Under the pieces are notes generated by a model. It was not told the origin of the DNA, did no database searches, and saw nothing but the letters and a program-made list of their open reading frames with translations. Shown here piece by piece: positions 1 through 64,000 of a stretch of DNA of 64,000 nucleotides. The DNA is from Oscillospiraceae bacterium (GTDB lineage Bacteria > Bacillota > Clostridia > Oscillospirales > Ruminococcaceae). The stretch covers positions 47,146 through 111,145 of the forward strand of contig JAFTVU010000015.1 in the NCBI GenBank assembly GCA_017465665.1. The letters are read 5' to 3'. Position 1 is the stretch's first letter. The number at the start of each line of letters is the position of its first letter. A program made the translations under genes and the position numbers.

Positions 1-942
1 CTCACCCTTGCCGCTTACTGTGTAATCACCTGTGCCTGCATCCACGAAAATACTGTCGCCCTTTTTAGCGTTGACAGCTTCATCCCCAGCGGTAACGGTG
101 CATTCGCCGTCAAGCACGAGGATAGAATTAAAGGACTTGCTGTCAGCTGTAAAGGTCATTGTGCCGTCAAGCTCTGCCTTGTTTACATTGAAGTACTCGC
201 AGGAGCGCAGCAGTGTCTTTGTACCGCCGTTTACTGCCTCAGGATTGCCCTGTGCAGTTGTCGGGTACTTAGGAGGTACAAGCTCAGTGACCTCGCACGC
301 CTTTTCGATGTGGAGAGGTCTGGGCTTGCCGTCTGCGCCTACTCTGCCGTAATCGTAGATACGGTAGGTGGTGTTGGAGTTCTGCTGTATCTCAGCGATA
401 AGGATGCCCTTGCCGATTGCATGGAGAGTTCCTGCCTCGATGAAGAATACATCGCCCTTATGTACGGGAACATTGTTAGTTACCTCAAGGAGAGTATTGT
501 TCTGAATGCGCTCCGCGAACTCCTCCTTGCTTATCTCATGCTTGAAGCCGTAGAGAAGCTCTGCGCCCTCGTTGCAGTCAACGATGTACCACATCTCGGT
601 CTTGCCGTACTCACCCTCAACGCGCATTGCATAATCATTGGAGGGATGGACCTGCACGGAAAGATTATCCTTTGCATCTATCAGCTTGATAAGGATGGGG
701 AAATATTCAAAACGCTCGCAGTTAGTGCCGAGAACAGCATTTCCCTTAGCAGCGATGTACTCTGACAGATTCTTGCCTGCGTACTCACCTGTTGCTACAA
801 CGCTCTGACCGTCCTTATGGCAGGAGAGCTCCCAGGATTCTGCGATCTTATCGGAATCCATGACCTTGCCGTATTCCTCACGCAGACGGTTTCCGCCCCA
901 GATGTAATCAGTGCAGTGTGCAGTTAATTTAATAATGCTCAT
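1..942 (-). CDS. manA: Mannose-6-phosphate isomerase, class I (3' end outside window)
   Basis: The reverse strand reads MSIIKLTAHCTDYIWGGNRL from an ATG at 942 preceded by an AAAGGATA ribosome site, and stays open to the window edge, so about 314 residues are visible and the C terminus is missing. The QVHP motif with later acidic and histidine residues matches the zinc site of type I phosphomannose isomerases, which interconvert mannose-6-phosphate and fructose-6-phosphate in the cytosol. It would feed mannose released from mannan (compare the two GH26 genes at 46.8-50.4 kb) into glycolysis, or supply GDP-mannose precursors. The family assignment is secure; the physiological link to the mannanases is inference. 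Confidence 0.9.
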   Translation of the reverse strand, partial: MSIIKLTAHCTDYIWGGNRLREEYGKVMDSDKIAESWELSCHKDGQSVVATGEYAGKNLSEYIAAKGNAVLGTNCERFEYFPILIKLIDAKDNLSVQVHPSNDYAMRVEGEYGKTEMWYIVDCNEGAELLYGFKHEISKEEFAERIQNNTLLEVTNNVPVHKGDVFFIEAGTLHAIGKGILIAEIQQNSNTTYRIYDYGRVGADGKPRPLHIEKACEVTELVPPKYPTTAQGNPEAVNGGTKTLLRSCEYFNVNKAELDGTMTFTADSKSFNSILVLDGECTVTAGDEAVNAKKGDSIFVDAGTGDYTVSGKGE

Positions 943-963
943 TTATGTAGTATCCTTTCGATA

Positions 964-1581
964 TTAATAGCCAAGCTCTTCGTTGACGATGATCACCTTG
1001 ATACGATCGGCAACGCGCTGCTGTCCCAGACGGACATAAGAGCAGCATATCCTGCCATCGCTGCGGCAGTGAGCACACTCACCTGTCTTTGCACAGGGTG
1101 TCGCACAGTTAAGGCGAACAGTGTTCTTAGGTGCAGCGATAGTTTCAACGCGGCGCACAGCCTCATCCATATCCTTTACTATCTTGTTTGTTCCGACAAC
1201 TAAAATGACCTGCTTAGGTCCATATATCATAGCTGAAACACGATTGCCCTTGCCGTCAACGTTATAAAGCTCGCCATCCTCAGTAACGGCATTGGAGCTT
1301 GCAAGGAACGTATCCGAAACAAAAGCCTTACGCAGGATATCCTCCACCTCATCGGGAGTTTTTCCCTCGGAGCGGTCAAGATATATTCCCTTATACTCGT
1401 TCATCAGCATATCGGTAACACCGCTATCCTTGAGCGACATGGAGCCGCCTGCGGTAATGAGCTTATCATCCTTTATAAGAGTGCGGATGATATCGTGAAG
1501 CTCTTCCCTGTTCTCAGCATAATAAGGCTTCATCTTATTTCTGCTGAGCGCTTCCATAAGCTTTGTTATTCTTTCTTCCAT
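964..1581 (-). CDS. LUD-domain (lactate utilization LutC/YkgG-like) protein
   Basis: This 205-residue protein has the LUD (DUF162) fold signature: an N-terminal helical part, a central AGGSMSLKDSG stretch and a VVGTNKIV segment. A C-terminal cysteine cluster (NCATPCAKTG, then CAHCRSDGRICC) is typical of the stand-alone clostridial form. Relatives of LutC act in lactate or glycolate oxidation with Fe-S partners. No lutA or lutB neighbour is present, so the substrate is unknown. It ends 21 bp before the manA start on the same strand and may share its transcript. It is probably cytosolic and may bind a metal or Fe-S cluster. Confidence 0.8.
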   Translation of the reverse strand: MEERITKLMEALSRNKMKPYYAENREELHDIIRTLIKDDKLITAGGSMSLKDSGVTDMLMNEYKGIYLDRSEGKTPDEVEDILRKAFVSDTFLASSNAVTEDGELYNVDGKGNRVSAMIYGPKQVILVVGTNKIVKDMDEAVRRVETIAAPKNTVRLNCATPCAKTGECAHCRSDGRICCSYVRLGQQRVADRIKVIIVNEELGY

Positions 1582-1593
1582 ACTGTACCTCTC

Positions 1594-2487
1594 TTATTCA
1601 TCCATTCCGCACTTCTGATTTATCGTGGTCACGGAATTTTCTGCGATAGTAAACGAGCCATCGCCGCTGTATTCACCGTAAGGGATATAAAATTCCGCAG
1701 GCTCAGAGCCGTAGGTTATCGTATTTAACAGCGCCGCCTTTTTGGAAAGATAAAGCTCCTCGGTTATATCTGTTTTGCAGTCCTCGGATATTATCTTAAA
1801 GTAGCTGTCAAGCATCATGCTATCCGAGTAGGAAATATTCTGATTGATGAGCTGGGACATTATATCTCCGATAATGCTGAAGCGGTATTCCTCGCCCTCA
1901 CCGAAATCGGCAAGGTAAATATAACGGAATACAGCCTCGGGGCTGAATATCTGCTCGCCCGCATTGAAAGCGTCAAGCTCCGCGCCGTCTGTTACTACAA
2001 CAGTCTTGGGGATATTATATCTGACATTACCGTAAGCTGAAATAAGTCTTATTACCGCCTCGCGGTCAAAACAGATATATCCGTCGCAGGTGATGCCCGT
2101 AGCATTGGCAACAGCGGATATCGCACCCTCGCCGCCCTTTGCCGCATAGATGTTCGGCAGTGTTCTTTCATCTGCGTTTACGCTTATACCGTTGGGTAAC
2201 GGTATGATAACGAAAGCATGATCGACAGCGTCATAGGAGACCATTGAAAACAGCTCGGGAATGCCGCCGTCCGTATCCGCAAGCATGGTAAGGATAGTAA
2301 AGCTGTGTGATGCATCGGGAGTGAAATCGTCGGAAAGCTCGCCCGTTCCTGTAAGGCCCGTGGTAGTTTCCTGCGTTTCGGGGAAAAGGAAATCCCTGAA
2401 GGTGAAAATTACACCTACTGCAAATGCAAACGCAATGCCAAATGCTATAAAATAGATATACCAGTTACTTTTTCTGCGTACAGCCAT
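1594..2487 (-). CDS. Membrane-anchored LCP-like (LytR-CpsA-Psr) protein, degenerate
   Basis: About 297 residues from the ATG at 2487, chosen over an upstream TTG because GAAAGG lies 10 bases before it. A basic N terminus (MAVRRKSN) and one membrane segment (about residues 10-32) are followed by a Thr/Asp-rich linker and an extracytoplasmic domain. The segment with ADERTLPNIYAAKGGEGAI then GYICFDREAVIRLISAYG matches the second half of LCP domains, which attach wall polymers to peptidoglycan. The usual Arg-Asp of the IPRDT motif appears as IPLPN, so the transferase may be inactive or altered. It ends 12 bp before the LUD gene on the same strand. The family call is tentative. Confidence 0.5.
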   Translation of the reverse strand: MAVRRKSNWYIYFIAFGIAFAFAVGVIFTFRDFLFPETQETTTGLTGTGELSDDFTPDASHSFTILTMLADTDGGIPELFSMVSYDAVDHAFVIIPLPNGISVNADERTLPNIYAAKGGEGAISAVANATGITCDGYICFDREAVIRLISAYGNVRYNIPKTVVVTDGAELDAFNAGEQIFSPEAVFRYIYLADFGEGEEYRFSIIGDIMSQLINQNISYSDSMMLDSYFKIISEDCKTDITEELYLSKKAALLNTITYGSEPAEFYIPYGEYSGDGSFTIAENSVTTINQKCGMDE

Positions 2488-2671
2488 GATCTTCTGCCTT
2501 TCAAACAAAATATAGGGGAAATTTTACTTAAATATAAATTATCTATTGAAATTTCCGAGGATTAGTAATATAATATATAGGTGTTCGGTAAACATATTGA
2601 TATAAATCATATCATACACTAGTTTAGTATAACACATTTGTTTGAAAATTTCAACACTATTGAGGTAATAT

Positions 2672-3811
2672 ATGAACAATTTTTACTGGCGTACATGGGC
2701 GGAGATAAACCTTGATACGCTTAAAAGCAATATAACTGAAATAAGAAAGCTGACAGGAAATAAAGAGCTTATCGCTGTTGTAAAGGCTAACGCCTACGGT
2801 CACGGAGATACTCACTGTGCAGCCGCTTTAAGCAAGTGCGGAATAACTCACTTTGCCGTTTCAAACCTATGGGAGGCACAGGGGCTTACAGCAGGCGGAA
2901 TTAAAGGAGATATACTCATATTCGGCTACTGCGATATTCCGCTCATTTTTGAAAACCTTGATAAGGGCTATATATTTACCGTAGGTACAACTGAATACGC
3001 AAAGCAGCTCTCGGATGAGGCGCTGAGGCGCGGTGTAAAGGTTCCTGTACATATCAAATTTGACACAGGTATGAGCCGCGTTGGTATCTCCACAGCAGAG
3101 GAAGCAGATCACATACTCGCTCAGAAAGGTCTTGACTGCCTTGCGGGATATACACATTTTGCCGTTGCCGACAGCAAGGCTTCTGAAGATATGAGTTTTA
3201 CTGCACAGCAGCAGAAAGCGCTCATGGATATCTGCTCTGCAAGGGGTCTGAAAATGCACTCGCAGAACAGCGGTGGTATTCTCTATCATGAGGATTTCCC
3301 CGGCGATTATGTGCGTGCAGGTATCGTGATGTACGGTCACAAGCCTGATGCCGAAACATTCCCTTTTCCCGATACTATCAAGCCGATAATGTCGCTGAAA
3401 ACAGTAGTAAGTCAGCTCAAGACCATCAAAGCAGGAACAACGGTTAGCTATGGCAGGACATTCACTGCCGAGCGCGATACAACGCTGGCACTTATAGCCT
3501 GCGGCTATGCGGATGGCTTCAACAGACGTCTTTCGGGACAGTGGAGCTGCCGCGTGAACGGAGAATACGCCCCCGTATGCGGACGTATCTGCATGGATCA
3601 GACGCTTATAGACGTCACTGATATCCCCGATGTGAAGATAGGCGATGTGGTGACAGTATATTCCGATCAGCTGTACGACCGCTGCTCCGTTGAAAATGCA
3701 GCAAAGCTTATCGGTACGATAAATTACGAGCTGCTGTGCGCTATCGGCACAAGAGTTCCCCGTATCTACATAGAGGACGGACAGGAGACCGAAGTTCAGA
3801 GATATGTATAA
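2672..3811 (+). CDS. alr: Alanine racemase
   Basis: A 379-residue fold-type III PLP enzyme converting L-alanine to D-alanine for peptidoglycan. The PLP lysine lies in AVVKANAYGHG (Lys38), with HIKFDTGMSRVG and the catalytic tyrosine region TVSYGRTF downstream, and CGRICMDQTLIDVT near the C terminus. Length is normal for the family. The ATG is preceded by TTGAGGTAAT, a good ribosome site. It is divergent from the LCP-like gene, with about 185 bp of AT-rich promoter region between them, and is followed by a strong bidirectional terminator. Confidence 0.97.
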   Translation: MNNFYWRTWAEINLDTLKSNITEIRKLTGNKELIAVVKANAYGHGDTHCAAALSKCGITHFAVSNLWEAQGLTAGGIKGDILIFGYCDIPLIFENLDKGYIFTVGTTEYAKQLSDEALRRGVKVPVHIKFDTGMSRVGISTAEEADHILAQKGLDCLAGYTHFAVADSKASEDMSFTAQQQKALMDICSARGLKMHSQNSGGILYHEDFPGDYVRAGIVMYGHKPDAETFPFPDTIKPIMSLKTVVSQLKTIKAGTTVSYGRTFTAERDTTLALIACGYADGFNRRLSGQWSCRVNGEYAPVCGRICMDQTLIDVTDIPDVKIGDVVTVYSDQLYDRCSVENAAKLIGTINYELLCAIGTRVPRIYIEDGQETEVQRYV

Positions 3812-3818
3812 TATAAGA

Positions 3819-3850
3819 AAAGAGCAGTAACATAAGCGTTACTGCTCTTT
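3819..3850. terminator. Bidirectional intrinsic terminator
   Basis: Perfect 13-bp inverted arms (3819-3831 and 3838-3850) with a 6-nt loop lie between the convergent alr and the coiled-coil gene. The arms end in AAA/TTT, so either strand gives a U-tract. Confidence 0.9.
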
Positions 3851-3853
3851 GTA

Positions 3854-4786
3854 TTATGCTTCGATCAAAAGCTGCTCATAATCATTACGGATATCTTCAA
3901 CATCCGTTTCAAGCTCCTCTTGCCTGTCTCTCAGACGATGTACAACGGCATCCAGCTTTTGTTTTATATTCCGCGAATCATCAAGCATGCCCTGTATCTT
4001 GTCAAATACGATCTTATCCATGATCAATCCGTCTAATCTTCTGTCTGCGTAATGTAGAAATCCGCTTATCTCGACATTGATATCCGCTGATAAATCTAAA
4101 CCGACAAGCTCAGAACGAACACTTTTTAGCTGCTCACGAAGCTTAGATACAAGCCCCTGTGCACTCCTCAGATCATCATATTTTTCCAGGCCTCCGTAAC
4201 GATGACTGGTCTGCAGATCGTATTTTGCCGCTTCTTCAGCACTCACAAGCAGCTCAACAATAGCTCCTGAGGTTTCCCTTGCCGCTTCAGATGTCACCAG
4301 TGCATCGTCTATTTCAGACAACTGTTTTTCGTATCTTCCAAGCATCGCTCCGATACGTTCAATCTCAGTCATATCTGCTCCTGCAGCTTTCAGCTGGTCT
4401 TTCTTTTCATTCAGAAGCTTGTCTAACTGTAGTCTGCGCTCAATAAGTTTATCAAGCTCAGTATTATAGTGACCGATGTTTTCTGTTATTGCATCGTATT
4501 CTTTTTTCACTGAATCGTAATTCTTAAGAGCTTCATCAGCCTCGTTACGTTCTTTTTCAAGCTTCTGCTCCTTTTTACCTGTTACTGAATAAAAAAATGA
4601 TACAACGCCGCCGCTTTCCAGTTTTTCAACGTCTCGCTGCTCCTTTTTCATAGCAGCATCAAGATCTGATAACTTCACTTCAAGATCTGCTCTGCGCTGT
4701 TCAAGACTGTTTCTCATTTTCTCCAGACTATTTCTTTTTGAAAGCTGCTGTTTAAGCGTTATTAGCTTTTCGTTCAACTCAGACAT
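3854..4786 (-). CDS. Long coiled-coil protein of unknown function
   Basis: 310 residues, almost entirely charged heptad-like helix (runs such as KKEQRDVEKLES, LEKERNEADEALKN, LINERRLQLDKLL-like repeats) with one short hydrophobic break near residues 60-70 (GGVVSFFYSVTGKKEQ). No signal peptide or catalytic motif is visible. The start is the ATG at 4786 with GGAGGTAAT directly upstream. It lies 24 bp after the esterase gene stop on the same strand and may be cotranscribed with it. Such proteins are often scaffolds or partners of larger assemblies; no function is proposed. Confidence 0.7.
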   Translation of the reverse strand: MSELNEKLITLKQQLSKRNSLEKMRNSLEQRRADLEVKLSDLDAAMKKEQRDVEKLESGGVVSFFYSVTGKKEQKLEKERNEADEALKNYDSVKKEYDAITENIGHYNTELDKLIERRLQLDKLLNEKKDQLKAAGADMTEIERIGAMLGRYEKQLSEIDDALVTSEAARETSGAIVELLVSAEEAAKYDLQTSHRYGGLEKYDDLRSAQGLVSKLREQLKSVRSELVGLDLSADINVEISGFLHYADRRLDGLIMDKIVFDKIQGMLDDSRNIKQKLDAVVHRLRDRQEELETDVEDIRNDYEQLLIEA

Positions 4787-4810
4787 ATTACCTCCTGCAC
4801 TATTGAAATA

Positions 4811-5725
4811 TCATTTCGCGCACACGCTCTTTATCCAGCCTGTAACACCGTTCGGAAATCTTTCATCAGCCTGCGTACCATCATCAAACATCAAATCATT
4901 CTGTATCCAGTTTATCATGCAGTGCTGACCCATTTCAAACCCGTAGAACACTGAGGATATACCGCCATCTCCGTTATATACCCATTCAGGGAAAAAGCAG
5001 ATAGTGTTCGGGAGTGAGTTCAGCTTTTCTAAGCGTGGAGCAATACATTCATCGAATATAGCCATTTCATCGTGCTTTCCATGAGCAATGACAAGCTCAA
5101 CACCGCTCTCAGCGATGCGGTCGAGGGTTTCGTCATCGGGTATGTAGCCAGAAGCTATCGGAATTGCGGCGTCAAAATAACCGTTCCAGTCCTCAAGTAA
5201 CCTCCATGTGAACCAGCCGCCCGAGGATGCTCCCATAACAAAGCGCTTACCGATGTTTGCGGCGTGTTCATCACAGACTTTATCGTATATCTCCTTTATG
5301 GGCGCGGAATGCTCCACATCCCATGCGCCGAGTATAGTTCCGTCCTCCGCACGTTCCTCATTGCATAAGGGTACGATAATATACGCGCCGCCCATCTTCT
5401 GCTGATACCTTTCAGATGCGTACTGCTCTGCGCCGCAGCACATGATACAGCCCTCGCCCATGAGAGAATTGCTTGCGCCGTGCAGCCACATGAGCACAGG
5501 ATATTTCTTTGACGGATCTGCACCGTGCTTTACAGGGTCGTACACATAATAGCGGATGTCGCCCGTTTCCTTGCATGGGTGTGTATAGTAATCAAACAGG
5601 TGGAACAGGGTCTTGCTCGGATAGGTGGTGTTATAGCTGATAAACTCACCGTCTTGCATATACTTCGCCCACTCGGGGATGACGGTCTTATCCTGCTGGG
5701 TCTTTTTAAAATCGGGTAGTGCCAT
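4811..5725 (-). CDS. Alpha/beta hydrolase (esterase, PHB-depolymerase/feruloyl-esterase-like)
   Basis: 304 residues from the ATG at 5725, which has GGAGG 7 bases upstream; an upstream in-frame TTG has no such site. The nucleophile elbow is GASSGG, the oxyanion segment WLHGAS, the acid Asp lies in AHGKHDEM and the His in MGQHCMIN. This is the order expected of one-domain serine esterases. There is no signal peptide, so it is cytosolic and may deacylate imported oligosaccharides; that role is inference. It is divergent from an XRE regulator, with a palindrome overlapping its -35 element, suggesting repression or activation by that regulator. Confidence 0.8.
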   Translation of the reverse strand: MALPDFKKTQQDKTVIPEWAKYMQDGEFISYNTTYPSKTLFHLFDYYTHPCKETGDIRYYVYDPVKHGADPSKKYPVLMWLHGASNSLMGEGCIMCCGAEQYASERYQQKMGGAYIIVPLCNEERAEDGTILGAWDVEHSAPIKEIYDKVCDEHAANIGKRFVMGASSGGWFTWRLLEDWNGYFDAAIPIASGYIPDDETLDRIAESGVELVIAHGKHDEMAIFDECIAPRLEKLNSLPNTICFFPEWVYNGDGGISSVFYGFEMGQHCMINWIQNDLMFDDGTQADERFPNGVTGWIKSVCAK

Positions 5726-5753
5726 AATATACCTCCAATCAATTGATAGCATA

Positions 5754-5782
5754 AGTATAGCATGAATTTTCTGTCAAGTCAA
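5754..5782 (-). promoter_or_regulatory. Sigma-A promoter of the esterase gene
   Basis: On the minus strand TTGACT (5782-5777), a 17-bp spacer and TATACT (5759-5754) lie about 30 bp upstream of the esterase ATG. Confidence 0.75.
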
Positions 5783-5801
5783 CTCATGCAATGCGTGAGT
5801 T
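5781..5801. promoter_or_regulatory. Candidate operator palindrome between divergent genes
   Basis: A 21-bp imperfect palindrome (9-bp arms, 8 of 9 matching, 3-bp centre) overlaps the outer edge of the esterase -35 and lies 20 bp upstream of the -35 of the XRE gene. Its size suits a dimeric HTH regulator, plausibly the product of the adjacent gene. Confidence 0.5.
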
Positions 5802-5820
5802 CCGCTCAATCAACAGTATA

Positions 5821-5849
5821 TTGCAATTCAGAGGCAATTAAGCTATACT
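5821..5849 (+). promoter_or_regulatory. Sigma-A promoter of the XRE-TPR regulator
   Basis: TTGCAA (5821-5826), a 17-bp spacer and TATACT (5844-5849), 31 bp before the ATG at 5880. Confidence 0.75.
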
Positions 5850-5879
5850 TTAATCAGGAGCTCCAAAGGAGGAATAAGC

Positions 5880-6956
5880 ATGAACATAACACTTGGCGAA
5901 AACATCCGCAGATTAAGAACTGACAGCTCACTTACGCAGGAACAGCTTGCAGAGGCTGTGGGAGTATCTCCGCAGGCTGTAAGTCGTTGGGAAACGGGCA
6001 TCAGCTATCCCGATATAACGCTGCTGCCCGTGCTTGCAAATCTTTTCAACGCGACCACAGATACCCTGCTCGGCGTGGATATCGCACAAAAGCAGAAAGA
6101 GATCGAAAAGGCGCTGGAATACAACTCCACCCTGCACCGCGAGGGAAAGCACCACGAAAGCGAGGCTTTCATCCGCGAAAAGCTGAAGCTGTACCCCGAC
6201 AGTGCCGATCTTACCTATCAGCTTGCATACGCACTGGACAAATACATTGCCGACGGCGAACAGCAGAAAGCCATAGACGCTGAGATCGAAGCACTCTGCA
6301 GGCGCTCCATACAGCTTGACAGCGGCACTTGGATAACCCACGCTGCAAGGCAGATGCTGTGTTTTTTATACAACAGGCAGGGCCAGAACGAAAAGGCAAT
6401 CGAAATCGCTGACAGTATGCCGACATGGTGGGTCAGCCGTGAGTTCCTTATGCAGTGCGTCAGTCCGCCAGAGGAAGCAGCTGCGCAGCGCCAATATAAT
6501 CTCGTGGCGCTGATGGATATGATGATACTGCATCTGAAAAAGATAGCATGGGATATGGATTCGGATGAAAAGAGCATTGAGGTTCTTGACAAGGCAGTAG
6601 CTCTGGGTCAGCTTATTGCAGGAGATGATATGAAATTCCATCACGCGCGGATATGCAAGTGTCATCTGTGGAGGGCGAGATATTTCACTCGCATGGGAGA
6701 TAAGGACAGTGCATTTGCGGCTCTTGAAAGCGCACTGCATCATGCGGCCGAGTTCGAGAGACGCCCCGAATGTTCAAAGTACGAGGCTTTCTGGCTATGG
6801 CGGATAGAGGATGTTCGCGCAAATGAAAGAAAGGATGAGCCTGAAACGCTGTATCAGCATCTGCTGAAAAAGGTACAGGAGAATTGCTTTGAGAACCTCA
6901 GAAGCGACGAGCGTTATTCTGTCCTATGTGCGAAGATAAAAGATCTGATAACATAA
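5880..6956 (+). CDS. XRE-family regulator with TPR-like C-terminal domain
   Basis: 358 residues. Residues 5-65 form an XRE helix-turn-helix (LGENIRRLRTD, LTQEQLAEAVGVSPQAVSRWE, then LPVLANLFNATTDTLLGVD). The remainder is helical and TPR-like (for example YQLAYALDKYIADGEQQKAI and FLYNRQGQNEKAIEIA). Similar clostridial proteins bind DNA through the N terminus and sense a peptide or protein partner with the repeats. An AAAGGAGGAATAAGC site precedes the ATG. It is divergent from the esterase, so local and autogenous control is likely. The ligand is unknown. Confidence 0.85.
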   Translation: MNITLGENIRRLRTDSSLTQEQLAEAVGVSPQAVSRWETGISYPDITLLPVLANLFNATTDTLLGVDIAQKQKEIEKALEYNSTLHREGKHHESEAFIREKLKLYPDSADLTYQLAYALDKYIADGEQQKAIDAEIEALCRRSIQLDSGTWITHAARQMLCFLYNRQGQNEKAIEIADSMPTWWVSREFLMQCVSPPEEAAAQRQYNLVALMDMMILHLKKIAWDMDSDEKSIEVLDKAVALGQLIAGDDMKFHHARICKCHLWRARYFTRMGDKDSAFAALESALHHAAEFERRPECSKYEAFWLWRIEDVRANERKDEPETLYQHLLKKVQENCFENLRSDERYSVLCAKIKDLIT

Positions 6957-6958
6957 TT

Positions 6959-6991
6959 AAAAGGTTACCATCATAGCGGTGGTAACCTTTT
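6959..6991. terminator. Intrinsic terminator after the XRE regulator
   Basis: 12-bp perfect arms (6959-6970 and 6980-6991) with a 9-nt loop, followed by TATTTT on the plus strand. Confidence 0.9.
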
Positions 6992-7086
6992 ATTTTAATA
7001 TATCATAATTCATTTTAAGATTCTGTTTTGGTTTTTCAAAGATAGAAAAAAACTGTTTCTTAAGAAACAAGTAAAATCATAATATC

Positions 7087-7573
7087 TTATATGTTGTTTT
7101 TCATAACATCTAACAAAAACTGTTCAAAATCTTCAGCAACAATTTCGACATCTTCAAACTCAGGCTCATAACCACAAACAACACTACCTATTTTTTCCTT
7201 AAGATCAATCGCCCAAAAACGATATCCGTCTTTTACTGAGATAGCAATTGGCAAATGCCATCCCCACCATTACTTTATTAGTGTTTTTGAGCGTTTGGTG
7301 ATTGCACTATTAAGACTAATTCTTTCATATTCGTTCCATGCAAATTCGCAACCGGAATACGAATTATGATAATCTGCAACACATAAAACCACTTTTTTGA
7401 ATCATCTGATTCAAATAGCGTAAACGAAACGATGAATTTGTAATACAGAGATTCTCTGTCAATATCAAAATGCTTTAGAATTTTATGTTTTTTTAATCTA
7501 TATTGTTTATAGTTTTGCTTACTTTCCAATTGTTTTTAATTGCCCGCTCATAGAACAGTGTTAAAGTATCCAT
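7087..7573 (-). pseudogene. SMI1/KNR4 (SUKH)-like immunity gene, frameshifted
   Basis: An ATG at 7573 with GAGGAGGAAAT upstream starts MDTLTLFYERAIKNNWK and stops soon after. The next frame continues with KQNYKQYRLKKHKILKHFD to KKWFYV, a second shift gives ADYHNSYSGCEFAWNEYERI, and after an in-frame TAA the same frame runs WWGWHLPIAISVKDGYRFWA to EDFEQFLLDVMKNNI. The last block resembles the C terminus of SMI1/KNR4-like proteins, many of which are immunity proteins of polymorphic toxins. Two frameshifts and one nonsense codon make it a clear pseudogene. It sits in an AT-rich patch unlike its surroundings. The family assignment rests mainly on the C-terminal third. Confidence 0.65.
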
Positions 7574-7624
7574 ATTTCCTCCTCATTTTATAATCCGAGC
7601 ATCTGCTTTACAATAAGTTTTATT

Positions 7625-8152
7625 TTAGAAATCTGCTACAAATTCTTTTATAGTCTTTTCATGTCTTTTTACTGTTACTTTACATTTAAAATGCGAATAC
7701 CCTTGCAAAGGGATAGAAAAAAAATCATTTTGACTTTTTTCTAATATAACAATATTTTGAGTATATACATTTTTGTTGCCATTTAATATATCCACAACTA
7801 TATTAGACACATTATACTTTCGTGTCGCAGAACAAAGATATTTAATATATAAAATGCCGTCAAATATACACTCTACCGACAAAAAACATCCTTTTATTAA
7901 ACATATAAATTCTGTATTAGTAAGAACTCCATTCCGAAACACTTCAAATCTCATTGGGGTTCCATCTTTATCGTAATAATTTAAATAATGATTATTATTT
8001 TCAAAAATCTCAACCATATCAATACATTGAGTTTTTATATATTTTTTATCATCAATCTCCTTGCATCTTGAATCATACCAATCATCAACAGAAATGAAAT
8101 ACTCATATTTCATCATACCATTGGAATATGCTCTTATGTTCACTTGATTCAT
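7625..8152 (-). CDS. Hypothetical protein, AT-rich, possible immunity protein
   Basis: 175 residues from the ATG at 8152 (MNQVNIRAYSNGMMKYEYFI), chosen because AGGGGG lies 6 bases upstream; an upstream in-frame ATG at 8212 lacks a ribosome site. It is soluble, beta-rich looking and without a signal peptide or recognised motif. Codons are markedly A/T-ending compared with genes outside 7.0-9.1 kb, which suggests horizontal acquisition. It lies between an SMI1-like pseudogene and other small unknown genes, a setting common for orphan immunity genes; that role is inference only. Confidence 0.55.
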   Translation of the reverse strand: MNQVNIRAYSNGMMKYEYFISVDDWYDSRCKEIDDKKYIKTQCIDMVEIFENNNHYLNYYDKDGTPMRFEVFRNGVLTNTEFICLIKGCFLSVECIFDGILYIKYLCSATRKYNVSNIVVDILNGNKNVYTQNIVILEKSQNDFFSIPLQGYSHFKCKVTVKRHEKTIKEFVADF

Positions 8153-8258
8153 ATAGCCCCCTACCAGTTTGAGATTTGCAACATTATAATAATGCAACAA
8201 ATTCAAACTCATCCATAACCAATACCCCTATACTACTTCATAATTTTGTCAATTAATA

Positions 8259-8741
8259 TCACACTGTTAACAGCGATTTAGCAATTCGCTTTATATCATC
8301 ACTCATATTATCCAATGAATAAAGAATACACCGAGACTCACTCACATACATTTCATCATCTATCATACACCTAGGCAAGTTATGACAAGATCTGATCAGC
8401 ATAAGTAATCTATCATGATTACTATTACTTTTGAAAGCATTGATCTCTATATTGATCTGACTAATAAGTAAAAACAAAATTAATGAAGCTTTTCTATTTT
8501 TATACAAACAATCAAAATCAGCTTGATTAACATCATCATAAATCTCGTTTTTATGTATTAAATTGTTCAGTGCTTCGACAGCAGAGCATAGCAATTCGCT
8601 ATCATTTATTATCAAACACGGCATTATTATATTCCACAGTTTAAGATGCTGAAAGAATTTTTGCCACTGTTTACTACTTATTCGACTTGACATACTGTTC
8701 TTTTCAAACACAAAACTCTCGTATAAAATTTTACCTACCAT
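8259..8741 (-). CDS. Hypothetical protein, AT-rich
   Basis: 160 residues from the ATG at 8741, with a GGGG run about 8 bases upstream; a GTG at 8748 is an alternative start. Predicted mostly helical (LLCSAVEALNNLIHKNE, ASLILFLLISQINIEINAF). The hydrophobic stretch near the middle is probably a buried helix rather than a membrane span. No family is recognised. It shares strand, spacing and base composition with its neighbours in the AT-rich patch. Confidence 0.5.
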   Translation of the reverse strand: MVGKILYESFVFEKNSMSSRISSKQWQKFFQHLKLWNIIMPCLIINDSELLCSAVEALNNLIHKNEIYDDVNQADFDCLYKNRKASLILFLLISQINIEINAFKSNSNHDRLLMLIRSCHNLPRCMIDDEMYVSESRCILYSLDNMSDDIKRIAKSLLTV

Positions 8742-8791
8742 TCTTGACACCCCTATTTTAATAACAGTTTACTTTTACCGCATAACAATAA

Positions 8792-9073
8792 CTAATTTTT
8801 CGATTTATAACATAGGTAATTAAAGAACGCGTACATAGTTCCCGGAACACAGCCCCAATCAATAAGCCAAGCTACCCAGAACATATACCAAACAGGATTA
8901 TTGGGAAATATCATGAAAGCAAGTCCCACAAAACCACCGCCGAAAAAGCCTATCCAAGACTGTTTTTCCTTTTTGACAATATTTCGATAAGCAACTTTCC
9001 AATTGCTAACTATTATCAACCAGCCAAAAACAGATAAAGGTATACACCATAATAATCTTTCGATATCGCTCAT
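8792..9073 (-). CDS. Small membrane protein, unknown function
   Basis: 93 residues from the ATG at 9073 (MSDIERLLWCIPLSVFGWL), preferred over an upstream TTG because GGTGAAGCTC precedes it. Three hydrophobic segments are visible: residues about 7-24, 41-56 (GFFGGGFVGLAFMIFP) and 61-84 (WYMFWVAWLIDWGCVPGTMY). Small three-span proteins of this kind are frequent in toxin-immunity patches, but no function can be assigned. It belongs to the AT-rich group of minus-strand genes. Confidence 0.5.
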   Translation of the reverse strand: MSDIERLLWCIPLSVFGWLIIVSNWKVAYRNIVKKEKQSWIGFFGGGFVGLAFMIFPNNPVWYMFWVAWLIDWGCVPGTMYAFFNYLCYKSKN

Positions 9074-9102
9074 GAGCTTCACCATATTCAGCGTATTATA
9101 CA

Positions 9103-9133
9103 AAAGGCTACCACCTCCGTGGTGATAGCCTTT
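9103..9133 (-). terminator. Intrinsic terminator after the C_GCAxxG_C_C gene
   Basis: Arms 9103-9114 and 9119-9133 pair through 12 bp with a 3-nt bulge; on the minus strand the hairpin ends in TTTTG just past the stop at 9138. It separates the mrp transcript from the AT-rich patch. Confidence 0.8.
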
Positions 9134-9137
9134 GATA

Positions 9138-9605
9138 TTATACGGGATTTTCCTTTATAAACGCCTCCAGCAGGTCTGCCGCGTATCTGCACAGCTCTGC
9201 ACAGGGGCGCTTCTTGTAATACTCGGAGGTGCGAGCCTCGGGGACAGCGGATTTCTCTGCCGCCTGCAGACCTAACAGCTCCTTGCAGATGATACTGCCG
9301 TTATCCTCGCGGAACTTATCTGCGAGGGCACGTATCTTCTCATACAGAGCGGTCTTTTCGGTGGTCGCCTTAGGGTCATCATAGCCATAGATAAGGCTTG
9401 CCGCCATGACAAGTCCCGAAAACGCTCCGCAGACCTCGCGCATCCTGCCGATACCGCCGCCGAAGCCCGAAGCAAGCTTCACTGCGGTATCGAAATCAAC
9501 GCCCAGCTCCTCGGAAAAAGCTCCGAAAACGGACTGAGAGCAATTGTAGCCCTCCTTGAACAGCTCGTACGCGCGGTCACCCTTGGTGCTTATCGTTGAG
9601 CTCAT
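9138..9605 (-). CDS. C_GCAxxG_C_C family redox protein
   Basis: 155 residues carrying the spaced cysteines that define this small clostridial family: YNCSQSVFGAF, then VCGAFSGLVMAAS, a later IICKELLG and CAELCRYAAD. The protein is cytosolic and probably binds metal or a cofactor through the cysteines; no reaction is established. Its ATG overlaps the TGA of the Mrp ATPase gene by 4 bp (ATGA), so translation is coupled. This suggests a link to Fe-S carrier or metal chemistry. Confidence 0.85.
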   Translation of the reverse strand: MSSTISTKGDRAYELFKEGYNCSQSVFGAFSEELGVDFDTAVKLASGFGGGIGRMREVCGAFSGLVMAASLIYGYDDPKATTEKTALYEKIRALADKFREDNGSIICKELLGLQAAEKSAVPEARTSEYYKKRPCAELCRYAADLLEAFIKENPV

Positions 9606-10429
9606 TTGCAGAACTCCTCGATAGCGTCAGCGATAGGATCGGCAGCCTCGCTCTCGAACAGCTCGATCAGACCGCCGTCCACCTGCTTTGCAAGCTCGGT
9701 ATCGATAGGCAGCTTTGCAAGCACCTTGAGTCCGTACTTCTCTGCTGTCTCCTCGATGTGGCTGTCGCCGAATACGTTTATCTTCTTGCCGCAATCGGGA
9801 CATACAGCGTAGCTCATGTTCTCAACAAGACCGATAACGGGAATATTCATCATCTCAGCCATCTTCACAGCCTTACCAACGATCATGGATACAAGCTCCT
9901 GAGGAGATGTAACGATGATGATGCCGTCAATAGGAAGCGACTGGAACACTGTCAGCGGAACATCACCTGTTCCCGGAGGCATATCAACGAACATATAGTC
10001 AACATCGTCCCATACAACATCTGTCCAGAACTGCTTTACTGTGCCTGCGATAACAGGACCGCGCCATACAACGGGGTCGGTCTCGTTCTCCAGCAGCAGG
10101 TTTACAGACATTACCTTGATACCCTTTTTGGATACAACGGGATACAGCTCGTTTGCGTTACCTGTTGCTCTTTCCTTAAGGCCGAAAGCCTTGGGGATAG
10201 AGGGGCCTGTGATATCTGCGTCAAGAACTGCAGTATTCAGACCTCGGCGGTTCATGAGAACAGCGGACATGGAGGTAACAAGTGATTTACCAACACCGCC
10301 CTTACCGCTGACAACAGCGATCACTTTCTTGATGCTGCTAAGCTCATGGGGCTTTTCGATAAGGCTCTCAGGCTTGCGCGAGGAGCAATTTGCAGAACAG
10401 CTGCTGCAATCATGTGAACATTCGCTCAT
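9602..10429 (-). CDS. Mrp/NBP35-family Fe-S carrier ATPase
   Basis: 275 residues. The N terminus is cysteine-rich (CSHDCSSCSANCSSR), followed by the deviant Walker A VVSGKGGVGKS, the switch region DADITGPSIP, VDMPPGTGD and a C-terminal CPDCGKKI pair. These are hallmarks of Mrp/ApbC P-loop proteins that bind and transfer Fe-S clusters as homodimers in the cytosol. It is coupled by overlap to the downstream C_GCAxxG_C_C gene. Confidence 0.95.
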   Translation of the reverse strand: MSECSHDCSSCSANCSSRKPESLIEKPHELSSIKKVIAVVSGKGGVGKSLVTSMSAVLMNRRGLNTAVLDADITGPSIPKAFGLKERATGNANELYPVVSKKGIKVMSVNLLLENETDPVVWRGPVIAGTVKQFWTDVVWDDVDYMFVDMPPGTGDVPLTVFQSLPIDGIIIVTSPQELVSMIVGKAVKMAEMMNIPVIGLVENMSYAVCPDCGKKINVFGDSHIEETAEKYGLKVLAKLPIDTELAKQVDGGLIELFESEAADPIADAIEEFCK

Positions 10430-10500
10430 TTTAATTCATTTCCTTTCTGTGCCCTGGCGGGCGGGGTTTTATTCAACGGAATGATCCGTATGTAGGCATA

Positions 10501-11256
10501 TCAATCCTCATTTACAAGATACATCAGCGCAAGGCGGTTGTGACCGAGAAGCGCTTCGGAGAGCTTGTGATAATCATCGGTAAGCTCCTTTTCAAGTGCC
10601 TTGTGGAAAGGCTCGTCATTCCAGCTTCCCATTGCGCCGAAAACGTCAGAGATATCAGCTGCAAGGTACATTCTCAGCTTATCCTCAGGAAGCTCAGGGA
10701 TACCCTGTGTTTCGGAGAGATCAGGCAGCTCGCCTCCCGTAAGAACATCGCCGCCCTTACGGAATGCCTCTGCGAAGTTATCACAGCCAATGTGCTCCGC
10801 AAACTTTTCAATGTTTGAAAGAGCCATCACGAAATCCGCAGTGTTATCCTTGAAATGCTGAAGCTCAGGCGGATTCTCGATAATATCCTCATTGAATGTG
10901 ACATTCCAGCCGCGCTTCTGCTTATCGGGTGTAAAATGAGGCACAAAGCGTGTAACTGTACCATCTGCAAACTTAGCAAACAGAGTACAGCCTGTGGTAT
11001 TTACAAAGCCCAGAGCACGTCTGTCCTTTACGATATAAGGCATTATCATGAATACCTTTTCAACGCCCTCGCCTTTAAGACGTGCATACCACACATCAGC
11101 CGAGCGCGCCATAAGACCTGCTTTCTTGCCCTTTTCGCAGAAGTTGAAGTTTATCTCGTTCTCATAAGGGAGCTTTGTAAATTTGAATTCACCACCCTTA
11201 ATTGCATTCTTCGCTGCTACCGCAAGGCGGCAGATAAGTCCTACTTCACCGTTCAT
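10501..11256 (-). CDS. Conserved hypothetical protein
   Basis: 251 residues from an ATG at 11256 with AAAAGGAGAATT upstream. No signal peptide, membrane span or known motif was recognised. The sequence is a globular alpha/beta mix (FKFTKLPYENEINFNF, RALGFVNTTGCTLFAKF, WNVTFNEDIIENPPELQHF) with a helical C terminus. Base composition matches the flanking housekeeping genes. It lies between deoB (78-bp gap) and mrp (71-bp gap) on the same strand, so it may be the last gene of the deo operon. Function unknown. Confidence 0.75.
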   Translation of the reverse strand: MNGEVGLICRLAVAAKNAIKGGEFKFTKLPYENEINFNFCEKGKKAGLMARSADVWYARLKGEGVEKVFMIMPYIVKDRRALGFVNTTGCTLFAKFADGTVTRFVPHFTPDKQKRGWNVTFNEDIIENPPELQHFKDNTADFVMALSNIEKFAEHIGCDNFAEAFRKGGDVLTGGELPDLSETQGIPELPEDKLRMYLAADISDVFGAMGSWNDEPFHKALEKELTDDYHKLSEALLGHNRLALMYLVNED

Positions 11257-11334
11257 TTTTTAATTCTCCTTTTTGGGCAGGATACTTCCCTGCTCCATGT
11301 ATTTGATCCCTCACAGAACTGAGGAACATTTTGC

Positions 11335-12498
11335 TTATATCAGTATCTTATCGGCGATACTCGTTCCCTGTACCTCTCCGTCAACTCCGAGAAGATCAAG
11401 GATAGTTGCCGCAACAGTGCCGAAGCCGTACATAGTACCGATATCCACAGGATCGATATGGCGACCGTAAATGAGCACAGGAATGTACTCTCGGGTGTGG
11501 TCTGTGCCTGTATGACAGGGATCACAGCCGTGATCCGCAGTGATCATCAGCACATCATCCTCGCGCATATCGGAAATAAAAGTACCCAGCCACTCATCAA
11601 ACTCGTTGAGCGCCTCTGCGTATCCCTCAGCGTCACGGCGGTGGCCATAGCTCTGATCGAAATCCACGAGATTTGTGAAGCACAGGCCACGGAAATCCGT
11701 TTCCTGAACGCGCTTGGTCTCTGCCATATCGGGGACATTTCCAATAACACGGAAAGACTTGTTCACGCCCTTTCCTGCAAAGATATCGTATATCTTGCCG
11801 ATACCGATAACATCCATACCGCTGTTCACGATATGATCCAGCATGGTATCGCGCGGAGGAACGAGAGAAAAATCATGCCTGCGCGATGTGCGAATGTATG
11901 GATGCTCACCCATAAAGGGGCGTGCAATAACTCTGCCGACACCGTAGTCACCAACAAGTATCTCACGGGCGATCTCACAGTAACGGTAGAGCTCCTCAAC
12001 AGGTACGATATCCTCATGCGCCGCTATCTGGAACACGCTGTCCGCTGAGGTGTAGACTATAAGCGCGCCTGTTTCGACGTGCTCCCGTCCGTAGTCAGCG
12101 ATAACGCTCGTTCCCGAATATGGCTTGTTACAAAGCACCTTTCTGCCCGTTGCCTGCTCGAATTTTTCTATCACCTCAGGCGGGAAGCCTTTTGGAAATG
12201 TCGGAAATGGCTTTTCCGAAACAAGGCCTGCAAGCTCCCAGTGACCTGTTGTGGTATCCTTGCCCTTAGAGAGCTCGGCAAGGCGCAAAAATGCTGCTGT
12301 GGGCTCATCGGCTCTGTTTTCAAGATCCACGCCATCAATATTATAAAGACCCATCCGCTGCATGTTACTGAGCTTCAGCAGGCCCGTATCATGGCAGGAG
12401 CGGAATGTATCGGCGTGCATATCTCCGAACTCGGGAGCGTCAGGCATTGCGCCAACTCCGAAGCTGTCAAGAACTATAAGGAAAACTCGATCAATCAT
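11335..12498 (-). CDS. deoB: Phosphopentomutase
   Basis: 387 residues from the ATG at 12498 (MIDRVFLIVLDSFGVGAMPD), preceded by GGAGG 11 bases upstream. Metal-binding motifs of the alkaline phosphatase superfamily are present: VLDSFGVGA, the region STGHWELAG-like DTTTGHWE, and TADHGCDP near the C terminus. It converts (deoxy)ribose-1-phosphate to the 5-phosphate in nucleoside salvage. It starts 1 bp after the deoC stop, and the deoC product uses its deoxyribose-5-phosphate, making a complete deoxyribose catabolic pair. Confidence 0.97.
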   Translation of the reverse strand: MIDRVFLIVLDSFGVGAMPDAPEFGDMHADTFRSCHDTGLLKLSNMQRMGLYNIDGVDLENRADEPTAAFLRLAELSKGKDTTTGHWELAGLVSEKPFPTFPKGFPPEVIEKFEQATGRKVLCNKPYSGTSVIADYGREHVETGALIVYTSADSVFQIAAHEDIVPVEELYRYCEIAREILVGDYGVGRVIARPFMGEHPYIRTSRRHDFSLVPPRDTMLDHIVNSGMDVIGIGKIYDIFAGKGVNKSFRVIGNVPDMAETKRVQETDFRGLCFTNLVDFDQSYGHRRDAEGYAEALNEFDEWLGTFISDMREDDVLMITADHGCDPCHTGTDHTREYIPVLIYGRHIDPVDIGTMYGFGTVAATILDLLGVDGEVQGTSIADKILI

Positions 12499-12499
12499 A

Positions 12500-13168
12500 T
12501 CAATAGCCTCCGTTGCTCTCACCTGAAAGGAGGAGCTTTACAGCAGAACTCGTGCCGATACGGGCACAGCCTGCCTCGATGAACATTTCAAGATCAGCCT
12601 TTGATCTCACGCCACCAGCAGCTTTCATTCTGACCGCATCACCGATATGCTCTTTAAAAAGGCGGATATCCTCAATGCGTGCGCCGTCAGTACCAAAGCC
12701 CGTGGAGGTCTTGATGAAATCAGCTCCTGCTCTTGTAACGCATCCGCAAAGTGCTATCTTTTCCTCGTCGGTAAGATAGCAGGTCTCGATGATGACCTTT
12801 AATATCTTATCGCCGCAGGACTTTTTCACTGCGGATATCTCTGCCTCTACCCTGTCAAGATCTCCGTTCTTGACATCACAGAGATCTACGACCATATCTA
12901 TCTCAGAAGCGCCGTTGCGGATAGCGTCCTCCGCCTCAAAGCATTTTACAGCAGTTGTGGAATATCCGAGAGGAAAGCCTATAACAGTGCAGATATTGAG
13001 CCGCGGATGCTTCTCATGCACATACGCTACATACGCAGCAGGTATGCAGACGGACGCTGTTCCGTATTCCAGCGCCTCAGTACAAAGCTTATCTATCTCT
13101 GCACGGGTGGAGGTAGCACGAAGGAGCGTGTGATCAATATATGGGAAAATATCGTTATTATTCATCAT
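12500..13168 (-). CDS. deoC: Deoxyribose-phosphate aldolase
   Basis: 222 residues from tandem ATGs at 13168/13165 close to TTTGAGG; either could be used. The Schiff-base lysine region KVIIETCYLT and GADFIKTSTGFGTDGA are characteristic of class I DeoC, as is MKAAGGVRSKAD. It cleaves 2-deoxyribose-5-phosphate to acetaldehyde and glyceraldehyde-3-phosphate. It lies directly between GH3 and deoB in one transcript. Confidence 0.96.
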   Translation of the reverse strand: MMNNNDIFPYIDHTLLRATSTRAEIDKLCTEALEYGTASVCIPAAYVAYVHEKHPRLNICTVIGFPLGYSTTAVKCFEAEDAIRNGASEIDMVVDLCDVKNGDLDRVEAEISAVKKSCGDKILKVIIETCYLTDEEKIALCGCVTRAGADFIKTSTGFGTDGARIEDIRLFKEHIGDAVRMKAAGGVRSKADLEMFIEAGCARIGTSSAVKLLLSGESNGGY

Positions 13169-13172
13169 AACC

Positions 13173-15968
13173 TCAAACAAATCTGAAGGATTTAAGAGAA
13201 AGTATGCCGCTGACTGTGATCTTCAGCGTACCGATACCCGAAACCTGTGCAGTGCTTGCGGAAACTGTACGGAATTCGGTCATACTTCCAGTCGGCGGTA
13301 TCTCGCACTCTGCGATGGTGACGCCTGTTTCCTCATGTACGATGGTGAGCTTTGCAGTACCGCCGGGATTTGATACAAGAAGCTCTACCGCATGATAAGG
13401 CTTGAGCTCGCAGCCCGTAAACCTCATGTAGCTCTGCCAATCGTGGATAAGTGCATATTCCTCCAGCTTATCATCAGCAAGATAATCCACACCGAGATAA
13501 TCATAACAATCTGTAGCGCAGATGCGGTTGCTCAGATCGATACCACTGTATTCCGTACCGATTATATTGATCTCCGCAGTACGCCTGATATCAGCAGAGG
13601 ATGAGCCTATCATAAGCTCATAGCTGCCGCTGAATACATCCATATCACGGGTGTTGGGATTCCAGCGTGCAAGCTCAGCAACAGGAATACTAAGCTCAAC
13701 AGTAACAGCATCGCCGCGCGGGATATAAACGCGCTGAAATGCCTTAAGCTGCTTTATCGGAAGCGGCAGCGGCAGCTTGGGATAAGCCACATAAAGCTGC
13801 ACGACCTCTTCACTGTCGCAGCTGCCGACATTCTCAACATCGAATGTCACAGTGATCGTTTCATCACGTTCATAATTACGCTTGGAGGGTCTTACAGCAC
13901 CGTATCTGAAAGCTGTATAGCTGAGACCGAAGCCAAACGGATACAGCGGCTCTCCGTCATAATACTGATATGTCGTTCCTGTACGAACGATGTTGTAATC
14001 CTTGATATCACACAGCTCGTTTTCAGAACGATACCATGTCATGGGGCATCTGCCTGCGGGAGAAACATCACCGAACAGCGTTTTCGCAACGGCATTTCCC
14101 ATTGCAGGCCCTGCATGGCAGATATGCATCACGGCACTTACCCTGTCATCATTTATCACATAAGGGTAGCCTGAGACAAGATAAAGCACTGTCCTAGGAT
14201 TAAGACGAACTGCGGCGTCAAGCAGCGCTCTCTGCTGCTCAGGCAGCTGAAGATGCTTCCTGTCCTGAGTTTCATGAGCATTTATAAGCGGATTATTTCC
14301 GCAGAAATATACAGCGTTGTGGCATTCGGTAACAGCCTTGCGTACCCTGTCTGTGCCTGCGGAGAACACCTCAACGTGCAGAGGGCAGTTCTTATTTGGC
14401 TTCAGATCGTTGATAACAGCAAGATGTGAACGATTATCGATACCGACAAATCTGTGCTGCCAGTTACGCAGCAGCCACTCGCCATCAGCTCTCTCAAGAT
14501 AAAACAGCTCGCGCACGAACCAGCCGTATACTTGCTCTGATGTGCATTTCAGCACGGAGCTGTTATCGTTAAGGAACTTACCGTTATATTTTGAGCGGAG
14601 AGATACAGCGCCATCGCCCCATTCAAACAGCTCAAAAAGGCATTCCTCGCTTATCATTGCGCTGTCGCAGACAACATCACCATTATCATCAACGGAAAAA
14701 TAGAAGCCTGTCTGAGCGTTTCTCACCGCGATGATATCATTTCCGCTCTCGTATATCACATTATCCTTTCCGATCTTTTCGGAGATAGCGTCAAGGATGG
14801 TAGTATTTCTGTCCGAAGTGCCTGTGTACCAATCGCGGAAATTCATATTGGCATGATATCCGATAACGGCAAGCTTTTCCTGCTTTGATATCGGAAGCAC
14901 TGCCTGAGAGTTCTTCAGCAGGATAACGGATTTCTCCGCGGCCTTTTCAGCTACGCGGTAATACTCATCACAGCAAAGCAGAGCAGGGTCTGTTCTGTTA
15001 TAAGGACAATCCTTATCGAACTCACCGAGCATGAATCGTGCCTTGAACACACCGAACAGAGCGGCATCGATATCCTCCTCGGAAAGCAGCCCCTTTTCAA
15101 GTGCCTCCCTTGCGCTGGCTATAACAACATCGGCGTTATCTGTCATGATATCCGCACCGTGATGCTTATAAACCTTTGTAATTGCTTCAACGTGGGTCTT
15201 ATCCTTGCGGTGAGTCTGTACATTTGCCATAAAATCACCGCCGTCTGTAACAGCAAACAGCAAGCCCCATTTATCCTTACATACCTTGGATACTTCAGGA
15301 TTACAAAGTGCTTCCACACCATTTATCTCGTTATAGGAGGTCATAAGGCTGCGCGCCTTTCCCTCGCGTACAGGCTTCTCAAACGCCTTGAGATAGTAGT
15401 CGTATTTCAGACCTGTGGGGATCATTGCGTTATCTGAGCCCCTGTCCTCCTCGTGGTTGTTTGCGTAGAAGTGCTTCAGAGTGGGGATAACACGCGCATA
15501 TTTATCATTGACGCCGTACATACCCTTACAGAAAGCAGCAGACATCGAGCCTGTGAGGAACGGATCCTCACCGTAGGATTCTTCGTTTCTGCCCCAGCGC
15601 GGATCACGCTCCATGTCTACTGTAGGTCCCCATACGCAAAGAGAGCTCTTGCCCTCATCATGACAGATACGAACCTCGTTACCTGTGATCTCGCCCATAG
15701 CCTGCATGATATTAGTGTCAAACATCGCTGCAAGTCCGAAAGGCTCGGGGAATACTGTTGTTGCCTTTTCACCGAAGCTGTTGCCGCGGCATACAAGTCC
15801 GCGAGCGACCTCTGCCCCGATACCGAAATCCTTTATACCAAGTCTGGGAACTGCTGCCTGATGAGTGGTAAGCATGGTGAGCTTTTCCTCAAGGGTAAGC
15901 TCCTCCAGAAGCGCAGCGGTGCGCTGATCAAAATCAAGGGTAGTATCCATAAATTTAAAGTCCGCCAT
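13173..15968 (-). CDS. Glycoside hydrolase family 3, with beta-trefoil-like insertion and C-terminal CBM-like domain
   Basis: 931 residues without a signal peptide. The (beta/alpha)8 domain (about 1-320) includes the substrate motif KHFYANNHEEDRG and the nucleophile Asp242 in FAVTDGGDF. The alpha/beta sandwich domain (about 340-660) is interrupted at about 411-535 by an insert with FYFSVDDNGDVV and SLRSKYNGKFL, resembling a fascin/ricin-like beta-trefoil. An FnIII-like domain (about 700-800) follows, then a beta-rich carbohydrate-binding-like C terminus (about 840-931). Likely a beta-glucosidase or beta-xylosidase acting on imported oligosaccharides; specificity cannot be read. AAGGAGGATAAC precedes the ATG, and deoC starts 4 bp beyond the stop. 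Confidence 0.92.
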   Translation of the reverse strand: MADFKFMDTTLDFDQRTAALLEELTLEEKLTMLTTHQAAVPRLGIKDFGIGAEVARGLVCRGNSFGEKATTVFPEPFGLAAMFDTNIMQAMGEITGNEVRICHDEGKSSLCVWGPTVDMERDPRWGRNEESYGEDPFLTGSMSAAFCKGMYGVNDKYARVIPTLKHFYANNHEEDRGSDNAMIPTGLKYDYYLKAFEKPVREGKARSLMTSYNEINGVEALCNPEVSKVCKDKWGLLFAVTDGGDFMANVQTHRKDKTHVEAITKVYKHHGADIMTDNADVVIASAREALEKGLLSEEDIDAALFGVFKARFMLGEFDKDCPYNRTDPALLCCDEYYRVAEKAAEKSVILLKNSQAVLPISKQEKLAVIGYHANMNFRDWYTGTSDRNTTILDAISEKIGKDNVIYESGNDIIAVRNAQTGFYFSVDDNGDVVCDSAMISEECLFELFEWGDGAVSLRSKYNGKFLNDNSSVLKCTSEQVYGWFVRELFYLERADGEWLLRNWQHRFVGIDNRSHLAVINDLKPNKNCPLHVEVFSAGTDRVRKAVTECHNAVYFCGNNPLINAHETQDRKHLQLPEQQRALLDAAVRLNPRTVLYLVSGYPYVINDDRVSAVMHICHAGPAMGNAVAKTLFGDVSPAGRCPMTWYRSENELCDIKDYNIVRTGTTYQYYDGEPLYPFGFGLSYTAFRYGAVRPSKRNYERDETITVTFDVENVGSCDSEEVVQLYVAYPKLPLPLPIKQLKAFQRVYIPRGDAVTVELSIPVAELARWNPNTRDMDVFSGSYELMIGSSSADIRRTAEINIIGTEYSGIDLSNRICATDCYDYLGVDYLADDKLEEYALIHDWQSYMRFTGCELKPYHAVELLVSNPGGTAKLTIVHEETGVTIAECEIPPTGSMTEFRTVSASTAQVSGIGTLKITVSGILSLKSFRFV

Positions 15969-16000
15969 GTTATCCTCCTTGCTGTACAGTAAGATCGGTC

Positions 16001-17254
16001 TTAGTTCTTAACAGGTTTTCTTAATATAGAATGTGGGGGTACTACTATATCCGATGGGATAGTAAGTTTTTCTGTGGCATGGCGCGCGATCTCGATAGGC
16101 TCGCCGTCTGCACCGTACATCACTGTTGGTGCAAAGCTGATAGGCTCCATGCCGGGGGCTAATATCTCCAGCTCATCGCTGAGCGTGAAATAATTCCTCT
16201 GTGTAAGGTACATCGTGCCGTTTTCGCAACGGTCAACAGTGCCAACGAAATCATAGGTACGCATATATCCGCTGTCTGCGAAATACTGACCGCCGTTTGT
16301 TATCACATCAGGCTGCTGAGTTTCCGAGCCAACGTTGGGATGTCCGTAGAAAAATCCCGTGCAATAAGGACGGTGGCTGATCTTATCCACCTCGTCCAGC
16401 ACCCACTGTGCAGGCTTTTCGCCATTTTTCGCAGCGTCAAGAGCAGCGCGGTACGCATTGACTGTAAGCGCCACATAATACGCGGATTTTGCTCTGCCCT
16501 CTATCTTGAAGCTGGTGACACCTGCTTCGATGAGATCGTCAAGGTGCTCTATCATGCACATATCACGCGCGTTAAGGATATACGAGCCGCGCTCATCCTC
16601 AAACACCTTGAAGAACTGATTGGGGCGCTTTTCCTCCATGAGATAATAGCCCCAGCGGCAGGGCTGAGCGCACTCGCCGCGGTTTGCGTTACGTCCCACA
16701 AGGTATTCAGAGATAAGACATCTGCCCGAAAAGCTGACGCACATTGCGCCATGCACGAACACCTCTATCTCCATATCATCAGGAATGTTCTTTCTGATGG
16801 TGCGGATGTTTTCAAGATCCACCTCGCGGGCGAGCACGATACGGCGCGCTCCCATCTTATAGAGCTCCTGCGCGGTCTTATAGTTTACGACTCCTGTCTG
16901 TGTGGAGACGTGAAGGTCAAGTCCGGGTGCATACTCCTTTATCATAGAGATAACGCCGAGATCGCACGCGATAGCAGCATCAATGCCGCACTGCTGTGCA
17001 TAAGCTATAAATTCAGGGAACGCTTCAAGCTCCTCGTTAAGAGGAACTGTATTACAAGTAAGATATACCCTGACATTCCGAGCGTGGGCAAGCTCTACGG
17101 CTCGCCTCAGACCCTCCTTGTCAAAGTTCTTTGCTCCTGCTCTCATACCAAACGACTTACCTGCAAGATATACCGCATCGCAGCCGTAATCCAGCGCGGA
17201 GATGAGGCACTCCTCATCTCCTGCGGGAGCAAGAAGCTCTAGCTTTCTGTTCAA
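16001..17254 (-). CDS. Peptidase U32 family protein (TrhP/RlhA-type RNA hydroxylation)
   Basis: 417 residues. The N-terminal barrel begins LELLAPAGDEECLISALDYG, and the diagnostic segment VFVHGAMCVSFSGRCLIS followed by GECAQPCRW carries the family cysteines. Despite the peptidase name, family members characterised in E. coli and B. subtilis (TrhP/YrrMNO, RlhA) are needed for prephenate-dependent hydroxylation of tRNA or rRNA. Length and the C-terminal beta domain (LEILAPGMEPISFAPTV) fit this group. It sits 21 bp after mltG and 32 bp before GH3 on the same strand. In B. subtilis, too, U32 genes lie beside the mltG homologue yrrL, which supports the assignment. Confidence 0.9.
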   Translation of the reverse strand: MNRKLELLAPAGDEECLISALDYGCDAVYLAGKSFGMRAGAKNFDKEGLRRAVELAHARNVRVYLTCNTVPLNEELEAFPEFIAYAQQCGIDAAIACDLGVISMIKEYAPGLDLHVSTQTGVVNYKTAQELYKMGARRIVLAREVDLENIRTIRKNIPDDMEIEVFVHGAMCVSFSGRCLISEYLVGRNANRGECAQPCRWGYYLMEEKRPNQFFKVFEDERGSYILNARDMCMIEHLDDLIEAGVTSFKIEGRAKSAYYVALTVNAYRAALDAAKNGEKPAQWVLDEVDKISHRPYCTGFFYGHPNVGSETQQPDVITNGGQYFADSGYMRTYDFVGTVDRCENGTMYLTQRNYFTLSDELEILAPGMEPISFAPTVMYGADGEPIEIARHATEKLTIPSDIVVPPHSILRKPVKN

Positions 17255-17275
17255 ATAGGATTCTCCTGTTCGTAT

Positions 17276-18712
17276 TTATTCTTCTTCATTTTCACTTGCA
17301 CGAAGCTCTGCATCAATGATGTTCTGCTCGTGCTCCTCGTTGGTCTGAGCATAGTAGAATGTGCCGTCCTTACTTGCGAGGAAGTAGAAGTAATCTGTAT
17401 CCTCGGGGTAGAGAGCCGCATTTATCGCATCAAGACCGGGGCTGCATATCGCGCCTGCGGGAAGTCCCTCGCACTGATATGTGTCATAAGCGAGGATTAT
17501 ATCATCGAAGAGATCGCCTGCGTCATCAGGGATAACAGGCACTATACACTCATCGATATAGGTGTAAGTTGTATCCGACTGCAGCTGCGGGAATTCACCT
17601 CTGTTGTTCAGACGGTTGTGGAATACGGAGGATATCATTGCCATGTTTTCCTCGTTAGTACCCTCCCACTGGATAAGCGAAGCAAGGGTGATGGTCTGAT
17701 CGAGGGTGAGCCCGAGCTCCTCCATACGGTACTCCATAGCGCGGGTGATCTTGTTTTCGAAGTTTGCGTACATCTTGTCAGCCGCATTCTTTGCGTACTC
17801 AAGAGTAGCAAAATCGGGATTTTCCTTGAGATCGTCAATAACATAGAACTCATAGGTATCGGGGAACAGATAACCCTCAAGATAATAGAAGCGGTTGGGA
17901 TCTTCCTCTATTCCCTCCTCAAAGGTGTACTTATCCTGCTTGGTCTTGTAGTACATCTCAAAATCCTCTGCACGGCAGACGAAATTCTCTTCAAGGAGCT
18001 GACCGATCTCCTGAGCGGTAGAGCCCTCGGGGATCATTACCATTACAGTTTCAGTATACTTCTTCTTGGTCTTCATTGTCTGGACGAGGATATCATAGGA
18101 CATATTTGCCTTAACCTTGAACTCACCGTTAAGGAAGCCATCCTGCTTATCAGTAAGATTGATATAAGCCTTGAAAAGCCACGGCATTTCGATGATATCA
18201 TTCTCGGCAAGCTGCTGAGCGATGCTGTCTACATTCATATCATCGGTTATGTTTATCTCAAATTCAGCGGAATCCTTTGCCATACCTGTGAAATCACGCA
18301 TCGCGGTGATGACCTGAATGGCAAGCCAAGTTCCGACTACAACAGCCAGAACAGAAAGCAGAACACCGAGGAATATCTGTCCGAATGTGCGGGTATGGTT
18401 CATCTGCTTTTTCTTCTTTTTTCTGCGGCGTTTTTTAACGGGATTCGGCGCAGGCTCGGCAATATATTCCGTCTGTTCGGGGACTACAGAATCCATAAGG
18501 CGCGTCTTTTCGCTGTCGTCAGCGCTGTTGAGATCTGTAAAGCGCTCGCGCGGCATTATACCGTCATCCTCTCCGTCAAAGTGAGAAAAATCCGATATAC
18601 TATCAATCTCCTGAGTACCCGAGATATCCTCAGATGTGTATGCTGTCACATCATCCGCGGAAACATCATCGGAACGAAGATAGTTTTCTTCAAGGAAATC
18701 GTTATTGTCCAT
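17276..18712 (-). CDS. mltG: Endolytic murein transglycosylase MltG
   Basis: 478 residues: an acidic cytosolic tail (1-90), a basic run KKRRRKKKKK at 93-102, one membrane helix (about 110-138) and an extracytoplasmic YceG domain. A LysM-like part (about 150-245) precedes the catalytic part with LASLIQWEGTNEENMAMISS and QLQSDTTYTY. MltG cuts nascent glycan strands at the membrane. The usual acidic pair E-K-E reads Q-W-E here (Gln348, Glu350), so one acidic residue is replaced. The long cytosolic tail is common in clostridia. It lies 14 bp after fthC in the tmk operon. Confidence 0.92.
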   Translation of the reverse strand: MDNNDFLEENYLRSDDVSADDVTAYTSEDISGTQEIDSISDFSHFDGEDDGIMPRERFTDLNSADDSEKTRLMDSVVPEQTEYIAEPAPNPVKKRRRKKKKKQMNHTRTFGQIFLGVLLSVLAVVVGTWLAIQVITAMRDFTGMAKDSAEFEINITDDMNVDSIAQQLAENDIIEMPWLFKAYINLTDKQDGFLNGEFKVKANMSYDILVQTMKTKKKYTETVMVMIPEGSTAQEIGQLLEENFVCRAEDFEMYYKTKQDKYTFEEGIEEDPNRFYYLEGYLFPDTYEFYVIDDLKENPDFATLEYAKNAADKMYANFENKITRAMEYRMEELGLTLDQTITLASLIQWEGTNEENMAMISSVFHNRLNNRGEFPQLQSDTTYTYIDECIVPVIPDDAGDLFDDIILAYDTYQCEGLPAGAICSPGLDAINAALYPEDTDYFYFLASKDGTFYYAQTNEEHEQNIIDAELRASENEEE

Positions 18713-18726
18713 GTGACCTCCTAATA

Positions 18727-19266
18727 TTAGTCTGATGTATCAAATATCGTTATGTCTGCTCGCTTATCATGCGGCTCTGCAGGTACTTCCATTCTGAAAT
18801 CGGAATAGCATATTATAACGCTCGTGCCCCTAAAGGATGAAAGATATCTGTCATAATATCCCCTGCCGTAGCCAAGCCTGAGACCGCTGCCGTCCGCGCA
18901 TAGCGCAGGAACTATACACAATGAAGCTGCACTGCCTATATGCTCAGATGAGCGCTCGCGCGGCTCATAAATGCCAAAACGTCCGCTTTCGAGATCGTCA
19001 AAGCTGCGTATCTCATAAAAAGAGAGCTCGGTATCTCCCGAAACGGGAACTGCAACTGCTTTATTAGTGCTGAAGCAGTATTCAAGCACGCGCCTTGTAT
19101 CAACTTCAATATCTGTTGAAACGTAAGTCAATACGCTGTCAGCCGCATCAATCAACGGTTTGAGCTGAGCAAATATGCTTTCATCGGCAAGCTGTTTATA
19201 TTGTGCAGAAATAGCCTTTCTTCTTGCTATAAGCTCCTTTCGGAGCGATCTTTTTACTTCCTGCAT
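18727..19266 (-). CDS. 5-formyltetrahydrofolate cyclo-ligase
   Basis: 179 residues with the ATP/substrate motif GLRLGYGRGYYDRYL near the C terminus and the N-terminal SLRKELIARRKAIS. It uses ATP to turn 5-formyl-THF into 5,10-methenyl-THF. The gene overlaps the preceding DJ-1 gene by 13 bp, so it belongs to the tmk operon; folate one-carbon supply suits a partner of thymidylate metabolism. Also named ygfA or fthC in other genomes. Confidence 0.94.
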   Translation of the reverse strand: MQEVKRSLRKELIARRKAISAQYKQLADESIFAQLKPLIDAADSVLTYVSTDIEVDTRRVLEYCFSTNKAVAVPVSGDTELSFYEIRSFDDLESGRFGIYEPRERSSEHIGSAASLCIVPALCADGSGLRLGYGRGYYDRYLSSFRGTSVIICYSDFRMEVPAEPHDKRADITIFDTSD

Positions 19267-19799
19267 TGCATACCAGCCGCTACCTTTGCAGCCTTTTTAT
19301 CATTCACAAGTATCTCTACAAGACGCAGACCGAAATCAATAGAAGCTCCGGGGCCTACGCCTGTTGTGATGTTACCGTCTGTAACAACGCTTTCGGAGGA
19401 TATCTCCGCGCCATCAAGGAAGCCCTCAAAGCCCGGGAAGCAGATCGCTTTCTTTCCCTTAAGCAGACCCTTTTTGCCAAGAATAGAGGGTGCTGCACAG
19501 ATAGCCGCTATCGGGATGTTCTTATCTACGCAGTAATCAATGGCAGCCTGCACGACAGGGCTCTTTTCAAGGTTCAGCGTACCCGGCATACCACCCGGGA
19601 GAACTATCATCTCAAGGCGGTCATCCAGCTGCACCTGCATATCTGTAATATCGGCAAGCATTGTGATACCGTGTGATGAACGCACAGTATCGCTGCCGAT
19701 TCCTACTGTTATAACATCCTTTTCCGCTCTGCGGATGATGTCTATAGGGGCAATAGCCTCGGTCTCCTCGAAGCCGTCTGCGAGAAATACATATATCAT
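19254..19799 (-). CDS. DJ-1/PfpI family protein (YajL/ThiJ-like)
   Basis: 181 residues starting MIYVFLADGFEETEAIAPID, whose glutamate is the conserved partner of the nucleophile. The nucleophilic cysteine lies in IPIAAICAAPSIL. This is the DJ-1 subgroup of class I glutamine amidotransferase-like proteins, variously described as glyoxalase III, deglycase or oxidative-stress chaperone; the true activity is disputed. It overlaps the DUF2156 gene upstream and fthC downstream. Confidence 0.92.
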   Translation of the reverse strand: MIYVFLADGFEETEAIAPIDIIRRAEKDVITVGIGSDTVRSSHGITMLADITDMQVQLDDRLEMIVLPGGMPGTLNLEKSPVVQAAIDYCVDKNIPIAAICAAPSILGKKGLLKGKKAICFPGFEGFLDGAEISSESVVTDGNITTGVGPGASIDFGLRLVEILVNDKKAAKVAAGMQCRK

Positions 19800-20713
19800 A
19801 AATTACCTCCGAATGTTATGTTGAATTTATCCTCAAGGAAAACGGGATGATAGGAAAGCTTAGCTTTTCTGAGGTTTTCAGCGCCCGTATCCTCTTCCCT
19901 GTTTATATACTTGTATCTGCCGCCGAGAGAAAGTACAAATTCGCGGTTTATCGCGGTGTAAGCGCCCTGATAATCCTTAAGCGCCTTTTCCACATGAACG
20001 ACAAAAGTATCATCCGCAGACGGCTCACCGAACGTGAACGCCTGCACCTCGCCGTTTACTCTCAGAAGTCCGCCTGTGTAGCCGAGCTTATCATAATACT
20101 TGAAGCTGCATCGGACGATACAGCTTTCATCCTCCTTGCTTCGGAGCTCATCCATGTCCGCACATTCACAGGTGCAGATATTTTCCTCGCACCAGCGCTC
20201 GTTCATGGCGATACACTCAGCTATGTTTTCCATAGTGATCGGCTCAAAGCTCCAGTCGTTCTCATAGAAACGATTGAGATGATTACGCTTGCCGTGGTAC
20301 TTCTTGCCTTTAAGCTCAGCAAGCTCCTCCGCGAGGTAGACATAATCACTGCCATCGCGGTTGTAGACAGCCTGTGCTTCGGGATACAGCGCGGTTATCT
20401 GCTCTGTTATATCCTTATTTGCATAGATGCAAAGCTCAATACCGTGCTCGGAGCAGTATTCCTTTAACAGCTCAACGCCTGTACGAACATCACATCCGCC
20501 TGTGGGAAACGAGAATTTATACTTTCCGCCGCCGAAATTCCAGCGGACGAAGTAATATTCGCCTAGCCTTGCTATCTCTACGCCGTAAGTCCTGCGCCAT
20601 ACGAAATTGTTGCCGAAAGTATATTCACAGCCGCGAAACTGCGACTTTCCGAGCGCTTCGTCTATCCATTCCTTATCTGTTATCTCTATATTTCTGAAAA
20701 CAAGTTCAGACAT
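19796..20713 (-). CDS. DUF2156 (phosphatidylglycerol lysyltransferase-like) domain protein
   Basis: 305 residues from the ATG at 20713; AAGGAG lies inside the end of tmk just upstream. The pattern YTFGNNFVWRRTYG, a central KYHGKRNHLNRF, GGLLRVNGEVQAFTFGE and KYINREEDTG matches the cytosolic tandem-GNAT DUF2156 proteins related to the catalytic half of MprF. There is no membrane domain. They may transfer aminoacyl groups from tRNA, but the acceptor is unknown. It overlaps tmk by 8 bp and DJ-1 by 4 bp. Confidence 0.88.
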   Translation of the reverse strand: MSELVFRNIEITDKEWIDEALGKSQFRGCEYTFGNNFVWRRTYGVEIARLGEYYFVRWNFGGGKYKFSFPTGGCDVRTGVELLKEYCSEHGIELCIYANKDITEQITALYPEAQAVYNRDGSDYVYLAEELAELKGKKYHGKRNHLNRFYENDWSFEPITMENIAECIAMNERWCEENICTCECADMDELRSKEDESCIVRCSFKYYDKLGYTGGLLRVNGEVQAFTFGEPSADDTFVVHVEKALKDYQGAYTAINREFVLSLGGRYKYINREEDTGAENLRKAKLSYHPVFLEDKFNITFGGNL

Positions 20714-21377
20714 CAATTATCTCCTTGACCTTCGCCATTATCTTTTCGTGTATATCTTCAATAGAAAGGGGCTGCTCTCCATCGGAGCACTGTATCATGC
20801 ACCAGCCGTTCTTTTCTACTGTATAGAGTGCGCTCTCACGGCACTGCTTCATGAACACGATATTGCTTTCATGAATATCCTTTTTGCTCTCATCACCCTC
20901 ATAGCGTGCGGAAAGCAGCTTCTGTGATACCTCTATGGGCATATCGAGAAACAGCACCATATCAGGCTTCGGCAGACCGAGCTTTTCATACTCGTACTCC
21001 CACAGCCAGCTGAGGTATTCATCGCGCTTATCGGCAGAAAGCTTTGTCATCTGATATATAGCGTTGGATGTGGTGTATCTGCCCGATACTATCACGCTGC
21101 CGCTGCTGTATTCCCTGCTCCAGTCGGTGGAAAAGCTGATGTAGCGGTCTACTGCATAGAAGCTGCTAGCCGCGTATGCGCCTATCTCGCCGTCACAGGG
21201 GATATCTCCGCCAAGATACTGCGATACTATCTTACCGCTGGGGCTGTCGTAATTCGGGAAGCTGATAAGGCGGGATGTTACACCATCTGCAGCAAGTCTG
21301 TCAGCCAGAAGCTGAAGCTGTGTGGATTTTCCGCAGCCGTCCAATCCTTCCAGTACTATTATCTTTCCTTTGCTCAT
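20706..21377 (-). CDS. tmk: Thymidylate kinase
   Basis: 223 residues with Walker A VLEGLDGCGKST, the dTMP-binding region AVDRYISF, the DRY-like VSGRYTTSNAIYQM, and a lid SARYEGDESKKDIHE. It phosphorylates dTMP to dTDP. It is the first gene of a compact minus-strand operon that continues through DUF2156, DJ-1, fthC, mltG, U32, GH3, deoC and deoB. A consensus promoter lies 38 bp upstream. Confidence 0.93.
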   Translation of the reverse strand: MSKGKIIVLEGLDGCGKSTQLQLLADRLAADGVTSRLISFPNYDSPSGKIVSQYLGGDIPCDGEIGAYAASSFYAVDRYISFSTDWSREYSSGSVIVSGRYTTSNAIYQMTKLSADKRDEYLSWLWEYEYEKLGLPKPDMVLFLDMPIEVSQKLLSARYEGDESKKDIHESNIVFMKQCRESALYTVEKNGWCMIQCSDGEQPLSIEDIHEKIMAKVKEIIDV

Positions 21378-21414
21378 AATACATACCTGTCCATTATATT
21401 GTTATACATTATAT

Positions 21415-21443
21415 ATTCTACCACAAACTATCGGTTTAGTCAA
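21415..21443 (-). promoter_or_regulatory. Sigma-A promoter of the tmk operon
   Basis: Minus strand TTGACT (21443-21438), 17-bp spacer, TAGAAT (21420-21415), 38 bp upstream of tmk. Confidence 0.75.
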
Positions 21444-21473
21444 TGCTTTTTGTAAGTTTTATACAAGAATTTA

Positions 21474-21495
21474 CCCCGATATCGTGATATCGGGG
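21474..21495. other. Hairpin between the tmk promoter and the membrane-gene remnant
   Basis: Perfect 10-bp arms with a 2-nt loop. There is no U-run on the minus side, so termination of the upstream membrane-gene transcript is possible but not certain. Confidence 0.5.
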
Positions 21496-21510
21496 CGAAA
21501 AAATTATATT

Positions 21511-21932
21511 TTATTCACAATCGGAAGCCTGTTTTTTCTTTCTGCGGCTGTTCATCACCAAAACAACAATGAATGATGCGAACATTATGTTATAAGTAGA
21601 TTAAAAGCATTCAAAGCGATAACAAAAGCCGCCGCAATAGTTCCTGAGCCCTTTACACCGAACAGGCAGCCTTTGACAGCGCATCGTATCACGTTCCACA
21701 GATAGCTCGCTGCAATTGAAAGCATCAGCAGAGGAAAACACTTCTCACACCACTGCAGCCGCGTTTCATTCAATCCGACAAGCAGGAACGACAGCAATAC
21801 GCATATCAGCAATGACTCTATGAAAAGATTTGAACGCACCTGATTCTGACGCTCGTCAAATACCTCTTTCTGAGAGCCCGGCTCGCTCAGTATCATGTTC
21901 TCGCAGAATTTATCGAAGCTTTTTAGGCTCAT
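21511..21932 (-). pseudogene. Decayed paralogue of the adjacent membrane protein gene
   Basis: The ATG at 21932 starts MSLKSFDKFCENMILSEP, nearly identical at its N terminus to the product of the gene just upstream. The frame closes after 115 residues at 21585. The following bases in a shifted frame encode a hydrophobic stretch and a basic tail (FASFIVVLVMNSRRKKKQAS), ending at 21511, that corresponds to the C-terminal span and RKRKK tail of the paralogue. The central spans also seem shortened. This reads as a tandem duplicate with a deletion and frameshift. The short product could still be made and insert in the membrane. Confidence 0.65.
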
Positions 21933-22465
21933 TATGCCGCCTCCTTTTCTTCATCTGGTGTTTCGGACTTCTTTCTCTTTCTCATCACAGAAAAAACCAC
22001 CACCGAGGATACCGCCATGATAACACACGCAAGTATCAGCACAAAATACTCTGTAAGCTGACCGTCTGCGATGAAAAAGCTCTTGACAGTGGTTATTTCA
22101 TCCTCATTGTTATGGAATATCATAACGACATAAATTATCATCAGCCCCAGAATATACGATGCAGTAAAGGAAGTTTTCTCATACTTTACGCCGAGAAGCG
22201 TACCGTTCTTGCAGTTTCTTATCACCCAGATAAGATAACATACAGCCATGCAGAATGCAAGCACCGCAATGATACTCTGGCAATATGCGCAGAATGCCTC
22301 ATAAATTATAAGCGCTATAAAGGTCATAAAAGCGTAGGCGTACAAGCATTCGCTGGTTATCTTTGCGCGCATCTGATTCTGACGCTCGTCAAAGATATCC
22401 TTAGGCTGAACATGCTCGCCCATTATCATGTTTTCACAGAATTTGTCGAAGCTCTTTAAGCTCAT
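21932..22465 (-). CDS. Four-span membrane protein paired with an XRE regulator
   Basis: 177 residues from the ATG at 22465 with GGAGGTAAC upstream; longer in-frame versions would overlap the regulator gene. A soluble N-terminal segment with DIFDERQNQMRAKI precedes four hydrophobic spans and a charged tail (MRKRKKSETPDEEKEAA). The ERQ motif before the first span is common in small clostridial membrane proteins (DUF6773-like) encoded beside XRE regulators. Its stop overlaps the start of the decayed paralogue (TAATG). Function unknown. Confidence 0.75.
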   Translation of the reverse strand: MSLKSFDKFCENMIMGEHVQPKDIFDERQNQMRAKITSECLYAYAFMTFIALIIYEAFCAYCQSIIAVLAFCMAVCYLIWVIRNCKNGTLLGVKYEKTSFTASYILGLMIIYVVMIFHNNEDEITTVKSFFIADGQLTEYFVLILACVIMAVSSVVVFSVMRKRKKSETPDEEKEAA

Positions 22466-22481
22466 AATGTTACCTCCATTG

Positions 22482-22679
22482 TCACTCTGTCCAGAAAAGC
22501 TCATCCAGCGTCTTGCCGAGAGCCTTGCATATCGATACACACAGATTTATCGTAGGATTATAGTCGCCGTTTTCCACGGCGCTGATGGTCTGGCGTGTTA
22601 CGCCGATCTTTTTAGCAAGCTCATCCTGCGACATATCAGCCGCAGCGCGGGCTGCTTTCATCCTGAGATTCTTCGCCAT
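22482..22679 (-). CDS. Small XRE-family regulator
   Basis: 65 residues from the ATG at 22679, preceded by GAGGTGATGAA. The whole protein is one helix-turn-helix domain: SQDELAKKIGVTRQTISAVE then YNPTINLCVSICKALGKTLD. This is the YozG/YgzD-type minimal regulator usually found with a membrane partner, here the next gene 16 bp downstream. Direct repeats in its own promoter suggest autorepression. Confidence 0.9.
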   Translation of the reverse strand: MAKNLRMKAARAAADMSQDELAKKIGVTRQTISAVENGDYNPTINLCVSICKALGKTLDELFWTE

Positions 22680-22696
22680 TTCATCACCTCGATGTG

Positions 22697-22725
22697 AGTA
22701 TAACATATATTTTACGGTTTGTCAA
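22697..22725 (-). promoter_or_regulatory. Sigma-A promoter of the small XRE operon
   Basis: Minus strand TTGACA (22725-22720), 17-bp spacer, TATACT (22702-22697). Confidence 0.8.
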
Positions 22726-22736
22726 GTATATTTTAC
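22706..22736. promoter_or_regulatory. Direct-repeat operator flanking the -35 element
   Basis: The decamer TATATTTTAC occurs at 22706-22715 and 22727-22736, a 21-bp period (two helical turns), one copy inside the spacer and one just upstream of the -35. Likely binding sites of the encoded XRE protein. Confidence 0.55.
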
Positions 22737-22781
22737 ATTTTGTTTGATATTTTTTTCAAAATGTCGGCTGAAAAGTAAAAA

Positions 22782-22807
22782 CATCCCCTGAGCAGACTCA
22801 GGGGATG
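22782..22807 (-). terminator. Intrinsic terminator of the sodium symporter gene
   Basis: 11-bp perfect arms (22782-22792 and 22797-22807) with a 4-nt loop; the minus strand continues TTTTTACTTTT. Confidence 0.92.
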
Positions 22808-22818
22808 CAACTATTCAA

Positions 22819-24219
22819 TTAAACATATCCGATAACTGCGGAAATGAAGATCGCGATCATGAATACAGGGCATACATACTTAATCATGATACGATACAGC
22901 AGCTTGGACTTGAACTCGCCGTTCAGCTCGACCTCGCTCTCAACGGTCTTGGTCTTGACAACATAACCGATGAGTATGCAGGTAAGCAGAGCAACGATAG
23001 GCATGATAACACTGTTGCTGACGAAATCAAAGAAATCAAGGAACTGCTTGCCGAAGACGGTTACATTCTTCCATGAGCTGTAGCCGAGCACGGAAAGCAT
23101 ACCGATAAGGAACGAGCCTCCGAATACTATCAGACTGGCAGGTATTCGCTTCATTTTTGTCTTTTCCATAACGATATGTACGATGGTCTCCATAAGGGAG
23201 ATGGAGGATGTCAGCGCTGCGAGAGCAACGAGCACGAAGAACACCACGCCGATGATATGTCCACCGGGCATTGTATCAAACACCTTGGGAAGCGTTACGA
23301 ACATCAGACCGGGGCCCTGATTAAGGGCAGCCTTATCGCCGCCTGAGAAAGCAAACACAGCGGGAATTATCATCATACCCGCAAGGAATGCAATAGCGGT
23401 GTCGAATATCTCGATATGGCGGACAGAGCCCTCAATGCTGTCGTCCTTACGCATATACGAGCCGTAAGTCACCATGATACCCATAGCAAGCGACATGGAA
23501 TAGAAAAGCTGACCCATAGCTGCAATAACTGTCTTGAGGGAGAAGTTCTTGAAATCGGGCTTTATGTAATAGATAAAGCCCTCCATAGCGCCGTCAAGAG
23601 TGATGGAATATATTGCAATAACAATGGTGATAACGATAAGCACGGGCATAAGGAACTTGCTGAACTTTTCAATTCCCTTTTCAACGCCCAGCATTACAAC
23701 AAGCGCTGTAATACCCATATAGATAAAAAGGAATATAGAGGGCTGAAGTGCATTTCCTATAAATGTATCAAAAAAAGTGATATTCTTGGACACACCATCC
23801 ACTACCTCAGTGGTTACAGCAGCTGCATCCGAGCCATGTCCTGTGATAAACACGGTAAGGTACTTCAGCACCCAGCCGCCGATAACACAGTAATATGGGA
23901 AGATGATAACGGGAACTGCGGCAGCCACCCATCCGAGGGGCTTGAACTTGCTGTGTAGCTCTCCGTATGCGCCCATAACGCTCTTGCCTGTTTTACGTCC
24001 GATAGCTATCTCTGTGACCATAAGCGTGAAGCCGAATGTCACTGCAAGGATAAGATACACAAGCAGGAAGATTCCGCCGCCGTACTGTGCGGCGAGATAA
24101 GGAAATCTCCAGATATTGCCCAGACCAACGGCAGAGCCAGCCGCCGCAAGAATGAATCCGAGCTTGGAGGAAAATCCGCCCTTAGCGGACTTCACTTTTG
24201 TTTTTGTTTGTTCACTCAT
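22819..24219 (-). CDS. Sodium-dependent amino acid transporter (NSS/SNF family)
   Basis: 466 residues from the ATG at 24219, with GGAG 11 bases upstream. The first helix holds the family signature KLGFILAAAGSAVGLGNIWR then FPYLAAQYGGG, where the unwound part of TM1 binds sodium and substrate. About eleven to twelve hydrophobic segments follow, with a short cytosolic tail typical of prokaryotic LeuT-like members. It imports an amino acid or related solute with sodium. It is a monocistronic gene bounded by its own terminator. The substrate is not deducible. Confidence 0.94.
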   Translation of the reverse strand: MSEQTKTKVKSAKGGFSSKLGFILAAAGSAVGLGNIWRFPYLAAQYGGGIFLLVYLILAVTFGFTLMVTEIAIGRKTGKSVMGAYGELHSKFKPLGWVAAAVPVIIFPYYCVIGGWVLKYLTVFITGHGSDAAAVTTEVVDGVSKNITFFDTFIGNALQPSIFLFIYMGITALVVMLGVEKGIEKFSKFLMPVLIVITIVIAIYSITLDGAMEGFIYYIKPDFKNFSLKTVIAAMGQLFYSMSLAMGIMVTYGSYMRKDDSIEGSVRHIEIFDTAIAFLAGMMIIPAVFAFSGGDKAALNQGPGLMFVTLPKVFDTMPGGHIIGVVFFVLVALAALTSSISLMETIVHIVMEKTKMKRIPASLIVFGGSFLIGMLSVLGYSSWKNVTVFGKQFLDFFDFVSNSVIMPIVALLTCILIGYVVKTKTVESEVELNGEFKSKLLYRIMIKYVCPVFMIAIFISAVIGYV

Positions 24220-24345
24220 AGAATTACGCTCCAAAAAAATAAAATACAATAATAATTATATAAGATATTCAGTTTAAAGTCAAGGGATTTTACGAGTTTT
24301 TCCGCAAAATCATGAAAAAGTTGACAGCAGTCTGAGGTTTTGGGC

Positions 24346-24374
24346 TTGACAAATCATAAGCGATACTGTATAAT
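24346..24374 (+). promoter_or_regulatory. Promoter of tRNA-Ser
   Basis: Exact consensus TTGACA (24346-24351), 17-bp spacer, TATAAT (24369-24374), 34 bp before the tRNA. Confidence 0.92.
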
Positions 24375-24408
24375 ATTTATGTTCTGCGGAAAGCTCCGCA
24401 CATAATAC

Positions 24409-24497
24409 GGAGACGTATCGAAGTGGTCATAACGAGACTGACTCGAAATCAGTTGTACCGCAAGGTACCGTGGGTTCGAATCCCACCGTCTCCGCCA
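24409..24497 (+). tRNA. tRNA-Ser (anticodon CGA), CCA encoded
   Basis: A 7-bp acceptor stem GGAGACG/CGTCTCC closes the molecule, followed by G and encoded CCA. The anticodon stem ACTGA/TCAGT holds loop CTCGAAA, giving anticodon CGA. A long variable arm and a TTCGAAT T-loop fit class II tRNA-Ser. It has its own consensus promoter. Confidence 0.95.
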
Positions 24498-24550
24498 GAG
24501 TTCCGCTGGATCAATCAGATTCAGCGGAATTTTTATTAAGGAGATATAGC

Positions 24551-25045
24551 ATGAAATACACTTCAACTGACCGACTATGCGATTTTGAATTCCACGATGC
24601 GGATTTTACACTAGATGTTCACGACGGCTGGAAGCTGGGTGTATGGGCAGACCATCTGAACATTCACGCCGACGCTCAACAAAATCCTTTTGATACCGAT
24701 ATGGAGATTGACAGAGCGTATATCATCTTCGAGAACTTCAATCTCATTTCATACGGACCTGGCAGAACATGGAAGCAAAACGAGAACGGTGAATTATATA
24801 CTGATGAGCCACAGATCACACATCATGGTGATGAAGCACTAAAACATTTTACAGAGCAGCTAACACATTCCGTTTGGGTCTATGACTTTGATATCACGAG
24901 CGATAATATGTATTTCATAGACGGATCCGCCATTGAACCTTTCTTTACAGCGTACTTTACATTTGATAAAATCACTATTGAATGGGACGATTACAGGCAG
25001 CAAGCATGGTACGTTATTATGAAAAACGAACAGAATACCAAATAG
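24551..25045 (+). CDS. Hypothetical acidic protein downstream of tRNA-Ser
   Basis: 164 residues from the ATG at 24551 with AAGGAGATATAGC upstream; the longer frame would begin inside the tRNA and is rejected. The protein is soluble and acidic, rich in aromatic residues (FEFHDADFTLDVHDGWKLGV, WVYDFDITSDNMYFIDGS). No family is recognised. It starts 54 bp after the tRNA and may be read from the tRNA promoter. It ends at a bidirectional terminator shared with a minus-strand RNA. The location just behind a tRNA is typical of acquired cargo, but no attachment repeat was seen. Confidence 0.65.
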   Translation: MKYTSTDRLCDFEFHDADFTLDVHDGWKLGVWADHLNIHADAQQNPFDTDMEIDRAYIIFENFNLISYGPGRTWKQNENGELYTDEPQITHHGDEALKHFTEQLTHSVWVYDFDITSDNMYFIDGSAIEPFFTAYFTFDKITIEWDDYRQQAWYVIMKNEQNTK

Positions 25046-25054
25046 AAATAACAA

Positions 25055-25079
25055 AAAGAGGGAGCAAAACTCCCTCTTT
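25055..25079. terminator. Bidirectional terminator shared by the hypothetical gene and the minus-strand RNA
   Basis: Perfect 10-bp arms (25055-25064 and 25070-25079), 5-nt loop, flanked by A-rich and T-rich tracts on both sides. Confidence 0.9.
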
Positions 25080-25230
25080 CGTTTTTAAATATAACCGCCT
25101 TGCCGTGGGCGTGCTATAAAACCCGCAAAAAGCAGGGTGGGTAAGATCGCCTTTCGGTTTCACGCTCCCTATCATCCGCAGTACGGGAGGTCTGCAATCC
25201 GCCGCCAGAGTCGAAATCCCTTTTAAAACA
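25055..25230 (-). ncRNA. Independent structured small RNA, class uncertain (6S-like architecture possible)
   Basis: A perfect minus-strand promoter at 25237-25265 should start transcription near 25230, and the terminator at 25055-25079 would end it, giving about 175 nt. No reading frame is supported. The RNA ends can pair: TGTTTTAAA near the 5' end with TTTAAAAAC (about 25081-25089) before the terminator. Inner hairpins include CTCCC/GGGAG, CC-GAAA-GG and CCCTGC/GCGGG. A closing stem, large internal bubble and terminal stem at this length recall 6S RNA, but I cannot confirm the family. Conserved promoter, terminator and pairing make an RNA gene likely. Confidence 0.65.
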
Positions 25231-25236
25231 CGTTGG

Positions 25237-25265
25237 ATTATATCGACACACCTTAAACGTGTCAA
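25237..25265 (-). promoter_or_regulatory. Promoter of the minus-strand small RNA
   Basis: Minus strand TTGACA (25265-25260), 17-bp spacer, TATAAT (25242-25237): exact consensus at both boxes with no coding gene behind it. Confidence 0.88.
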
Positions 25266-25334
25266 GGCAGTATGTTCACAGTTCATCGGAACGGTATTAA
25301 TATATCCTCACTTTGTCAGGATATCCGAGGAAGA

Positions 25335-25655
25335 TCATTCCTCTTCGCCGTCCTCATCATCGTAGCCTGCAAGCTCTGCAAAGCGCTGGAGGAAGATCTC
25401 ACCGATGGATGCGTATTCCTCATCGCTGTCTATAGTAGCCAGCATGGACTCGCCGTTTATCTCCTGCTCTTTCAGTACTACGAACTGATCTGCACCCTCG
25501 TCATCATCAGACTCGGGAACGAGTGCGTAATAAGTAGTACCGTTATACTCCATTGCGTCTATAAACTCGAAACGGGTGACATTTCCATCCTCGTCCTCAA
25601 GCTCGATTATTCCCTCTTCCTCATCGAGGAAAGTGTTGTTCATATCTTCACTCAT
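25335..25655 (-). CDS. DUF1292 domain protein
   Basis: 106 residues from the ATG at 25655, with GAAAGGAATATAATC upstream. The pattern IIELEDEDGNVTRFEFIDAM followed by YYALVPESDDDE matches DUF1292 (YrzB-like), small very acidic cytosolic proteins found across Firmicutes near housekeeping genes. The C terminus is an extended acidic tail (YDDEDGEEE). Function unknown. It stands alone between two RNA genes. Confidence 0.88.
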   Translation of the reverse strand: MSEDMNNTFLDEEEGIIELEDEDGNVTRFEFIDAMEYNGTTYYALVPESDDDEGADQFVVLKEQEINGESMLATIDSDEEYASIGEIFLQRFAELAGYDDEDGEEE

Positions 25656-25848
25656 GATTATATTCCTTTCATATCTGTGCATTAAACGCACGCTATATAC
25701 CTATTTTACACTATCGGCACGATGTTGTCAATATGAAAAACAAAGAAATTTGCCGAAAACCGCAGTTTCATGCTAAATATCATGGTTTTGTACAATTCCA
25801 ATGATTTAATATTATATAAAACATCAATAAGAAAGTTGAAAATATCTA

Positions 25849-25877
25849 TTGACTTTGCACAAAATATGTGGTATTAT
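25849..25877 (+). promoter_or_regulatory. Promoter of the large structured RNA
   Basis: TTGACT (25849-25854), 17-bp spacer, TATTAT (25872-25877), which overlaps a TATAAT at 25875-25880. Confidence 0.8.
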
Positions 25878-25883
25878 AATATC

Positions 25884-26482
25884 AAGGAAAGGGACATAGA
25901 AAAGTGAGGGAGCTTACTACTGATCCCACCGATCTTAACGAAAGGGGTACACTCCAATGGAAAGCTGAAAGATCCTAAAGGCTTATATGCAGAAAGGATA
26001 GTCCAATGGAATGACACCACTGAACATCAACTGATCTTATCAGAAAGGAGCGGGTCCGATGGAAACAACTGAGCCAAAGCACTACTTAACATCTGTGGCT
26101 CGTACCGAGAGCTGAAAGTCAAAAAATTATGGCGAACGGACTGCATGAGGGTCTTCCCTACGATATGCAGCAGCTGCCCGACCGAGTATCTACACTCATA
26201 TAAAGGCTTTCCGCAGGAGGCGGCGCAGATGACCGCATGGCAGAGTTCACTGAACGGTGCCGATCAACCGCTATACGCGTTCACATATAACACCTTATGA
26301 AAGCAGGTGGTTCCAACATGTACGGATATAGCAAAATGAGGTTAAGAAAATCTGCGAAAGGATGAGTCCCATGTACTCATAGAGTTTGCTTCGACAACAA
26401 ATTTTATGTGAGGTACACTCCGATGTAATATCGAATCAAAATTAAATAGATCACCCCCGCGGCGTGTCTGTCGCGGGGGTCT
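25884..26482 (+). ncRNA. Large structured non-coding RNA of about 600 nt (possible ROOL-like ornate RNA)
   Basis: A promoter at 25849-25877 and a GC-rich hairpin at 26453-26480 bound about 600 nt with no credible gene on either strand. Internal perfect helices include 25931-25936/25969-25974, 26031-26035/26039-26043, 26071-26076/26096-26101, 26141-26146/26165-26170 and 26362-26367/26375-26380. A motif recurs six times: GAAAGG (or a close variant), 4-8 bases, TCC, then ATG (ATGs at 25957, 26006, 26059, 26318, 26371, 26423). The decamer GGTACACTCC is exact in the first and last copies. Size, dense hairpins and the Ruminococcus-like host recall ROOL or GOLLD RNAs, but homology cannot be tested here. 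Confidence 0.72.
26453..26480. terminator. Bidirectional terminator between the large RNA and GH31
   Basis: 8-bp GC-rich arms (26453-26460 and 26473-26480) with a 12-nt loop. It lies past the GH31 stop and at the 3' end of the RNA; neither side has a long U-run. Confidence 0.75.
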
Positions 26483-26494
26483 TGTTATGTGTTA

Positions 26495-28558
26495 TCAGTA
26501 GATATCGTACTGCTTCTCCCCTCTTGTGAATACGGGGATGATATCGATAGGTGCAGGCACTGTAACGGTCTGACCGCCCTCGTAGCGCTGCTTTGTATTT
26601 GCGTCTGTCCAGACTGCGCCTGCAGGGAGATATACTGTGCGCTCACGTGCACCCTCTTCCATTACAGGAGCTACAAGGATATCAGGGCCGAACATATATT
26701 CATCCTCGATATTCCATGCGTTCTTATCCTCGCTGAAATCAAAAAACAGCGGACGCATAACAGGCATACCTGTTGCAGAGCACTCATCCATTATCTCACG
26801 GATGTATGGGCGCAGGCGCTCACGGATGAAGAGGTACTTTTTCAGTATCTCATAGTTATCCTCGCCAAAGCTCCAGACCTCGTTATCCTGACCGGAGGTA
26901 AGCTGACGTACTCCGTCAATGAACTCCTGCTCGCGCTCATACCACGGGCTGCGCTCGCCGTGCATACGGAATACAGGACAGAAAGCGCCCCACTGGAACC
27001 AACGCACCAGCAGCTCACGGAACTTCTCATCACGGATATCTCCACCGAGGAAGCCACCTATATCGCTTGTCCACCACGGGATACCGGCAACGCACATATT
27101 CAGACCTGCCTGAAGCTGCTCACGCATTGCACGGAAAGAGGAATGGATATCGCCCGACCATGTGAGAACGCCGTACTTCTGGCTGCCTGCCCATGCACAG
27201 CGCACAAGGCTGAGCACCTCTTTTTCACCCTCGGCTCTGAGACCGTCATAGAAGCCCTTTGCGTACATAAGAGGATAAATATTGGTGCACTGGAGCGCTG
27301 TACCTGCATAATAGCGGTAATTATCGAAATCATAGGGGCCGTATTCAGGCTCAGCCTCATCAAGCCAGAAAGTGCGTATGCCCTTTGCATAGTAGTTCTC
27401 GCGGCATTTTTCCCAGACGAATTTCTGAGCACCCGGGTGAGTTGCATCATAGAAAACGGTGTTGCCCATCCATGTCATGTGCAGTCCGTTGCCTCTGTCC
27501 GCAGAAACAAGGTATCCCTTGTCAGCCATCTCCCAGAAATTCTCGCTCTTTTCGTCAATGGTCGGCCAGACGGAGACTACCGTTTCAATGCCGAGCTCCT
27601 TGAGCTCCTTTACCATTGCATCGGGATCGGGCCAGTCGCGCGGCTCGAACTTGAAATCGCCCTGTCTTGTCCAGTGGAAGAAATCCACTACGATAGCGTC
27701 CATAGGCAGACCGCGGCGCTTGTGCTCCCTTGCGACAGCGAGTATCTCGTCCTGTGTGCGGTAACGAAGCTTGCACTGCCAGTAGCCCAGACCATATTCG
27801 GGCATACGCGGTGCTCTGCCGACTGCGGCGGTGTAGTTCTTTTCTATCTCGGCAGGAGTATCGCCTGCTGTGATGAAGTAATCCAGCTTCTGCGTTGACT
27901 TTGCGTACCACTCTGTCTTGTTAGTACCGAATGTTGCTGTGCCGATGGCAGGGTTGTTCCAGAGGAAGCCGTAGCCCCTGCTGGATATCATAAACGGCAC
28001 ACTTGCCTGTGAATTACGGTGAGCAAGCTCCAGAACAGCGCCTTTCTTATCAAGGTGCTTCTCCTGATACTGACCCATACCGAAGATCTTTTCATCATCG
28101 AATGCTTCAAAGCGTGCGGTAAGCTCATAATCAGTGCCGCCCTGTCGGCATTTCAGCTCCCTTGCCACAACGCGCAGCGGAACGCAGTAACGGTTGATAC
28201 GGTTACGGTCGCGCCAGTATTCCTCTGTAAGAAGCTCACCGCGCTGATTGTAGAAGCTGATACGGCCCTCGTAGTCTACCTTTGCGGTTATCTTTCCATT
28301 GGTTATGTAATGATTTGTACCTGTGGAGTGATAGTGTGCGTATTCCTCATCCTTATACCACGGGTCTGTGGTATCGACAGTTTCCTCACGGAAAGAGGGC
28401 ACGCACCATTTCACAGGCTCGCACAGAGCCCAGTCATGCTTATCCATTTCGGGGGCGGCGGTCATGCGGACGCGCAGAGAGCTCTCTCCCCACGGCTCTA
28501 TCCAGACCTGAGAATTGCCGTTTGCTATTATTAAGCGGTTGTTTTCGGTGTAGATCAT
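26495..28558 (-). CDS. GH31 alpha-xylosidase/alpha-glucosidase
   Basis: 687 residues, without a signal peptide, from an ATG preceded by AAAGGACATCATT. The catalytic nucleophile is Asp400 in FWLDEAEPE and the acid/base Asp470 in WSGDIHSSF; the barrel holds VVDFFHWTRQGDFKF. The WLDEAEPE form and F-H-W segment resemble bacterial alpha-xylosidases (XylS/YicI group), which remove alpha-1,6 xylose from xyloglucan oligosaccharides. Working with the cytosolic GH74 at 56.6 kb and GH3 would give an intracellular xyloglucan route. The xylosidase specificity is inference. Confidence 0.93.
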   Translation of the reverse strand: MIYTENNRLIIANGNSQVWIEPWGESSLRVRMTAAPEMDKHDWALCEPVKWCVPSFREETVDTTDPWYKDEEYAHYHSTGTNHYITNGKITAKVDYEGRISFYNQRGELLTEEYWRDRNRINRYCVPLRVVARELKCRQGGTDYELTARFEAFDDEKIFGMGQYQEKHLDKKGAVLELAHRNSQASVPFMISSRGYGFLWNNPAIGTATFGTNKTEWYAKSTQKLDYFITAGDTPAEIEKNYTAAVGRAPRMPEYGLGYWQCKLRYRTQDEILAVAREHKRRGLPMDAIVVDFFHWTRQGDFKFEPRDWPDPDAMVKELKELGIETVVSVWPTIDEKSENFWEMADKGYLVSADRGNGLHMTWMGNTVFYDATHPGAQKFVWEKCRENYYAKGIRTFWLDEAEPEYGPYDFDNYRYYAGTALQCTNIYPLMYAKGFYDGLRAEGEKEVLSLVRCAWAGSQKYGVLTWSGDIHSSFRAMREQLQAGLNMCVAGIPWWTSDIGGFLGGDIRDEKFRELLVRWFQWGAFCPVFRMHGERSPWYEREQEFIDGVRQLTSGQDNEVWSFGEDNYEILKKYLFIRERLRPYIREIMDECSATGMPVMRPLFFDFSEDKNAWNIEDEYMFGPDILVAPVMEEGARERTVYLPAGAVWTDANTKQRYEGGQTVTVPAPIDIIPVFTRGEKQYDIY

Positions 28559-28590
28559 AATGATGTCCTTTCTGTGAGGTAAATTGGAAT

Positions 28591-28986
28591 TTATTTAATC
28601 CACCATTCAGGAGTTATTTCCCCGAGTTTTATGGTTTTGCCCGTGGAATAATCAAGCATAATTTCTATATCATAATAATTTCCTGCCATAAGTTGAACCA
28701 TAAGTTCTCGACAAGCACCACAAGGAGCGCCGTTAGAACCATCGGGCAAAATACAAAGAACTTTGTCGATTTCCTGTTCACCATTAGTAATCATATTAAA
28801 AATAGCATTTCTTTCTGCACAAATACCGAGTGTTGAACAAGTATCTATGCAAACACCCGTGTATATCTTTCCTGATTTTGAACAGACCGCAGCGGATACT
28901 TCTCCGCAAGTGACATATTCCGAAATTCTGCGCTCATTCAATACAGCTTTTGCGGCATCATACATTTCATTCCATATCTTTTCCAT
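28591..28986 (-). CDS. Cytidine deaminase family protein
   Basis: 131 residues with both zinc motifs: CAERNAIFNMI (His-to-Cys type ligand plus catalytic Glu) and PCGACRELM. This is the length of bacterial Cdd or blasticidin-S-deaminase-like proteins, which deaminate cytidine or analogues. The coding sequence is more AT-rich than its neighbours. It lies 32 bp upstream of GH31 on the same strand and could be cotranscribed by chance. The C-terminal half departs from housekeeping Cdd, so the substrate is open. Confidence 0.85.
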   Translation of the reverse strand: MEKIWNEMYDAAKAVLNERRISEYVTCGEVSAAVCSKSGKIYTGVCIDTCSTLGICAERNAIFNMITNGEQEIDKVLCILPDGSNGAPCGACRELMVQLMAGNYYDIEIMLDYSTGKTIKLGEITPEWWIK

Positions 28987-29110
28987 AAGTAATCTCCTCG
29001 TTAAATTCTCATTTACTTAATCACATACATTTTACCTCATAACGGAAAAATTTTCAAGTACCACAGGAAAATTTTTATCTGTGACACCGATTACACGATC
29101 AGTTTCTCTA

Positions 29111-29139
29111 TTGCAAAAAAAGCCGATCTATGTTATCAT
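29111..29139 (+). promoter_or_regulatory. Promoter of the dnaD operon
   Basis: TTGCAA (29111-29116), 17-bp spacer, TATCAT (29134-29139), 34 bp before the dnaD start. Confidence 0.7.
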
Positions 29140-29173
29140 AGATATAGTAATATTTATAAGTACAGGTGATGAA

Positions 29174-30175
29174 ATGAAATATTCCCTTAACGCAGGTGAA
29201 TGGAACAGCGTGTTTGCGGTTCCCACCAGCGTTGTTGACAGATACATAAAGCTCGCAGGCGCAGGTGCGCTGAAGCTGCTGCTGTTTCTCATGAGGCACG
29301 GCGGCGAATCCTTTTCAGATGATGAGCTTAAGGACGCTCTCGGCTTCCGCAGAGAGGGCGAGCTTGAGGACGCTGCACTGTTCTGGGTGCAGAGAGGCAT
29401 CATAAAGGCTGACAGCACCTCCCTTTCCGCAGCAGCGGATGAAATTCCTGTTCAGCAGACGCTGCCTGAAATGGATGACGAGCCTAAGAAACAGAGCACC
29501 AGCGTGCGCGCCGTAAACGACAGCTCCGCTGCGATATATACTGCCTCGGACATTGCTGGGCGTATCAATACCGATAAGGCGATAAGCTACCTGTTTTCCG
29601 AAGCACAGGCTCTTTATGGCAGACTGCTCAAGCAGCCCGAGAGCCGCACGATACTTATGCTTGTGGATCACTATGGTCTTCCTGCAGAGGTAGCTGCAAT
29701 GCTGCTGAAATACTGCTTCAAGATAGGCAAGACATCTATGGGATACATCCAGACAGTTGCCCAGACATGGTCAGATGACGGTATCCGCACCGCCGCGGAA
29801 GCAGACGCGCTGCTTGCGAAGCTCGAACACCGCTTCGCAGCAGAGGAAAAGCTGAGAAACGCTATGCACCTTACAACTAAATTCTCCCCAAAGCAGCAGA
29901 GCTTCATCAAGGTGTGGACGGAGGACTGGGAATTCAGCGTGGATATGATAATGCACGCCTATGATATAACGCTTGACAACACAGGCGGTATGAACTTCAG
30001 CTATACAAACAAGGTACTTGAAAACTGGCATTCCGCAGGCATCCGTACAAAGGAAGCTGCCGAGGAAGAAGCAAAAGCACACAAGAACGGCAGGAAAAAG
30101 CCTGAGGCCGACAGTAAATCCTCCATCAATGTTGACGATGTTATGCTTGATGTGCTTAACAAATACCGCAGTTAA
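29174..30175 (+). CDS. DnaD-domain replication initiation protein
   Basis: 333 residues from the ATG at 29174 with AGGTGA upstream; the longer frame has no ribosome site. A winged-helix-like N-terminal domain (about 1-95: AGALKLLLFLMRHGGESFSD, LGFRREGELEDAALFWVQRG) and a DnaB_2/DnaD C-terminal domain (MLVDHYGLPAEVAAMLLKYC, IQTVAQTWSDDGIRT) are visible. A second DnaD-like repeat with FIKVWTEDWEFSVDMIMHAY follows. It primes helicase loading together with the DnaI-like gene 13 bp downstream. Confidence 0.9.
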   Translation: MKYSLNAGEWNSVFAVPTSVVDRYIKLAGAGALKLLLFLMRHGGESFSDDELKDALGFRREGELEDAALFWVQRGIIKADSTSLSAAADEIPVQQTLPEMDDEPKKQSTSVRAVNDSSAAIYTASDIAGRINTDKAISYLFSEAQALYGRLLKQPESRTILMLVDHYGLPAEVAAMLLKYCFKIGKTSMGYIQTVAQTWSDDGIRTAAEADALLAKLEHRFAAEEKLRNAMHLTTKFSPKQQSFIKVWTEDWEFSVDMIMHAYDITLDNTGGMNFSYTNKVLENWHSAGIRTKEAAEEEAKAHKNGRKKPEADSKSSINVDDVMLDVLNKYRS

Positions 30176-30188
30176 GGAAATCTGAATT

Positions 30189-31163
30189 ATGAGCATTAAT
30201 GAAAAATATTTTGATATAGCGATGGACAAGCTCCGCCAGCGCCGTGACGCAAACCGCGCCATTCTGCAGAGCAGACACAGGGAGATCTGTGAAAAACAGC
30301 CGCGGTATGCTCTGCTGGAGCAGTCGCTCGCTGAGACATCTGCTCAGCTTATCAGGCTTATGCTTACAGACAGGGATAACAGTCAGACAACACTGAAGCA
30401 GCTTGAGGAAAGCAATCTTGCAATGCAGAACGAAATGCATTCCATACTTACAGGCGCAGGCTACCCTGCCGACTACCTTGAGGAGATATTCACCTGCCCC
30501 GTGTGCAGGGACAAGGGCACTGCTGACGGAAAATGGTGCGAATGCGTAAACAAGCTGATGCTGAACGCCGCCGCAGAGGAGCTTAATTCGGTATCTCCGA
30601 TGAAGCTCTCCACCTTTGAAAGCTTTGATCTTGGCTACTTTTCAGCAGAGATCGATCCTGCTCTCGGCGTAAGCCACAGAGATATCATGAAAAAAAACTA
30701 CGAATTCTGCAAGCGATACGCTGAGGAATTTACCACTGACAGCGAGGGTATCTTCATGAGCGGCGGAACAGGTCTCGGAAAGACACATCTTTCCCTCGCT
30801 ATTGCAGATACTGTTATAAGAAAGGGCTACTCTGTCATCTACGGCTCTGTTCCTGAGCTGCTGCGCGATATTGAAAAGCAGCACTACGGCAAGAGCGAGG
30901 AGGATACTCTGGGCTCACTCACCCGATGCGATCTGCTGATACTTGATGATCTTGGCGCGGAGGCTGAAAAGGCGACCTACCCCTCCCTGCTGTATCAGCT
31001 CATCAACGCACGAATAAGCCGCGGTCTTCCGATGATAATAAATTCAAACTGCGGCGCAAACGAGCTTAAATCACGCTATCAGGACAGGATATGGTCGCGT
31101 ATATTCAGCTATGAGGTGCTGATGTTCGTTGGTCAGGATGTACGCAGGAGACTCAGAAAGTAA
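30189..31163 (+). CDS. DnaC/DnaI-type helicase loader ATPase
   Basis: 324 residues. An N-terminal helical and zinc-binding part (CPVCRDKGTADGKWCEC) precedes an AAA+ domain with Walker A MSGGTGLGKTHLS, Walker B LLILDDLGAE and sensor 1 INSNCGANEL. This is the architecture of DnaI, which loads the replicative helicase. It follows dnaD by 13 bp, giving a primosome pair at the head of a metabolic operon. Confidence 0.93.
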   Translation: MSINEKYFDIAMDKLRQRRDANRAILQSRHREICEKQPRYALLEQSLAETSAQLIRLMLTDRDNSQTTLKQLEESNLAMQNEMHSILTGAGYPADYLEEIFTCPVCRDKGTADGKWCECVNKLMLNAAAEELNSVSPMKLSTFESFDLGYFSAEIDPALGVSHRDIMKKNYEFCKRYAEEFTTDSEGIFMSGGTGLGKTHLSLAIADTVIRKGYSVIYGSVPELLRDIEKQHYGKSEEDTLGSLTRCDLLILDDLGAEAEKATYPSLLYQLINARISRGLPMIINSNCGANELKSRYQDRIWSRIFSYEVLMFVGQDVRRRLRK

Positions 31164-31217
31164 GTAATTCAGCGGAATGGCGCACGTCATACGCTCATAT
31201 ATCAGGAGGTATACACT

Positions 31218-32303
31218 ATGGGAAAACTAAAGATCGGTATTCTTACAAGCGGCGGCGACTGCCCGGGTCTGAACGCTACGATACGCGGTGTTGCTAAGGC
31301 AACCTATGAAGCTTTCGGCTCGGATAAGGTCGAAATAATCGGAATAAACGACGGCTATCACGGACTTATCCACGGCGCGTACAAGACCATGCAGCCCTCG
31401 GATTTCTCAGGTATACTGACACAGGGCGGTACTATCCTCGGTACAAAGCGCACTCCTTTTAAAAAGATGCAGATCATCGAGGATGATAATGTTGACAAGG
31501 TCAAGGAGATGAAGCAGACATATAAGGAGCTGAAGCTGGACTGTCTGTTCACACTTGGCGGAAACGGCACTCACAAGACTGCTAATATGCTGTCCGAGGA
31601 GGGTCTGAACGTTATCGGTCTGCCCAAAACTATTGATAACGATATTTTCGGTACTGATGTTACATTCGGCTTCCACTCTGCTGTGGATATCGGTACTGAG
31701 GTTATCGACCGTATCCATACCACAGCCGATTCCCACAGCCGTATCATGGTAATTGAGATCATGGGCAACAAGGCTGGCTGGCTGACTCTGTACAGCGGAC
31801 TTGCAGGCGGTGCGGATATCATTCTTCTGCCTGAGATACCCTTTGATATCAACAAGGTGGCAGAGGCTTGTCAGAAGCGCGCTGACGCAGGCAAGGATTT
31901 CTCTATCCTCGCAGTTGCAGAGGGCTGCTTTGACAAGGAGGAGGCTAAGCTCAAGAAAAAGGAGCGTGCAAGACTTCGTGCAGAGCGCGGTGAGACCACT
32001 GCCACAGCACGAATCGCCAAGGGCATACAGGAGATGACAGGTCTTGAAACAAGAACTGTTGTTCCCGGACACATCCTCAGAGGAGGAAGCCCCTCGGCTT
32101 ATGACAGAATACTCGCTACACAGTTCGGCGCACACGCTGCCGAGCTGCTGAAAAAGGAGAAGTTCGGTTATACAGTTGCAATGGTGGACGGCAAGATCAC
32201 TGAAAATCCTCTCGTTGATGTGGCTATGAAAACAAAATTCGTACCCGATGACTGCAAGATGGTGAAGACCGCAAGAGATATCGGTATCTCCTTTGGTGAT
32301 TAA
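31218..32303 (+). CDS. 6-phosphofructokinase, ATP/PPi mixed-type
   Basis: 361 residues starting LKIGILTSGGDCPGLNATIR. The phosphoryl-donor motif is GGNGTHKT and the catalytic motif PKTIDND. ATP-specific enzymes usually have PGTIDND, while Lys at this position is typical of pyrophosphate-using or mixed group members. The glycine in GGNGT argues against strict PPi use, so the donor is ambiguous. It phosphorylates fructose-6-phosphate in glycolysis. GGAGG lies before the ATG. It is followed directly by mnmA and then by a second PFK. Confidence 0.92.
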   Translation: MGKLKIGILTSGGDCPGLNATIRGVAKATYEAFGSDKVEIIGINDGYHGLIHGAYKTMQPSDFSGILTQGGTILGTKRTPFKKMQIIEDDNVDKVKEMKQTYKELKLDCLFTLGGNGTHKTANMLSEEGLNVIGLPKTIDNDIFGTDVTFGFHSAVDIGTEVIDRIHTTADSHSRIMVIEIMGNKAGWLTLYSGLAGGADIILLPEIPFDINKVAEACQKRADAGKDFSILAVAEGCFDKEEAKLKKKERARLRAERGETTATARIAKGIQEMTGLETRTVVPGHILRGGSPSAYDRILATQFGAHAAELLKKEKFGYTVAMVDGKITENPLVDVAMKTKFVPDDCKMVKTARDIGISFGD

Positions 32304-32306
32304 CGC

Positions 32307-33371
32307 ATGAGAAAAAAGCTGATGCTTGCAATGAGCGGCGGAGTTGACAGCTCCGCTGCCCTTGTGCTGTTAAAGGAGCATTTTGACGTCATCGGCGGCA
32401 CGATGAGCCTTTTCGATAAGGATGAATCATGCGGCAAGTGCTCTGCAAAGGACGTGGAGGACGCTAAGAACGTCGCTGCAAAGCTGGGTATAGAGCATCA
32501 TGTGATAGGGCTTAAAGAGCAGTTCCGTGAGCACGTCACAGATGATTTTGTTCAGACTTATCTGGATGGCGGCACACCTAACCCGTGCGTTCAGTGCAAC
32601 AAGCACATCAAATTCGGGGCGCTGCTGGATGAAGCGATAAAGCTCGGATGTGAGTATTTCGCTACGGGACATTACGCAAGGGTTGAATATGACGAGAGCC
32701 GCGGAAGATACCTGCTGAAAAAGGCAACTGTTGATGATAAGATCAACCCGAAAGATCAGAGCTATGTGCTGTATAATCTGACACAGGAGCAGCTTAAACG
32801 CGTTGTGTTCCCTCTTGGCACAATGAACAAGGAACAGGTCCGTGAAATAGCACTGCAAAACTGTCTTGTAAACGCAGACAAGCCTGACAGTCAGGATATC
32901 TGCTTTGTGCCTGACGGTGATTATGCAGGTTTTATCGACAGATACGGCGCTGAATATGCACGCGGCAGCTTTGTGGATATCAACGGAAATACCCTTGGCG
33001 AACACAAAGGTATCATCCACTACACTATCGGTCAGCGCAAGGGGCTGGGGTTATCTTTCGGAAAGCCGATGTTCGTTGTTGCAAAGAATGCCGAGAATAA
33101 CACTGTTACTCTTGGCGAGCAGGAGCTGCTTTTCACTTCTAAGATCACTGCACGGGACGTAAATCTTATCGCAACCGATAAGCTCACTTCTCCCCTGCAC
33201 TGTACTGCAAAGACACGCTACACAGGCGCTGAGATACCCTGTGAAATTTCCGATCTTGGAAACGGCAGAGTGCAGGTGATCTTTGACAAACCGCAGAGAG
33301 CTGCAGCAAGAGGGCAATCCGTAGTATTCTATGACAGGGATATCGTTATAGGCGGAGGAATTATCGAGTAA
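32307..33371 (+). CDS. mnmA: tRNA-specific 2-thiouridylase MnmA
   Basis: 354 residues with the PP-loop AMSGGVDSSAAL, the catalytic cysteine in TPNPCVQCNKHIKF, the second cysteine in SQDICFVPDGDY, and the C-terminal beta-barrel with YTIGQRKGLGLSFGKP. It thiolates U34 of tRNA-Lys, -Glu and -Gln using persulfide sulfur. It starts 3 bp after the first PFK stop, and the second PFK begins 58 bp beyond it. No dedicated cysteine desulfurase is adjacent. Confidence 0.96.
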   Translation: MRKKLMLAMSGGVDSSAALVLLKEHFDVIGGTMSLFDKDESCGKCSAKDVEDAKNVAAKLGIEHHVIGLKEQFREHVTDDFVQTYLDGGTPNPCVQCNKHIKFGALLDEAIKLGCEYFATGHYARVEYDESRGRYLLKKATVDDKINPKDQSYVLYNLTQEQLKRVVFPLGTMNKEQVREIALQNCLVNADKPDSQDICFVPDGDYAGFIDRYGAEYARGSFVDINGNTLGEHKGIIHYTIGQRKGLGLSFGKPMFVVAKNAENNTVTLGEQELLFTSKITARDVNLIATDKLTSPLHCTAKTRYTGAEIPCEISDLGNGRVQVIFDKPQRAAARGQSVVFYDRDIVIGGGIIE

Positions 33372-33429
33372 CTTAACGGACAGCGTCCGTAAAATAAAGA
33401 ACAAAGAAAAGACAATGGAGGTTTACACT

Positions 33430-34641
33430 ATGTTCAACATAGCAGTAGCACAATCGGGCGGACCTACCGCCGCTATCAACGCTTCACTTACAGGAGTTTT
33501 CAGCGGAGCGGAGCTGTGCCCCGACATCGACGAGATCTACGGCGCAGAAAACGGTATTGAGGGTATCCTGAACGACCGTCTGCTCAATCTCAGAAATATC
33601 CTGATGGACGAGCACGACAAGGAGCTGCTCATGAAGACACCCTCTACAATACTTGGCTCCTGCCGCTTCAAGCTAAAGGATTTCGAGCAGGACGAGGAGA
33701 GCTATCTGAAGATACTGGATACTTTCAACAAGCACAATATCAAGGCTTTCTTCTATATCGGCGGTAACGACTCAATGGATACCGTGATGAAGCTGGACAG
33801 ATATTTTACTGCTCAGGGCATCGATATCAAGGTGATCGGCGTTCCGAAGACTATCGATAATGATGTTACGGAAACCGACCACACCCCCGGCTTCGGCTCT
33901 GCGGCGAAGTATGTTGCAACTTCACTGCAGGAGATAATCCGCGACTGCCGTGTATACTCTATCCCCTCCGTTACCATAGTTGAGATAATGGGCAGAGACG
34001 CAGGCTGGCTGGCAGCGTCATCATGTGTGCTCCGTGCAAACGGCGAGCCTGCTCCTCACATGATTTATCTGCCTGAGAACGACTTCTCCCCCGAAAAGTT
34101 CCTTGAGGACGTAAAGCAGGCACAGCTGAGATACAAGGCTGTTATCGTTGCCGTTTCTGAGGGCGTGAAATGTGATTTTGCCACCGATGACGACGCGGCT
34201 GTGGACGCATTCGGTCATGTAATGCTGGGTGGTATCGGAAAGAAGCTGGAGAAGTTCGTCGCCGCTAATATCGGCTGCAAGGTGCGTTCTATCGAGCTCA
34301 ACGTTATGCAGAGATGCAGCTCGCATATCGCATCACTCACCGATATAACAGAGGCTGAGCGTATAGGCAGAGAGGCTGTTGCAGCAGCTATAGAGCGCGG
34401 CGAGAGCGGTGTTATGATGAGCTTCAAGCGTATCAGCAACAATCCCTACCGCTGTGAGATCGTAACTGCTGATATCAGCAAGATCGCAAATCAGGAGAAG
34501 AAGTTCCCCAAGGAGTGGATAAACCCCGAGGGCAACAATGTTACGATAGACGCGCTGAACTACTTCCTCCCTCTCATTCAGGGCGAGCCTGTTATTGAGT
34601 ACAGAAACGGCATACCTGTACATTTCAGATTAAATCAGTAA
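33430..34641 (+). CDS. PPi-dependent 6-phosphofructokinase
   Basis: 403 residues from the ATG at 33430 (MFNIAVAQSGGPTAAINASL) with GGAGG upstream. The donor site reads GGNDSMDT, with Asp where ATP enzymes have Gly, and the catalytic motif is PKTIDND. The Asp plus Lys pair is the signature of pyrophosphate-dependent PFK. The reaction is reversible, so the enzyme can serve glycolysis and gluconeogenesis and saves ATP, which is common in cellulolytic clostridia. It is the last gene of the operon; the tandem palindromic repeat begins at its 3' end. Confidence 0.93.
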   Translation: MFNIAVAQSGGPTAAINASLTGVFSGAELCPDIDEIYGAENGIEGILNDRLLNLRNILMDEHDKELLMKTPSTILGSCRFKLKDFEQDEESYLKILDTFNKHNIKAFFYIGGNDSMDTVMKLDRYFTAQGIDIKVIGVPKTIDNDVTETDHTPGFGSAAKYVATSLQEIIRDCRVYSIPSVTIVEIMGRDAGWLAASSCVLRANGEPAPHMIYLPENDFSPEKFLEDVKQAQLRYKAVIVAVSEGVKCDFATDDDAAVDAFGHVMLGGIGKKLEKFVAANIGCKVRSIELNVMQRCSSHIASLTDITEAERIGREAVAAAIERGESGVMMSFKRISNNPYRCEIVTADISKIANQEKKFPKEWINPEGNNVTIDALNYFLPLIQGEPVIEYRNGIPVHFRLNQ

Positions 34642-34886
34642 CATTTTAACTCCCGCGATCATTTCGGTTTTCGCAGAAAATCGCAGTCGCTCCGACTGCG
34701 AAGAAATGATTGCAGCGTGACCGCCTTGCGGTCATGCGTTCACTTTAGACTTAATCAGTAACATTTTAACTACAGCGATCATTTCGGTTTTCGTAGAAAA
34801 TCGCAGTCGCTCCGACTGCGAAGAAATGATTGCAGCGTGACCGCCTGCGGTCATGCGTTCATTTCGGTTTTCGCAGAGAATCGCTG
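34633..34886 (+). repeat. Tandem 120-bp palindromic repeat, two full copies and a partial third
   Basis: Copy A begins in the last codons of the PPi-PFK (34633) and copy B at 34753, a 120-bp period with few mismatches over about 110 bp; a third fragment covers about 34861-34886. Each copy holds a long stem (34658-34665 with 34703-34710) enclosing a perfect 9-bp hairpin (34681-34689/34693-34701), then a GACCGC/GCGGTC hairpin. The repeat has copied the end of the upstream gene. It may be a REP- or MITE-like element, a terminator array or an RNA-processing site. Confidence 0.85.
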
Positions 34887-34902
34887 TACAACTCAAAGAT
34901 AA

Positions 34903-34926
34903 ATCCCCTCTCAGACGAGAGGGGAT
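34903..34926. terminator. Bidirectional terminator between PPi-PFK and the anti-sigma gene
   Basis: Perfect 10-bp arms with a 4-nt loop between convergent genes; the plus strand continues CTGTTTTA and the minus strand TTATCTTT. Confidence 0.85.
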
Positions 34927-34931
34927 CTGTT

Positions 34932-36056
34932 TTATGCGAGGGGGTATTCTGTACTGTTGATAGAAAGTGCGGTTACTGTTGAGAGGTCGACGGCTGTTTC
35001 CGTCGGGTCGGTCATGGGTCTGTATTCAAGATCCATTACGAAAGTGACAGAGCTACCGTCACGCACCATATTATAACCACTAAGGAATACAGGAATATCC
35101 GTGCCGTCATTTCTGATGAGCTTTACATCATTATTGCACATGAACGTGCTTACAGTGTAATCCTCCCAGTTATAGCCCTCAACAAAGCTGAAGCTGCCGT
35201 GCAGCATTCCCTCGTTGGGTCGGATATCTATTGCCGTTATTATAGTTTCAAGTGGAATATCCCTGCCTGTGGGAAGCTCGGTCTCTGTTTCGGAAAAGGC
35301 ACTGATATTATAGAGTATCTCGCAGGGTGCGGAAACATCAGCCGCTGTGAGCTGTTCAAGGGACTTTTCGGATGGAACATAGGTGAACTCTATCTGAATA
35401 TCAAACCCATCACTGTCAGGTGTAAAACCGTAATCATCAAGGCTCATGCTGATACGTTTGCCCGACAATACATCCTCGGATGAAAAATCATCTCTCTGCA
35501 TACTTATCTTCATAGTATAAGCAACCGAGTCTGTTTCGGTGTATTCTCCAGAATAACCAAGCTGAAGCGGCTTCGGCTCCATGCCGTCGTTATTATATGT
35601 CAGCTTCACATCACGTATATCAGGCATACTGATATCATGCGAGCGGGCAAGCTCCCTCATAGAGCCGCCGTCCTTTCGGGATATCTCAACGCTTGCGATG
35701 ATACTGTTTGCATTGCCTGTAACGCCGTTCAGCGACACATTGTAATTATTATCAGAGCAGGTTATAACCACATCACGCGCGTCACCGATAAGCTCATAGC
35801 CGAGCTGCTCGTTTTCAGCTACTATCCTGTTGCCGAACAGGGTGTCAAAATCCAGCAGACCTGTGACTGCTGCCGCTGTAGCTCCGCAGGCGAGCACCGC
35901 TACGGCTGCACACGCAATTACTATCGGCTTTCTGATGTTTATGGTCTTCTTTTCACTTTTCATATTTTCCGCCTTTCTGAGCGCCGCTTCCAGCAGCTCC
36001 TTATCGCTCATGGAGGAGGTTATCTTATCAAATAATCTGTTATATTCTTTTCTCAA
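34932..36056 (-). CDS. DUF4179-type anti-sigma factor
   Basis: 374 residues from a TTG at 36056, preceded by GGAGG 7 bases upstream. The TTG overlaps the TGA of the sigma gene (TTGA), so translation is coupled. A cytosolic N terminus (1-45, basic and helical) is followed by one membrane helix (about 46-66: IVIACAAVAVLACGATAAAV) and a large extracytoplasmic domain beginning LLDFDTLFGNRIVAENEQ, as in DUF4179 proteins. It probably holds the ECF sigma factor until an envelope signal is sensed. Confidence 0.82.
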   Translation of the reverse strand: MRKEYNRLFDKITSSMSDKELLEAALRKAENMKSEKKTINIRKPIVIACAAVAVLACGATAAAVTGLLDFDTLFGNRIVAENEQLGYELIGDARDVVITCSDNNYNVSLNGVTGNANSIIASVEISRKDGGSMRELARSHDISMPDIRDVKLTYNNDGMEPKPLQLGYSGEYTETDSVAYTMKISMQRDDFSSEDVLSGKRISMSLDDYGFTPDSDGFDIQIEFTYVPSEKSLEQLTAADVSAPCEILYNISAFSETETELPTGRDIPLETIITAIDIRPNEGMLHGSFSFVEGYNWEDYTVSTFMCNNDVKLIRNDGTDIPVFLSGYNMVRDGSSVTFVMDLEYRPMTDPTETAVDLSTVTALSINSTEYPLA

Positions 36057-36523
36057 AACAAATCCTCCTTTGAGAGCAGCTTTCTCAGCTGGCCGCGGGC
36101 ACGGGTGAGCTTCGTTCTTACTGCGGCGGAGGTGGTGTTCCTCAGCCGGGCTATCTCGTTTACGGTATAGCGCTCATAGTAGAACAGGTATATGATGATA
36201 CTGTAATCTGCTTTCAGCTTCTTTACGCTGTCCAGCAGCAGCTCTTCCCTGCTGCTTTCAAACGGGATATCATCAGTTAGCTCCGCGCGGTGTCTGCGCC
36301 AGCCTGACTTCAACAGATCCTTTGAAAGATTTATCGTAACTCGTATCAGCCACGCCTTTACGTTTTCATCTCTTTCAAAGGATATTTCGGAGATGTACAG
36401 CTTCATGAACGCGTCCTGCGTAATATCATCAGCGTCCTCGCGGTTCTTCACGATACTGTACGCAAGCCTGAACACAGTACTGCGATACTGTATTATGTAA
36501 TGCTCAAGCTGCTGTTCTGTCAT
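36053..36523 (-). CDS. ECF-subfamily RNA polymerase sigma factor
   Basis: 156 residues from the ATG at 36523 (MTEQQLEHYIIQYRSTVFRL), with AAAGGAG 9 bases upstream; longer frames run into the promoter. Region 2 reads LAYSIVKNREDADDITQDAFMKL and region 4 YYERYTVNEIARLRNTTSAA with VRTKLTRAR. This is a sigma-70 ECF protein of the SigW/SigV type. An ECF-like promoter lies 44 bp upstream, so it probably drives its own operon with the anti-sigma gene. Confidence 0.93.
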   Translation of the reverse strand: MTEQQLEHYIIQYRSTVFRLAYSIVKNREDADDITQDAFMKLYISEISFERDENVKAWLIRVTINLSKDLLKSGWRRHRAELTDDIPFESSREELLLDSVKKLKADYSIIIYLFYYERYTVNEIARLRNTTSAAVRTKLTRARGQLRKLLSKEDLF

Positions 36524-36566
36524 GCCATTCATCTCCTTTACTCTTAAAAGCGCTTTCATTAGATAA

Positions 36567-36593
36567 GACGATCTGAAAAGTAAAAATGTTTCA
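36567..36593 (-). promoter_or_regulatory. ECF-type autoregulated promoter
   Basis: Minus strand TGAAAC (36593-36588), 17 bp, CGTC (36570-36567) followed by TTAT. This matches the GAAAC-N16/17-CGTC pattern of ECF promoters and no sigma-A boxes are evident. Confidence 0.65.
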
Positions 36594-36605
36594 CTGAAAA
36601 TTTTT

Positions 36606-36630
36606 GCGCCTCTCCGCAATGGAAAGGCGC
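36606..36630. terminator. Hairpin at the end of the biosynthetic operon
   Basis: GCGCCT/AGGCGC arms extended by TCC/GGA lie directly after the ligase stop at 36636. There is no immediate U-run on the minus strand (AAAAATTTT follows), so termination is plausible but not certain. Confidence 0.45.
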
Positions 36631-36635
36631 AGCTT

Positions 36636-38063
36636 TTATTTCATTCTTGCTTCGATATTATCGCGGATGACTTCATATCCGCGTATCTTTGCGTACTTGG
36701 GAAGCTTCTCATTAACTTCACCTACCATCTGCTCACCATCGCATTCGGCAGAGGCAAACAGCGCCGCATGAATAGCTCCGTCACGCTCATACACCTTGAC
36801 CTTGTTAAGCTGCGGATATCCTGCAAACAGCGCTTCAAGCTCATCGGGGTATACGTTCTCGCCGTTGGAGAGCAGTATCATCCTGCGCTTTCTGCCTTTA
36901 AGATAAAGCTTTCTGCCGTCAAGGAAGCCGAGGTCGCCTGTTCTGAACCAGCCGTCCTCAGACAGAGCAGCTGATGTTGCAGACGGATCATTATAATAGC
37001 CTGCAAAGACATTACCGCCGCGGACGAGTATCTCGCCAACGCTGTATTTATCGGGCTCTGCTATCATGATATCCATGTTTTCCAGCACTGTACCGACGGA
37101 ATCAAAATCATCAGGATTCGTGTACTCGCAGCTTATAAGCGAGGAGGTTTCGGTAAGTCCGTAGGCTTCCAGAAGATTAAGACCATTTTGCTTGAGGAAC
37201 TCACGAATCTCAGGGCGCAGATAAGCTCCGCCGCTGAACAGATAACGTATATTTCCACCGAGCGCCGCCGCAGGAGGAATACCCTTTTCCTTGCATACTT
37301 CATACAACCTTTCATATATCAGCGGCACAGAGCAGAAAACAGTGGGCTTCACCATCTGCAGCTCCTCCATGATGAGCCGCGTATCAGAGCAGATGTATAT
37401 GCTCATTCCCGATATGAGCGAATAGAGGAAATTGCAGATACCGCCGTATGTATGGCTAAGCGGCAGAAAGAGATAATCCTTATCTTCTGAGGTAAACGGA
37501 GAGCGCTTTTTCAGGCAATCCCAGTACGCAAACATATTATCCTGCGAGAGCATGACCGCCTTTGGCATACCTGTTGTTCCCGATGAAAAGATTATCTTGC
37601 AGCATATATCCGTTGGTAAGGGTTCAGGCTGTACATTATCTTCATTTATCAGCACCGAAAGCTCATCGAAGCGGATATACTGAATATTGGGGAAACGCTC
37701 CCGAAGTACGTTTATATTATCCTCTTTGAGGGGCGAATATATCACAGCGGCTGCTTCAAGCAGCTCCGCGGCATTGATTAGGTCACGCGGCTGCCACTCC
37801 TTGGAAAGCGTTGCAGATACTCCCACATAGCCCATTACCGCTATATCTGTTATCATGTAGTTGTAGCTGTTCTCTCCGTAAAGGATAATATTCTTACCTG
37901 CAAGACCGCGGACCAGCAGAGCCGCAGCAAGCGCCCGTACATCATCCGCAAATTGCGAAAAAGTACGTCCGCAGAAGCTGTCGCCATGGCGCTCAAAAAT
38001 GTATTCCTTATTGCCAAAACGCTGAACTCCGCTGTTCAGAAGCTCATGTACAGAGTAGCTCAT
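36636..38063 (-). CDS. AMP-binding (acyl-CoA synthetase-like) enzyme, operon gene 8
   Basis: 475 residues with the ANL motifs IIFSSGTTGMPKAVMLS, the aromatic site LPLSHTYGG, EAYGLTETSS and GWFRTGDLGFLDG, and hinge KGRKRRMILLSNGENVYPDE. It should adenylate a carboxylate, most like medium or long-chain fatty acyl ligases. The protein ends shortly after the start of the small C-terminal domain (NIEARMK), so the usual TGK catalytic loop is shortened. Its ATG overlaps the stop of the other ligase (ATGA). No carrier protein gene is nearby. The last gene of the eight-gene operon. Confidence 0.9.
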   Translation of the reverse strand: MSYSVHELLNSGVQRFGNKEYIFERHGDSFCGRTFSQFADDVRALAAALLVRGLAGKNIILYGENSYNYMITDIAVMGYVGVSATLSKEWQPRDLINAAELLEAAAVIYSPLKEDNINVLRERFPNIQYIRFDELSVLINEDNVQPEPLPTDICCKIIFSSGTTGMPKAVMLSQDNMFAYWDCLKKRSPFTSEDKDYLFLPLSHTYGGICNFLYSLISGMSIYICSDTRLIMEELQMVKPTVFCSVPLIYERLYEVCKEKGIPPAAALGGNIRYLFSGGAYLRPEIREFLKQNGLNLLEAYGLTETSSLISCEYTNPDDFDSVGTVLENMDIMIAEPDKYSVGEILVRGGNVFAGYYNDPSATSAALSEDGWFRTGDLGFLDGRKLYLKGRKRRMILLSNGENVYPDELEALFAGYPQLNKVKVYERDGAIHAALFASAECDGEQMVGEVNEKLPKYAKIRGYEVIRDNIEARMK

Positions 38064-39496
38064 TTTAGTTGCTCCTTTAGCTTATCGTAGTTTATCTTGG
38101 TGTGATGCTTGACATCACAGGGTATCTTTTTTATGATCTGCACCTCTGCGGTAATTCCCTGCTCCTGCAAAAAGGACTTTACGGCAGCGCAATCAACAGG
38201 TATGACGCCTCTTTGCAGCACCGCGTAGATCCCGCCGTTATGCTGTAATACAGCACATTTCGGTATATCGGGAAATGCGGCTATTATCTGCTGCTCAATG
38301 CAGTTGCTATAGATACGCTTGCCGCTGAGCTCGATGTATCTGCGGCTTTTCCCGTGGAAGTAAAGCACACCGTTTTCCTCAGCCGCGATATCATTGGTAT
38401 GATGCCACAGTGTACCCTCTATGTCCGTTTCCTTGGTGGATGGATCGCTGATGAGATAGCTTTCCAGCATTGCCGCGCTTGTTACAAGTATCTCTCCGTC
38501 ATCAGACAGTCTGACACGAACTCCGTTTACAGGTCTGCCGAGAATAGAGCGCTGCTCTGTTTCAAGCACAGATATAAAATCATCTATATCGGCAACAGCG
38601 ATTATGCTGCATTCCGTAGAGCCGTATATCAGCCTGCAGGCGCAATCGGGATATTTACTGCGTATATAACGTGCCTCGTAAAGATTCAGTATAGCGCCTC
38701 CGAAATAGAGTGTTTTCAGCTCAGGGAAAATGTTATCGGCTTTCATGCAGAAATCGGGCGAGGTTATTATCATGCTGACAGGCTCATCACAAAACAATCT
38801 AAGCAGCCTGTTAATCTTTTTCGCTGACCATCTGCCTAAATTAAGCTGCGGCATTACAGTTGTGTAGCCGTTGAGTATATTGGCGAAAATGTAGATATAG
38901 GATGTGGTAAGAACAGTCTGGTGTCCATCCGCATCGATATTGCTGTTGATAAGCTCAAACTGATGCATGAGATCGCGGTGGGTACGCAAAGCGATCTTAG
39001 GCTTTCCTGTTGAGCCTGTTGTCATTGTCAGCAGTGCGGTAACATCTTCTGATATATCTGATACGGCTGTATCGACCGCAGAAAAGTCTTCAGCCTTATC
39101 AATATTTATGATTCTTTTTACCTTGTTTATCTCTCTGAAAAAAACTCGGATATGCTTTGTCTTATCCGATACCAGCAGCATATCGGGCTTGTAATCCTCA
39201 AAGACACTATGCAGGCTTTCCTGCTTTGCCCAGATATCCACATACATTATGGACGCACCGATCTCAAGTGCGGCAAGCATGAATACACACAGCTTATACG
39301 AGGACGAAGCAAATGCAAGTATCCTGTCGCCCTGATTTACTCCGCAACTGACAAGATATGCACGCATACTGTGAACATCGCTGTGAAGCTCAGAGAAAGT
39401 GCGTCTGCATACACGATCGCCGCTGCGATATACAACAGCCGTTACATCACTGTTATCACAACAGACCTGCTCAAAACGCTCAACTATCCTGCTCAT
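38060..39496 (-). CDS. AMP-binding enzyme, OleC-like, operon gene 7
   Basis: 478 residues from the ATG at 39496, inside the end of the BtaA-like gene (17-bp overlap). The ANL P-loop is MTTGSTGKPKIALRTH; RLIYGSTECSIIAVADIDDF and a C-terminal DVKHHTKINYDKL follow. The fusion of these features is closest to the OleC group, known to make beta-lactones from beta-hydroxy acids, and related fatty acyl-AMP ligases. The C-terminal Lys (KINYDKL) is present, unlike in the partner ligase, so this copy may be the fully active one. Substrate unknown. Confidence 0.88.
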   Translation of the reverse strand: MSRIVERFEQVCCDNSDVTAVVYRSGDRVCRRTFSELHSDVHSMRAYLVSCGVNQGDRILAFASSSYKLCVFMLAALEIGASIMYVDIWAKQESLHSVFEDYKPDMLLVSDKTKHIRVFFREINKVKRIINIDKAEDFSAVDTAVSDISEDVTALLTMTTGSTGKPKIALRTHRDLMHQFELINSNIDADGHQTVLTTSYIYIFANILNGYTTVMPQLNLGRWSAKKINRLLRLFCDEPVSMIITSPDFCMKADNIFPELKTLYFGGAILNLYEARYIRSKYPDCACRLIYGSTECSIIAVADIDDFISVLETEQRSILGRPVNGVRVRLSDDGEILVTSAAMLESYLISDPSTKETDIEGTLWHHTNDIAAEENGVLYFHGKSRRYIELSGKRIYSNCIEQQIIAAFPDIPKCAVLQHNGGIYAVLQRGVIPVDCAAVKSFLQEQGITAEVQIIKKIPCDVKHHTKINYDKLKEQLK

Positions 39497-40565
39497 GCTT
39501 GTCCGCCTTTCTGTAAAGCCTGAAATCACGGTAGAACCAGGAGTTATTCTTTCTGAACAGACGCTCGGAAAGCTCTGTATCGCAGGTCAGAATATCGTCG
39601 GGATAACGTCTGTTCTGCATATTCCAGTAGGCTACTCTGCCATTCGCGGATAGCATTCTGCTAAGGAGCAGCTTGCTTTCAGAAAACTCCTCATCGCTCA
39701 TATACTCAAAGATATCGGATAGATTGGCGAAATCGATATTTTCCGTGGGGATGGCACTTAGATCACCATGTATGAGAGTTATCCTGTCAAGATTGCGGCG
39801 GATGATATCGTAATACTCACGGCGCAGATAAAGCGGCAGAGAGCGCGGAGCATATCCTCCGCAGACAATATAATTGATGTACGGATTATCAGCGTTTAGC
39901 GTGTTATAAACTCCGAACTCAAAGCGGCCGCGGATGTCGTTGCCGCTCTGCTCCTTTTCATCCACATGATCGTAAAAGCTGGAATCACGCCCGAGCCTGC
40001 CCATTACCTTGTAGCCGAAATAAATACTGAATATCGCTTTCATGCGGCGGTTGTTTATGCGTGTATCATAGAACCTTCGCTGCTCTTCCATATCATCCAT
40101 ACGGGCAAAGGTGCGGTAATCCTTTCGTGTGGATATAAGAGGAATAATGCGCTCTCTGAATATCCTGAAGAAATGCTCGAACTTGCCGCAGTGGATAACA
40201 CCGCCCGATATGATATCAGGGTTGCTGTCAAAATACATGAGCGCTTCCTCGGAAAGGTATGCGCGTACCTTGCTGTATAGCGGCAGACGCTCTCCCCTGC
40301 GTACTCCTAAAAGGGTCAGAGTTTCCTTGTAGCTGAGGCAACGGAAGCACGCCATCTTGAGCTCGCAGCAATGGAGCTGTGTGGGGTTTACATCAAAGGC
40401 ATATATCCTTTCGGGCTCGTTTATGAGCATGGCAAGCGTGTTGTCGCCTGCCGAGGCTATAGATATTCCCGTTTCACCGCGCCTGATATCCAGCGCTTCA
40501 AGCAGGATACGGGTATCCTCCCAGCAGTTTGAATAGCGTATAAAAGAGAAATCAGCCTTGCTCAT
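39480..40565 (-). CDS. BtaA-like (DUF3419) SAM 3-amino-3-carboxypropyl transferase, operon gene 6
   Basis: 361 residues with family blocks FIRYSNCWEDTRILLEAL, SIASAGDNTLAMLI, AFDVNPTQLHCCELK, GVIHCGKFEHFFRIFRE, GRDSSFYDHV, FANLSDIFEYMS and VAYWNMQNRR. BtaA proteins move the 3-amino-3-carboxypropyl group of SAM onto diacylglycerol, the first step of betaine lipids. No BtaB N-methyltransferase is present here, so a betaine lipid is not the obvious product; the acceptor may be another lipid or small molecule. It overlaps the dikinase gene by 14 bp and the next ligase by 17 bp. Confidence 0.88.
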   Translation of the reverse strand: MSKADFSFIRYSNCWEDTRILLEALDIRRGETGISIASAGDNTLAMLINEPERIYAFDVNPTQLHCCELKMACFRCLSYKETLTLLGVRRGERLPLYSKVRAYLSEEALMYFDSNPDIISGGVIHCGKFEHFFRIFRERIIPLISTRKDYRTFARMDDMEEQRRFYDTRINNRRMKAIFSIYFGYKVMGRLGRDSSFYDHVDEKEQSGNDIRGRFEFGVYNTLNADNPYINYIVCGGYAPRSLPLYLRREYYDIIRRNLDRITLIHGDLSAIPTENIDFANLSDIFEYMSDEEFSESKLLLSRMLSANGRVAYWNMQNRRYPDDILTCDTELSERLFRKNNSWFYRDFRLYRKADKHEQDS

Positions 40566-43089
40566 CAGTATCTCCTATTATCTCGACAGTGCCGTTTATA
40601 CCGTCTACGCGCACCCTCATTCCGTCCTTGACTATATTTGTGAGTCCGCGTATGCCTGCAACAAGGGTCATTCCCATCTCTCGTGCTACCACAGCCGAAT
40701 GCGACAGCACACTGCCTCGCTCGATAATTATTGCTTTCGCCATAGGGAAAAGCACTGTCCATCCCGGATCGGTGCGCTTTGCCATGAGGATATAGCCCTC
40801 TACATCCGCGCCTGTAGGATCTTCAACCAGCCTTACGATTCCCTCGATGACCTCACCGCCGCCTGCAACTCCGCGCAGAACACCATCAGCACAGGTCTCC
40901 TGACGGGAATAGATGGGCACCATATTTTCCTCGCTAACGTCACCGTAAAAGTACATACGCTCGTATATTGGACGGCTCTTGTTCTGCTCATACTCTGCAC
41001 GGCGTTGTGTTATCTTCTCGCGCAGAAGCTCGGTGCTGTCGCCGTAGCCCTTGACTATTGCGGATATCTCGGACTTTGTGAGGAAGAAGATATCGCGGAA
41101 ATGCGCGAGAACGCCGTCCTCTGCAAGATTTTTACCGATGCGGAGATAGATATTGCGTACAACGGAATATATGTATGTACGTCTCAGTCGCAGAGATTCT
41201 CTGTTGCGTATAAAGAACTTTGTTACATTTAAAAGCAACGCAATGAACGGTCTTTTGAATACGTTAAAGTTTGATAGCAGCGCCTTTTCAGCGTTGGCGT
41301 CAGCTGCACCGCCGTATTCGGGGAGCTGCTCACATTTGAGATAACCGCGGATTGTATCCAAAAGGAAAGAGCGATCCTCAAACAGCGTTACGGTCTCCAG
41401 CTTCAGCTCCTCCATAGTTCTTGCTCCGTAGCGGTAGATATATTCCTGTATCATGCGGAATACAGGCTCTTCTCCGCCAAGCCTTGCCGTTATCGTATCG
41501 TTATCCGAGGTAAAAAGAGCGGTCAGCTCGGGGCTTTGCTTTATCTCCTCCACGATGTTCAGCAGCATCGCGCTCTGCTCAGCGCTTTCCACATTTCCCT
41601 GCTTACTAATGCAGCTGCTGATAAGACCCTCATATCCATCAACATTCTTCTTTTTCAGCTGCTCTGTCAGCATACCGTAGAATATCATAGCGCCCATATC
41701 GTTTGCGATGGGTGTGATGAAATCGTCCAGTATCTCATGCTCAAGGGTGTCGTAGATACCCAGCACCTCAACGTTCGTCATTCCATCAAAGGTCTTGCCG
41801 TAATACGGACCTGTAACCTCATTGAAGCGCTTTATGAAGCGGGCGCTGTCCTTTTTCATGCGCATAAGCTTACGAATAAAGCTTACATAGATGCGTACAA
41901 GCCTTGTTTTTGCACCCAGCTCTGATTCATGGATGGTAGTCTTTACACCCATCATATTTTCCATGTACTGCTTATTCTTCTGATAGCCAGGATACAGCGC
42001 CGTCATCTTGTACCAGCTGTTAAGGCGGTAATATATCTTGTTCTCATAGAAGTTCAGCATATTATCAAGATCAGCACCGATAGACTCTATCGCGTCCTCG
42101 CTTACATAAAAGCTGCGGAGCGTCTGTCGGTATATCTTGGCATAGACCTCGCGCGCAAAGGTAAAGGTCAGCGGTGTGGTCACTCCCGAATAGCTTTCGA
42201 TTATGTTGGAATTATCCAGCACTGTGCGGAACTTATCCTTATCGATATGGGAATATGTGGTTATCAGACGGCACTGGAGGATTGATACCTCGCCATCCTT
42301 TATGCAGAACTCTATATCGCAGCCGCGGCGCGGAGAATAGCTTTTTTCTATGCGCTGAGCTTCCTTATAAAGCTTCAGCACCATCTCATCGGAAAGCTTT
42401 GCTGCGGCTTCATTACGGCTTATTATCTCATCTGTACACGCTACCACATAATCTGAGCTGTCAGATTCGCCCGAAACAAGGCTCTCGCCTAAGCCCTCAA
42501 CAACGCTTATAAGCATTTCATCTGGGTCGTTCGTGCGAGGATCGGTGGTGAAGATAACGCCTGAATAGTCCGCCTCGACCATACGCTGCACAATGACCGC
42601 TACACTGATATCAGGCGTGATAAGCCCGTTGTTTGCGCGGTACTCCATTATACGTTCCGAGAAACAGGAAAGATAGCATTTCTTGACCGCTTCAAGGATA
42701 TCGTCGATACCCCTGACATTCAGATAGCTCTCCATCATGCCTGCAAAGGAATACTTTTCTCCATCCTCATCAGTGGCGCTGGAACGGACAGAAACAGCGC
42801 TGTCGCTACCGAGGGCGCTCAGCATTTCCGAAACGGCAGCGCGTGTTGCTTCGGTAAAATCACAGCCTGATATAATCTCAATAACTGCGCTGCGGCTGTT
42901 TTCGTCATACTCGGAAAGCAGAGAGCGGTATTCAGTTATGCTATCGCCAAGAAATTCATTGAATATATCTGCGGACAGCACAAAGAGATCGGGCACGTTT
43001 GCCCCGATATCACAGAGATGTACAAGGTTATATGCCTTGCCGCCAAGCTTATCGGCGGTGACAGGAGAATCAACAGGTAAACAGTTCAT
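40552..43089 (-). CDS. PEP-synthase/rifampin-phosphotransferase-like dikinase, operon gene 5
   Basis: 845 residues. The N-terminal ATP-grasp domain (about 1-290) has LGGKAYNLVHL, VSVRSSATDEDGEKYSFAGM and DIEFCIKDGEVSILQCR. A helical middle domain (about 300-720) follows, then the swivelling His domain with ERGSVLSHSAVVAREMG (His797). The PEP-binding barrel of true PEP synthase is absent. This layout is that of rifampin phosphotransferase, which uses ATP to phosphorylate a small molecule through a phospho-His, giving AMP and Pi. Here it probably phosphorylates a pathway intermediate. It overlaps both neighbours (ATGA upstream). Confidence 0.9.
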   Translation of the reverse strand: MNCLPVDSPVTADKLGGKAYNLVHLCDIGANVPDLFVLSADIFNEFLGDSITEYRSLLSEYDENSRSAVIEIISGCDFTEATRAAVSEMLSALGSDSAVSVRSSATDEDGEKYSFAGMMESYLNVRGIDDILEAVKKCYLSCFSERIMEYRANNGLITPDISVAVIVQRMVEADYSGVIFTTDPRTNDPDEMLISVVEGLGESLVSGESDSSDYVVACTDEIISRNEAAAKLSDEMVLKLYKEAQRIEKSYSPRRGCDIEFCIKDGEVSILQCRLITTYSHIDKDKFRTVLDNSNIIESYSGVTTPLTFTFAREVYAKIYRQTLRSFYVSEDAIESIGADLDNMLNFYENKIYYRLNSWYKMTALYPGYQKNKQYMENMMGVKTTIHESELGAKTRLVRIYVSFIRKLMRMKKDSARFIKRFNEVTGPYYGKTFDGMTNVEVLGIYDTLEHEILDDFITPIANDMGAMIFYGMLTEQLKKKNVDGYEGLISSCISKQGNVESAEQSAMLLNIVEEIKQSPELTALFTSDNDTITARLGGEEPVFRMIQEYIYRYGARTMEELKLETVTLFEDRSFLLDTIRGYLKCEQLPEYGGAADANAEKALLSNFNVFKRPFIALLLNVTKFFIRNRESLRLRRTYIYSVVRNIYLRIGKNLAEDGVLAHFRDIFFLTKSEISAIVKGYGDSTELLREKITQRRAEYEQNKSRPIYERMYFYGDVSEENMVPIYSRQETCADGVLRGVAGGGEVIEGIVRLVEDPTGADVEGYILMAKRTDPGWTVLFPMAKAIIIERGSVLSHSAVVAREMGMTLVAGIRGLTNIVKDGMRVRVDGINGTVEIIGDTDEQG

Positions 43090-43595
43090 TTTCTGACCTT
43101 TCTTTTATACAGCTTATAAAAATGGAACAAAGCAGATACAGCAACACAGCCAACACACACGGCAATATGCATTGCACCCACGCGCTCACAATTAAGACGG
43201 AAATAATACAGAAAAAGCAACGCCATAAATAACATTTTAAGAACGGGCAGCTTTTCCATAAGGATGATATAAGCGATCGCCGCTAAACTGAACGCTCCCC
43301 AAAAACCAAAGAACACAACGTTCAGTACAACATATACGGCTGACATCACACAAGCAAGAATGATGAGTTCTTTTTTACTGAGATACTGCGTTTTACGGGT
43401 GCTGTCCTTTTCATAATCAAAGATATCATCGAATGCACGGATAGTTATGAGCAGGCACAGTACTATGGGGAGCATCGGGAAAAAGGATGATATAAATTCA
43501 TCCGAAAGCAGCGCAAGCACCGCCGCTATCACAGCCGCCGCTAATAAATACAGCGGAAGCATGGCTTTGTTCATAAGATATCGTATCAGCTTCAT
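43086..43595 (-). CDS. Short UbiA-like membrane protein, operon gene 4
   Basis: 169 residues with about five hydrophobic spans. The first loop carries TIRAFDDIFDYEKDSTRKTQ, which resembles the first Asp-rich motif of UbiA prenyltransferases (N/D-DxxD). The second Asp motif and the C-terminal half of the usual 280-300 residue protein are missing, so it may be a half-size enzyme or a derived membrane partner. It overlaps the genes on both sides by 4 bp (ATGA). It suggests that a lipid or prenyl substrate is handled at the membrane. Confidence 0.65.
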   Translation of the reverse strand: MKLIRYLMNKAMLPLYLLAAAVIAAVLALLSDEFISSFFPMLPIVLCLLITIRAFDDIFDYEKDSTRKTQYLSKKELIILACVMSAVYVVLNVVFFGFWGAFSLAAIAYIILMEKLPVLKMLFMALLFLYYFRLNCERVGAMHIAVCVGCVAVSALFHFYKLYKRKVRK

Positions 43596-44653
43596 TTTTT
43601 CGGTAGCAATTTATATATGTTGGCTTTCAGAAGCACAGGGCCGAGATTTATTCCGACAGTATCACTGAGCAAATTAAGCTCATCATAAGGCTTATCGTAG
43701 TAATGCTCTTTATTGACGAGCGCAATACCCTCCTCACGGGATATCCTGCCGCTGCGTACCAGCACGCTCACCTCAGGGAGACAGTGCGGTCTGCCCTCTG
43801 CACACTCGTAGATATAATGCGCGGCATTGTGTATACGGCAATCATAATGATCGTACTGCACATCGGGCGTCCATGAGGTATTCTCACGCAGGTAGCTTAC
43901 AATATGCTGCTCGTCATAATCATGATAGAGGAAATAGGACATGAATTCACGGAAATCTCCGCCATCAAGGCAATCGCACAGCATTCCCTTTACATCTGCA
44001 AGTAGCTCCTTATCCATACGATCCTCAATGGAGGAAAGAAGCTCGGTGTACAGCGCGTTCAGATCGACCTCATGTATGCTTTTCAGTCCTGCGTTGATAA
44101 GCGGCGTGAACACATCATCACCGTAGTACCTGAGCATCTGCTGAGGGCTTCTGCCATGTATGCACAAACCTGCGTTTATTTTGGTCGTATAGTTTATCAT
44201 AGCCGCATAACCGATATATGAGCAGGCAACGCATGGAGCAAGCCAATGCTGCATGGAATATCTGTAAAAGCGGTTGAGCAGGTCTTTATCAAACTCGATA
44301 TATTCATGCTCAACACCGAACTCCTGCACCAGCTTATCCACATTCTTACGTGCGGCATCGCTGAAAAAGCCGTTGAGCATGGTAAAGGTCTTTACTTTAA
44401 GCCCGTAACGCTTCACAAGCTCATGCAGGACAAAAACGCTGTCCTTGCCGCCCGAGATACCGAGCGCTACATCATAATCATACTTACCGCGGATATTCTC
44501 TATACGCTCAAAGAAAAGCTGCTCAAGCCTTTCTCTGTCACTGAGCTTGCCGCTGATGCTGTCATAGCTTCTGCAATAGCCGCAGACCCCGTTCTCATCA
44601 TAGTTCATGCGCCTTACGGTGCTGTCGTTCAGGCAGCGTGTACATTTTTTCAT
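43592..44653 (-). CDS. PP-loop N-acetyl-sugar amidotransferase-like enzyme, operon gene 3
   Basis: 353 residues from the ATG at 44653 with GGAGCT upstream. An N-terminal zinc finger (MKKCTRCLNDST and GVCGYCRSYD) and the PP-loop GISGGKDSVFVLHEL match the WbpG/PseA/LegG family, which adenylates a carboxylate or amide for amidation, usually with ammonia from HisH/HisF-like partners. A middle stretch LAPCVACSYIGYAA and INAGLCIHGRSPQQML are also typical. No glutaminase partner is encoded here. It starts 1 bp after the GNAT stop and overlaps the UbiA-like gene. Confidence 0.85.
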   Translation of the reverse strand: MKKCTRCLNDSTVRRMNYDENGVCGYCRSYDSISGKLSDRERLEQLFFERIENIRGKYDYDVALGISGGKDSVFVLHELVKRYGLKVKTFTMLNGFFSDAARKNVDKLVQEFGVEHEYIEFDKDLLNRFYRYSMQHWLAPCVACSYIGYAAMINYTTKINAGLCIHGRSPQQMLRYYGDDVFTPLINAGLKSIHEVDLNALYTELLSSIEDRMDKELLADVKGMLCDCLDGGDFREFMSYFLYHDYDEQHIVSYLRENTSWTPDVQYDHYDCRIHNAAHYIYECAEGRPHCLPEVSVLVRSGRISREEGIALVNKEHYYDKPYDELNLLSDTVGINLGPVLLKANIYKLLPKK

Positions 44654-44654
44654 A

Positions 44655-45533
44655 TTACAGCTCCTTAACAAATACGGCATAGCGCTTTTCGTTGGATTCT
44701 ATATCATCCTCAAAGCGCCTGAAGATATCTTTCTGCTCACACTGGAAATGGTACATCATGGTCTTGTAGCCTTTGTCAAGGACATATTTGCAGCCAAGAT
44801 AAAGCAAAGCCGTATACACCTTATGCTTGCGGTACGAGGGCAGCACGGCGCTGGTCTTGGAAACAAAGCAATCTCCGTAGGGACTGTCATATCCCATAAC
44901 GTAGCCGACAGGTCTTCCCTTATGGTATGCGACATACATGATAAGCTCCAGACCCTTTGTCCAGCTAAGATACAGCTTATTGAAGTATTCACGGGGAATG
45001 TCACAGTAAAGATAGCTGCCGCGGAATGCTTCGCAGGAGATATCAAAGATATCGTCTGCGAGAGCATACGCTTCCCCGCCCTTAAACAGCTTGAATGTAA
45101 AGCCCTCGCTCAGCTTCTGCCGATACAGCGGCTCGCCCGCGAGATACATCGGATTGTTGATATCGATCTCAGCGCTGCGGTAGGTGTAAAGCTCACGATA
45201 ACCGAGCTGCTTTATGTAGTCAACATAATAGGGCGGATTAGTGCAATCGGGAAACAGCTTCATATCGTAGCGGCTGATAGCCCAGCGATAGCTCATCCAT
45301 GAGCAGTAATTAACAGGGCCTACAAGCTCGGTATATCCAAGCTCTTTTGCTCGCTGCTCCATTGCAGAGAACATCGTGCGGACATCATCCATATTCTCTG
45401 TAAGCTCAGCAAAGCCGAAAAGGCACTGGTGATCTGCCATTTTCTTGTTTATTATCAGATAGGCCGTGCAGCCGTTTACTGAAAACCTCTCAGAGTAGTC
45501 GGCAAGGGACAGTATCTCAAGTTCTTTTTCCAT
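44655..45533 (-). CDS. GNAT-family acyltransferase-like protein, operon gene 2
   Basis: 292 residues with two GNAT-like halves. The first includes ELVGPVNYCSWMSYRWAI and LFPDCTNPPYYVDYIKQLGY; the second YVAYHKGRPVGYVMGYDSPY and AVLPSYRKHKVYTALLYLGC, the likely acyl-CoA site. Related two-domain GNATs appear in lipid and natural-product clusters; the acyl donor and acceptor are unknown. It starts 13 bp after the kinase stop. Confidence 0.78.
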   Translation of the reverse strand: MEKELEILSLADYSERFSVNGCTAYLIINKKMADHQCLFGFAELTENMDDVRTMFSAMEQRAKELGYTELVGPVNYCSWMSYRWAISRYDMKLFPDCTNPPYYVDYIKQLGYRELYTYRSAEIDINNPMYLAGEPLYRQKLSEGFTFKLFKGGEAYALADDIFDISCEAFRGSYLYCDIPREYFNKLYLSWTKGLELIMYVAYHKGRPVGYVMGYDSPYGDCFVSKTSAVLPSYRKHKVYTALLYLGCKYVLDKGYKTMMYHFQCEQKDIFRRFEDDIESNEKRYAVFVKEL

Positions 45534-45546
45534 ATCATTCTCTTTT

Positions 45547-46605
45547 CTATGTAATATTCAGAATATCCATCATGCGCGCGGCATTGATCGCAAGCTGCTC
45601 GGTATAATCAAGACCCAGATGTTTTCCTGCAAGTCTCAGCATACACAGCTTATTTATACAAAGCTCAAGCGTATTGAAGCGGAGTATCGTGCAGTACTGC
45701 TCATCTGTGAGCTGTACGCCTGTTTTTTCTGCAAGCACCTCACGATGGTGATGAAGCGCAGAAAGCGCCTGTTCATCGCTCAGCTCATGGAGCATGGAGA
45801 TAAGCAGCTCTATAATATCATGCTCGGGATTCTGATATGCCGCAAGCTCCCAGTCATATATACGGATATCCCCATCGTATGCACTGATATTACGCGGCGA
45901 AAGATCGTTATGAGTTAAAGTGCGGTGGAAGCTCACCTCCGCGTAGCGGATGTGAAGCTCACCGATAAAGCGTTCAATAACAGCAAGCTTATCTTCACCA
46001 AAAATCTCTGTATCCTCATCATGCAATCTTTGGAGCATTCGCCTGAAACGGGAGCGGATACGTTTATAATCACGCGGACTGTAATTATTCAGCTTCATCT
46101 GCTCTGCGGCTGATACATCGCCGTAATAACGGGCATGAAACTCTGTGATGATATCAATTACCTCTGTGAGCTTATCAGAACGCGGTGCAGCGGACGGAAG
46201 CTCCTCCATTGCCAGAAAGCTTTCCTTAGTAAAGCTATCGGTATATGCGCCGATAAAAACAGGAACATGAGCCGAAAGCTCAGGCGCAAGAGCTCTGTAT
46301 ATATACACCTCCCTTACGGAGCTGTCGTTATAGCCCAGTGCCTTATGCTCAAGCACCAGCAGCAGAAACGCTATTATATCTCCGCCGCTGAGAAGCCTTA
46401 TTCCGTTTGCGATTATAGCCATAGTCTTGCTCTTGCCGACAAACGAGCGCACAGCACCGTCTGCAGATATGATACGGTATCTCATTACACCTGCGCGCGG
46501 GGAGGCTATTCTATTGGAAACGCCGCTGTCAAAGGCGAGCGGCTCACGCTCGACCGAAACGGGCTTTTGCCCGAATACCCTTTGAATTGCACGGGTAACA
46601 TTCAT
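45547..46605 (-). CDS. APH/choline-kinase-like phosphotransferase, operon gene 1
   Basis: 352 residues from the ATG at 46605 with AGAGGA upstream; the longer frame would start within the -10 box. The catalytic loop is LTHNDLSPRNISAY and the metal site RIYDWELAAYQNPEHDI, as in aminoglycoside phosphotransferase and choline/ethanolamine kinases. A FVGKSK-like lysine and LAMEELPS hinge are upstream. It uses ATP to phosphorylate a hydroxyl on a small molecule or head group. It opens the eight-gene operon behind a good promoter. Confidence 0.87.
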   Translation of the reverse strand: MNVTRAIQRVFGQKPVSVEREPLAFDSGVSNRIASPRAGVMRYRIISADGAVRSFVGKSKTMAIIANGIRLLSGGDIIAFLLLVLEHKALGYNDSSVREVYIYRALAPELSAHVPVFIGAYTDSFTKESFLAMEELPSAAPRSDKLTEVIDIITEFHARYYGDVSAAEQMKLNNYSPRDYKRIRSRFRRMLQRLHDEDTEIFGEDKLAVIERFIGELHIRYAEVSFHRTLTHNDLSPRNISAYDGDIRIYDWELAAYQNPEHDIIELLISMLHELSDEQALSALHHHREVLAEKTGVQLTDEQYCTILRFNTLELCINKLCMLRLAGKHLGLDYTEQLAINAARMMDILNIT

Positions 46606-46647
46606 ATCTTCTGCATCCTCTGTCTTATTGATTTTATATACTATTTT

Positions 46648-46676
46648 ATTATACACTATAACTCTGCAAAAGTAAA
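46648..46676 (-). promoter_or_regulatory. Promoter of the eight-gene biosynthetic operon
   Basis: Minus strand TTTACT (46676-46671), 17-bp spacer, TATAAT (46653-46648), 43 bp before the first ATG. Confidence 0.75.
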
Positions 46677-46797
46677 GTATCCGCCAAATATAACATCATG
46701 CAGCTGAGTTCAAGAAGACAAAAGGAATGAGCCTGACACATTATCAGGCTCATCGCAAAACTTGATATCCAATATTTCAGCATTGATAGAAATGCTG

Positions 46798-48669
46798 TTA
46801 CCAATCCAGCTCATCAAGAGTAATTACATACTCGCTGGTGTATACCTTTTTCAGCATATCCTTTTCCGTGTAGCGCTCGCTGTAGGCTGAGCCGTTCACC
46901 ACGAATTCGCCGCACCATGTATTGAACCATGCCCACATGGTGTTGCCCTGCACAGCCTGCTCTATATCAAACAGGCAGCCGTTCTCTGTAAGGGCTACTA
47001 TCTTGTTCTCGCCGCTGTATTCCGAGGCTTCGGTGAACTTCGCTGTCTGAGGAGAATACACGCGCTCTCCGGGGTATATATCCTCGCCAATGATATCCAC
47101 ATACTCGTCACCCGGATACCAGTCCGCAGCCTGTCCGTTATATACCCAGATGAGATTATTGCACTCATACTTATAGGTAAGCTGTTCATACATATATACC
47201 CACAGCTTCTTATAAGCGTCTGCGCCCTTTGCGCCCCACCAGAACCAGCCGCCCGAGCCCTCGTGAAGAGGTCTCCACAGAACGGGCACGCCTGCATCTT
47301 CAAGGCGGTTGAGCTGCTTTGCTATCTCCTCTATGTCACGGTCTATTGCTGCCTTGCCTGCCGTATCCTGACCGTTCATCACCTTTGCGATATCAAAATT
47401 CGTGTTGCGGGTGTAGAATGCACCCCACCAGCGCGGATTGCCGTTTTCATCATTGCCGCTCTTCATGTACTCGGTAGGAGCGTTCCAGTGCCAGCAGAAT
47501 GTCACGATACCGCCCATTTTGCTGAACTCTATCGCACGATCAACAGCATCGGAGCCTGCTCCCAGCGCAACTCTTGACGGAGTATAATCCATCATATCAA
47601 GACCGAGCATAGCGGGATACTCACCTGTTACATCGTGGATGGCTGTAAATTCCCTGCCGTAGATACCGTCATCGCATACCTGACCCGAAATAACGTACTT
47701 GCCGTAGCTGTCGCGAATATATTCATAGAGATCAACGGTGCGCGGAGATGCGTTTTCATTGGCAAGACCTGCAGTGACTTCATACAGCTCATCATCTATG
47801 CCCTCGGCTGTGGATACCTGGATATAATCGAGCTGCATCCAGCCCCAGGATTTTGTTATTCTGATGCTGTGTCTGCCTGCTGTCATGCTGACGCTGGGTA
47901 CAACGTATTCTGTGAATACTCCGTTCTGGCTCTGGAATACGCCGATACCGCCGCCGTCAAGCAGGATGTTGTTTTCCTTATACGAGCCGATACCTGCCGA
48001 GCAGAATGTAAGATCATACATTCCGTTTGCGGGGATATCAACAGTAAATTCGATCACGTCACGATCGCTCTCGAACTTCTCAACCATTTTTCCGCCCGAG
48101 CACGCACCGTTATCCGAAATGCTCAGACCGCCGCCGAGCTTTGCTGCCTCCGCTTCATAGCGCATAGAGAAGCTCTCTGCCTCTTCAGGCTCAGGTCTTG
48201 CCTGTGCAGCGGTAGTCGTGGCAGAAGAGGTAGTTGCAGTGGTGGTAGTTGTAGCTTTTGCGGAGGTGGTTGTAGTAGTTTTTATGGTCGTGGTTGCCGT
48301 GGTGGCTTTTGTGGTTGCCGTAGTCGTAGCAGCAGTAGTGGTCACTGTAGGCTGTGTTGCGGTGGTAGCTGCTACGGTAGTCGCAGATGTGGTGTCAGTG
48401 GTCTCGGGAAGCTCCTGCGGCGCAGCGGTAGTCGCAGCGGTGGTGGTAGCTTCGGGCGCTGACTCAGACGTATCTGCGGCACTGGCAGATGTTGCGGCAG
48501 TGCTCGCAGAGGTGGTCAGTTCCGATGGAGCGGCAGTTGTGCTCACCGCTGTGGAAGAGGACGAAGACGAAGCAGCTCCTGCATCGGATGAAATATGTTC
48601 ATCTGCAGCACAGCCTGTCGCTGCAAGCATAGCTGATACGATCAATAAGGAAAGCAGTCTTTTTTTCAT
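46798..48669 (-). CDS. GH26 beta-mannanase lipoprotein with CBM35-like domain
   Basis: 623 residues. A signal peptide ends at lipobox LAATGC (Cys20), so the protein is tethered to the outer membrane face. A Ser/Thr/Ala-rich linker (about 30-158) leads to a CBM35-like beta-sandwich (about 168-287: MRYEAEAAKLGGGLSI to WGWMQLDYIQV) and a GH26 barrel (about 305-623). The acid/base is Glu470 in WRPLHEGSGGWFWWG and the nucleophile Glu562 in VALTENGC. It cleaves beta-1,4-mannan at the cell surface. A sigma-A promoter lies about 42 bp upstream, and a related GH26 gene lies 126 bp upstream. Confidence 0.95.
   Translation of the reverse strand: MKKRLLSLLIVSAMLAATGCAADEHISSDAGAASSSSSSTAVSTTAAPSELTTSASTAATSASAADTSESAPEATTTAATTAAPQELPETTDTTSATTVAATTATQPTVTTTAATTTATTKATTATTTIKTTTTTSAKATTTTTATTSSATTTAAQARPEPEEAESFSMRYEAEAAKLGGGLSISDNGACSGGKMVEKFESDRDVIEFTVDIPANGMYDLTFCSAGIGSYKENNILLDGGGIGVFQSQNGVFTEYVVPSVSMTAGRHSIRITKSWGWMQLDYIQVSTAEGIDDELYEVTAGLANENASPRTVDLYEYIRDSYGKYVISGQVCDDGIYGREFTAIHDVTGEYPAMLGLDMMDYTPSRVALGAGSDAVDRAIEFSKMGGIVTFCWHWNAPTEYMKSGNDENGNPRWWGAFYTRNTNFDIAKVMNGQDTAGKAAIDRDIEEIAKQLNRLEDAGVPVLWRPLHEGSGGWFWWGAKGADAYKKLWVYMYEQLTYKYECNNLIWVYNGQAADWYPGDEYVDIIGEDIYPGERVYSPQTAKFTEASEYSGENKIVALTENGCLFDIEQAVQGNTMWAWFNTWCGEFVVNGSAYSERYTEKDMLKKVYTSEYVITLDELDW
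48196..48582 (-). repeat. Thr/Ala codon-repeat linker in the GH26 gene
   Basis: Low-complexity ACN and GCN codons encode about 130 residues of mostly Thr, Ala and Ser. It is a flexible and probably O-glycosylated wall-spanning linker, prone to slippage. Confidence 0.85.
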
Positions 48670-48710
48670 AATATACCTCCTGTCAGTTAACAGACAAGCT
48701 GCTTTATACG

Positions 48711-48740
48711 ATTATACACTATAGTCGCTATATTAGTCAA
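48711..48740 (-). promoter_or_regulatory. Promoter of the first GH26 lipoprotein gene
   Basis: Minus strand TTGACT (48740-48735), 18-bp spacer, TATAAT (48716-48711). Confidence 0.7.
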
Positions 48741-48795
48741 CTACTTTTTGCAGCAAAGCGGCAAGGTCTTCCCTCGCCGCTTATGCCCGCAATTA

Positions 48796-50394
48796 TTACA
48801 TATTATTGAAATCGGGAAGCTCATCCCTTGTGATTATCACGTCGCTGTTGTATACCTTTTCCATCATGTCGAATGCAGTGTACGCATCGGAAAGCTCAGG
48901 AGTACCGTTCTTCACGATATAATCCCAGTTCCATACGGCAAACCACAGCCAGTAAGCGTTATCTCTGACGATAAGCTCGGGATCGGGCATGGTGGCGCAC
49001 TCGCTCATAGTTACCAGCTTTCCGCTTTCAGTCCATGTGCTCATATCTGCAAGGACATTAGGGCTTGTTCCGTAATCATAAGCTGCATTATAGATATCGA
49101 TGGCTGCAATGTCGGAGTATTCATCACCCGGATACCACTCTGCGCTCTGTGCATTCCATACCCAGATAAGGTTATCAAGCTCATGGTAATCTGTCATTCT
49201 GTGGTACATCAGCTTCCACAGCCACTTGTAAGCGTCCGCGCCCGAAGCGCCCCACCAGAACCAGCCGCCGCTTGCCTCATGCAGGGGTCTCCACATCACG
49301 GTAACGCCTGCGTCCTCCATGCGCTGCATGAGCGCGGAGATGTTGTCGATATCCTTGATGAGCTTGTAGGTCTCTATCGTTATCTTATCCTCTATGTACA
49401 GCGCTTCAAGCTCCTCTGCTGTTGCCATGGACACGTCGATATCAGTAACAGCGTCGGTCAGCACAAAGGATGTATCCTTAGCATAGAACGCGCAGCCGTT
49501 GCAGGGCGCATACCAGTGCCAGTCATATACGACAAGACCGCCATCATTGCTCCACTGGATAGCAAGCTCCACATCCTTTGCGGGAGGATCGCCATGACAG
49601 TAGCTCATGGAATCATAGATGAAATCAAAGGTGCGTACAGCAGGATACTTGTCAAGCCCCAGGAAAAGCGCATCGGTCTCAGTGTTGTTGCCGTAATCTG
49701 TGCACTGACCTGCCAGTGTTCTCTTGCCGTAAACGGCTTTCAGGTACTGATAGATATTCTGCGTCTTGAGGTTTGCATAAGGATTGCACAGGGTATCATC
49801 AATGCCCTCGTAGATATCATCGCTGAGCGGCTCGCCATCCTCGATGAGTATGCTGTCAAGGGAGAACCAGCTCCAGCCTGCGCCGAGAGTCACGCTGTTC
49901 TCGCCCTTTTCAAGGAAGATGCCGTCCACTGTAGTTTCTACCCAGTCGCCGTTTTCGGAATAGATATCCATTGCTTTCAGACCGTTGAACAGCAGCGGGT
50001 TTTCTTTGTGGCTGCCTGCGCAGTGGCGTACAGTTATCTTATAATACTGGCTTGCGGGGATATCAACAGAAAGCGCAAATGCGGTGTTATCCGAGATATC
50101 CACATAGCCCTCGCCCGAATAGCCTGCCTTATCTGTCTTTATATCAACACCTGCCGCTGTTTGTGCTGTTTCGGCCTCAACGAGGGTGCTGAAATCCATC
50201 TTTTCGATGCCGCCATGCGTAAGCTTATCAAACGTGTAGCTGCTGGCGTAGGTTATCTGTGACGGATCTACCATTGCTCTGCCCGCAACGACTTCGGGAA
50301 GTTGTTCCTCCTGCGATACTTCATCTGCGCCGCAGCCTGTGCAGAGTATTGCAAATGCCGATATAACGGACAGAAGCCTTTTACAAATTCTCAT
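48796..50394 (-). CDS. GH26 beta-mannanase-like lipoprotein
   Basis: 532 residues. A signal peptide ends in a slightly atypical lipobox (ILCTGC, Cys21). A carbohydrate-binding beta domain (about 68-187: VEAETAQTAAGVDI to WSWFSLDSILIEDG) precedes a GH26 barrel (about 205-525), with acid/base Glu373 in WRPLHEASGGWFWWG and nucleophile Glu465 in TMSECAT. Unlike its neighbour it has no Thr-rich linker, so it sits closer to the membrane. An extra loop (about 310-345) near the active site may alter specificity. It is divergent from an AraC regulator that probably controls both mannanases. Confidence 0.93.
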   Translation of the reverse strand: MRICKRLLSVISAFAILCTGCGADEVSQEEQLPEVVAGRAMVDPSQITYASSYTFDKLTHGGIEKMDFSTLVEAETAQTAAGVDIKTDKAGYSGEGYVDISDNTAFALSVDIPASQYYKITVRHCAGSHKENPLLFNGLKAMDIYSENGDWVETTVDGIFLEKGENSVTLGAGWSWFSLDSILIEDGEPLSDDIYEGIDDTLCNPYANLKTQNIYQYLKAVYGKRTLAGQCTDYGNNTETDALFLGLDKYPAVRTFDFIYDSMSYCHGDPPAKDVELAIQWSNDGGLVVYDWHWYAPCNGCAFYAKDTSFVLTDAVTDIDVSMATAEELEALYIEDKITIETYKLIKDIDNISALMQRMEDAGVTVMWRPLHEASGGWFWWGASGADAYKWLWKLMYHRMTDYHELDNLIWVWNAQSAEWYPGDEYSDIAAIDIYNAAYDYGTSPNVLADMSTWTESGKLVTMSECATMPDPELIVRDNAYWLWFAVWNWDYIVKNGTPELSDAYTAFDMMEKVYNSDVIITRDELPDFNNM

Positions 50395-50594
50395 GATATC
50401 CTCCTGTTTTGTGATATACTGCTGTGCCTTACATTTACTATGATATCACTGCATACAGAAATAATCAATAAAAAATTATGAACCGACTTTTGTTTTTTTA
50501 ATATATCCGATATTAAAATTACCAAAATTCTCAGCGATAATTTGTTGGTATCACTGAATTTGATAAAAACAGCAAAATTAAAAACTCAAAACGA

Positions 50595-50623
50595 TTGACA
50601 ATCTGAACTTTTATCACTATACT
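50595..50623 (+). promoter_or_regulatory. Promoter of the AraC regulator
   Basis: TTGACA (50595-50600), 17-bp spacer, TATACT (50618-50623), 30 bp before the ATG. Confidence 0.82.
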
Positions 50624-50652
50624 GAACATATAGATCCTGACGAGGTGCGACC

Positions 50653-51483
50653 ATGAAGATAAACGACTACTTCTACCCCTACAACGCCGAAGCAAGAAAG
50701 CTGCCTGTTCACATGACGGGAATAGGCGGCAGTGAATATCAGTACCATATCATCCGAAACGACGGCTACCACTGGCATCAGATACTGTTCAGCGCACACG
50801 GAAACGGTATCCTGAAATTTGATGACGAGACCGTGCCTGTAAACGAGGGTGATTTTTTCTTCCTGCCTGCGGGATATCCTCATGAATACTACACCGAAAA
50901 CGACAAATGGGACGTGCGCTGGGTGGCATTTGACGGCTACGCAAGCACGCATATCCTCAGCCAGTTCGGTATGACTTCGCCTATAGTCATAAGGCCGCAC
51001 GAATCCTCATCGCTGCAGAAGCTGTACGGCAAGATGTACACCGTACAAAAGACTGACCGTGCCTACTGCGATTATTCCTGCTCGGGATATATCTATGCAT
51101 ACATCATTGAATTCCACCGCCTGATGGATACCAAAGCAAACAAGCTGAGAAATGACCGCAGCAGGATACTTGCTCCCGTACAGGACTATATTGATGAGAA
51201 CTTCCGCAATGATTTCCCGATGACAGTCCTCGCTGAGATCGCAGGCATAACACCGCAGCACCTTTGCCGCATATTCAAGGAGACCATGAATATGCGCCCG
51301 AATGAATATCTCACCCAGAGGCGACTGCAGGAGGCAAAAAGTCTGCTGCAGCGAAACGAGCTGCCTATTTCAGAGATAGCTGTTAGATCGGGCTTCCCCG
51401 ACGCAGGATATTTCAGCACGGTATTCAAGAAGCACGAGGGGGTTTCTCCGCTGGAATACAAGAAGCATATTGGATTAAAATAA
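50653..51483 (+). CDS. AraC-family transcriptional regulator
   Basis: 276 residues: an N-terminal cupin sensing domain (about 1-150, with HWHQILFSAHGNGILKFDD and FFFLPAGYPHEYY) and a C-terminal pair of helix-turn-helix motifs (FPMTVLAEIAGITPQHLCRI and LPISEIAVRSGFPDAGYFST). GAGGTGCGACC precedes the ATG. It faces the two GH26 genes across 258 bp, so a sugar-responsive activator of mannan degradation is the simplest reading; the ligand is unknown. Confidence 0.92.
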   Translation: MKINDYFYPYNAEARKLPVHMTGIGGSEYQYHIIRNDGYHWHQILFSAHGNGILKFDDETVPVNEGDFFFLPAGYPHEYYTENDKWDVRWVAFDGYASTHILSQFGMTSPIVIRPHESSSLQKLYGKMYTVQKTDRAYCDYSCSGYIYAYIIEFHRLMDTKANKLRNDRSRILAPVQDYIDENFRNDFPMTVLAEIAGITPQHLCRIFKETMNMRPNEYLTQRRLQEAKSLLQRNELPISEIAVRSGFPDAGYFSTVFKKHEGVSPLEYKKHIGLK

Positions 51484-51540
51484 GCGTAAAAATAAGATCC
51501 GCAGAAGCTTGTTCTTCTACGGATCTTTTTGTTATGTGAT

Positions 51541-52593
51541 TCAGACTTTGATATCAGACGATCTCTGCATATTCATAACCGAACAGGCTTTTATACAATC
51601 CTCTGTTTGCAAACCTTTTAATGCGTCTACAAACACCAGATGGCTATGGATTTCCTTATCACTTTCATAACGATCGCTGAAGCAATCATCAAGTATCACG
51701 TATCGCTTGATATCAGGATGTTCTTCCAGATAACGCCTGATCTCGCCTGTACGGTTTTTAATGCTGTTATCCCAAGGCGTAACATCCTTGATTTCCATAC
51801 CCGACTTATTAAAGACATCCACAAGATTATCCCAATTAACAACACGTTTATCAAAACCCTGTGCGAGCGCTCGTTGCCTGTATTCGGAGCTGCCATATCT
51901 CCAATCCGAAGCAATTACAACATCCGCTTTTGTTCTGGCTACAAGCTGCTTCAGATTTTCCAAAGCCTGAGGAAGCAGCTGCTGCACTTCAGCACGGGAG
52001 TCATATATGTCCAGTACTCCGTCAATATCAAGGAAGATCGTAAAAATATCGTCAGATATCATTTCCTCGGCTTTATTCAGGATAGCTATGCATTTCTGCT
52101 CGGTAAGTGCAATATCGGTTGCAAGCTCCTGTATGATAAGTTCGCCCTCACGCAGAGCCTGCTCATATTGAAATGTACTTAATTCACCGCTTACATACGC
52201 AGCATCAAGTTCATCCCTGTCTTTGATGCACACGTCTCCCTGTGGAGTAAGCACCACATCCAGATATTTATCTATGTAGTATACAATACCGTCATCATCA
52301 ATGCCTGTTTCTTCAATGACATCAATATACCATACGCTGACGCGTCTGTCGGGAGTGAAATACGCAGAAATACACCTTGATGTACCATCAGGTATAATAG
52401 TGAGCCATATCATACCCTTGCCGCATACAGGTATACGTCCCGATCTCTCATATTCCCAGTAACGAGTTTCACCGTCAGTAAGATAATTGAGTGATACCCA
52501 GCCCTTTAGTAATTCATTGTCCATTCTCATCTGATGATATGGAAAAAACTGAAAAAACCATTTTTTATCACGGACAAGCCTCATCTTATTCAT
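51541..52593 (-). CDS. DUF402-HAD fusion protein
   Basis: 350 residues. The N-terminal half (about 20-165) matches DUF402 (FomD/SA1684-type nucleoside diphosphatase): YFTPDRRVSVWYIDVIEETG, YYIDKYLDVVLTPQGDV and KDRDELDAAYVSGELS. The C-terminal half is a HAD domain: FLDIDGVL (Asp189, Asp191), DVVIASDWR and VILDDCFSD, with IKDVTPWDN and EIRRYLEEHPD between, like the HAD module of 'Swiss Army knife' RNA-repair proteins. Fusion of a nucleotide diphosphatase to a nucleotide or RNA phosphatase suggests clean-up or RNA-end processing. This is inference. Confidence 0.8.
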   Translation of the reverse strand: MNKMRLVRDKKWFFQFFPYHQMRMDNELLKGWVSLNYLTDGETRYWEYERSGRIPVCGKGMIWLTIIPDGTSRCISAYFTPDRRVSVWYIDVIEETGIDDDGIVYYIDKYLDVVLTPQGDVCIKDRDELDAAYVSGELSTFQYEQALREGELIIQELATDIALTEQKCIAILNKAEEMISDDIFTIFLDIDGVLDIYDSRAEVQQLLPQALENLKQLVARTKADVVIASDWRYGSSEYRQRALAQGFDKRVVNWDNLVDVFNKSGMEIKDVTPWDNSIKNRTGEIRRYLEEHPDIKRYVILDDCFSDRYESDKEIHSHLVFVDALKGLQTEDCIKACSVMNMQRSSDIKV

Positions 52594-52631
52594 AAGCGGT
52601 ACCTCTCAACAAAAATCATCAGCTCATACTG

Positions 52632-54122
52632 TTATGTATCCATACCCATGTGAGCAAGCGCTGCGCCGATATCCTCCTCGGTCAGAGCGCACAGCTCCTC
52701 ATCGCTGATATCCGCATCGGCAGAAAGCCTGTCTGCCTGATGGTTGATGGCGTGCTCGAATAGATTACGGATAGTACGCGCGTTGCCGAAATGCGCCTCA
52801 CGTGCTTCGTACATAGCATCGAACTTTTCACGCAGCACAGGCACAAGCTCGTCTGAAAGAGTGTAGCCGTTTGTATCACAGAAGCGCTGGAGTATCTTCA
52901 GCAGCGCCTCGCCGTCGTAATCGGGGAAGTTGAAGTACTTGTTGAAACGGGAGCTGAGACCGGGGTTGGAATCAATGAACTTATGCATGAGATCGTCATA
53001 TCCCGCAACTATTACCACCAGCTCATCACGGTGGTCCTCCATCGCCTTGAGTATGGTCTCGATGGCTTCCTTGCCGTAGCTGTCCTCCTTGTCGTTTGCG
53101 AGGGAGTATGCCTCGTCAATGAACAGAACGCCGCCCATTGCCTGTGCTACTACCTCCTGCGTCTTGATGGCTGTCTGACCGAGGTAGCCTGCTACAAGTC
53201 CGCTACGGTCTGTTTCAACAAGCTGACCCTTGGGGAGTATTCCCATGAGCTTGTACAGCTTTGCTATCATGCGGGCAACGGTGGTCTTACCTGTACCCGG
53301 ATTTCCTGTGAACACCAGATGATAGGATACCGTAGGCACTTTCATGCCGCGCTCCTTACGCAGCTTGCTCACCTTGATGAAGTTCATAAGGCTCTGGACA
53401 TCCGCCTTAACCTTGTCAAGACCCACAAGGCCGTTAAGCTCTGCCATTACGCTTTCAAGGGTATCGGTATCCTCCTCTGCCTGTGCTTCGGCTTCGGCTT
53501 CTGTTTTTGCTTCTGTCTGCTCCTGCGCTTCGGGCTTTGACGCACCACCCAGCTTTATTTCGGTGGAGAGCTTCAGTGAACGCGCCAGCAGACCGCCGTC
53601 CGAGGGCTGCTCGGACTTCTTTGGTGCGCTGAACAGCAGCGGATCAAAGAACATGGGCGCTGCTGCGGGCGACGGCTCGCCGCACTGATCCATGAGCTGC
53701 TTACAGATATCGTCTATAGTATCATCCTCTGCGCCTGTGCACTCGCTGTCAGACAGCGCCACAAGCTGCAGGAACAGCTTTACAGCCTGCGCCATATCCT
53801 GTGCCACGCCGTACAGCATACAGGAGCTGTCATCAGCTATCTTCTTGTAAAAGGGCGGTACGATATCCACATTACTGTAGCCGTGGAAAGTAGCCATCAG
53901 CTCCTGTACCTTAGCTTCTGTGAGCTTGCTGCCGCTGATGATCTCCAGCACCTCTGTGCTGTCCGCAGCGGACGCACTGCCTGCCGAGAGCACCATGACC
54001 GAGAGCGAAACGAGCCACTCACGCACGTCCGCCTCGCAATCCTCGCCCGAATACTTCTTGAAATTGTTGATAAGATCGGGCAGCGCGATCTTCATATACT
54101 CTATACTTTCGATATTCTTCAT
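52632..54122 (-). CDS. CbbX/SpoVK-type AAA+ ATPase
   Basis: 496 residues. The N-terminal half is helical and unknown. A charged TEAKTEAEAEAQAEED linker (about 195-225) leads to the AAA+ domain with LVGLDKVKADVQSLMNF, Walker A TGNPGTGKTT, Walker B GVLFIDEAYSL and SRFNKYFNFPDYD. This is the CbxX/CfqX group, which includes Rubisco activase CbbX, SpoVK and EccA of type VII secretion. No sporulation or secretion genes are adjacent, so its client is unknown. GGAGGATATGAA precedes the ATG. Confidence 0.88.
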   Translation of the reverse strand: MKNIESIEYMKIALPDLINNFKKYSGEDCEADVREWLVSLSVMVLSAGSASAADSTEVLEIISGSKLTEAKVQELMATFHGYSNVDIVPPFYKKIADDSSCMLYGVAQDMAQAVKLFLQLVALSDSECTGAEDDTIDDICKQLMDQCGEPSPAAAPMFFDPLLFSAPKKSEQPSDGGLLARSLKLSTEIKLGGASKPEAQEQTEAKTEAEAEAQAEEDTDTLESVMAELNGLVGLDKVKADVQSLMNFIKVSKLRKERGMKVPTVSYHLVFTGNPGTGKTTVARMIAKLYKLMGILPKGQLVETDRSGLVAGYLGQTAIKTQEVVAQAMGGVLFIDEAYSLANDKEDSYGKEAIETILKAMEDHRDELVVIVAGYDDLMHKFIDSNPGLSSRFNKYFNFPDYDGEALLKILQRFCDTNGYTLSDELVPVLREKFDAMYEAREAHFGNARTIRNLFEHAINHQADRLSADADISDEELCALTEEDIGAALAHMGMDT

Positions 54123-54161
54123 TTCATATCCTCCGTATGCTCAGATATATCCTATGCCGCA

Positions 54162-54614
54162 TCAGAGCTCTGCAAGTATCTCTGCGGCATTTGTATCGGG
54201 CTTTACCCTGGGCATCACCTTTTCGATGTTACCCTGCTCATCTATGATGAATGTGGTGCGGACTACGCCCATGCTCACCTTGCCGTACAGCTTCTTTTCC
54301 TGCCATACTCCGTACGCCTGTATAGCTTCAAGCTCGGGATCAGATAACAGCACGAACGGAAGCCCGTGCTTTTCTGCGAACTTCACATGGGATGCTACGC
54401 TGTCCTTGCTGACGCCTATGACCTCCACGCCCTTTTCCTGAAATCCCTTATATGCTGCAGCAAATGCACAAGCCTGACGGGTGCAGCCGGGAGTGTTATC
54501 CTTGGGGTAAAAATACAGCACTACTTTTTTGCCGAGAAAATCAGAAAGCGATACATCCGTACCGTTCTTATCCTTTAAAGTGAACTGAGGTGCTTTCATT
54601 CCTTTTTCTAACAT
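54162..54614 (-). CDS. bcp: Thiol peroxidase, Bcp/PrxQ type
   Basis: 150 residues from the ATG at 54614 (MLEKGMKAPQFTLKDKNGTD), with GGAGG upstream. The peroxidatic cysteine lies in YFYPKDNTPGCTRQACAF, with the second cysteine five residues on, as in PrxQ/Bcp. It reduces peroxides using thioredoxin and protects this anaerobe from oxygen exposure. It ends 39 bp before the AAA gene on the same strand. Confidence 0.95.
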   Translation of the reverse strand: MLEKGMKAPQFTLKDKNGTDVSLSDFLGKKVVLYFYPKDNTPGCTRQACAFAAAYKGFQEKGVEVIGVSKDSVASHVKFAEKHGLPFVLLSDPELEAIQAYGVWQEKKLYGKVSMGVVRTTFIIDEQGNIEKVMPRVKPDTNAAEILAEL

Positions 54615-54763
54615 CGGGAACCTCCTTACGTTAAATACCACAATATATAATATAACACACTTTTCAAATATAATCAACCGCTTTGTGTAACAAATATTCA
54701 TAATGGTTTGCAGAATAAACAAAAACTCTGCGATATATTTGTCATAATTATCACATTTGAATG

Positions 54764-54792
54764 TTGACGATTACACCAAAAAGTGATAAACT
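54764..54792 (+). promoter_or_regulatory. Promoter of the GGDEF-EAL gene
   Basis: TTGACG (54764-54769), 17-bp spacer, TAAACT (54787-54792). Confidence 0.6.
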
Positions 54793-54850
54793 ATAATTAA
54801 GTAATGAAGTAGAAAAACGAAGATGAAGTAGTTTAAGTATGGAGGCTATC

Positions 54851-56542
54851 ATGAGCAGCATTTTATGCAGTGATAATTTCAGGAGCTTCTTTGAAAACAT
54901 CGAGAAGATAGGCATTCCCGCACAGGAACTGCCCGATGTTGTAGGAAAGGAGCTCTCTCTTATTGCGCCTGATATAAGGCTTGGCAGGATGACGCTGGAA
55001 TTTATCTCTCCGCCGATGCCATACAATGTACAGGGCACGCACGCCACTTGTGAGCTTTATCTCTCCCCTGTCGGCTTTGATGAGAATTGCGTAAAAACAG
55101 AATTTGCCACAGGCGATAACGGCGCGGTGATCCTCACATCCGCTCCTGAAAAGGGCAGCATATGGAGCGAGGAGGAAAAAGCAGAGATCACGTTCCTGCA
55201 CAAGAGCGTATTCGTGATCTTCGGGCGCGCAAGGCTTTCGGATATCGTCAAGATCGCCGTTACAAGCGACGCAATGACAAAGCTCCCCAATGCAAGCGGC
55301 TTTATGTCCATAGGAACAAGACTGCTGAAGCAGGGTCAGCTCAGCAACTACACGGCAATGTACATCAATCTGAAGAACTTCAGATGCGTAAACAGCCAGA
55401 TGGGCAACAAGCACGGTGACGAGGCAATAAGAGCCTATGCCGCAACGCTGCACGCTTGGCTCGGTGAGGATGGCTATGCGGCACGTCTTGGCGGCGACAA
55501 CTTCACTGTTCTCGTGAAGAAAGAGCGCAAGCAGGATCTGCTGAGATTCCTTTCCGATGTTCTGGTAGAGGTTGAAGTGGAAAGCGGCAAGATACCGTTT
55601 ACTATATCTGCAAGAGTCGGCGTGTACGATATACAGCCCGGCGATATCATGCCGAACATTATGGAGTGCATCTCCACCGCAGTCAGCAATGCAAAGAGAA
55701 ACCCTGCTACCAATGTGGTCACATTCACAGCCGAAACGATGAAAAAGGTGGAGCGCGAGCACGCTATAACTGCCATGTTCCCTGCTGCCCTCAATAACCG
55801 CGAGTTCATCGTATATTATCAGCCTAAGGTGGATCTTTCAACCAGCAGGATGTGCGGCTGCGAGGCGCTGGTGCGCTGGAAAAAGGATGACAGGATAATC
55901 TCCCCTGCGGAGTTCATCCCCGTATTCGAGCGTGACGGAAACGTATGCGCACTGGACTTCTATATGCTGGACAATGTCTGCCGTGATATAAGCAAGTGGC
56001 TGAAGAACGGTCTTGAGCCTGTTACGGTATCTGTAAACTTCTCAAAGACACATCTGCATAATCCCAATATCGCTGAGGATATACTTGCTGTCATCAACAA
56101 GTATAACATAGATACAAAATACATCGAGGTAGAGCTTACCGAAATGTCAGATTTCAATGATTACGAGGCTTTCAAGGCGCTTGTAAACAAAATGAAAGAA
56201 AACGGCGTTGTTACATCTATCGATGACTTCGGCACGGGCTACTCCTCTCTCAACCTGCTGACGGACTTCATGTTCGATGTGGTGAAGCTGGACAAGTCTT
56301 TCCTTGACAACATCGAAAGAAGCGGCAGCAAGACGGATGAGATAGTAGTACGCAACATCGTAAAGATGATAAAGGAGCTTGGCATGAAAGCCATCGCCGA
56401 GGGCGTTGAAACAGTGCAGCAGGCGCAGTTCCTGAAAGATATCGAATGTACCATGGTGCAAGGATATCTCTATGACAGACCGCTGTGCGTTGAGGACTTC
56501 ACAAAAAGGCTCGGCAAAAAGGAATACGAAAAGCTATTATAA
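54851..56542 (+). CDS. GGDEF-EAL protein, probable c-di-GMP phosphodiesterase
   Basis: 563 residues from the ATG at 54851 with GGAGG 5 bases upstream; an ATG 12 bp earlier overlaps the ribosome site. An N-terminal sensory segment (about 1-135), a GGDEF domain (about 140-300) with degenerate signature GGDNF, and an EAL domain (about 310-555). The EAL domain keeps EALVRW, VNFSKTH, VELTEMSD, SIDDFGTGYSS, VKLDKSFL and EGVET, so hydrolysis of c-di-GMP is likely, while the degenerate GGDEF may bind GTP as a regulator. No membrane span is visible. Confidence 0.93.
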   Translation: MSSILCSDNFRSFFENIEKIGIPAQELPDVVGKELSLIAPDIRLGRMTLEFISPPMPYNVQGTHATCELYLSPVGFDENCVKTEFATGDNGAVILTSAPEKGSIWSEEEKAEITFLHKSVFVIFGRARLSDIVKIAVTSDAMTKLPNASGFMSIGTRLLKQGQLSNYTAMYINLKNFRCVNSQMGNKHGDEAIRAYAATLHAWLGEDGYAARLGGDNFTVLVKKERKQDLLRFLSDVLVEVEVESGKIPFTISARVGVYDIQPGDIMPNIMECISTAVSNAKRNPATNVVTFTAETMKKVEREHAITAMFPAALNNREFIVYYQPKVDLSTSRMCGCEALVRWKKDDRIISPAEFIPVFERDGNVCALDFYMLDNVCRDISKWLKNGLEPVTVSVNFSKTHLHNPNIAEDILAVINKYNIDTKYIEVELTEMSDFNDYEAFKALVNKMKENGVVTSIDDFGTGYSSLNLLTDFMFDVVKLDKSFLDNIERSGSKTDEIVVRNIVKMIKELGMKAIAEGVETVQQAQFLKDIECTMVQGYLYDRPLCVEDFTKRLGKKEYEKLL

Positions 56543-56586
56543 CGACCGAAACGGCGGCATTTTTACAGTGCCGCCGTTTTTACTAT

Positions 56587-58878
56587 TCATATCTCATCGC
56601 CGTACAGACCGCCCCTGCAGCCTGTTGCGATATATACACGTCCGTAGCTTCTCATATCACCGTCCATGGAGACGATATGTCCGTACATCTGCGCATCGGT
56701 ATTTATGCGTGACCAGCTACAGCCGTTATCAGCGCTGCGCCAGAAGCCGTATTCCCCGAAAAGCGTACCGCTTATGTAGAGCATAGGTGTATCAGCCGAA
56801 TCTCCTGCGCCGTATCCTGCCGCTTTTACATAATCGCCGTCCTCTGTTATGCGGACTGCCGCTGCGGAGGTATCTGTGAACTCGATGCGCCAGAGTCCGT
56901 GGCTCAGCAGCGCCGCATAGCATACGCCCTCAGCAAAGGGATGAAAGCGTATCTCACAGCCCTTGAAGCCGTCTATGCCTGACATCCTGCACTCAGGCAG
57001 GCCGCCTGTTACGGGTATCTGCCTGAAGCTCTTGCCCTTGTCATGGCTGACATAGAGCTGTCCGCTTTCTCCGAAGCCGTAGAAGCGCTCAGCGTTCAGC
57101 CTGTCGGAGAATATCTTTATCGTAAGCTCGCTTTCAGTGATATCAGCGCCGTCCACATCATACACCTGCACCTTTGTGAACGTGCCGCTGCCGATATCAT
57201 ACCTTACCGCACCAAAGCACGGAAGCTGCATCCACTTGTATGCAAGCGTCCACAGTATCACTTCACCATCGGCGGATATTGCCGCCCAGCCGCTGTTTGT
57301 GTTGGGCTTCTGTATGGCGGATATCACCTCATCAAGTCTCTCCGAAATACCAACGGGATAGCCGATGTGCGTGAAGCTGTCGCCGCCGTCGGTCGTGAGG
57401 ATAACGCCGCCCTTTGTGTGACCTGTCCAGTTGCCGCGGGCGGTCGCAATGAAGATATCAGGGTCAGCGCTGAGATAGTCTGCATTCAGGCAGGTTATGT
57501 AACGGTGACCGTCCGCATCCGCAAAGGAATTCTCGCAGGGGCTGCTTACATCCCTGAAAGCAAAGCCGCCCAGATCTCCCACAAGATCGATAACGCTGTT
57601 CTTTCCGCCCGAAACGCCGTAAATGTTCATGTGCACCGTTTCCTCCATGCCGTAGCACAGCGTGGAGATATGCGGTTCATCACCAGTTACACCGATAAGC
57701 GCAAACGGGCCTGTGCCTGTGTTTATCACGGCAAGATCGGTATTGAACGGGTCAAAGCGCAGGCAGCTCATCCAGTGCAGTGGCACTCTGCCGCCGTTGT
57801 ATTCGGGCTTGAGATACGGAACGTCTACCTCAAAACGACTGAGTTCTGTGCTTCTGATAACATCATAATGTCTGCCGCCATCGCGCGAAATGAATACTCC
57901 ATCTCCATGGCCGCCGATGCTGCACACTGCCACGATATCTCCGCAAACATCCACACCGCCCAGTCCGAAAGGAAGTCTGCGGCGCTCATTTATATCCTTA
58001 AAGCCGATATCGGGGGTCATATCCTCGGCAAAGCTGAGAGCTCCGTTTATGATATCATAGCGCCACAGCCTGCCGTCAAAGCCTCCGCCGTTATCGCAGG
58101 CAAAATCGTTCCAGCCGCCCCAGCCGCTCTTATATCCATGGGAAAAGGATATATACACGCTGCTGCCATCCGCTGCAATGCTTACCGCCACAAAGCCGTT
58201 ATGATCGCAGCGCTCATCGCACAGCGGTTCGGGGATGGTAAGCTTCTGAAAGGTGGAGAGATCATAGCTTATGTACAGCGTATGTCCTCGGTCTGAGCCG
58301 TCTGCAAGCGTCTGTCCTGTGCAGGATACTATCATCATATCCTCCGTGGGGTGCAGGAAAACAAAGGCTATCTGCTCCTCGGGGAAATCAACGCTCTCCC
58401 ATGTATCGCCCTCATCCTCCGAGCGCCACAGACCCTCATCCTGAGAGCCGTACCACAGAACTCCGTTCCTGAATGCAAGGCGCTCCGCAGTTGAACGGGC
58501 AGGTGCGTTTCCGTTGCAGCAGAAAGGCACAGGCTTTTCAACGAAGTGCTCCCCCATATCGTCAGATATGAGCAAAGCCGCACTGCCGCGATCAAAGCCC
58601 TTTCGGCTGTCACCGCACATGGCATACAGCTTTTCGGGGCGGTCTGCGTCCAGTGCCAGCGAGATAGGCTGAGAAAGGTGATGTGTGAATTCCGTCAGCC
58701 AGTTGCCCAGAGAGAGCCAGCGGTGCTCTGTATGATCAAATCTGTATATTCCGCCTATATCTGTTCTTGCGTAGAGGATGCCACTGCTTTTCGGATGGAA
58801 CACGAAGCCCGTGACAAAGCCTCCGCCCGGAACAGACAGTGAGCTATATTCATACTGTATATCGTCAAGTCGTACCAT
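56587..58878 (-). CDS. GH74-family xyloglucanase-like protein, no signal peptide
   Basis: 763 residues. The N-terminal block GGGFVTGFVFHPKSSGILYA then RTDIGGIYRF is diagnostic of GH74, where this Asp is catalytic. Asp-box repeats (for example WRSEDEGDTWESV, ISRDGGRHYDV, TTDGGDSFTHIG, VSHDKGKSFRQI) form two seven-bladed propellers. It hydrolyses the xyloglucan backbone. There is no signal peptide, dockerin or CBM, unlike secreted GH74 enzymes, so it is probably cytosolic and acts on oligosaccharides. It would work with the GH31 alpha-xylosidase. Confidence 0.9.
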   Translation of the reverse strand: MVRLDDIQYEYSSLSVPGGGFVTGFVFHPKSSGILYARTDIGGIYRFDHTEHRWLSLGNWLTEFTHHLSQPISLALDADRPEKLYAMCGDSRKGFDRGSAALLISDDMGEHFVEKPVPFCCNGNAPARSTAERLAFRNGVLWYGSQDEGLWRSEDEGDTWESVDFPEEQIAFVFLHPTEDMMIVSCTGQTLADGSDRGHTLYISYDLSTFQKLTIPEPLCDERCDHNGFVAVSIAADGSSVYISFSHGYKSGWGGWNDFACDNGGGFDGRLWRYDIINGALSFAEDMTPDIGFKDINERRRLPFGLGGVDVCGDIVAVCSIGGHGDGVFISRDGGRHYDVIRSTELSRFEVDVPYLKPEYNGGRVPLHWMSCLRFDPFNTDLAVINTGTGPFALIGVTGDEPHISTLCYGMEETVHMNIYGVSGGKNSVIDLVGDLGGFAFRDVSSPCENSFADADGHRYITCLNADYLSADPDIFIATARGNWTGHTKGGVILTTDGGDSFTHIGYPVGISERLDEVISAIQKPNTNSGWAAISADGEVILWTLAYKWMQLPCFGAVRYDIGSGTFTKVQVYDVDGADITESELTIKIFSDRLNAERFYGFGESGQLYVSHDKGKSFRQIPVTGGLPECRMSGIDGFKGCEIRFHPFAEGVCYAALLSHGLWRIEFTDTSAAAVRITEDGDYVKAAGYGAGDSADTPMLYISGTLFGEYGFWRSADNGCSWSRINTDAQMYGHIVSMDGDMRSYGRVYIATGCRGGLYGDEI

Positions 58879-58987
58879 GAGTGCCTCCGAAGCTAATATA
58901 GGTAATATTCTAGCACAAACAGAGAATAATTACAAGCAGGCTCATACAAGATACATGCTCAAAATAACATATTACCTACTCTTTCTA

Positions 58988-59016
58988 TTGACACGCCGCG
59001 AAAACTGTTATATAAT
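58988..59016 (+). promoter_or_regulatory. Promoter of the SDR gene
   Basis: Exact TTGACA (58988-58993), 17-bp spacer, exact TATAAT (59011-59016). Confidence 0.9.
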
Positions 59017-59063
59017 TAACATATATGGGGTATTCCCCGAAAAAATCAAGGAGAATGAATATT

Positions 59064-59807
59064 ATGCTTAAAAACAAGGTTGCGGTAATTACAGGCGGCA
59101 CAAGAGGAATCGGCTTTGCCATTGCTGAGCTTTTTGCAAAGAACGGTGCCAAGGTGGCTGTTCTCGGCTCTCGCAAGGAGACTGTTGACAAGGCGCTGGA
59201 AAAGCTCTCTGCTATCGACTCCTCCTATGAGATAATGGGTCTGTATCCCGATATCACAGATTATTCCGCAGTTGAGGCTGCTTTCAACGAGATAAAGGCA
59301 CGTTTCGGTAAGATCGATATCCTTGTGAACAACGCAGGTATCTCCGCACGCGAGCCTATCGAGGCTTATGAGCCCAACGCATTCAAGAATATTATGGATC
59401 TCAATGTAACTGCTGTGTTCAACGGCTGCAAGGCTGCAGTTCCCATGATGAAGGAAAACGGCGGCGGAAGCATCATCAACACAAGCTCCATGGTCGCAAA
59501 GTTCGGTCAGGTGAGCGGAGTTGGCTATCCCACATCAAAGTTCGCCGTAAACGGCATGACACAGAGCCTTGCACGTGAGCTGGGCAAGTTCAACATCCGT
59601 GTGAACGCTGTTGCTCCGGGTGTTACCAGAACAGATATGGTTGCTGCACTCCCTGAGGAGATGGTTGCAAGAGTGGCGGCAGGTATCCCCATGGGCAGAG
59701 TAGGCGAGCCTGAGGAGGTCGCTAATGCGTTCCTGTTCCTTGCAAGCGATATGGCAAGCTACGTTTCGGGCGCTATCCTCGCTGTTGACGGCGCTACCGT
59801 AAACTGA
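59064..59807 (+). CDS. SDR-family oxidoreductase (FabG/gluconate dehydrogenase-like)
   Basis: 247 residues from the ATG at 59064, with AAGGAGAATG upstream. The cofactor motif is VAVITGGTRGIGFAIAELFA; the catalytic residues are Asn in ILVNNAGIS, Ser in INTSSMVAKFG, and Tyr and Lys in YPTSKFAVNG. It is a classical NAD(P)H-dependent SDR. It stands alone behind a consensus promoter rather than in a fatty acid operon, so sugar or polyol reduction is as likely as FabG function. Confidence 0.92.
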   Translation: MLKNKVAVITGGTRGIGFAIAELFAKNGAKVAVLGSRKETVDKALEKLSAIDSSYEIMGLYPDITDYSAVEAAFNEIKARFGKIDILVNNAGISAREPIEAYEPNAFKNIMDLNVTAVFNGCKAAVPMMKENGGGSIINTSSMVAKFGQVSGVGYPTSKFAVNGMTQSLARELGKFNIRVNAVAPGVTRTDMVAALPEEMVARVAAGIPMGRVGEPEEVANAFLFLASDMASYVSGAILAVDGATVN

Positions 59808-59823
59808 TATCACAATAACAGCA

Positions 59824-59856
59824 AGAGCCGCTTCCCTGCTACACGGGAGCGGCTCT
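59824..59856 (+). terminator. Terminator of the SDR gene
   Basis: A long GC-rich hairpin with arms of about 12 bp (one mismatch) and an 8-nt loop, 17 bp after the stop. Confidence 0.85.
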
Positions 59857-59871
59857 GATATTCAAAAACAG

Positions 59872-59907
59872 AAAGCACCCTTTCGGATAGCTCCATGAGG
59901 GTGCTTT
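59872..59907 (-). terminator. Terminator of the DUF342 gene
   Basis: 10-bp perfect arms (59872-59881 and 59898-59907); the minus strand continues TTTCTGTTTTTG, just past the stop at 59918. Confidence 0.8.
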
Positions 59908-59917
59908 ATCTTTTATC

Positions 59918-61318
59918 TTACAGCGGCATAAACACGATGCCCTCAGGGCCTATGCAGGCTCTGCTTCTGCTCTGCGCCACATTCACCGTATAAACAAAGG
60001 AATTGATACGGATAAGAACGCCGGGTAAAAACTCCTTGCGGCAGGATACGGAAAGATTCTGCTTCATTTCCAGAGTGCGGTCTATCTCGGTGATGCGAAG
60101 CTGATTGCGCTTCATTTCACCCTGTATCTGGAAGCGGGACTTCATAGCCTCCACTTTCATCTGCTCACGCTCGGGAGAAAGCTTTCCTGCCTTTGCAAGC
60201 TCGGTGAGTGTAGTAAGTATCTTGCCGAGCTGATCGAACTTATCTTCAAGCACCTCATTCTTGCGGACGAGCTCATCCTTTTCCTCGGTGAGCACAGCGT
60301 TATTGCCCACGGTGATGACCGTCTTTGCGTAGCCCTCAGAGCCGAAAGTGGCAGCCTCGATGTTTTCAAGCGCGGTGTATTTACCGCCCATCATAACGCC
60401 CTTGCCTGTTGCCATTATCTCCTTGCCTGCGTAGACCTCGCCGCCTACGAAGCTCTGCGCTTCAACATTGTTGTCGCATTTTACATTACTGTTCTCGCAG
60501 AAGCCCATGCGGATATTGCCCTTGCACACGACTTCGGAATTGAAGATACCGTTCTTTATGGTGATATCTCCGTCAGCAGTAAGCGTAGCGCCTGTTGCTG
60601 TGCCGTTGATAGTAATATTCTTCTTTGATGTAACGGAATAACCCTCCGATACATTGCCCTTGATGATGACATTGCCGATAAAATCAATGTTACCGCTGGC
60701 TACGTCCACATCGCCCTTGATGAGCAGCTCTTCATTTACGCAGAAAGCGCCGTTTGCAAAGCAGAGGTTGCCGTCAACAGAGGCGATTATCTGTGTACCG
60801 TCCTCGGTGAGCGCTGTTCCCTTGCCTATGGTAACTCTTGCAGGAACGCCGATATGCTGGCGTACCACCTTGCCGCAGATATCCTTACCGGGTTCGCCCT
60901 CGGTGGGCATGGATATATCAGCTATGACAGTGCCTGTCAGTGTGTTCTTGACAAGACCGAGATTCTTGTAATCGACTGTGCCATGCTCATCCTCTGTGGG
61001 AGCGATAACGGTGCTCTTATCGAAATGGTATTTCACCTCGCCGTCGATACCGTCAACAGGCGGCTTCCAGCGTGCTATACAGATATTCTCATCATAGCGC
61101 CTATCGTCCACCACGCTCTGCAGGGAATCCTCAAAAATACCGAAAGAGATATTCTTTTCATTGATGGCAGCCTTTATCTTATCCATAGTGATATCCAGAC
61201 CGCCGTTCTGAGGCGCGGAAACTGTAAGGAATGCGGTGGTGAAATTAGGATCAACAGAGATCTCGGCAACCGCGTGCACGGGTATATTATTATTGGTGGT
61301 TGTAGTAGTCTCAGACAT
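59918..61318 (-). CDS. FapA/DUF342 domain protein
   Basis: 466 residues from the ATG at 61318 with a GGGGG run upstream. An N-terminal Thr/Asn tract (MSETTTTTNNN) is followed by the DUF342 N-terminal domain (about 20-165) and a right-handed beta-helix (about 175-330: GDVDVASGNIDFIGNVIIKG, NITINGTATGATLTADGDIT), then a coiled coil (about 365-430). FapA-type proteins occur in many non-flagellate clostridia and may act as cytosolic polymers or membrane-shape factors. No flagellar gene is nearby. Confidence 0.9.
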   Translation of the reverse strand: MSETTTTTNNNIPVHAVAEISVDPNFTTAFLTVSAPQNGGLDITMDKIKAAINEKNISFGIFEDSLQSVVDDRRYDENICIARWKPPVDGIDGEVKYHFDKSTVIAPTEDEHGTVDYKNLGLVKNTLTGTVIADISMPTEGEPGKDICGKVVRQHIGVPARVTIGKGTALTEDGTQIIASVDGNLCFANGAFCVNEELLIKGDVDVASGNIDFIGNVIIKGNVSEGYSVTSKKNITINGTATGATLTADGDITIKNGIFNSEVVCKGNIRMGFCENSNVKCDNNVEAQSFVGGEVYAGKEIMATGKGVMMGGKYTALENIEAATFGSEGYAKTVITVGNNAVLTEEKDELVRKNEVLEDKFDQLGKILTTLTELAKAGKLSPEREQMKVEAMKSRFQIQGEMKRNQLRITEIDRTLEMKQNLSVSCRKEFLPGVLIRINSFVYTVNVAQSRSRACIGPEGIVFMPL

Positions 61319-61453
61319 GCTCTGACCCCCTTGGTTATAGTTATGCATATTAATCTATATATATTTTAACATATTTTTTCATTAATTGCAACTATATCAC
61401 GGGTGGTAAATACAAACAAATATATTTCAGTGGTTTTGTATATTGGTACAAAG

Positions 61454-62119
61454 TCATTCCGAATAGACTGCGCTTGTCACATTGAGGATGTCAGAATCGC
61501 ACATACAGCGCAGGAACAACACCTTTACTCCAGCTTTTTTTGCCGCTTCAAAGGCGGCTGCGTATTCGGGGTGGATATCCGCATTGGGGCGCACCTCCGC
61601 AACTCCGTTCATTGGTATGACATACGCTGCAATGGCGGTGTAGCCCTCGCTTACCGCACGGGAAAGCTCCGAAAGGTGCTTTATTCCCCTTTCCGTGGGA
61701 GCATCGGGGAAATATCCCACATCGCCGATACGGAACGTGCAGCCCTTGACCTCCATCAGAAAGCGCTCGCTGCCGCGCTCCATATAAAAATCAATGCGCG
61801 AGCTGCCGTAGCTGTATTCGGGCTTCACGATATCAAAGCCCTGCTCTGCCAGCCATTCGCCTGCAACCACATTGGGCGCGGTGCTGTCGATATTGACCCA
61901 GCCGTGCTCTCCGCGTGCACTGACGAGATCGTAGGCTGTCTTGCGTGCTGCCGAGCCTGCTGGCACAAGAGCGACCTCTGCGCCCTCAAAGAGCACCTGC
62001 AGGCATCTGCCCGTATTCTTCACATGGACGAGCTCTTCCCTGCCGTCCACCGAAACAATGGCGGTAAAGCGATTTAAGCGTTTTACAAAGCTGCCGTATT
62101 TTATGTTATCATATCGCAT
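61454..62119 (-). CDS. sfsA: SfsA family protein (DNA/RNA nuclease-like)
   Basis: 221 residues with FVKRLNRFTAIVSVDGREEL, VHVKNTGRCLQVL, the nuclease-like core SRIDFYMERGSERFLMEVKG and FPDAPTERGIKHLSEL. The D-(E/Q)-x-K arrangement of the PD-(D/E)XK fold is visible (FDIVKPEYSYGSSRIDF, then LMEVKGC). SfsA was named for maltose metabolism in E. coli, but structure and assays suggest a nuclease. A single-gene unit. Confidence 0.92.
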   Translation of the reverse strand: MRYDNIKYGSFVKRLNRFTAIVSVDGREELVHVKNTGRCLQVLFEGAEVALVPAGSAARKTAYDLVSARGEHGWVNIDSTAPNVVAGEWLAEQGFDIVKPEYSYGSSRIDFYMERGSERFLMEVKGCTFRIGDVGYFPDAPTERGIKHLSELSRAVSEGYTAIAAYVIPMNGVAEVRPNADIHPEYAAAFEAAKKAGVKVLFLRCMCDSDILNVTSAVYSE

Positions 62120-62153
62120 CTGATATCTCCTTTTGTGACAAGCCGCTTATTAA

Positions 62154-62181
62154 ACAAAAACCGCCCACAGGACGGTTTTGT
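62154..62181. terminator. Intrinsic terminator between plsY and sfsA
   Basis: Inverted arms ACAAAAACCG/CGGTTTTGT with a 9-nt loop; A-rich and T-rich sides serve the minus-strand plsY transcript. Confidence 0.75.
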
Positions 62182-62187
62182 ATATAT

Positions 62188-62820
62188 TTATGTATGCTGG
62201 GTCTTTTTGCTTGAAAGGTGGAACTTCGACTCTGTTCCGTTGATGAGGCGCTTGAAGTTCTCCTTATGGCGCCATGCCATGAACAGCACTGCGCCTGTAC
62301 ACAGAAGCACTGCCGCAAGCGGAGCTTTTGTAACAGCAAGGGTTATCGGGCAGGTCAGCATAGCGACTACTGTAGAAAGCGACATATATTTTGTCACCAG
62401 CAGCAGTACTATCATCACTGCAAGAGCGATAAGGCCTGCGCGCCAGTCCACCAGCCACATTACCGACATATTCACAAGGAAGCCCTTGCCGCCCTTGAAC
62501 CTGTACCATACAGGATAAGCGTGACCCAGTATAGCAAACACGCCCGTAAACGCCGCGCCTATCTGATATGCGCCCATAAAGTGCTCAAACAGGTTTGCAA
62601 ATATTACCACAGGCACTGCAGCCTTTGCAAGATCAAGCACCAGCACCCACCATGCCCACTTGTTTCCGAATGTGCGCTTGAAATTCGTGAAGCCGGGGTT
62701 GCCGCTGCCGCAGGTGCGTATATCGGTGTGGTATATCCTCTTTGAAAACTCGATAGCAGGGTTGACGCCTGCAAAAATGTATGCAGTAACAGCCGCCGCA
62801 ACAAACAGTAAGATATTCAT
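62188..62820 (-). CDS. plsY: Glycerol-3-phosphate acyltransferase PlsY
   Basis: 210 residues with about five spans. The family motifs are SGNPGFTNFKRTFGNK (active-site loop, with the usual GSGNxGATN slightly altered to GSGNPGFTN), HAYPVWYRFKGGKG, and a late loop. It acylates glycerol-3-phosphate with acyl-phosphate in membrane lipid synthesis. plsX is not nearby. It starts 15 bp after the DegV stop on the same strand. Confidence 0.95.
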   Translation of the reverse strand: MNILLFVAAAVTAYIFAGVNPAIEFSKRIYHTDIRTCGSGNPGFTNFKRTFGNKWAWWVLVLDLAKAAVPVVIFANLFEHFMGAYQIGAAFTGVFAILGHAYPVWYRFKGGKGFLVNMSVMWLVDWRAGLIALAVMIVLLLVTKYMSLSTVVAMLTCPITLAVTKAPLAAVLLCTGAVLFMAWRHKENFKRLINGTESKFHLSSKKTQHT

Positions 62821-62835
62821 ATCATACCCTCCCTG

Positions 62836-63732
62836 TTACTTTTCATCTATGGCGAATGTTATCTCGTCACCGAAGCCCCATACGCCCACAGCGTCAGGAC
62901 CGATGGAAGCGCCGATGATAGGGCCGATGGTAACTACGCAGATATCCTTGCAGGTGATCTCGCTCTTGATATAATTGATGAGGTGCTGCAGCTCTGCCTT
63001 GTCGCAGTCTGCCTGCGCCACATAGATGGTCTGCTCCTCGGGAGCTACGATGCTCTCCTTAAGCAGAGCAACTATCTCACGGAAAGAGTTCTGTCTGCCC
63101 TTGACTTTCTTGTACGCTGCCTGAACGCCGTTTGCGTCAGCGATGATGATGGGCTTTACGCCGAGGATGTTGCCGAAGAACGCAGACGGACCTGATACTC
63201 TGCCTGCCTTGCGAAGATGATCCAGTGTATGTACGGTAACATATTCATGCACCTTTTTGCGCACGGAAAGGATGTGCTCTGTTATCTCATCAGCACCCTT
63301 GCCCTCGGCAGCGAGCTTTGCCGCCTCGATAGCGAGCATACCCTCACCGATGCTGGCATTGAGCGAATCGATACAGGATATCTTTGCATCGGGATACTCG
63401 TCAAGCAGATCCTGAGCCATAACGTAGCCTGTATTTACAGAGCCCGACTGCTTGGAGCTGCAGCCGATATATACTATATCATAACCATCGTCAAGGTATT
63501 TTCTGAAGATGCGGTCAAACTCCTCCATGGAGACCTGCGCAGTCTTGACGCGATCTCCGCCACGGATGACGTCGTACATCTCATGAGCTTCCTCATCGCT
63601 CCAGGTGAGCAGTGCAGGCGCTTCAACGCCCTTGCAGACGGTAGTCATTTTCGCATAATCGATATCGTAGCGCTCCAGAAGCTCCGTATTGAGATCGGAG
63701 CAGGAATCTGTGATGATCTTTACCTTTCTCAT
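62836..63732 (-). CDS. DegV family fatty-acid-binding protein
   Basis: 298 residues from the ATG at 63732 with GGAGG upstream. It begins KVKIITDSCSDLNTELLERY and has KTAQVSMEEF, YIGCSSKQSGSVNTGY, GRVSGPSAFFGNILGVKPII and a C-terminal THIGPxIGxHxGPG-like VTIGPIIGASIGPDAVGVWG. DegV/FakB proteins hold fatty acids for phosphorylation by FakA; pairing with plsY, which uses acyl-phosphate, fits that role. No fakA is in the window. Confidence 0.93.
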   Translation of the reverse strand: MRKVKIITDSCSDLNTELLERYDIDYAKMTTVCKGVEAPALLTWSDEEAHEMYDVIRGGDRVKTAQVSMEEFDRIFRKYLDDGYDIVYIGCSSKQSGSVNTGYVMAQDLLDEYPDAKISCIDSLNASIGEGMLAIEAAKLAAEGKGADEITEHILSVRKKVHEYVTVHTLDHLRKAGRVSGPSAFFGNILGVKPIIIADANGVQAAYKKVKGRQNSFREIVALLKESIVAPEEQTIYVAQADCDKAELQHLINYIKSEITCKDICVVTIGPIIGASIGPDAVGVWGFGDEITFAIDEK

Positions 63733-63908
63733 AGTGTCCTCCTTATTTGTCGGGATATGATGTCCGAGTGCTTTTAAGTCCATTTTGTTTTTAATTATCC
63801 GAGTATAATTTAACATACAATTATTAACTTCAAGTTAAATTAGCGAGGACAAATGGATTTTCCGTCAGAAAAAGTATGGGCTGCATCAGGGTAATTTTTC
63901 GAAACCGC

Positions 63909-63937
63909 TTGACAAAATAAGTTCAAAGTAGTATAAT
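63909..63937 (+). promoter_or_regulatory. Promoter of tRNA-Leu
   Basis: Exact TTGACA (63909-63914), 17-bp spacer, TATAAT (63932-63937). The bases after -10 (ATTTATGTT) match those of the tRNA-Ser promoter. Confidence 0.9.
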
Positions 63938-63952
63938 ATTTATGTTATATTT

Positions 63953-64000
63953 GCCGCTGTGGTGGAATAGGCAGACACAAGGGACTTAAAATCCCTCGGA
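63953..64000 (+). tRNA. tRNA-Leu (anticodon TAA), 5' part only
   Basis: Begins GCCGCTGTGGTGGAATAGGC with a leucine-type D arm; the anticodon stem GGGAC... encloses TTAAAAT with anticodon TAA. The window ends in the variable arm. Confidence 0.93.

Follow-up and report, generated by a model that had tools for sequence, protein, structure and literature searches.

An eight-gene operon with a BtaA-related transferase and a dikinase belongs to a multi-phylum gene module and may make a lipid-type amino compound

What compound is made by a run of eight minus-strand genes that combines a relative of the betaine-lipid enzyme BtaA with a dikinase-type phosphotransferase? The genes are located in a 64,000-nucleotide stretch of DNA from an Oscillospiraceae bacterium, which was analyzed as a whole (the window), and the gene set is not described in the literature that was searched. 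All eight open reading frames are confirmed in the sequence (36636–46605 with corrected starts; Table 1), and their Pfam and NCBIfam matches agree with the gene calls of the initial annotation. Three start codons have been corrected from the alignment to locus L005 and from the sequence: ATG 46605 for the APH gene (preferred over GTG 46656, at which a longer ORF starts), ATG 44653 for the PP-loop gene and ATG 39496 for ANLa. The joints from gene 1 to gene 8 are then gaps of 13 and 1 bp and overlaps of 4, 4, 14, 17 and 4 bp, and therefore the earlier description of mostly 4–17 bp overlaps holds, for five of the seven joints. The eight genes form one operon, with a GC content (46–49%) similar to that of its flanks. 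The single promoter that had also been proposed is not borne out, as 22 promoter-like matches are found in the region and the shuffled mean is 22.1. A terminator-like hairpin of 13 pairs (46754–46726) separates the operon from the gene upstream of it. Directly downstream of the operon is a sigma factor gene (36053–36619); it was rejected as a conserved regulator, its relatives being found only in L011 and L032, on the opposite strand. Viral spread was also dropped as a reading, since a single search of viral contigs, with the DUF3419 protein of the window as query, gave no match.

Table 1. Coordinates of the operon genes and of the promoter-like match, in window positions
Feature	Positions	Strand	Evidence
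Gene 1, APH-type small-molecule kinase, 352 aa	45547..46605	-	Pfam APH PF01636 4e-8
Gene 2, tandem-GNAT N-acyltransferase-type enzyme, 292 aa	44655..45533	-	Pfam GNAT PF00583 7e-7
Gene 3, PP-loop enzyme, N-acetyl-sugar amidotransferase-like, 353 aa	43592..44653	-	TIGR03573 (WbuX) 139 bits
Gene 4, half-length UbiA-like membrane protein, 169 aa	43086..43595	-	hhalign to type B full-length UbiA
Gene 5, dikinase-type phosphotransferase, 845 aa	40552..43089	-	Pfam; NCBIfam and PDB matches
Gene 6, DUF3419 (BtaA-related) aminocarboxypropyl-transferase-like enzyme, 361 aa	39480..40565	-	PF11899 5e-62
Gene 7, ANL ligase a (ANLa)	38060..39496	-	AMP-binding 1e-31
Gene 8, ANL ligase b (ANLb), type A only	36636..38063	-	AMP-binding 2e-56
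Promoter-like match upstream of gene 1	46648..46676	-	TTTACT-17-TATAAT pattern match only, not above shuffled expectation

When other Firmicutes are considered, as proposed in the initial annotation, the set is found to recur, and 14 of 21 close relatives have all eight genes in an unchanged order. Its core is not confined to this group. A wider module, of which the eight-gene set (type A) is the Bacillota/Saccharibacteria branch, consists of UbiA, dikinase, DUF3419, a membrane protein named H, GNAT and ANL, often with an HMG-CoA-reductase (HMGR)-like gene; it is found under about 25 phylum-level labels. In the best 80 of at least 539 confirmed loci, chosen by DUF3419 similarity alone, DUF3419, dikinase, UbiA, GNAT and ANL are all present in 56 and the dikinase in 74; UbiA and dikinase are adjacent in 65, dikinase and DUF3419 in 61, and the PP-loop gene is found in none of the 59 type B loci. 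The spread is patchy: within the genus the DUF3419 gene is carried by only one of 43 genomes, and in the phylum by three of 398. Cultured carriers include Natronospirillum operosum G-116 (L065), Microcoleus sp. FACHB-1515 (L055) and Catonella morbi ATCC 51271 (L024).

The DUF3419 domain of the BtaA family is present in the gene 6 protein, and a Y-x-x-x-WED-like N-terminal stretch and a SAM-loop-like stretch are common to this protein and the proteins of two btaA–btaB-like pairs, to which it is 24–27% identical. In a quick tree with two reference BtaA rows only, the module proteins branch apart from these pair proteins (fork support 91). A search with one BtaB-type query (phmmer) gives no match at E ≤ 1e-3 among 4413 neighboring ORFs of 83 loci. 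As judged from its sequence, the DUF3419 protein is thus other than an ordinary BtaA. The fold search with its predicted model (pLDDT 94.3) gives no PDB match at E ≤ 0.001 (best 1.1e-3; TM-scores ≤0.43), so that the acceptor, and the transfer of an aminocarboxypropyl rather than a methyl group, are what we infer from the distant BtaA kinship.

The dikinase is built from an ATP-grasp domain (PPDK_N, 4e-60), a middle domain and a swiveling His domain (PEP-utilizers mobile domain, 1e-19). The ATP-grasp motifs GGK, VRSS, DIE and Q.R are conserved, as is the His-swivel motif LSHSAV at 795–800, which contains His797. No PEP-barrel Pfam family is found at E ≤ 0.01, as the initial annotation had stated, and identity as a PEP synthase is rejected because this PEP/pyruvate TIM barrel is missing. 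The same barrel-less three-domain layout is described for rifampin phosphotransferase (PMC4844700). The NCBIfam scores, for undecylprodigiosin ligase RedH (274 bits), PigC (261) and rifamycin phosphotransferase (269, with a curated cut-off of 999), are all far below the cut-offs, and in build the sequence places the dikinase nearest to rifampin phosphotransferase-like enzymes.

The predicted GNAT model (pLDDT 95.8) matches tandem GNATs; acetyltransferases are no closer to it than MprF and the peptide synthases that depend on aminoacyl-tRNA, and therefore aminoacyl transfer is also possible. The type A GNAT HMM matches the GNAT of L102 (5e-9), and the type B HMM matches those of L100 (1.2e-39) and L102 (3.8e-34). 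In both loci the GNAT is located between a PLP enzyme and an NAD-epimerase-type protein, and the best NCBIfam match of the PLP enzymes is serine palmitoyltransferase (Spt; 377 and 444 bits, under the cut-off of 640). The GNATs of both module types are therefore related to GNATs of Spt/epimerase neighborhoods. The Spt-like trio is absent beside the GNAT of L101 (Sphingomonas), one of the three annotated GNAT neighbor records, and Spt is found neither among the eight operon genes nor as a recurrent neighbor. By sequence kinship, the GNAT belongs with the ceramide-synthase-type N-acyltransferases; this link, and the likeness of the dikinase to rifampin phosphotransferase, had been missed in family assignments that are otherwise right. 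According to PMC11324152 and PMC11087976, the (phospho)ceramide of Caulobacter is made by Spt, an N-acyltransferase (CerS), a reductase, an acyl-ACP synthetase and a ceramide kinase. An orthologue of ANLa is found in both module types with a purpose-built HMM, and its C-terminal end is conserved (P-x-D-x-K/R-H-x-x-K); the C terminus of ANLb is shortened and ends with Lys, as in 17 of 19 type A rows.

The APH protein of the window is 48% identical to the copy of L005 and 43% to that of L006. The PP-loop enzyme carries CxxC pairs and an SGGKDS motif and matches PDB entry 8wex (6.7e-9); its TIGR03573 score is below the curated cut-off of 203 bits. The gene 4 protein has no match in Pfam or NCBIfam, and its family profile aligns with the full-length UbiA of type B (hhalign 96.3%, E 1.5e-9). 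Of the two Asp-rich motifs of UbiA it retains the first one only (R53, D56, D57, D60 and D64); it lacks the second and may not be a prenyltransferase; in the full-length type B copies the first motif is present and the second has E/R/K. The HMGR-like proteins keep E559, K691, D767 and H866 (human numbering), but in all 24 rows S684 is replaced by Glu and there is no Lys at K735. Of 29 genomes checked for HMGR, 18 lack it, as does type A, and therefore the reduction is not general. Protein H is unplaced by Pfam or NCBIfam; by its motifs RK..H and KSxEGS we presume a likeness to CTP-dependent polyprenol/phytol kinases. H and APH occur together in none of the best 80 of at least 539 loci (APH only in 17, H only in 49), an exclusion that is confounded with clade except for L037, in which HMGR and APH are fused. 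A PilZ domain read by eye at the N terminus of this fusion has no Pfam support at E ≤ 0.001.

It is possible that the operon makes a lipid-type amino compound, either a two-tailed ceramide-like or an N-acyl-homoserine-ether (phospho)aminolipid, a reading held with slightly less than even confidence. From the enzyme kinships we infer substrates, step order, product and a membrane or signaling function, as follows. The dikinase would transfer a phosphate from ATP, via its His, onto the hydroxyl of a small alcohol or lipid, and the UbiA protein (a full-length protein in type B and half of that length in the window) may handle or anchor a prenyl-bearing or membrane-bound acceptor. S-adenosylmethionine (SAM) would give its aminocarboxypropyl group to an alcohol, and the new amine would then be N-acylated: ANLa would activate a fatty acid, which the GNAT would attach to the amine in the way that bacterial ceramide synthase acylates its amino base. 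The carboxyl that is left could be modified next. In many type B clusters this step would fall to the HMGR-like reductase, turning a thioester into an alcohol, together with a kinase (H, or the APH fused to HMGR); in the window operon it would fall to ANLb, the APH kinase and the PP-loop enzyme. The earlier suggestion, a putative lipid from a SAM-derived C4 unit and acyl activation, fits best.

A diffusible, exported secondary metabolite (metallophore, signal or antibiotic), with the dikinase joining or phosphorylating small units like PigC/RedH or rifampin phosphotransferase, is a rather unlikely alternative. The dikinase matches and the patchy spread are in agreement with it, and aminocarboxypropyl groups are known in metallophores and other natural products (PMC10491745). 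Against it, each module encodes an acyl-activating ligase, a GNAT of the ceramide-synthase type and two or three proteins that either are membrane proteins or belong to membrane-type enzymes, and the only exporter family to recur in at least five loci is an ABC ATPase, in seven. Modification of a surface polymer (teichoic acid or lipoglycan), with a lipid-linked sugar as the substrate of the APH, PP-loop and UbiA-like proteins, is improbable: N-acetyl sugar amidotransferases come nearest to the PP-loop enzyme and a glycosyltransferase was read by eye within one type A cluster (L025), but no glycosyltransferase recurs in the module and the PP-loop gene is confined to type A in the loci compared.

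Since DUF3419 is the BtaA family in Pfam, the ordinary betaine lipid (DGTS) pathway has also been considered. It is rejected as very improbable because no BtaB relative is found in the 83 loci and because the sequence is distant and on a separate branch. That the eight genes are a chance run of unrelated genes, as the single carrier in the genus could suggest, is a negligible prospect and is likewise rejected, given the conserved eight-gene order in the relatives and the core in 56 of the best 80 of at least 539 loci.

The favored lipid-type compound can be extended to a wider proposal, which is speculative and which we consider unlikely: a new class of bacterial membrane or signaling lipids, sphingolipid look-alikes across about 25 phyla, with the amino-bearing chain derived from SAM and not from serine, in which a repurposed HMGR reduces an amino-acyl thioester in place of HMG-CoA in many members and a PP-loop/ANL variant operates in gut and oral Bacillota and in Saccharibacteria. 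If a SAM-derived ceramide-like lipid is indeed made, there would be two biosynthetic origins for sphingolipid-like membranes, the role of DUF3419 would extend beyond betaine lipids to another function, and an acylated compound so far unrecognized would be present in host-associated bacteria.

When compared with known systems, the module has in common with the BtaA/BtaB pathway the Pfam family, the SAM-site stretch and the proposed 3-amino-3-carboxypropyl transfer to a hydroxyl. It differs in its low sequence identity, in having five further conserved enzymes in the absence of BtaB, and in the presence of an N-acyltransferase where the betaine-lipid pathway has an N-methyltransferase. With the bacterial ceramide pathway (Spt, bCerS, CerR, AasR and the ceramide kinase CC_1160) it shares a related GNAT-type N-acyltransferase, an acyl-activating ANL enzyme and a kinase, whereas serine palmitoyltransferase is missing and the amino carbon is proposed to come from SAM via DUF3419. 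The dikinase has the ATP-grasp domain, middle domain and His swivel, without PEP barrel, of rifampin phosphotransferase and PigC/RedH, but it is far under the NCBIfam cut-offs and differs in genetic context and middle domain. The PP-loop enzyme has the SGGKDS motif and CxxC pairs of WbuX-type amidotransferases, although it scores below the cut-off and has no glutaminase-type partner in the operon. The first Asp-rich motif, and the full length of the type B copy, are shared with digeranylgeranylglyceryl phosphate synthase and the UbiA family, to which kinship is weak (PDB 6m31, E 0.0016), the window copy being half length.

The eight ORFs of the operon, identified in the ORF listing of the window, had been assigned in the initial annotation to a kinase (APH below), a GNAT, a PP-loop enzyme, a UbiA-like protein, a dikinase, a DUF3419 protein and two ANL ligases (ANLa and ANLb below), and sequence searches against Pfam, NCBIfam and the PDB give the same families. 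The starts of genes 1, 3 and 7 were placed by comparison with the related locus L005 and by reading start codons and ribosome-binding-like stretches; with the corrected starts, 13 bp separate genes 1 and 2, a single base pair separates genes 2 and 3, and the remaining joints overlap by 4, 4, 14, 17 and 4 bp in turn. The match to the single promoter also proposed in that annotation is no better than expected by chance. The ANLb protein of the window and of its type A relatives terminates early, the last residue being exactly a lysine in 17 of 19 type A rows, and this is perhaps the catalytic lysine. An ECF-type sigma factor lies 16 bp past the operon together with a DUF4179 protein that is likely the cognate anti-sigma factor; the relatives do not conserve this pair. 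Upstream of the operon is a tandem pair of GH26 + CBM35 proteins, lipoprotein-like by eye.

Coordinates of the operon, its neighbours and features of related loci
Feature	Sequence	Position	Strand
ORFs of the eight-gene operon, as listed before start correction	window	36636-46656	minus
Gene 1 (APH-type kinase), start	window	46605	minus
Gene 3 (PP-loop enzyme), start	window	44653	minus
Gene 7 (ANLa), start	window	39496	minus
ANLb	window	36636-38063	minus
ECF-type sigma factor and DUF4179 protein	window	34932-36619	minus
GH26 + CBM35 tandem pair	window	46798-50394	
HMGR-APH fusion (916 aa)	L037	4612-7362	
HMGR-like protein, example	L043	5140-6405	
Other DUF3419 cluster, Rhizobium/Shinella plasmids	L095	837-6155	
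Other DUF3419 cluster, Rhizobium/Shinella plasmids	L096	843-6155	

Within its genus, the DUF3419 gene is found in 1 of 43 genomes, its own; full-length relatives of the protein occur in 3 of the 197 genomes of its family (own genome counted; a fourth match is weak, with 30% identity across 66 residues), and the phylum-level count is 3 of 398, again including its own (E ≤ 1e-20 with alignment). This rare and patchy occurrence suggests horizontal spread. Across 84,980 species genomes, at least 539 relatives were confirmed; for the best 80 of these, the neighbourhoods were scored using HMMs built on the proteins of the window and of the related locus L010. They comprise 21 loci of type A (L011-L031), the Bacillota/Saccharibacteria branch with the eight-gene set, and 59 of type B (L032-L090), a wider module. 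All eight genes, in the order of the window, are present in 14 of the 21 type A loci, seven in L019, L023 and L025, and just two to four in L015, L018, L020 and L021, of which L015 and L020 are short contigs. The records of L018, L019, L021 and L023 are labelled Saccharibacteria, and L018 has the reduced set APH-GNAT-dikinase-DUF3419. The 59 type B loci encode the dikinase (53), UbiA (53), the membrane protein H (49), the GNAT (47), ANLa (46) and an HMG-CoA-reductase-like protein, HMGR (30); a dikinase match is absent from L032, L037, L049, L081, L083 and L086, some of them at contig ends. DUF3419, dikinase, UbiA, GNAT and an ANL occur together in 56 of the best 80 of at least 539 loci. When 993 neighbouring ORFs were clustered, no flanking gene recurred in at least five loci, except the HMGR gene (with overlapping-frame shadows) and an ABC ATPase (7 loci).

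In a quick tree of 85 DUF3419 rows, all 23 type A rows fall in one clade (support 100, starred), and type A nests inside type B at forks with support 83-91 that are not starred. Four rows lie outside: two are btaA-btaB-like and two come from another DUF3419 cluster. About 25 phylum-level labels are represented, mostly by MAGs, and therefore single phylum labels may be binning errors. A DUF3419 cluster in Rhizobium and Shinella plasmids (L095 and L096) encodes a ketoacyl-ACP synthase III, an epimerase-type enzyme, an MBL hydrolase and a 'CoF synthetase' (L096 by eye).

The dikinase has no PEP barrel, and its ATP-grasp motifs (GGK 16, VRSS 101, DIE 258 and Q.R near 270) and swivelling His797 are intact; the motifs of both domains are kept across its relatives. 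The top NCBIfam model is PEP-synthase-named (648 bits, below the cut-off of 883), compared with 261-274 bits for RedH, rifamycin phosphotransferase and PigC. Its PDB neighbours 5fbs and 5hv1 were deposited as phosphoenolpyruvate synthase, and we take them to be rifampin phosphotransferases. As described in PMC4844700, rifampin phosphotransferase has a three-domain layout and converts ATP and rifampin into phospho-rifampin, AMP and Pi.

The UbiA protein of type A is of half length and has the first Asp motif only; that of type B is full length, with the first motif R..DE.KD...D......RP.PRG and E/R/K in the second. H, which has no Pfam match, conserves RK..H, D and KSxEGS, motifs that presumably resemble those of CTP-dependent polyprenol or phytol kinases. 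APH and H are never found together among the best 80 of at least 539 loci, as though each kinase stood in for the other, and this exclusion tracks the clade, L037 excepted. In L037 an HMGR domain is fused to an APH kinase domain, adjoining UbiA, DUF3419 and GNAT. In the PDB, the HMGR-like proteins find HMG-CoA reductases of solved structure. The catalytic Glu, Lys, Asp and His are retained by all 24 of the 24 rows; in every one, the HMG-binding positions that we take to be S684 and K735 of human HMGR have Glu and no Lys, respectively. These two alterations are read as a change of substrate, and the HMGR-like proteins of type B thus probably act on a different one. Of 29 genomes tested, 11 carry HMGR; the three type A genomes among the 29 all lack it.

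The GNAT is modelled as a tandem GNAT (pLDDT 95.8). Its best fold matches are aminoacyl-tRNA-dependent peptide synthases, MprF-type domains and a clavulanate tandem GNAT; mycothiol synthase ranks lower. A type B GNAT matches nine plasmid records by sequence; the GNAT context was viewed in four non-module records. Among their GNATs, the type B module HMM matches those of L100 and L102, and the type A module HMM matches that of L102. In Streptomyces NBC_01001 (L100) and Rubrobacter (L102) the GNAT has on one side a PLP enzyme, best matched by the NCBIfam serine palmitoyltransferase model (377 and 444 bits against a cut-off of 640), and on the other a protein of the NAD-epimerase type; such flanks were not found around the Sphingomonas GNAT (L101), and Nonomuraea (L103) is unannotated there. 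The N-acyltransferase CerS is a GNAT. Caulobacter has Spt, CerS, the reductase CerR, an acyl-ACP synthetase and a ceramide kinase, according to PMC11324152 and PMC11087976.

The gene set, motifs and kinships are observed; the substrates, step order and product that would fit them are inferred as follows. An aminocarboxypropyl group would be transferred to an alcohol, the GNAT would N-acylate it with an ANL-activated acid, and phosphorylation would proceed via the dikinase and APH or H; the carboxyl may be altered by the reductase in many type B clusters and by the PP-loop enzyme and ANLb in type A. The predicted product is an aminolipid, either ceramide-like or of the N-acyl-homoserine-ether type.

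The gene set is undescribed within the open-licence literature searched, where titles and abstract starts showed no paper on it. DUF3419 itself is named in 4 papers there. A review of SAM chemistry from 2023 (PMC10491745) lists NAS, CntL, MccD, NAT, BtaA and discadenine synthase as small-molecule aminocarboxypropyl transferases, and no module resembling this set was found in the passages concerned. No relative of one BtaB-type query was found among 4413 ORFs of 83 loci. The DUF3419 model (pLDDT 94.3) is nearest to methyltransferase-like PDB folds (E 1.1e-3 and above, TM-scores up to 0.43). On the plasmid loci L097 and L098, a DUF3419 gene is followed by a methyltransferase gene, and these pairs are taken as btaA-btaB. 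Their DUF3419 proteins have 24.1% and 26.8% identity with that of the window, which, as read from the sequences, shares with proteins of this type the Y-x-x-x-WED stretch, the SAM loop and an acidic residue beyond.
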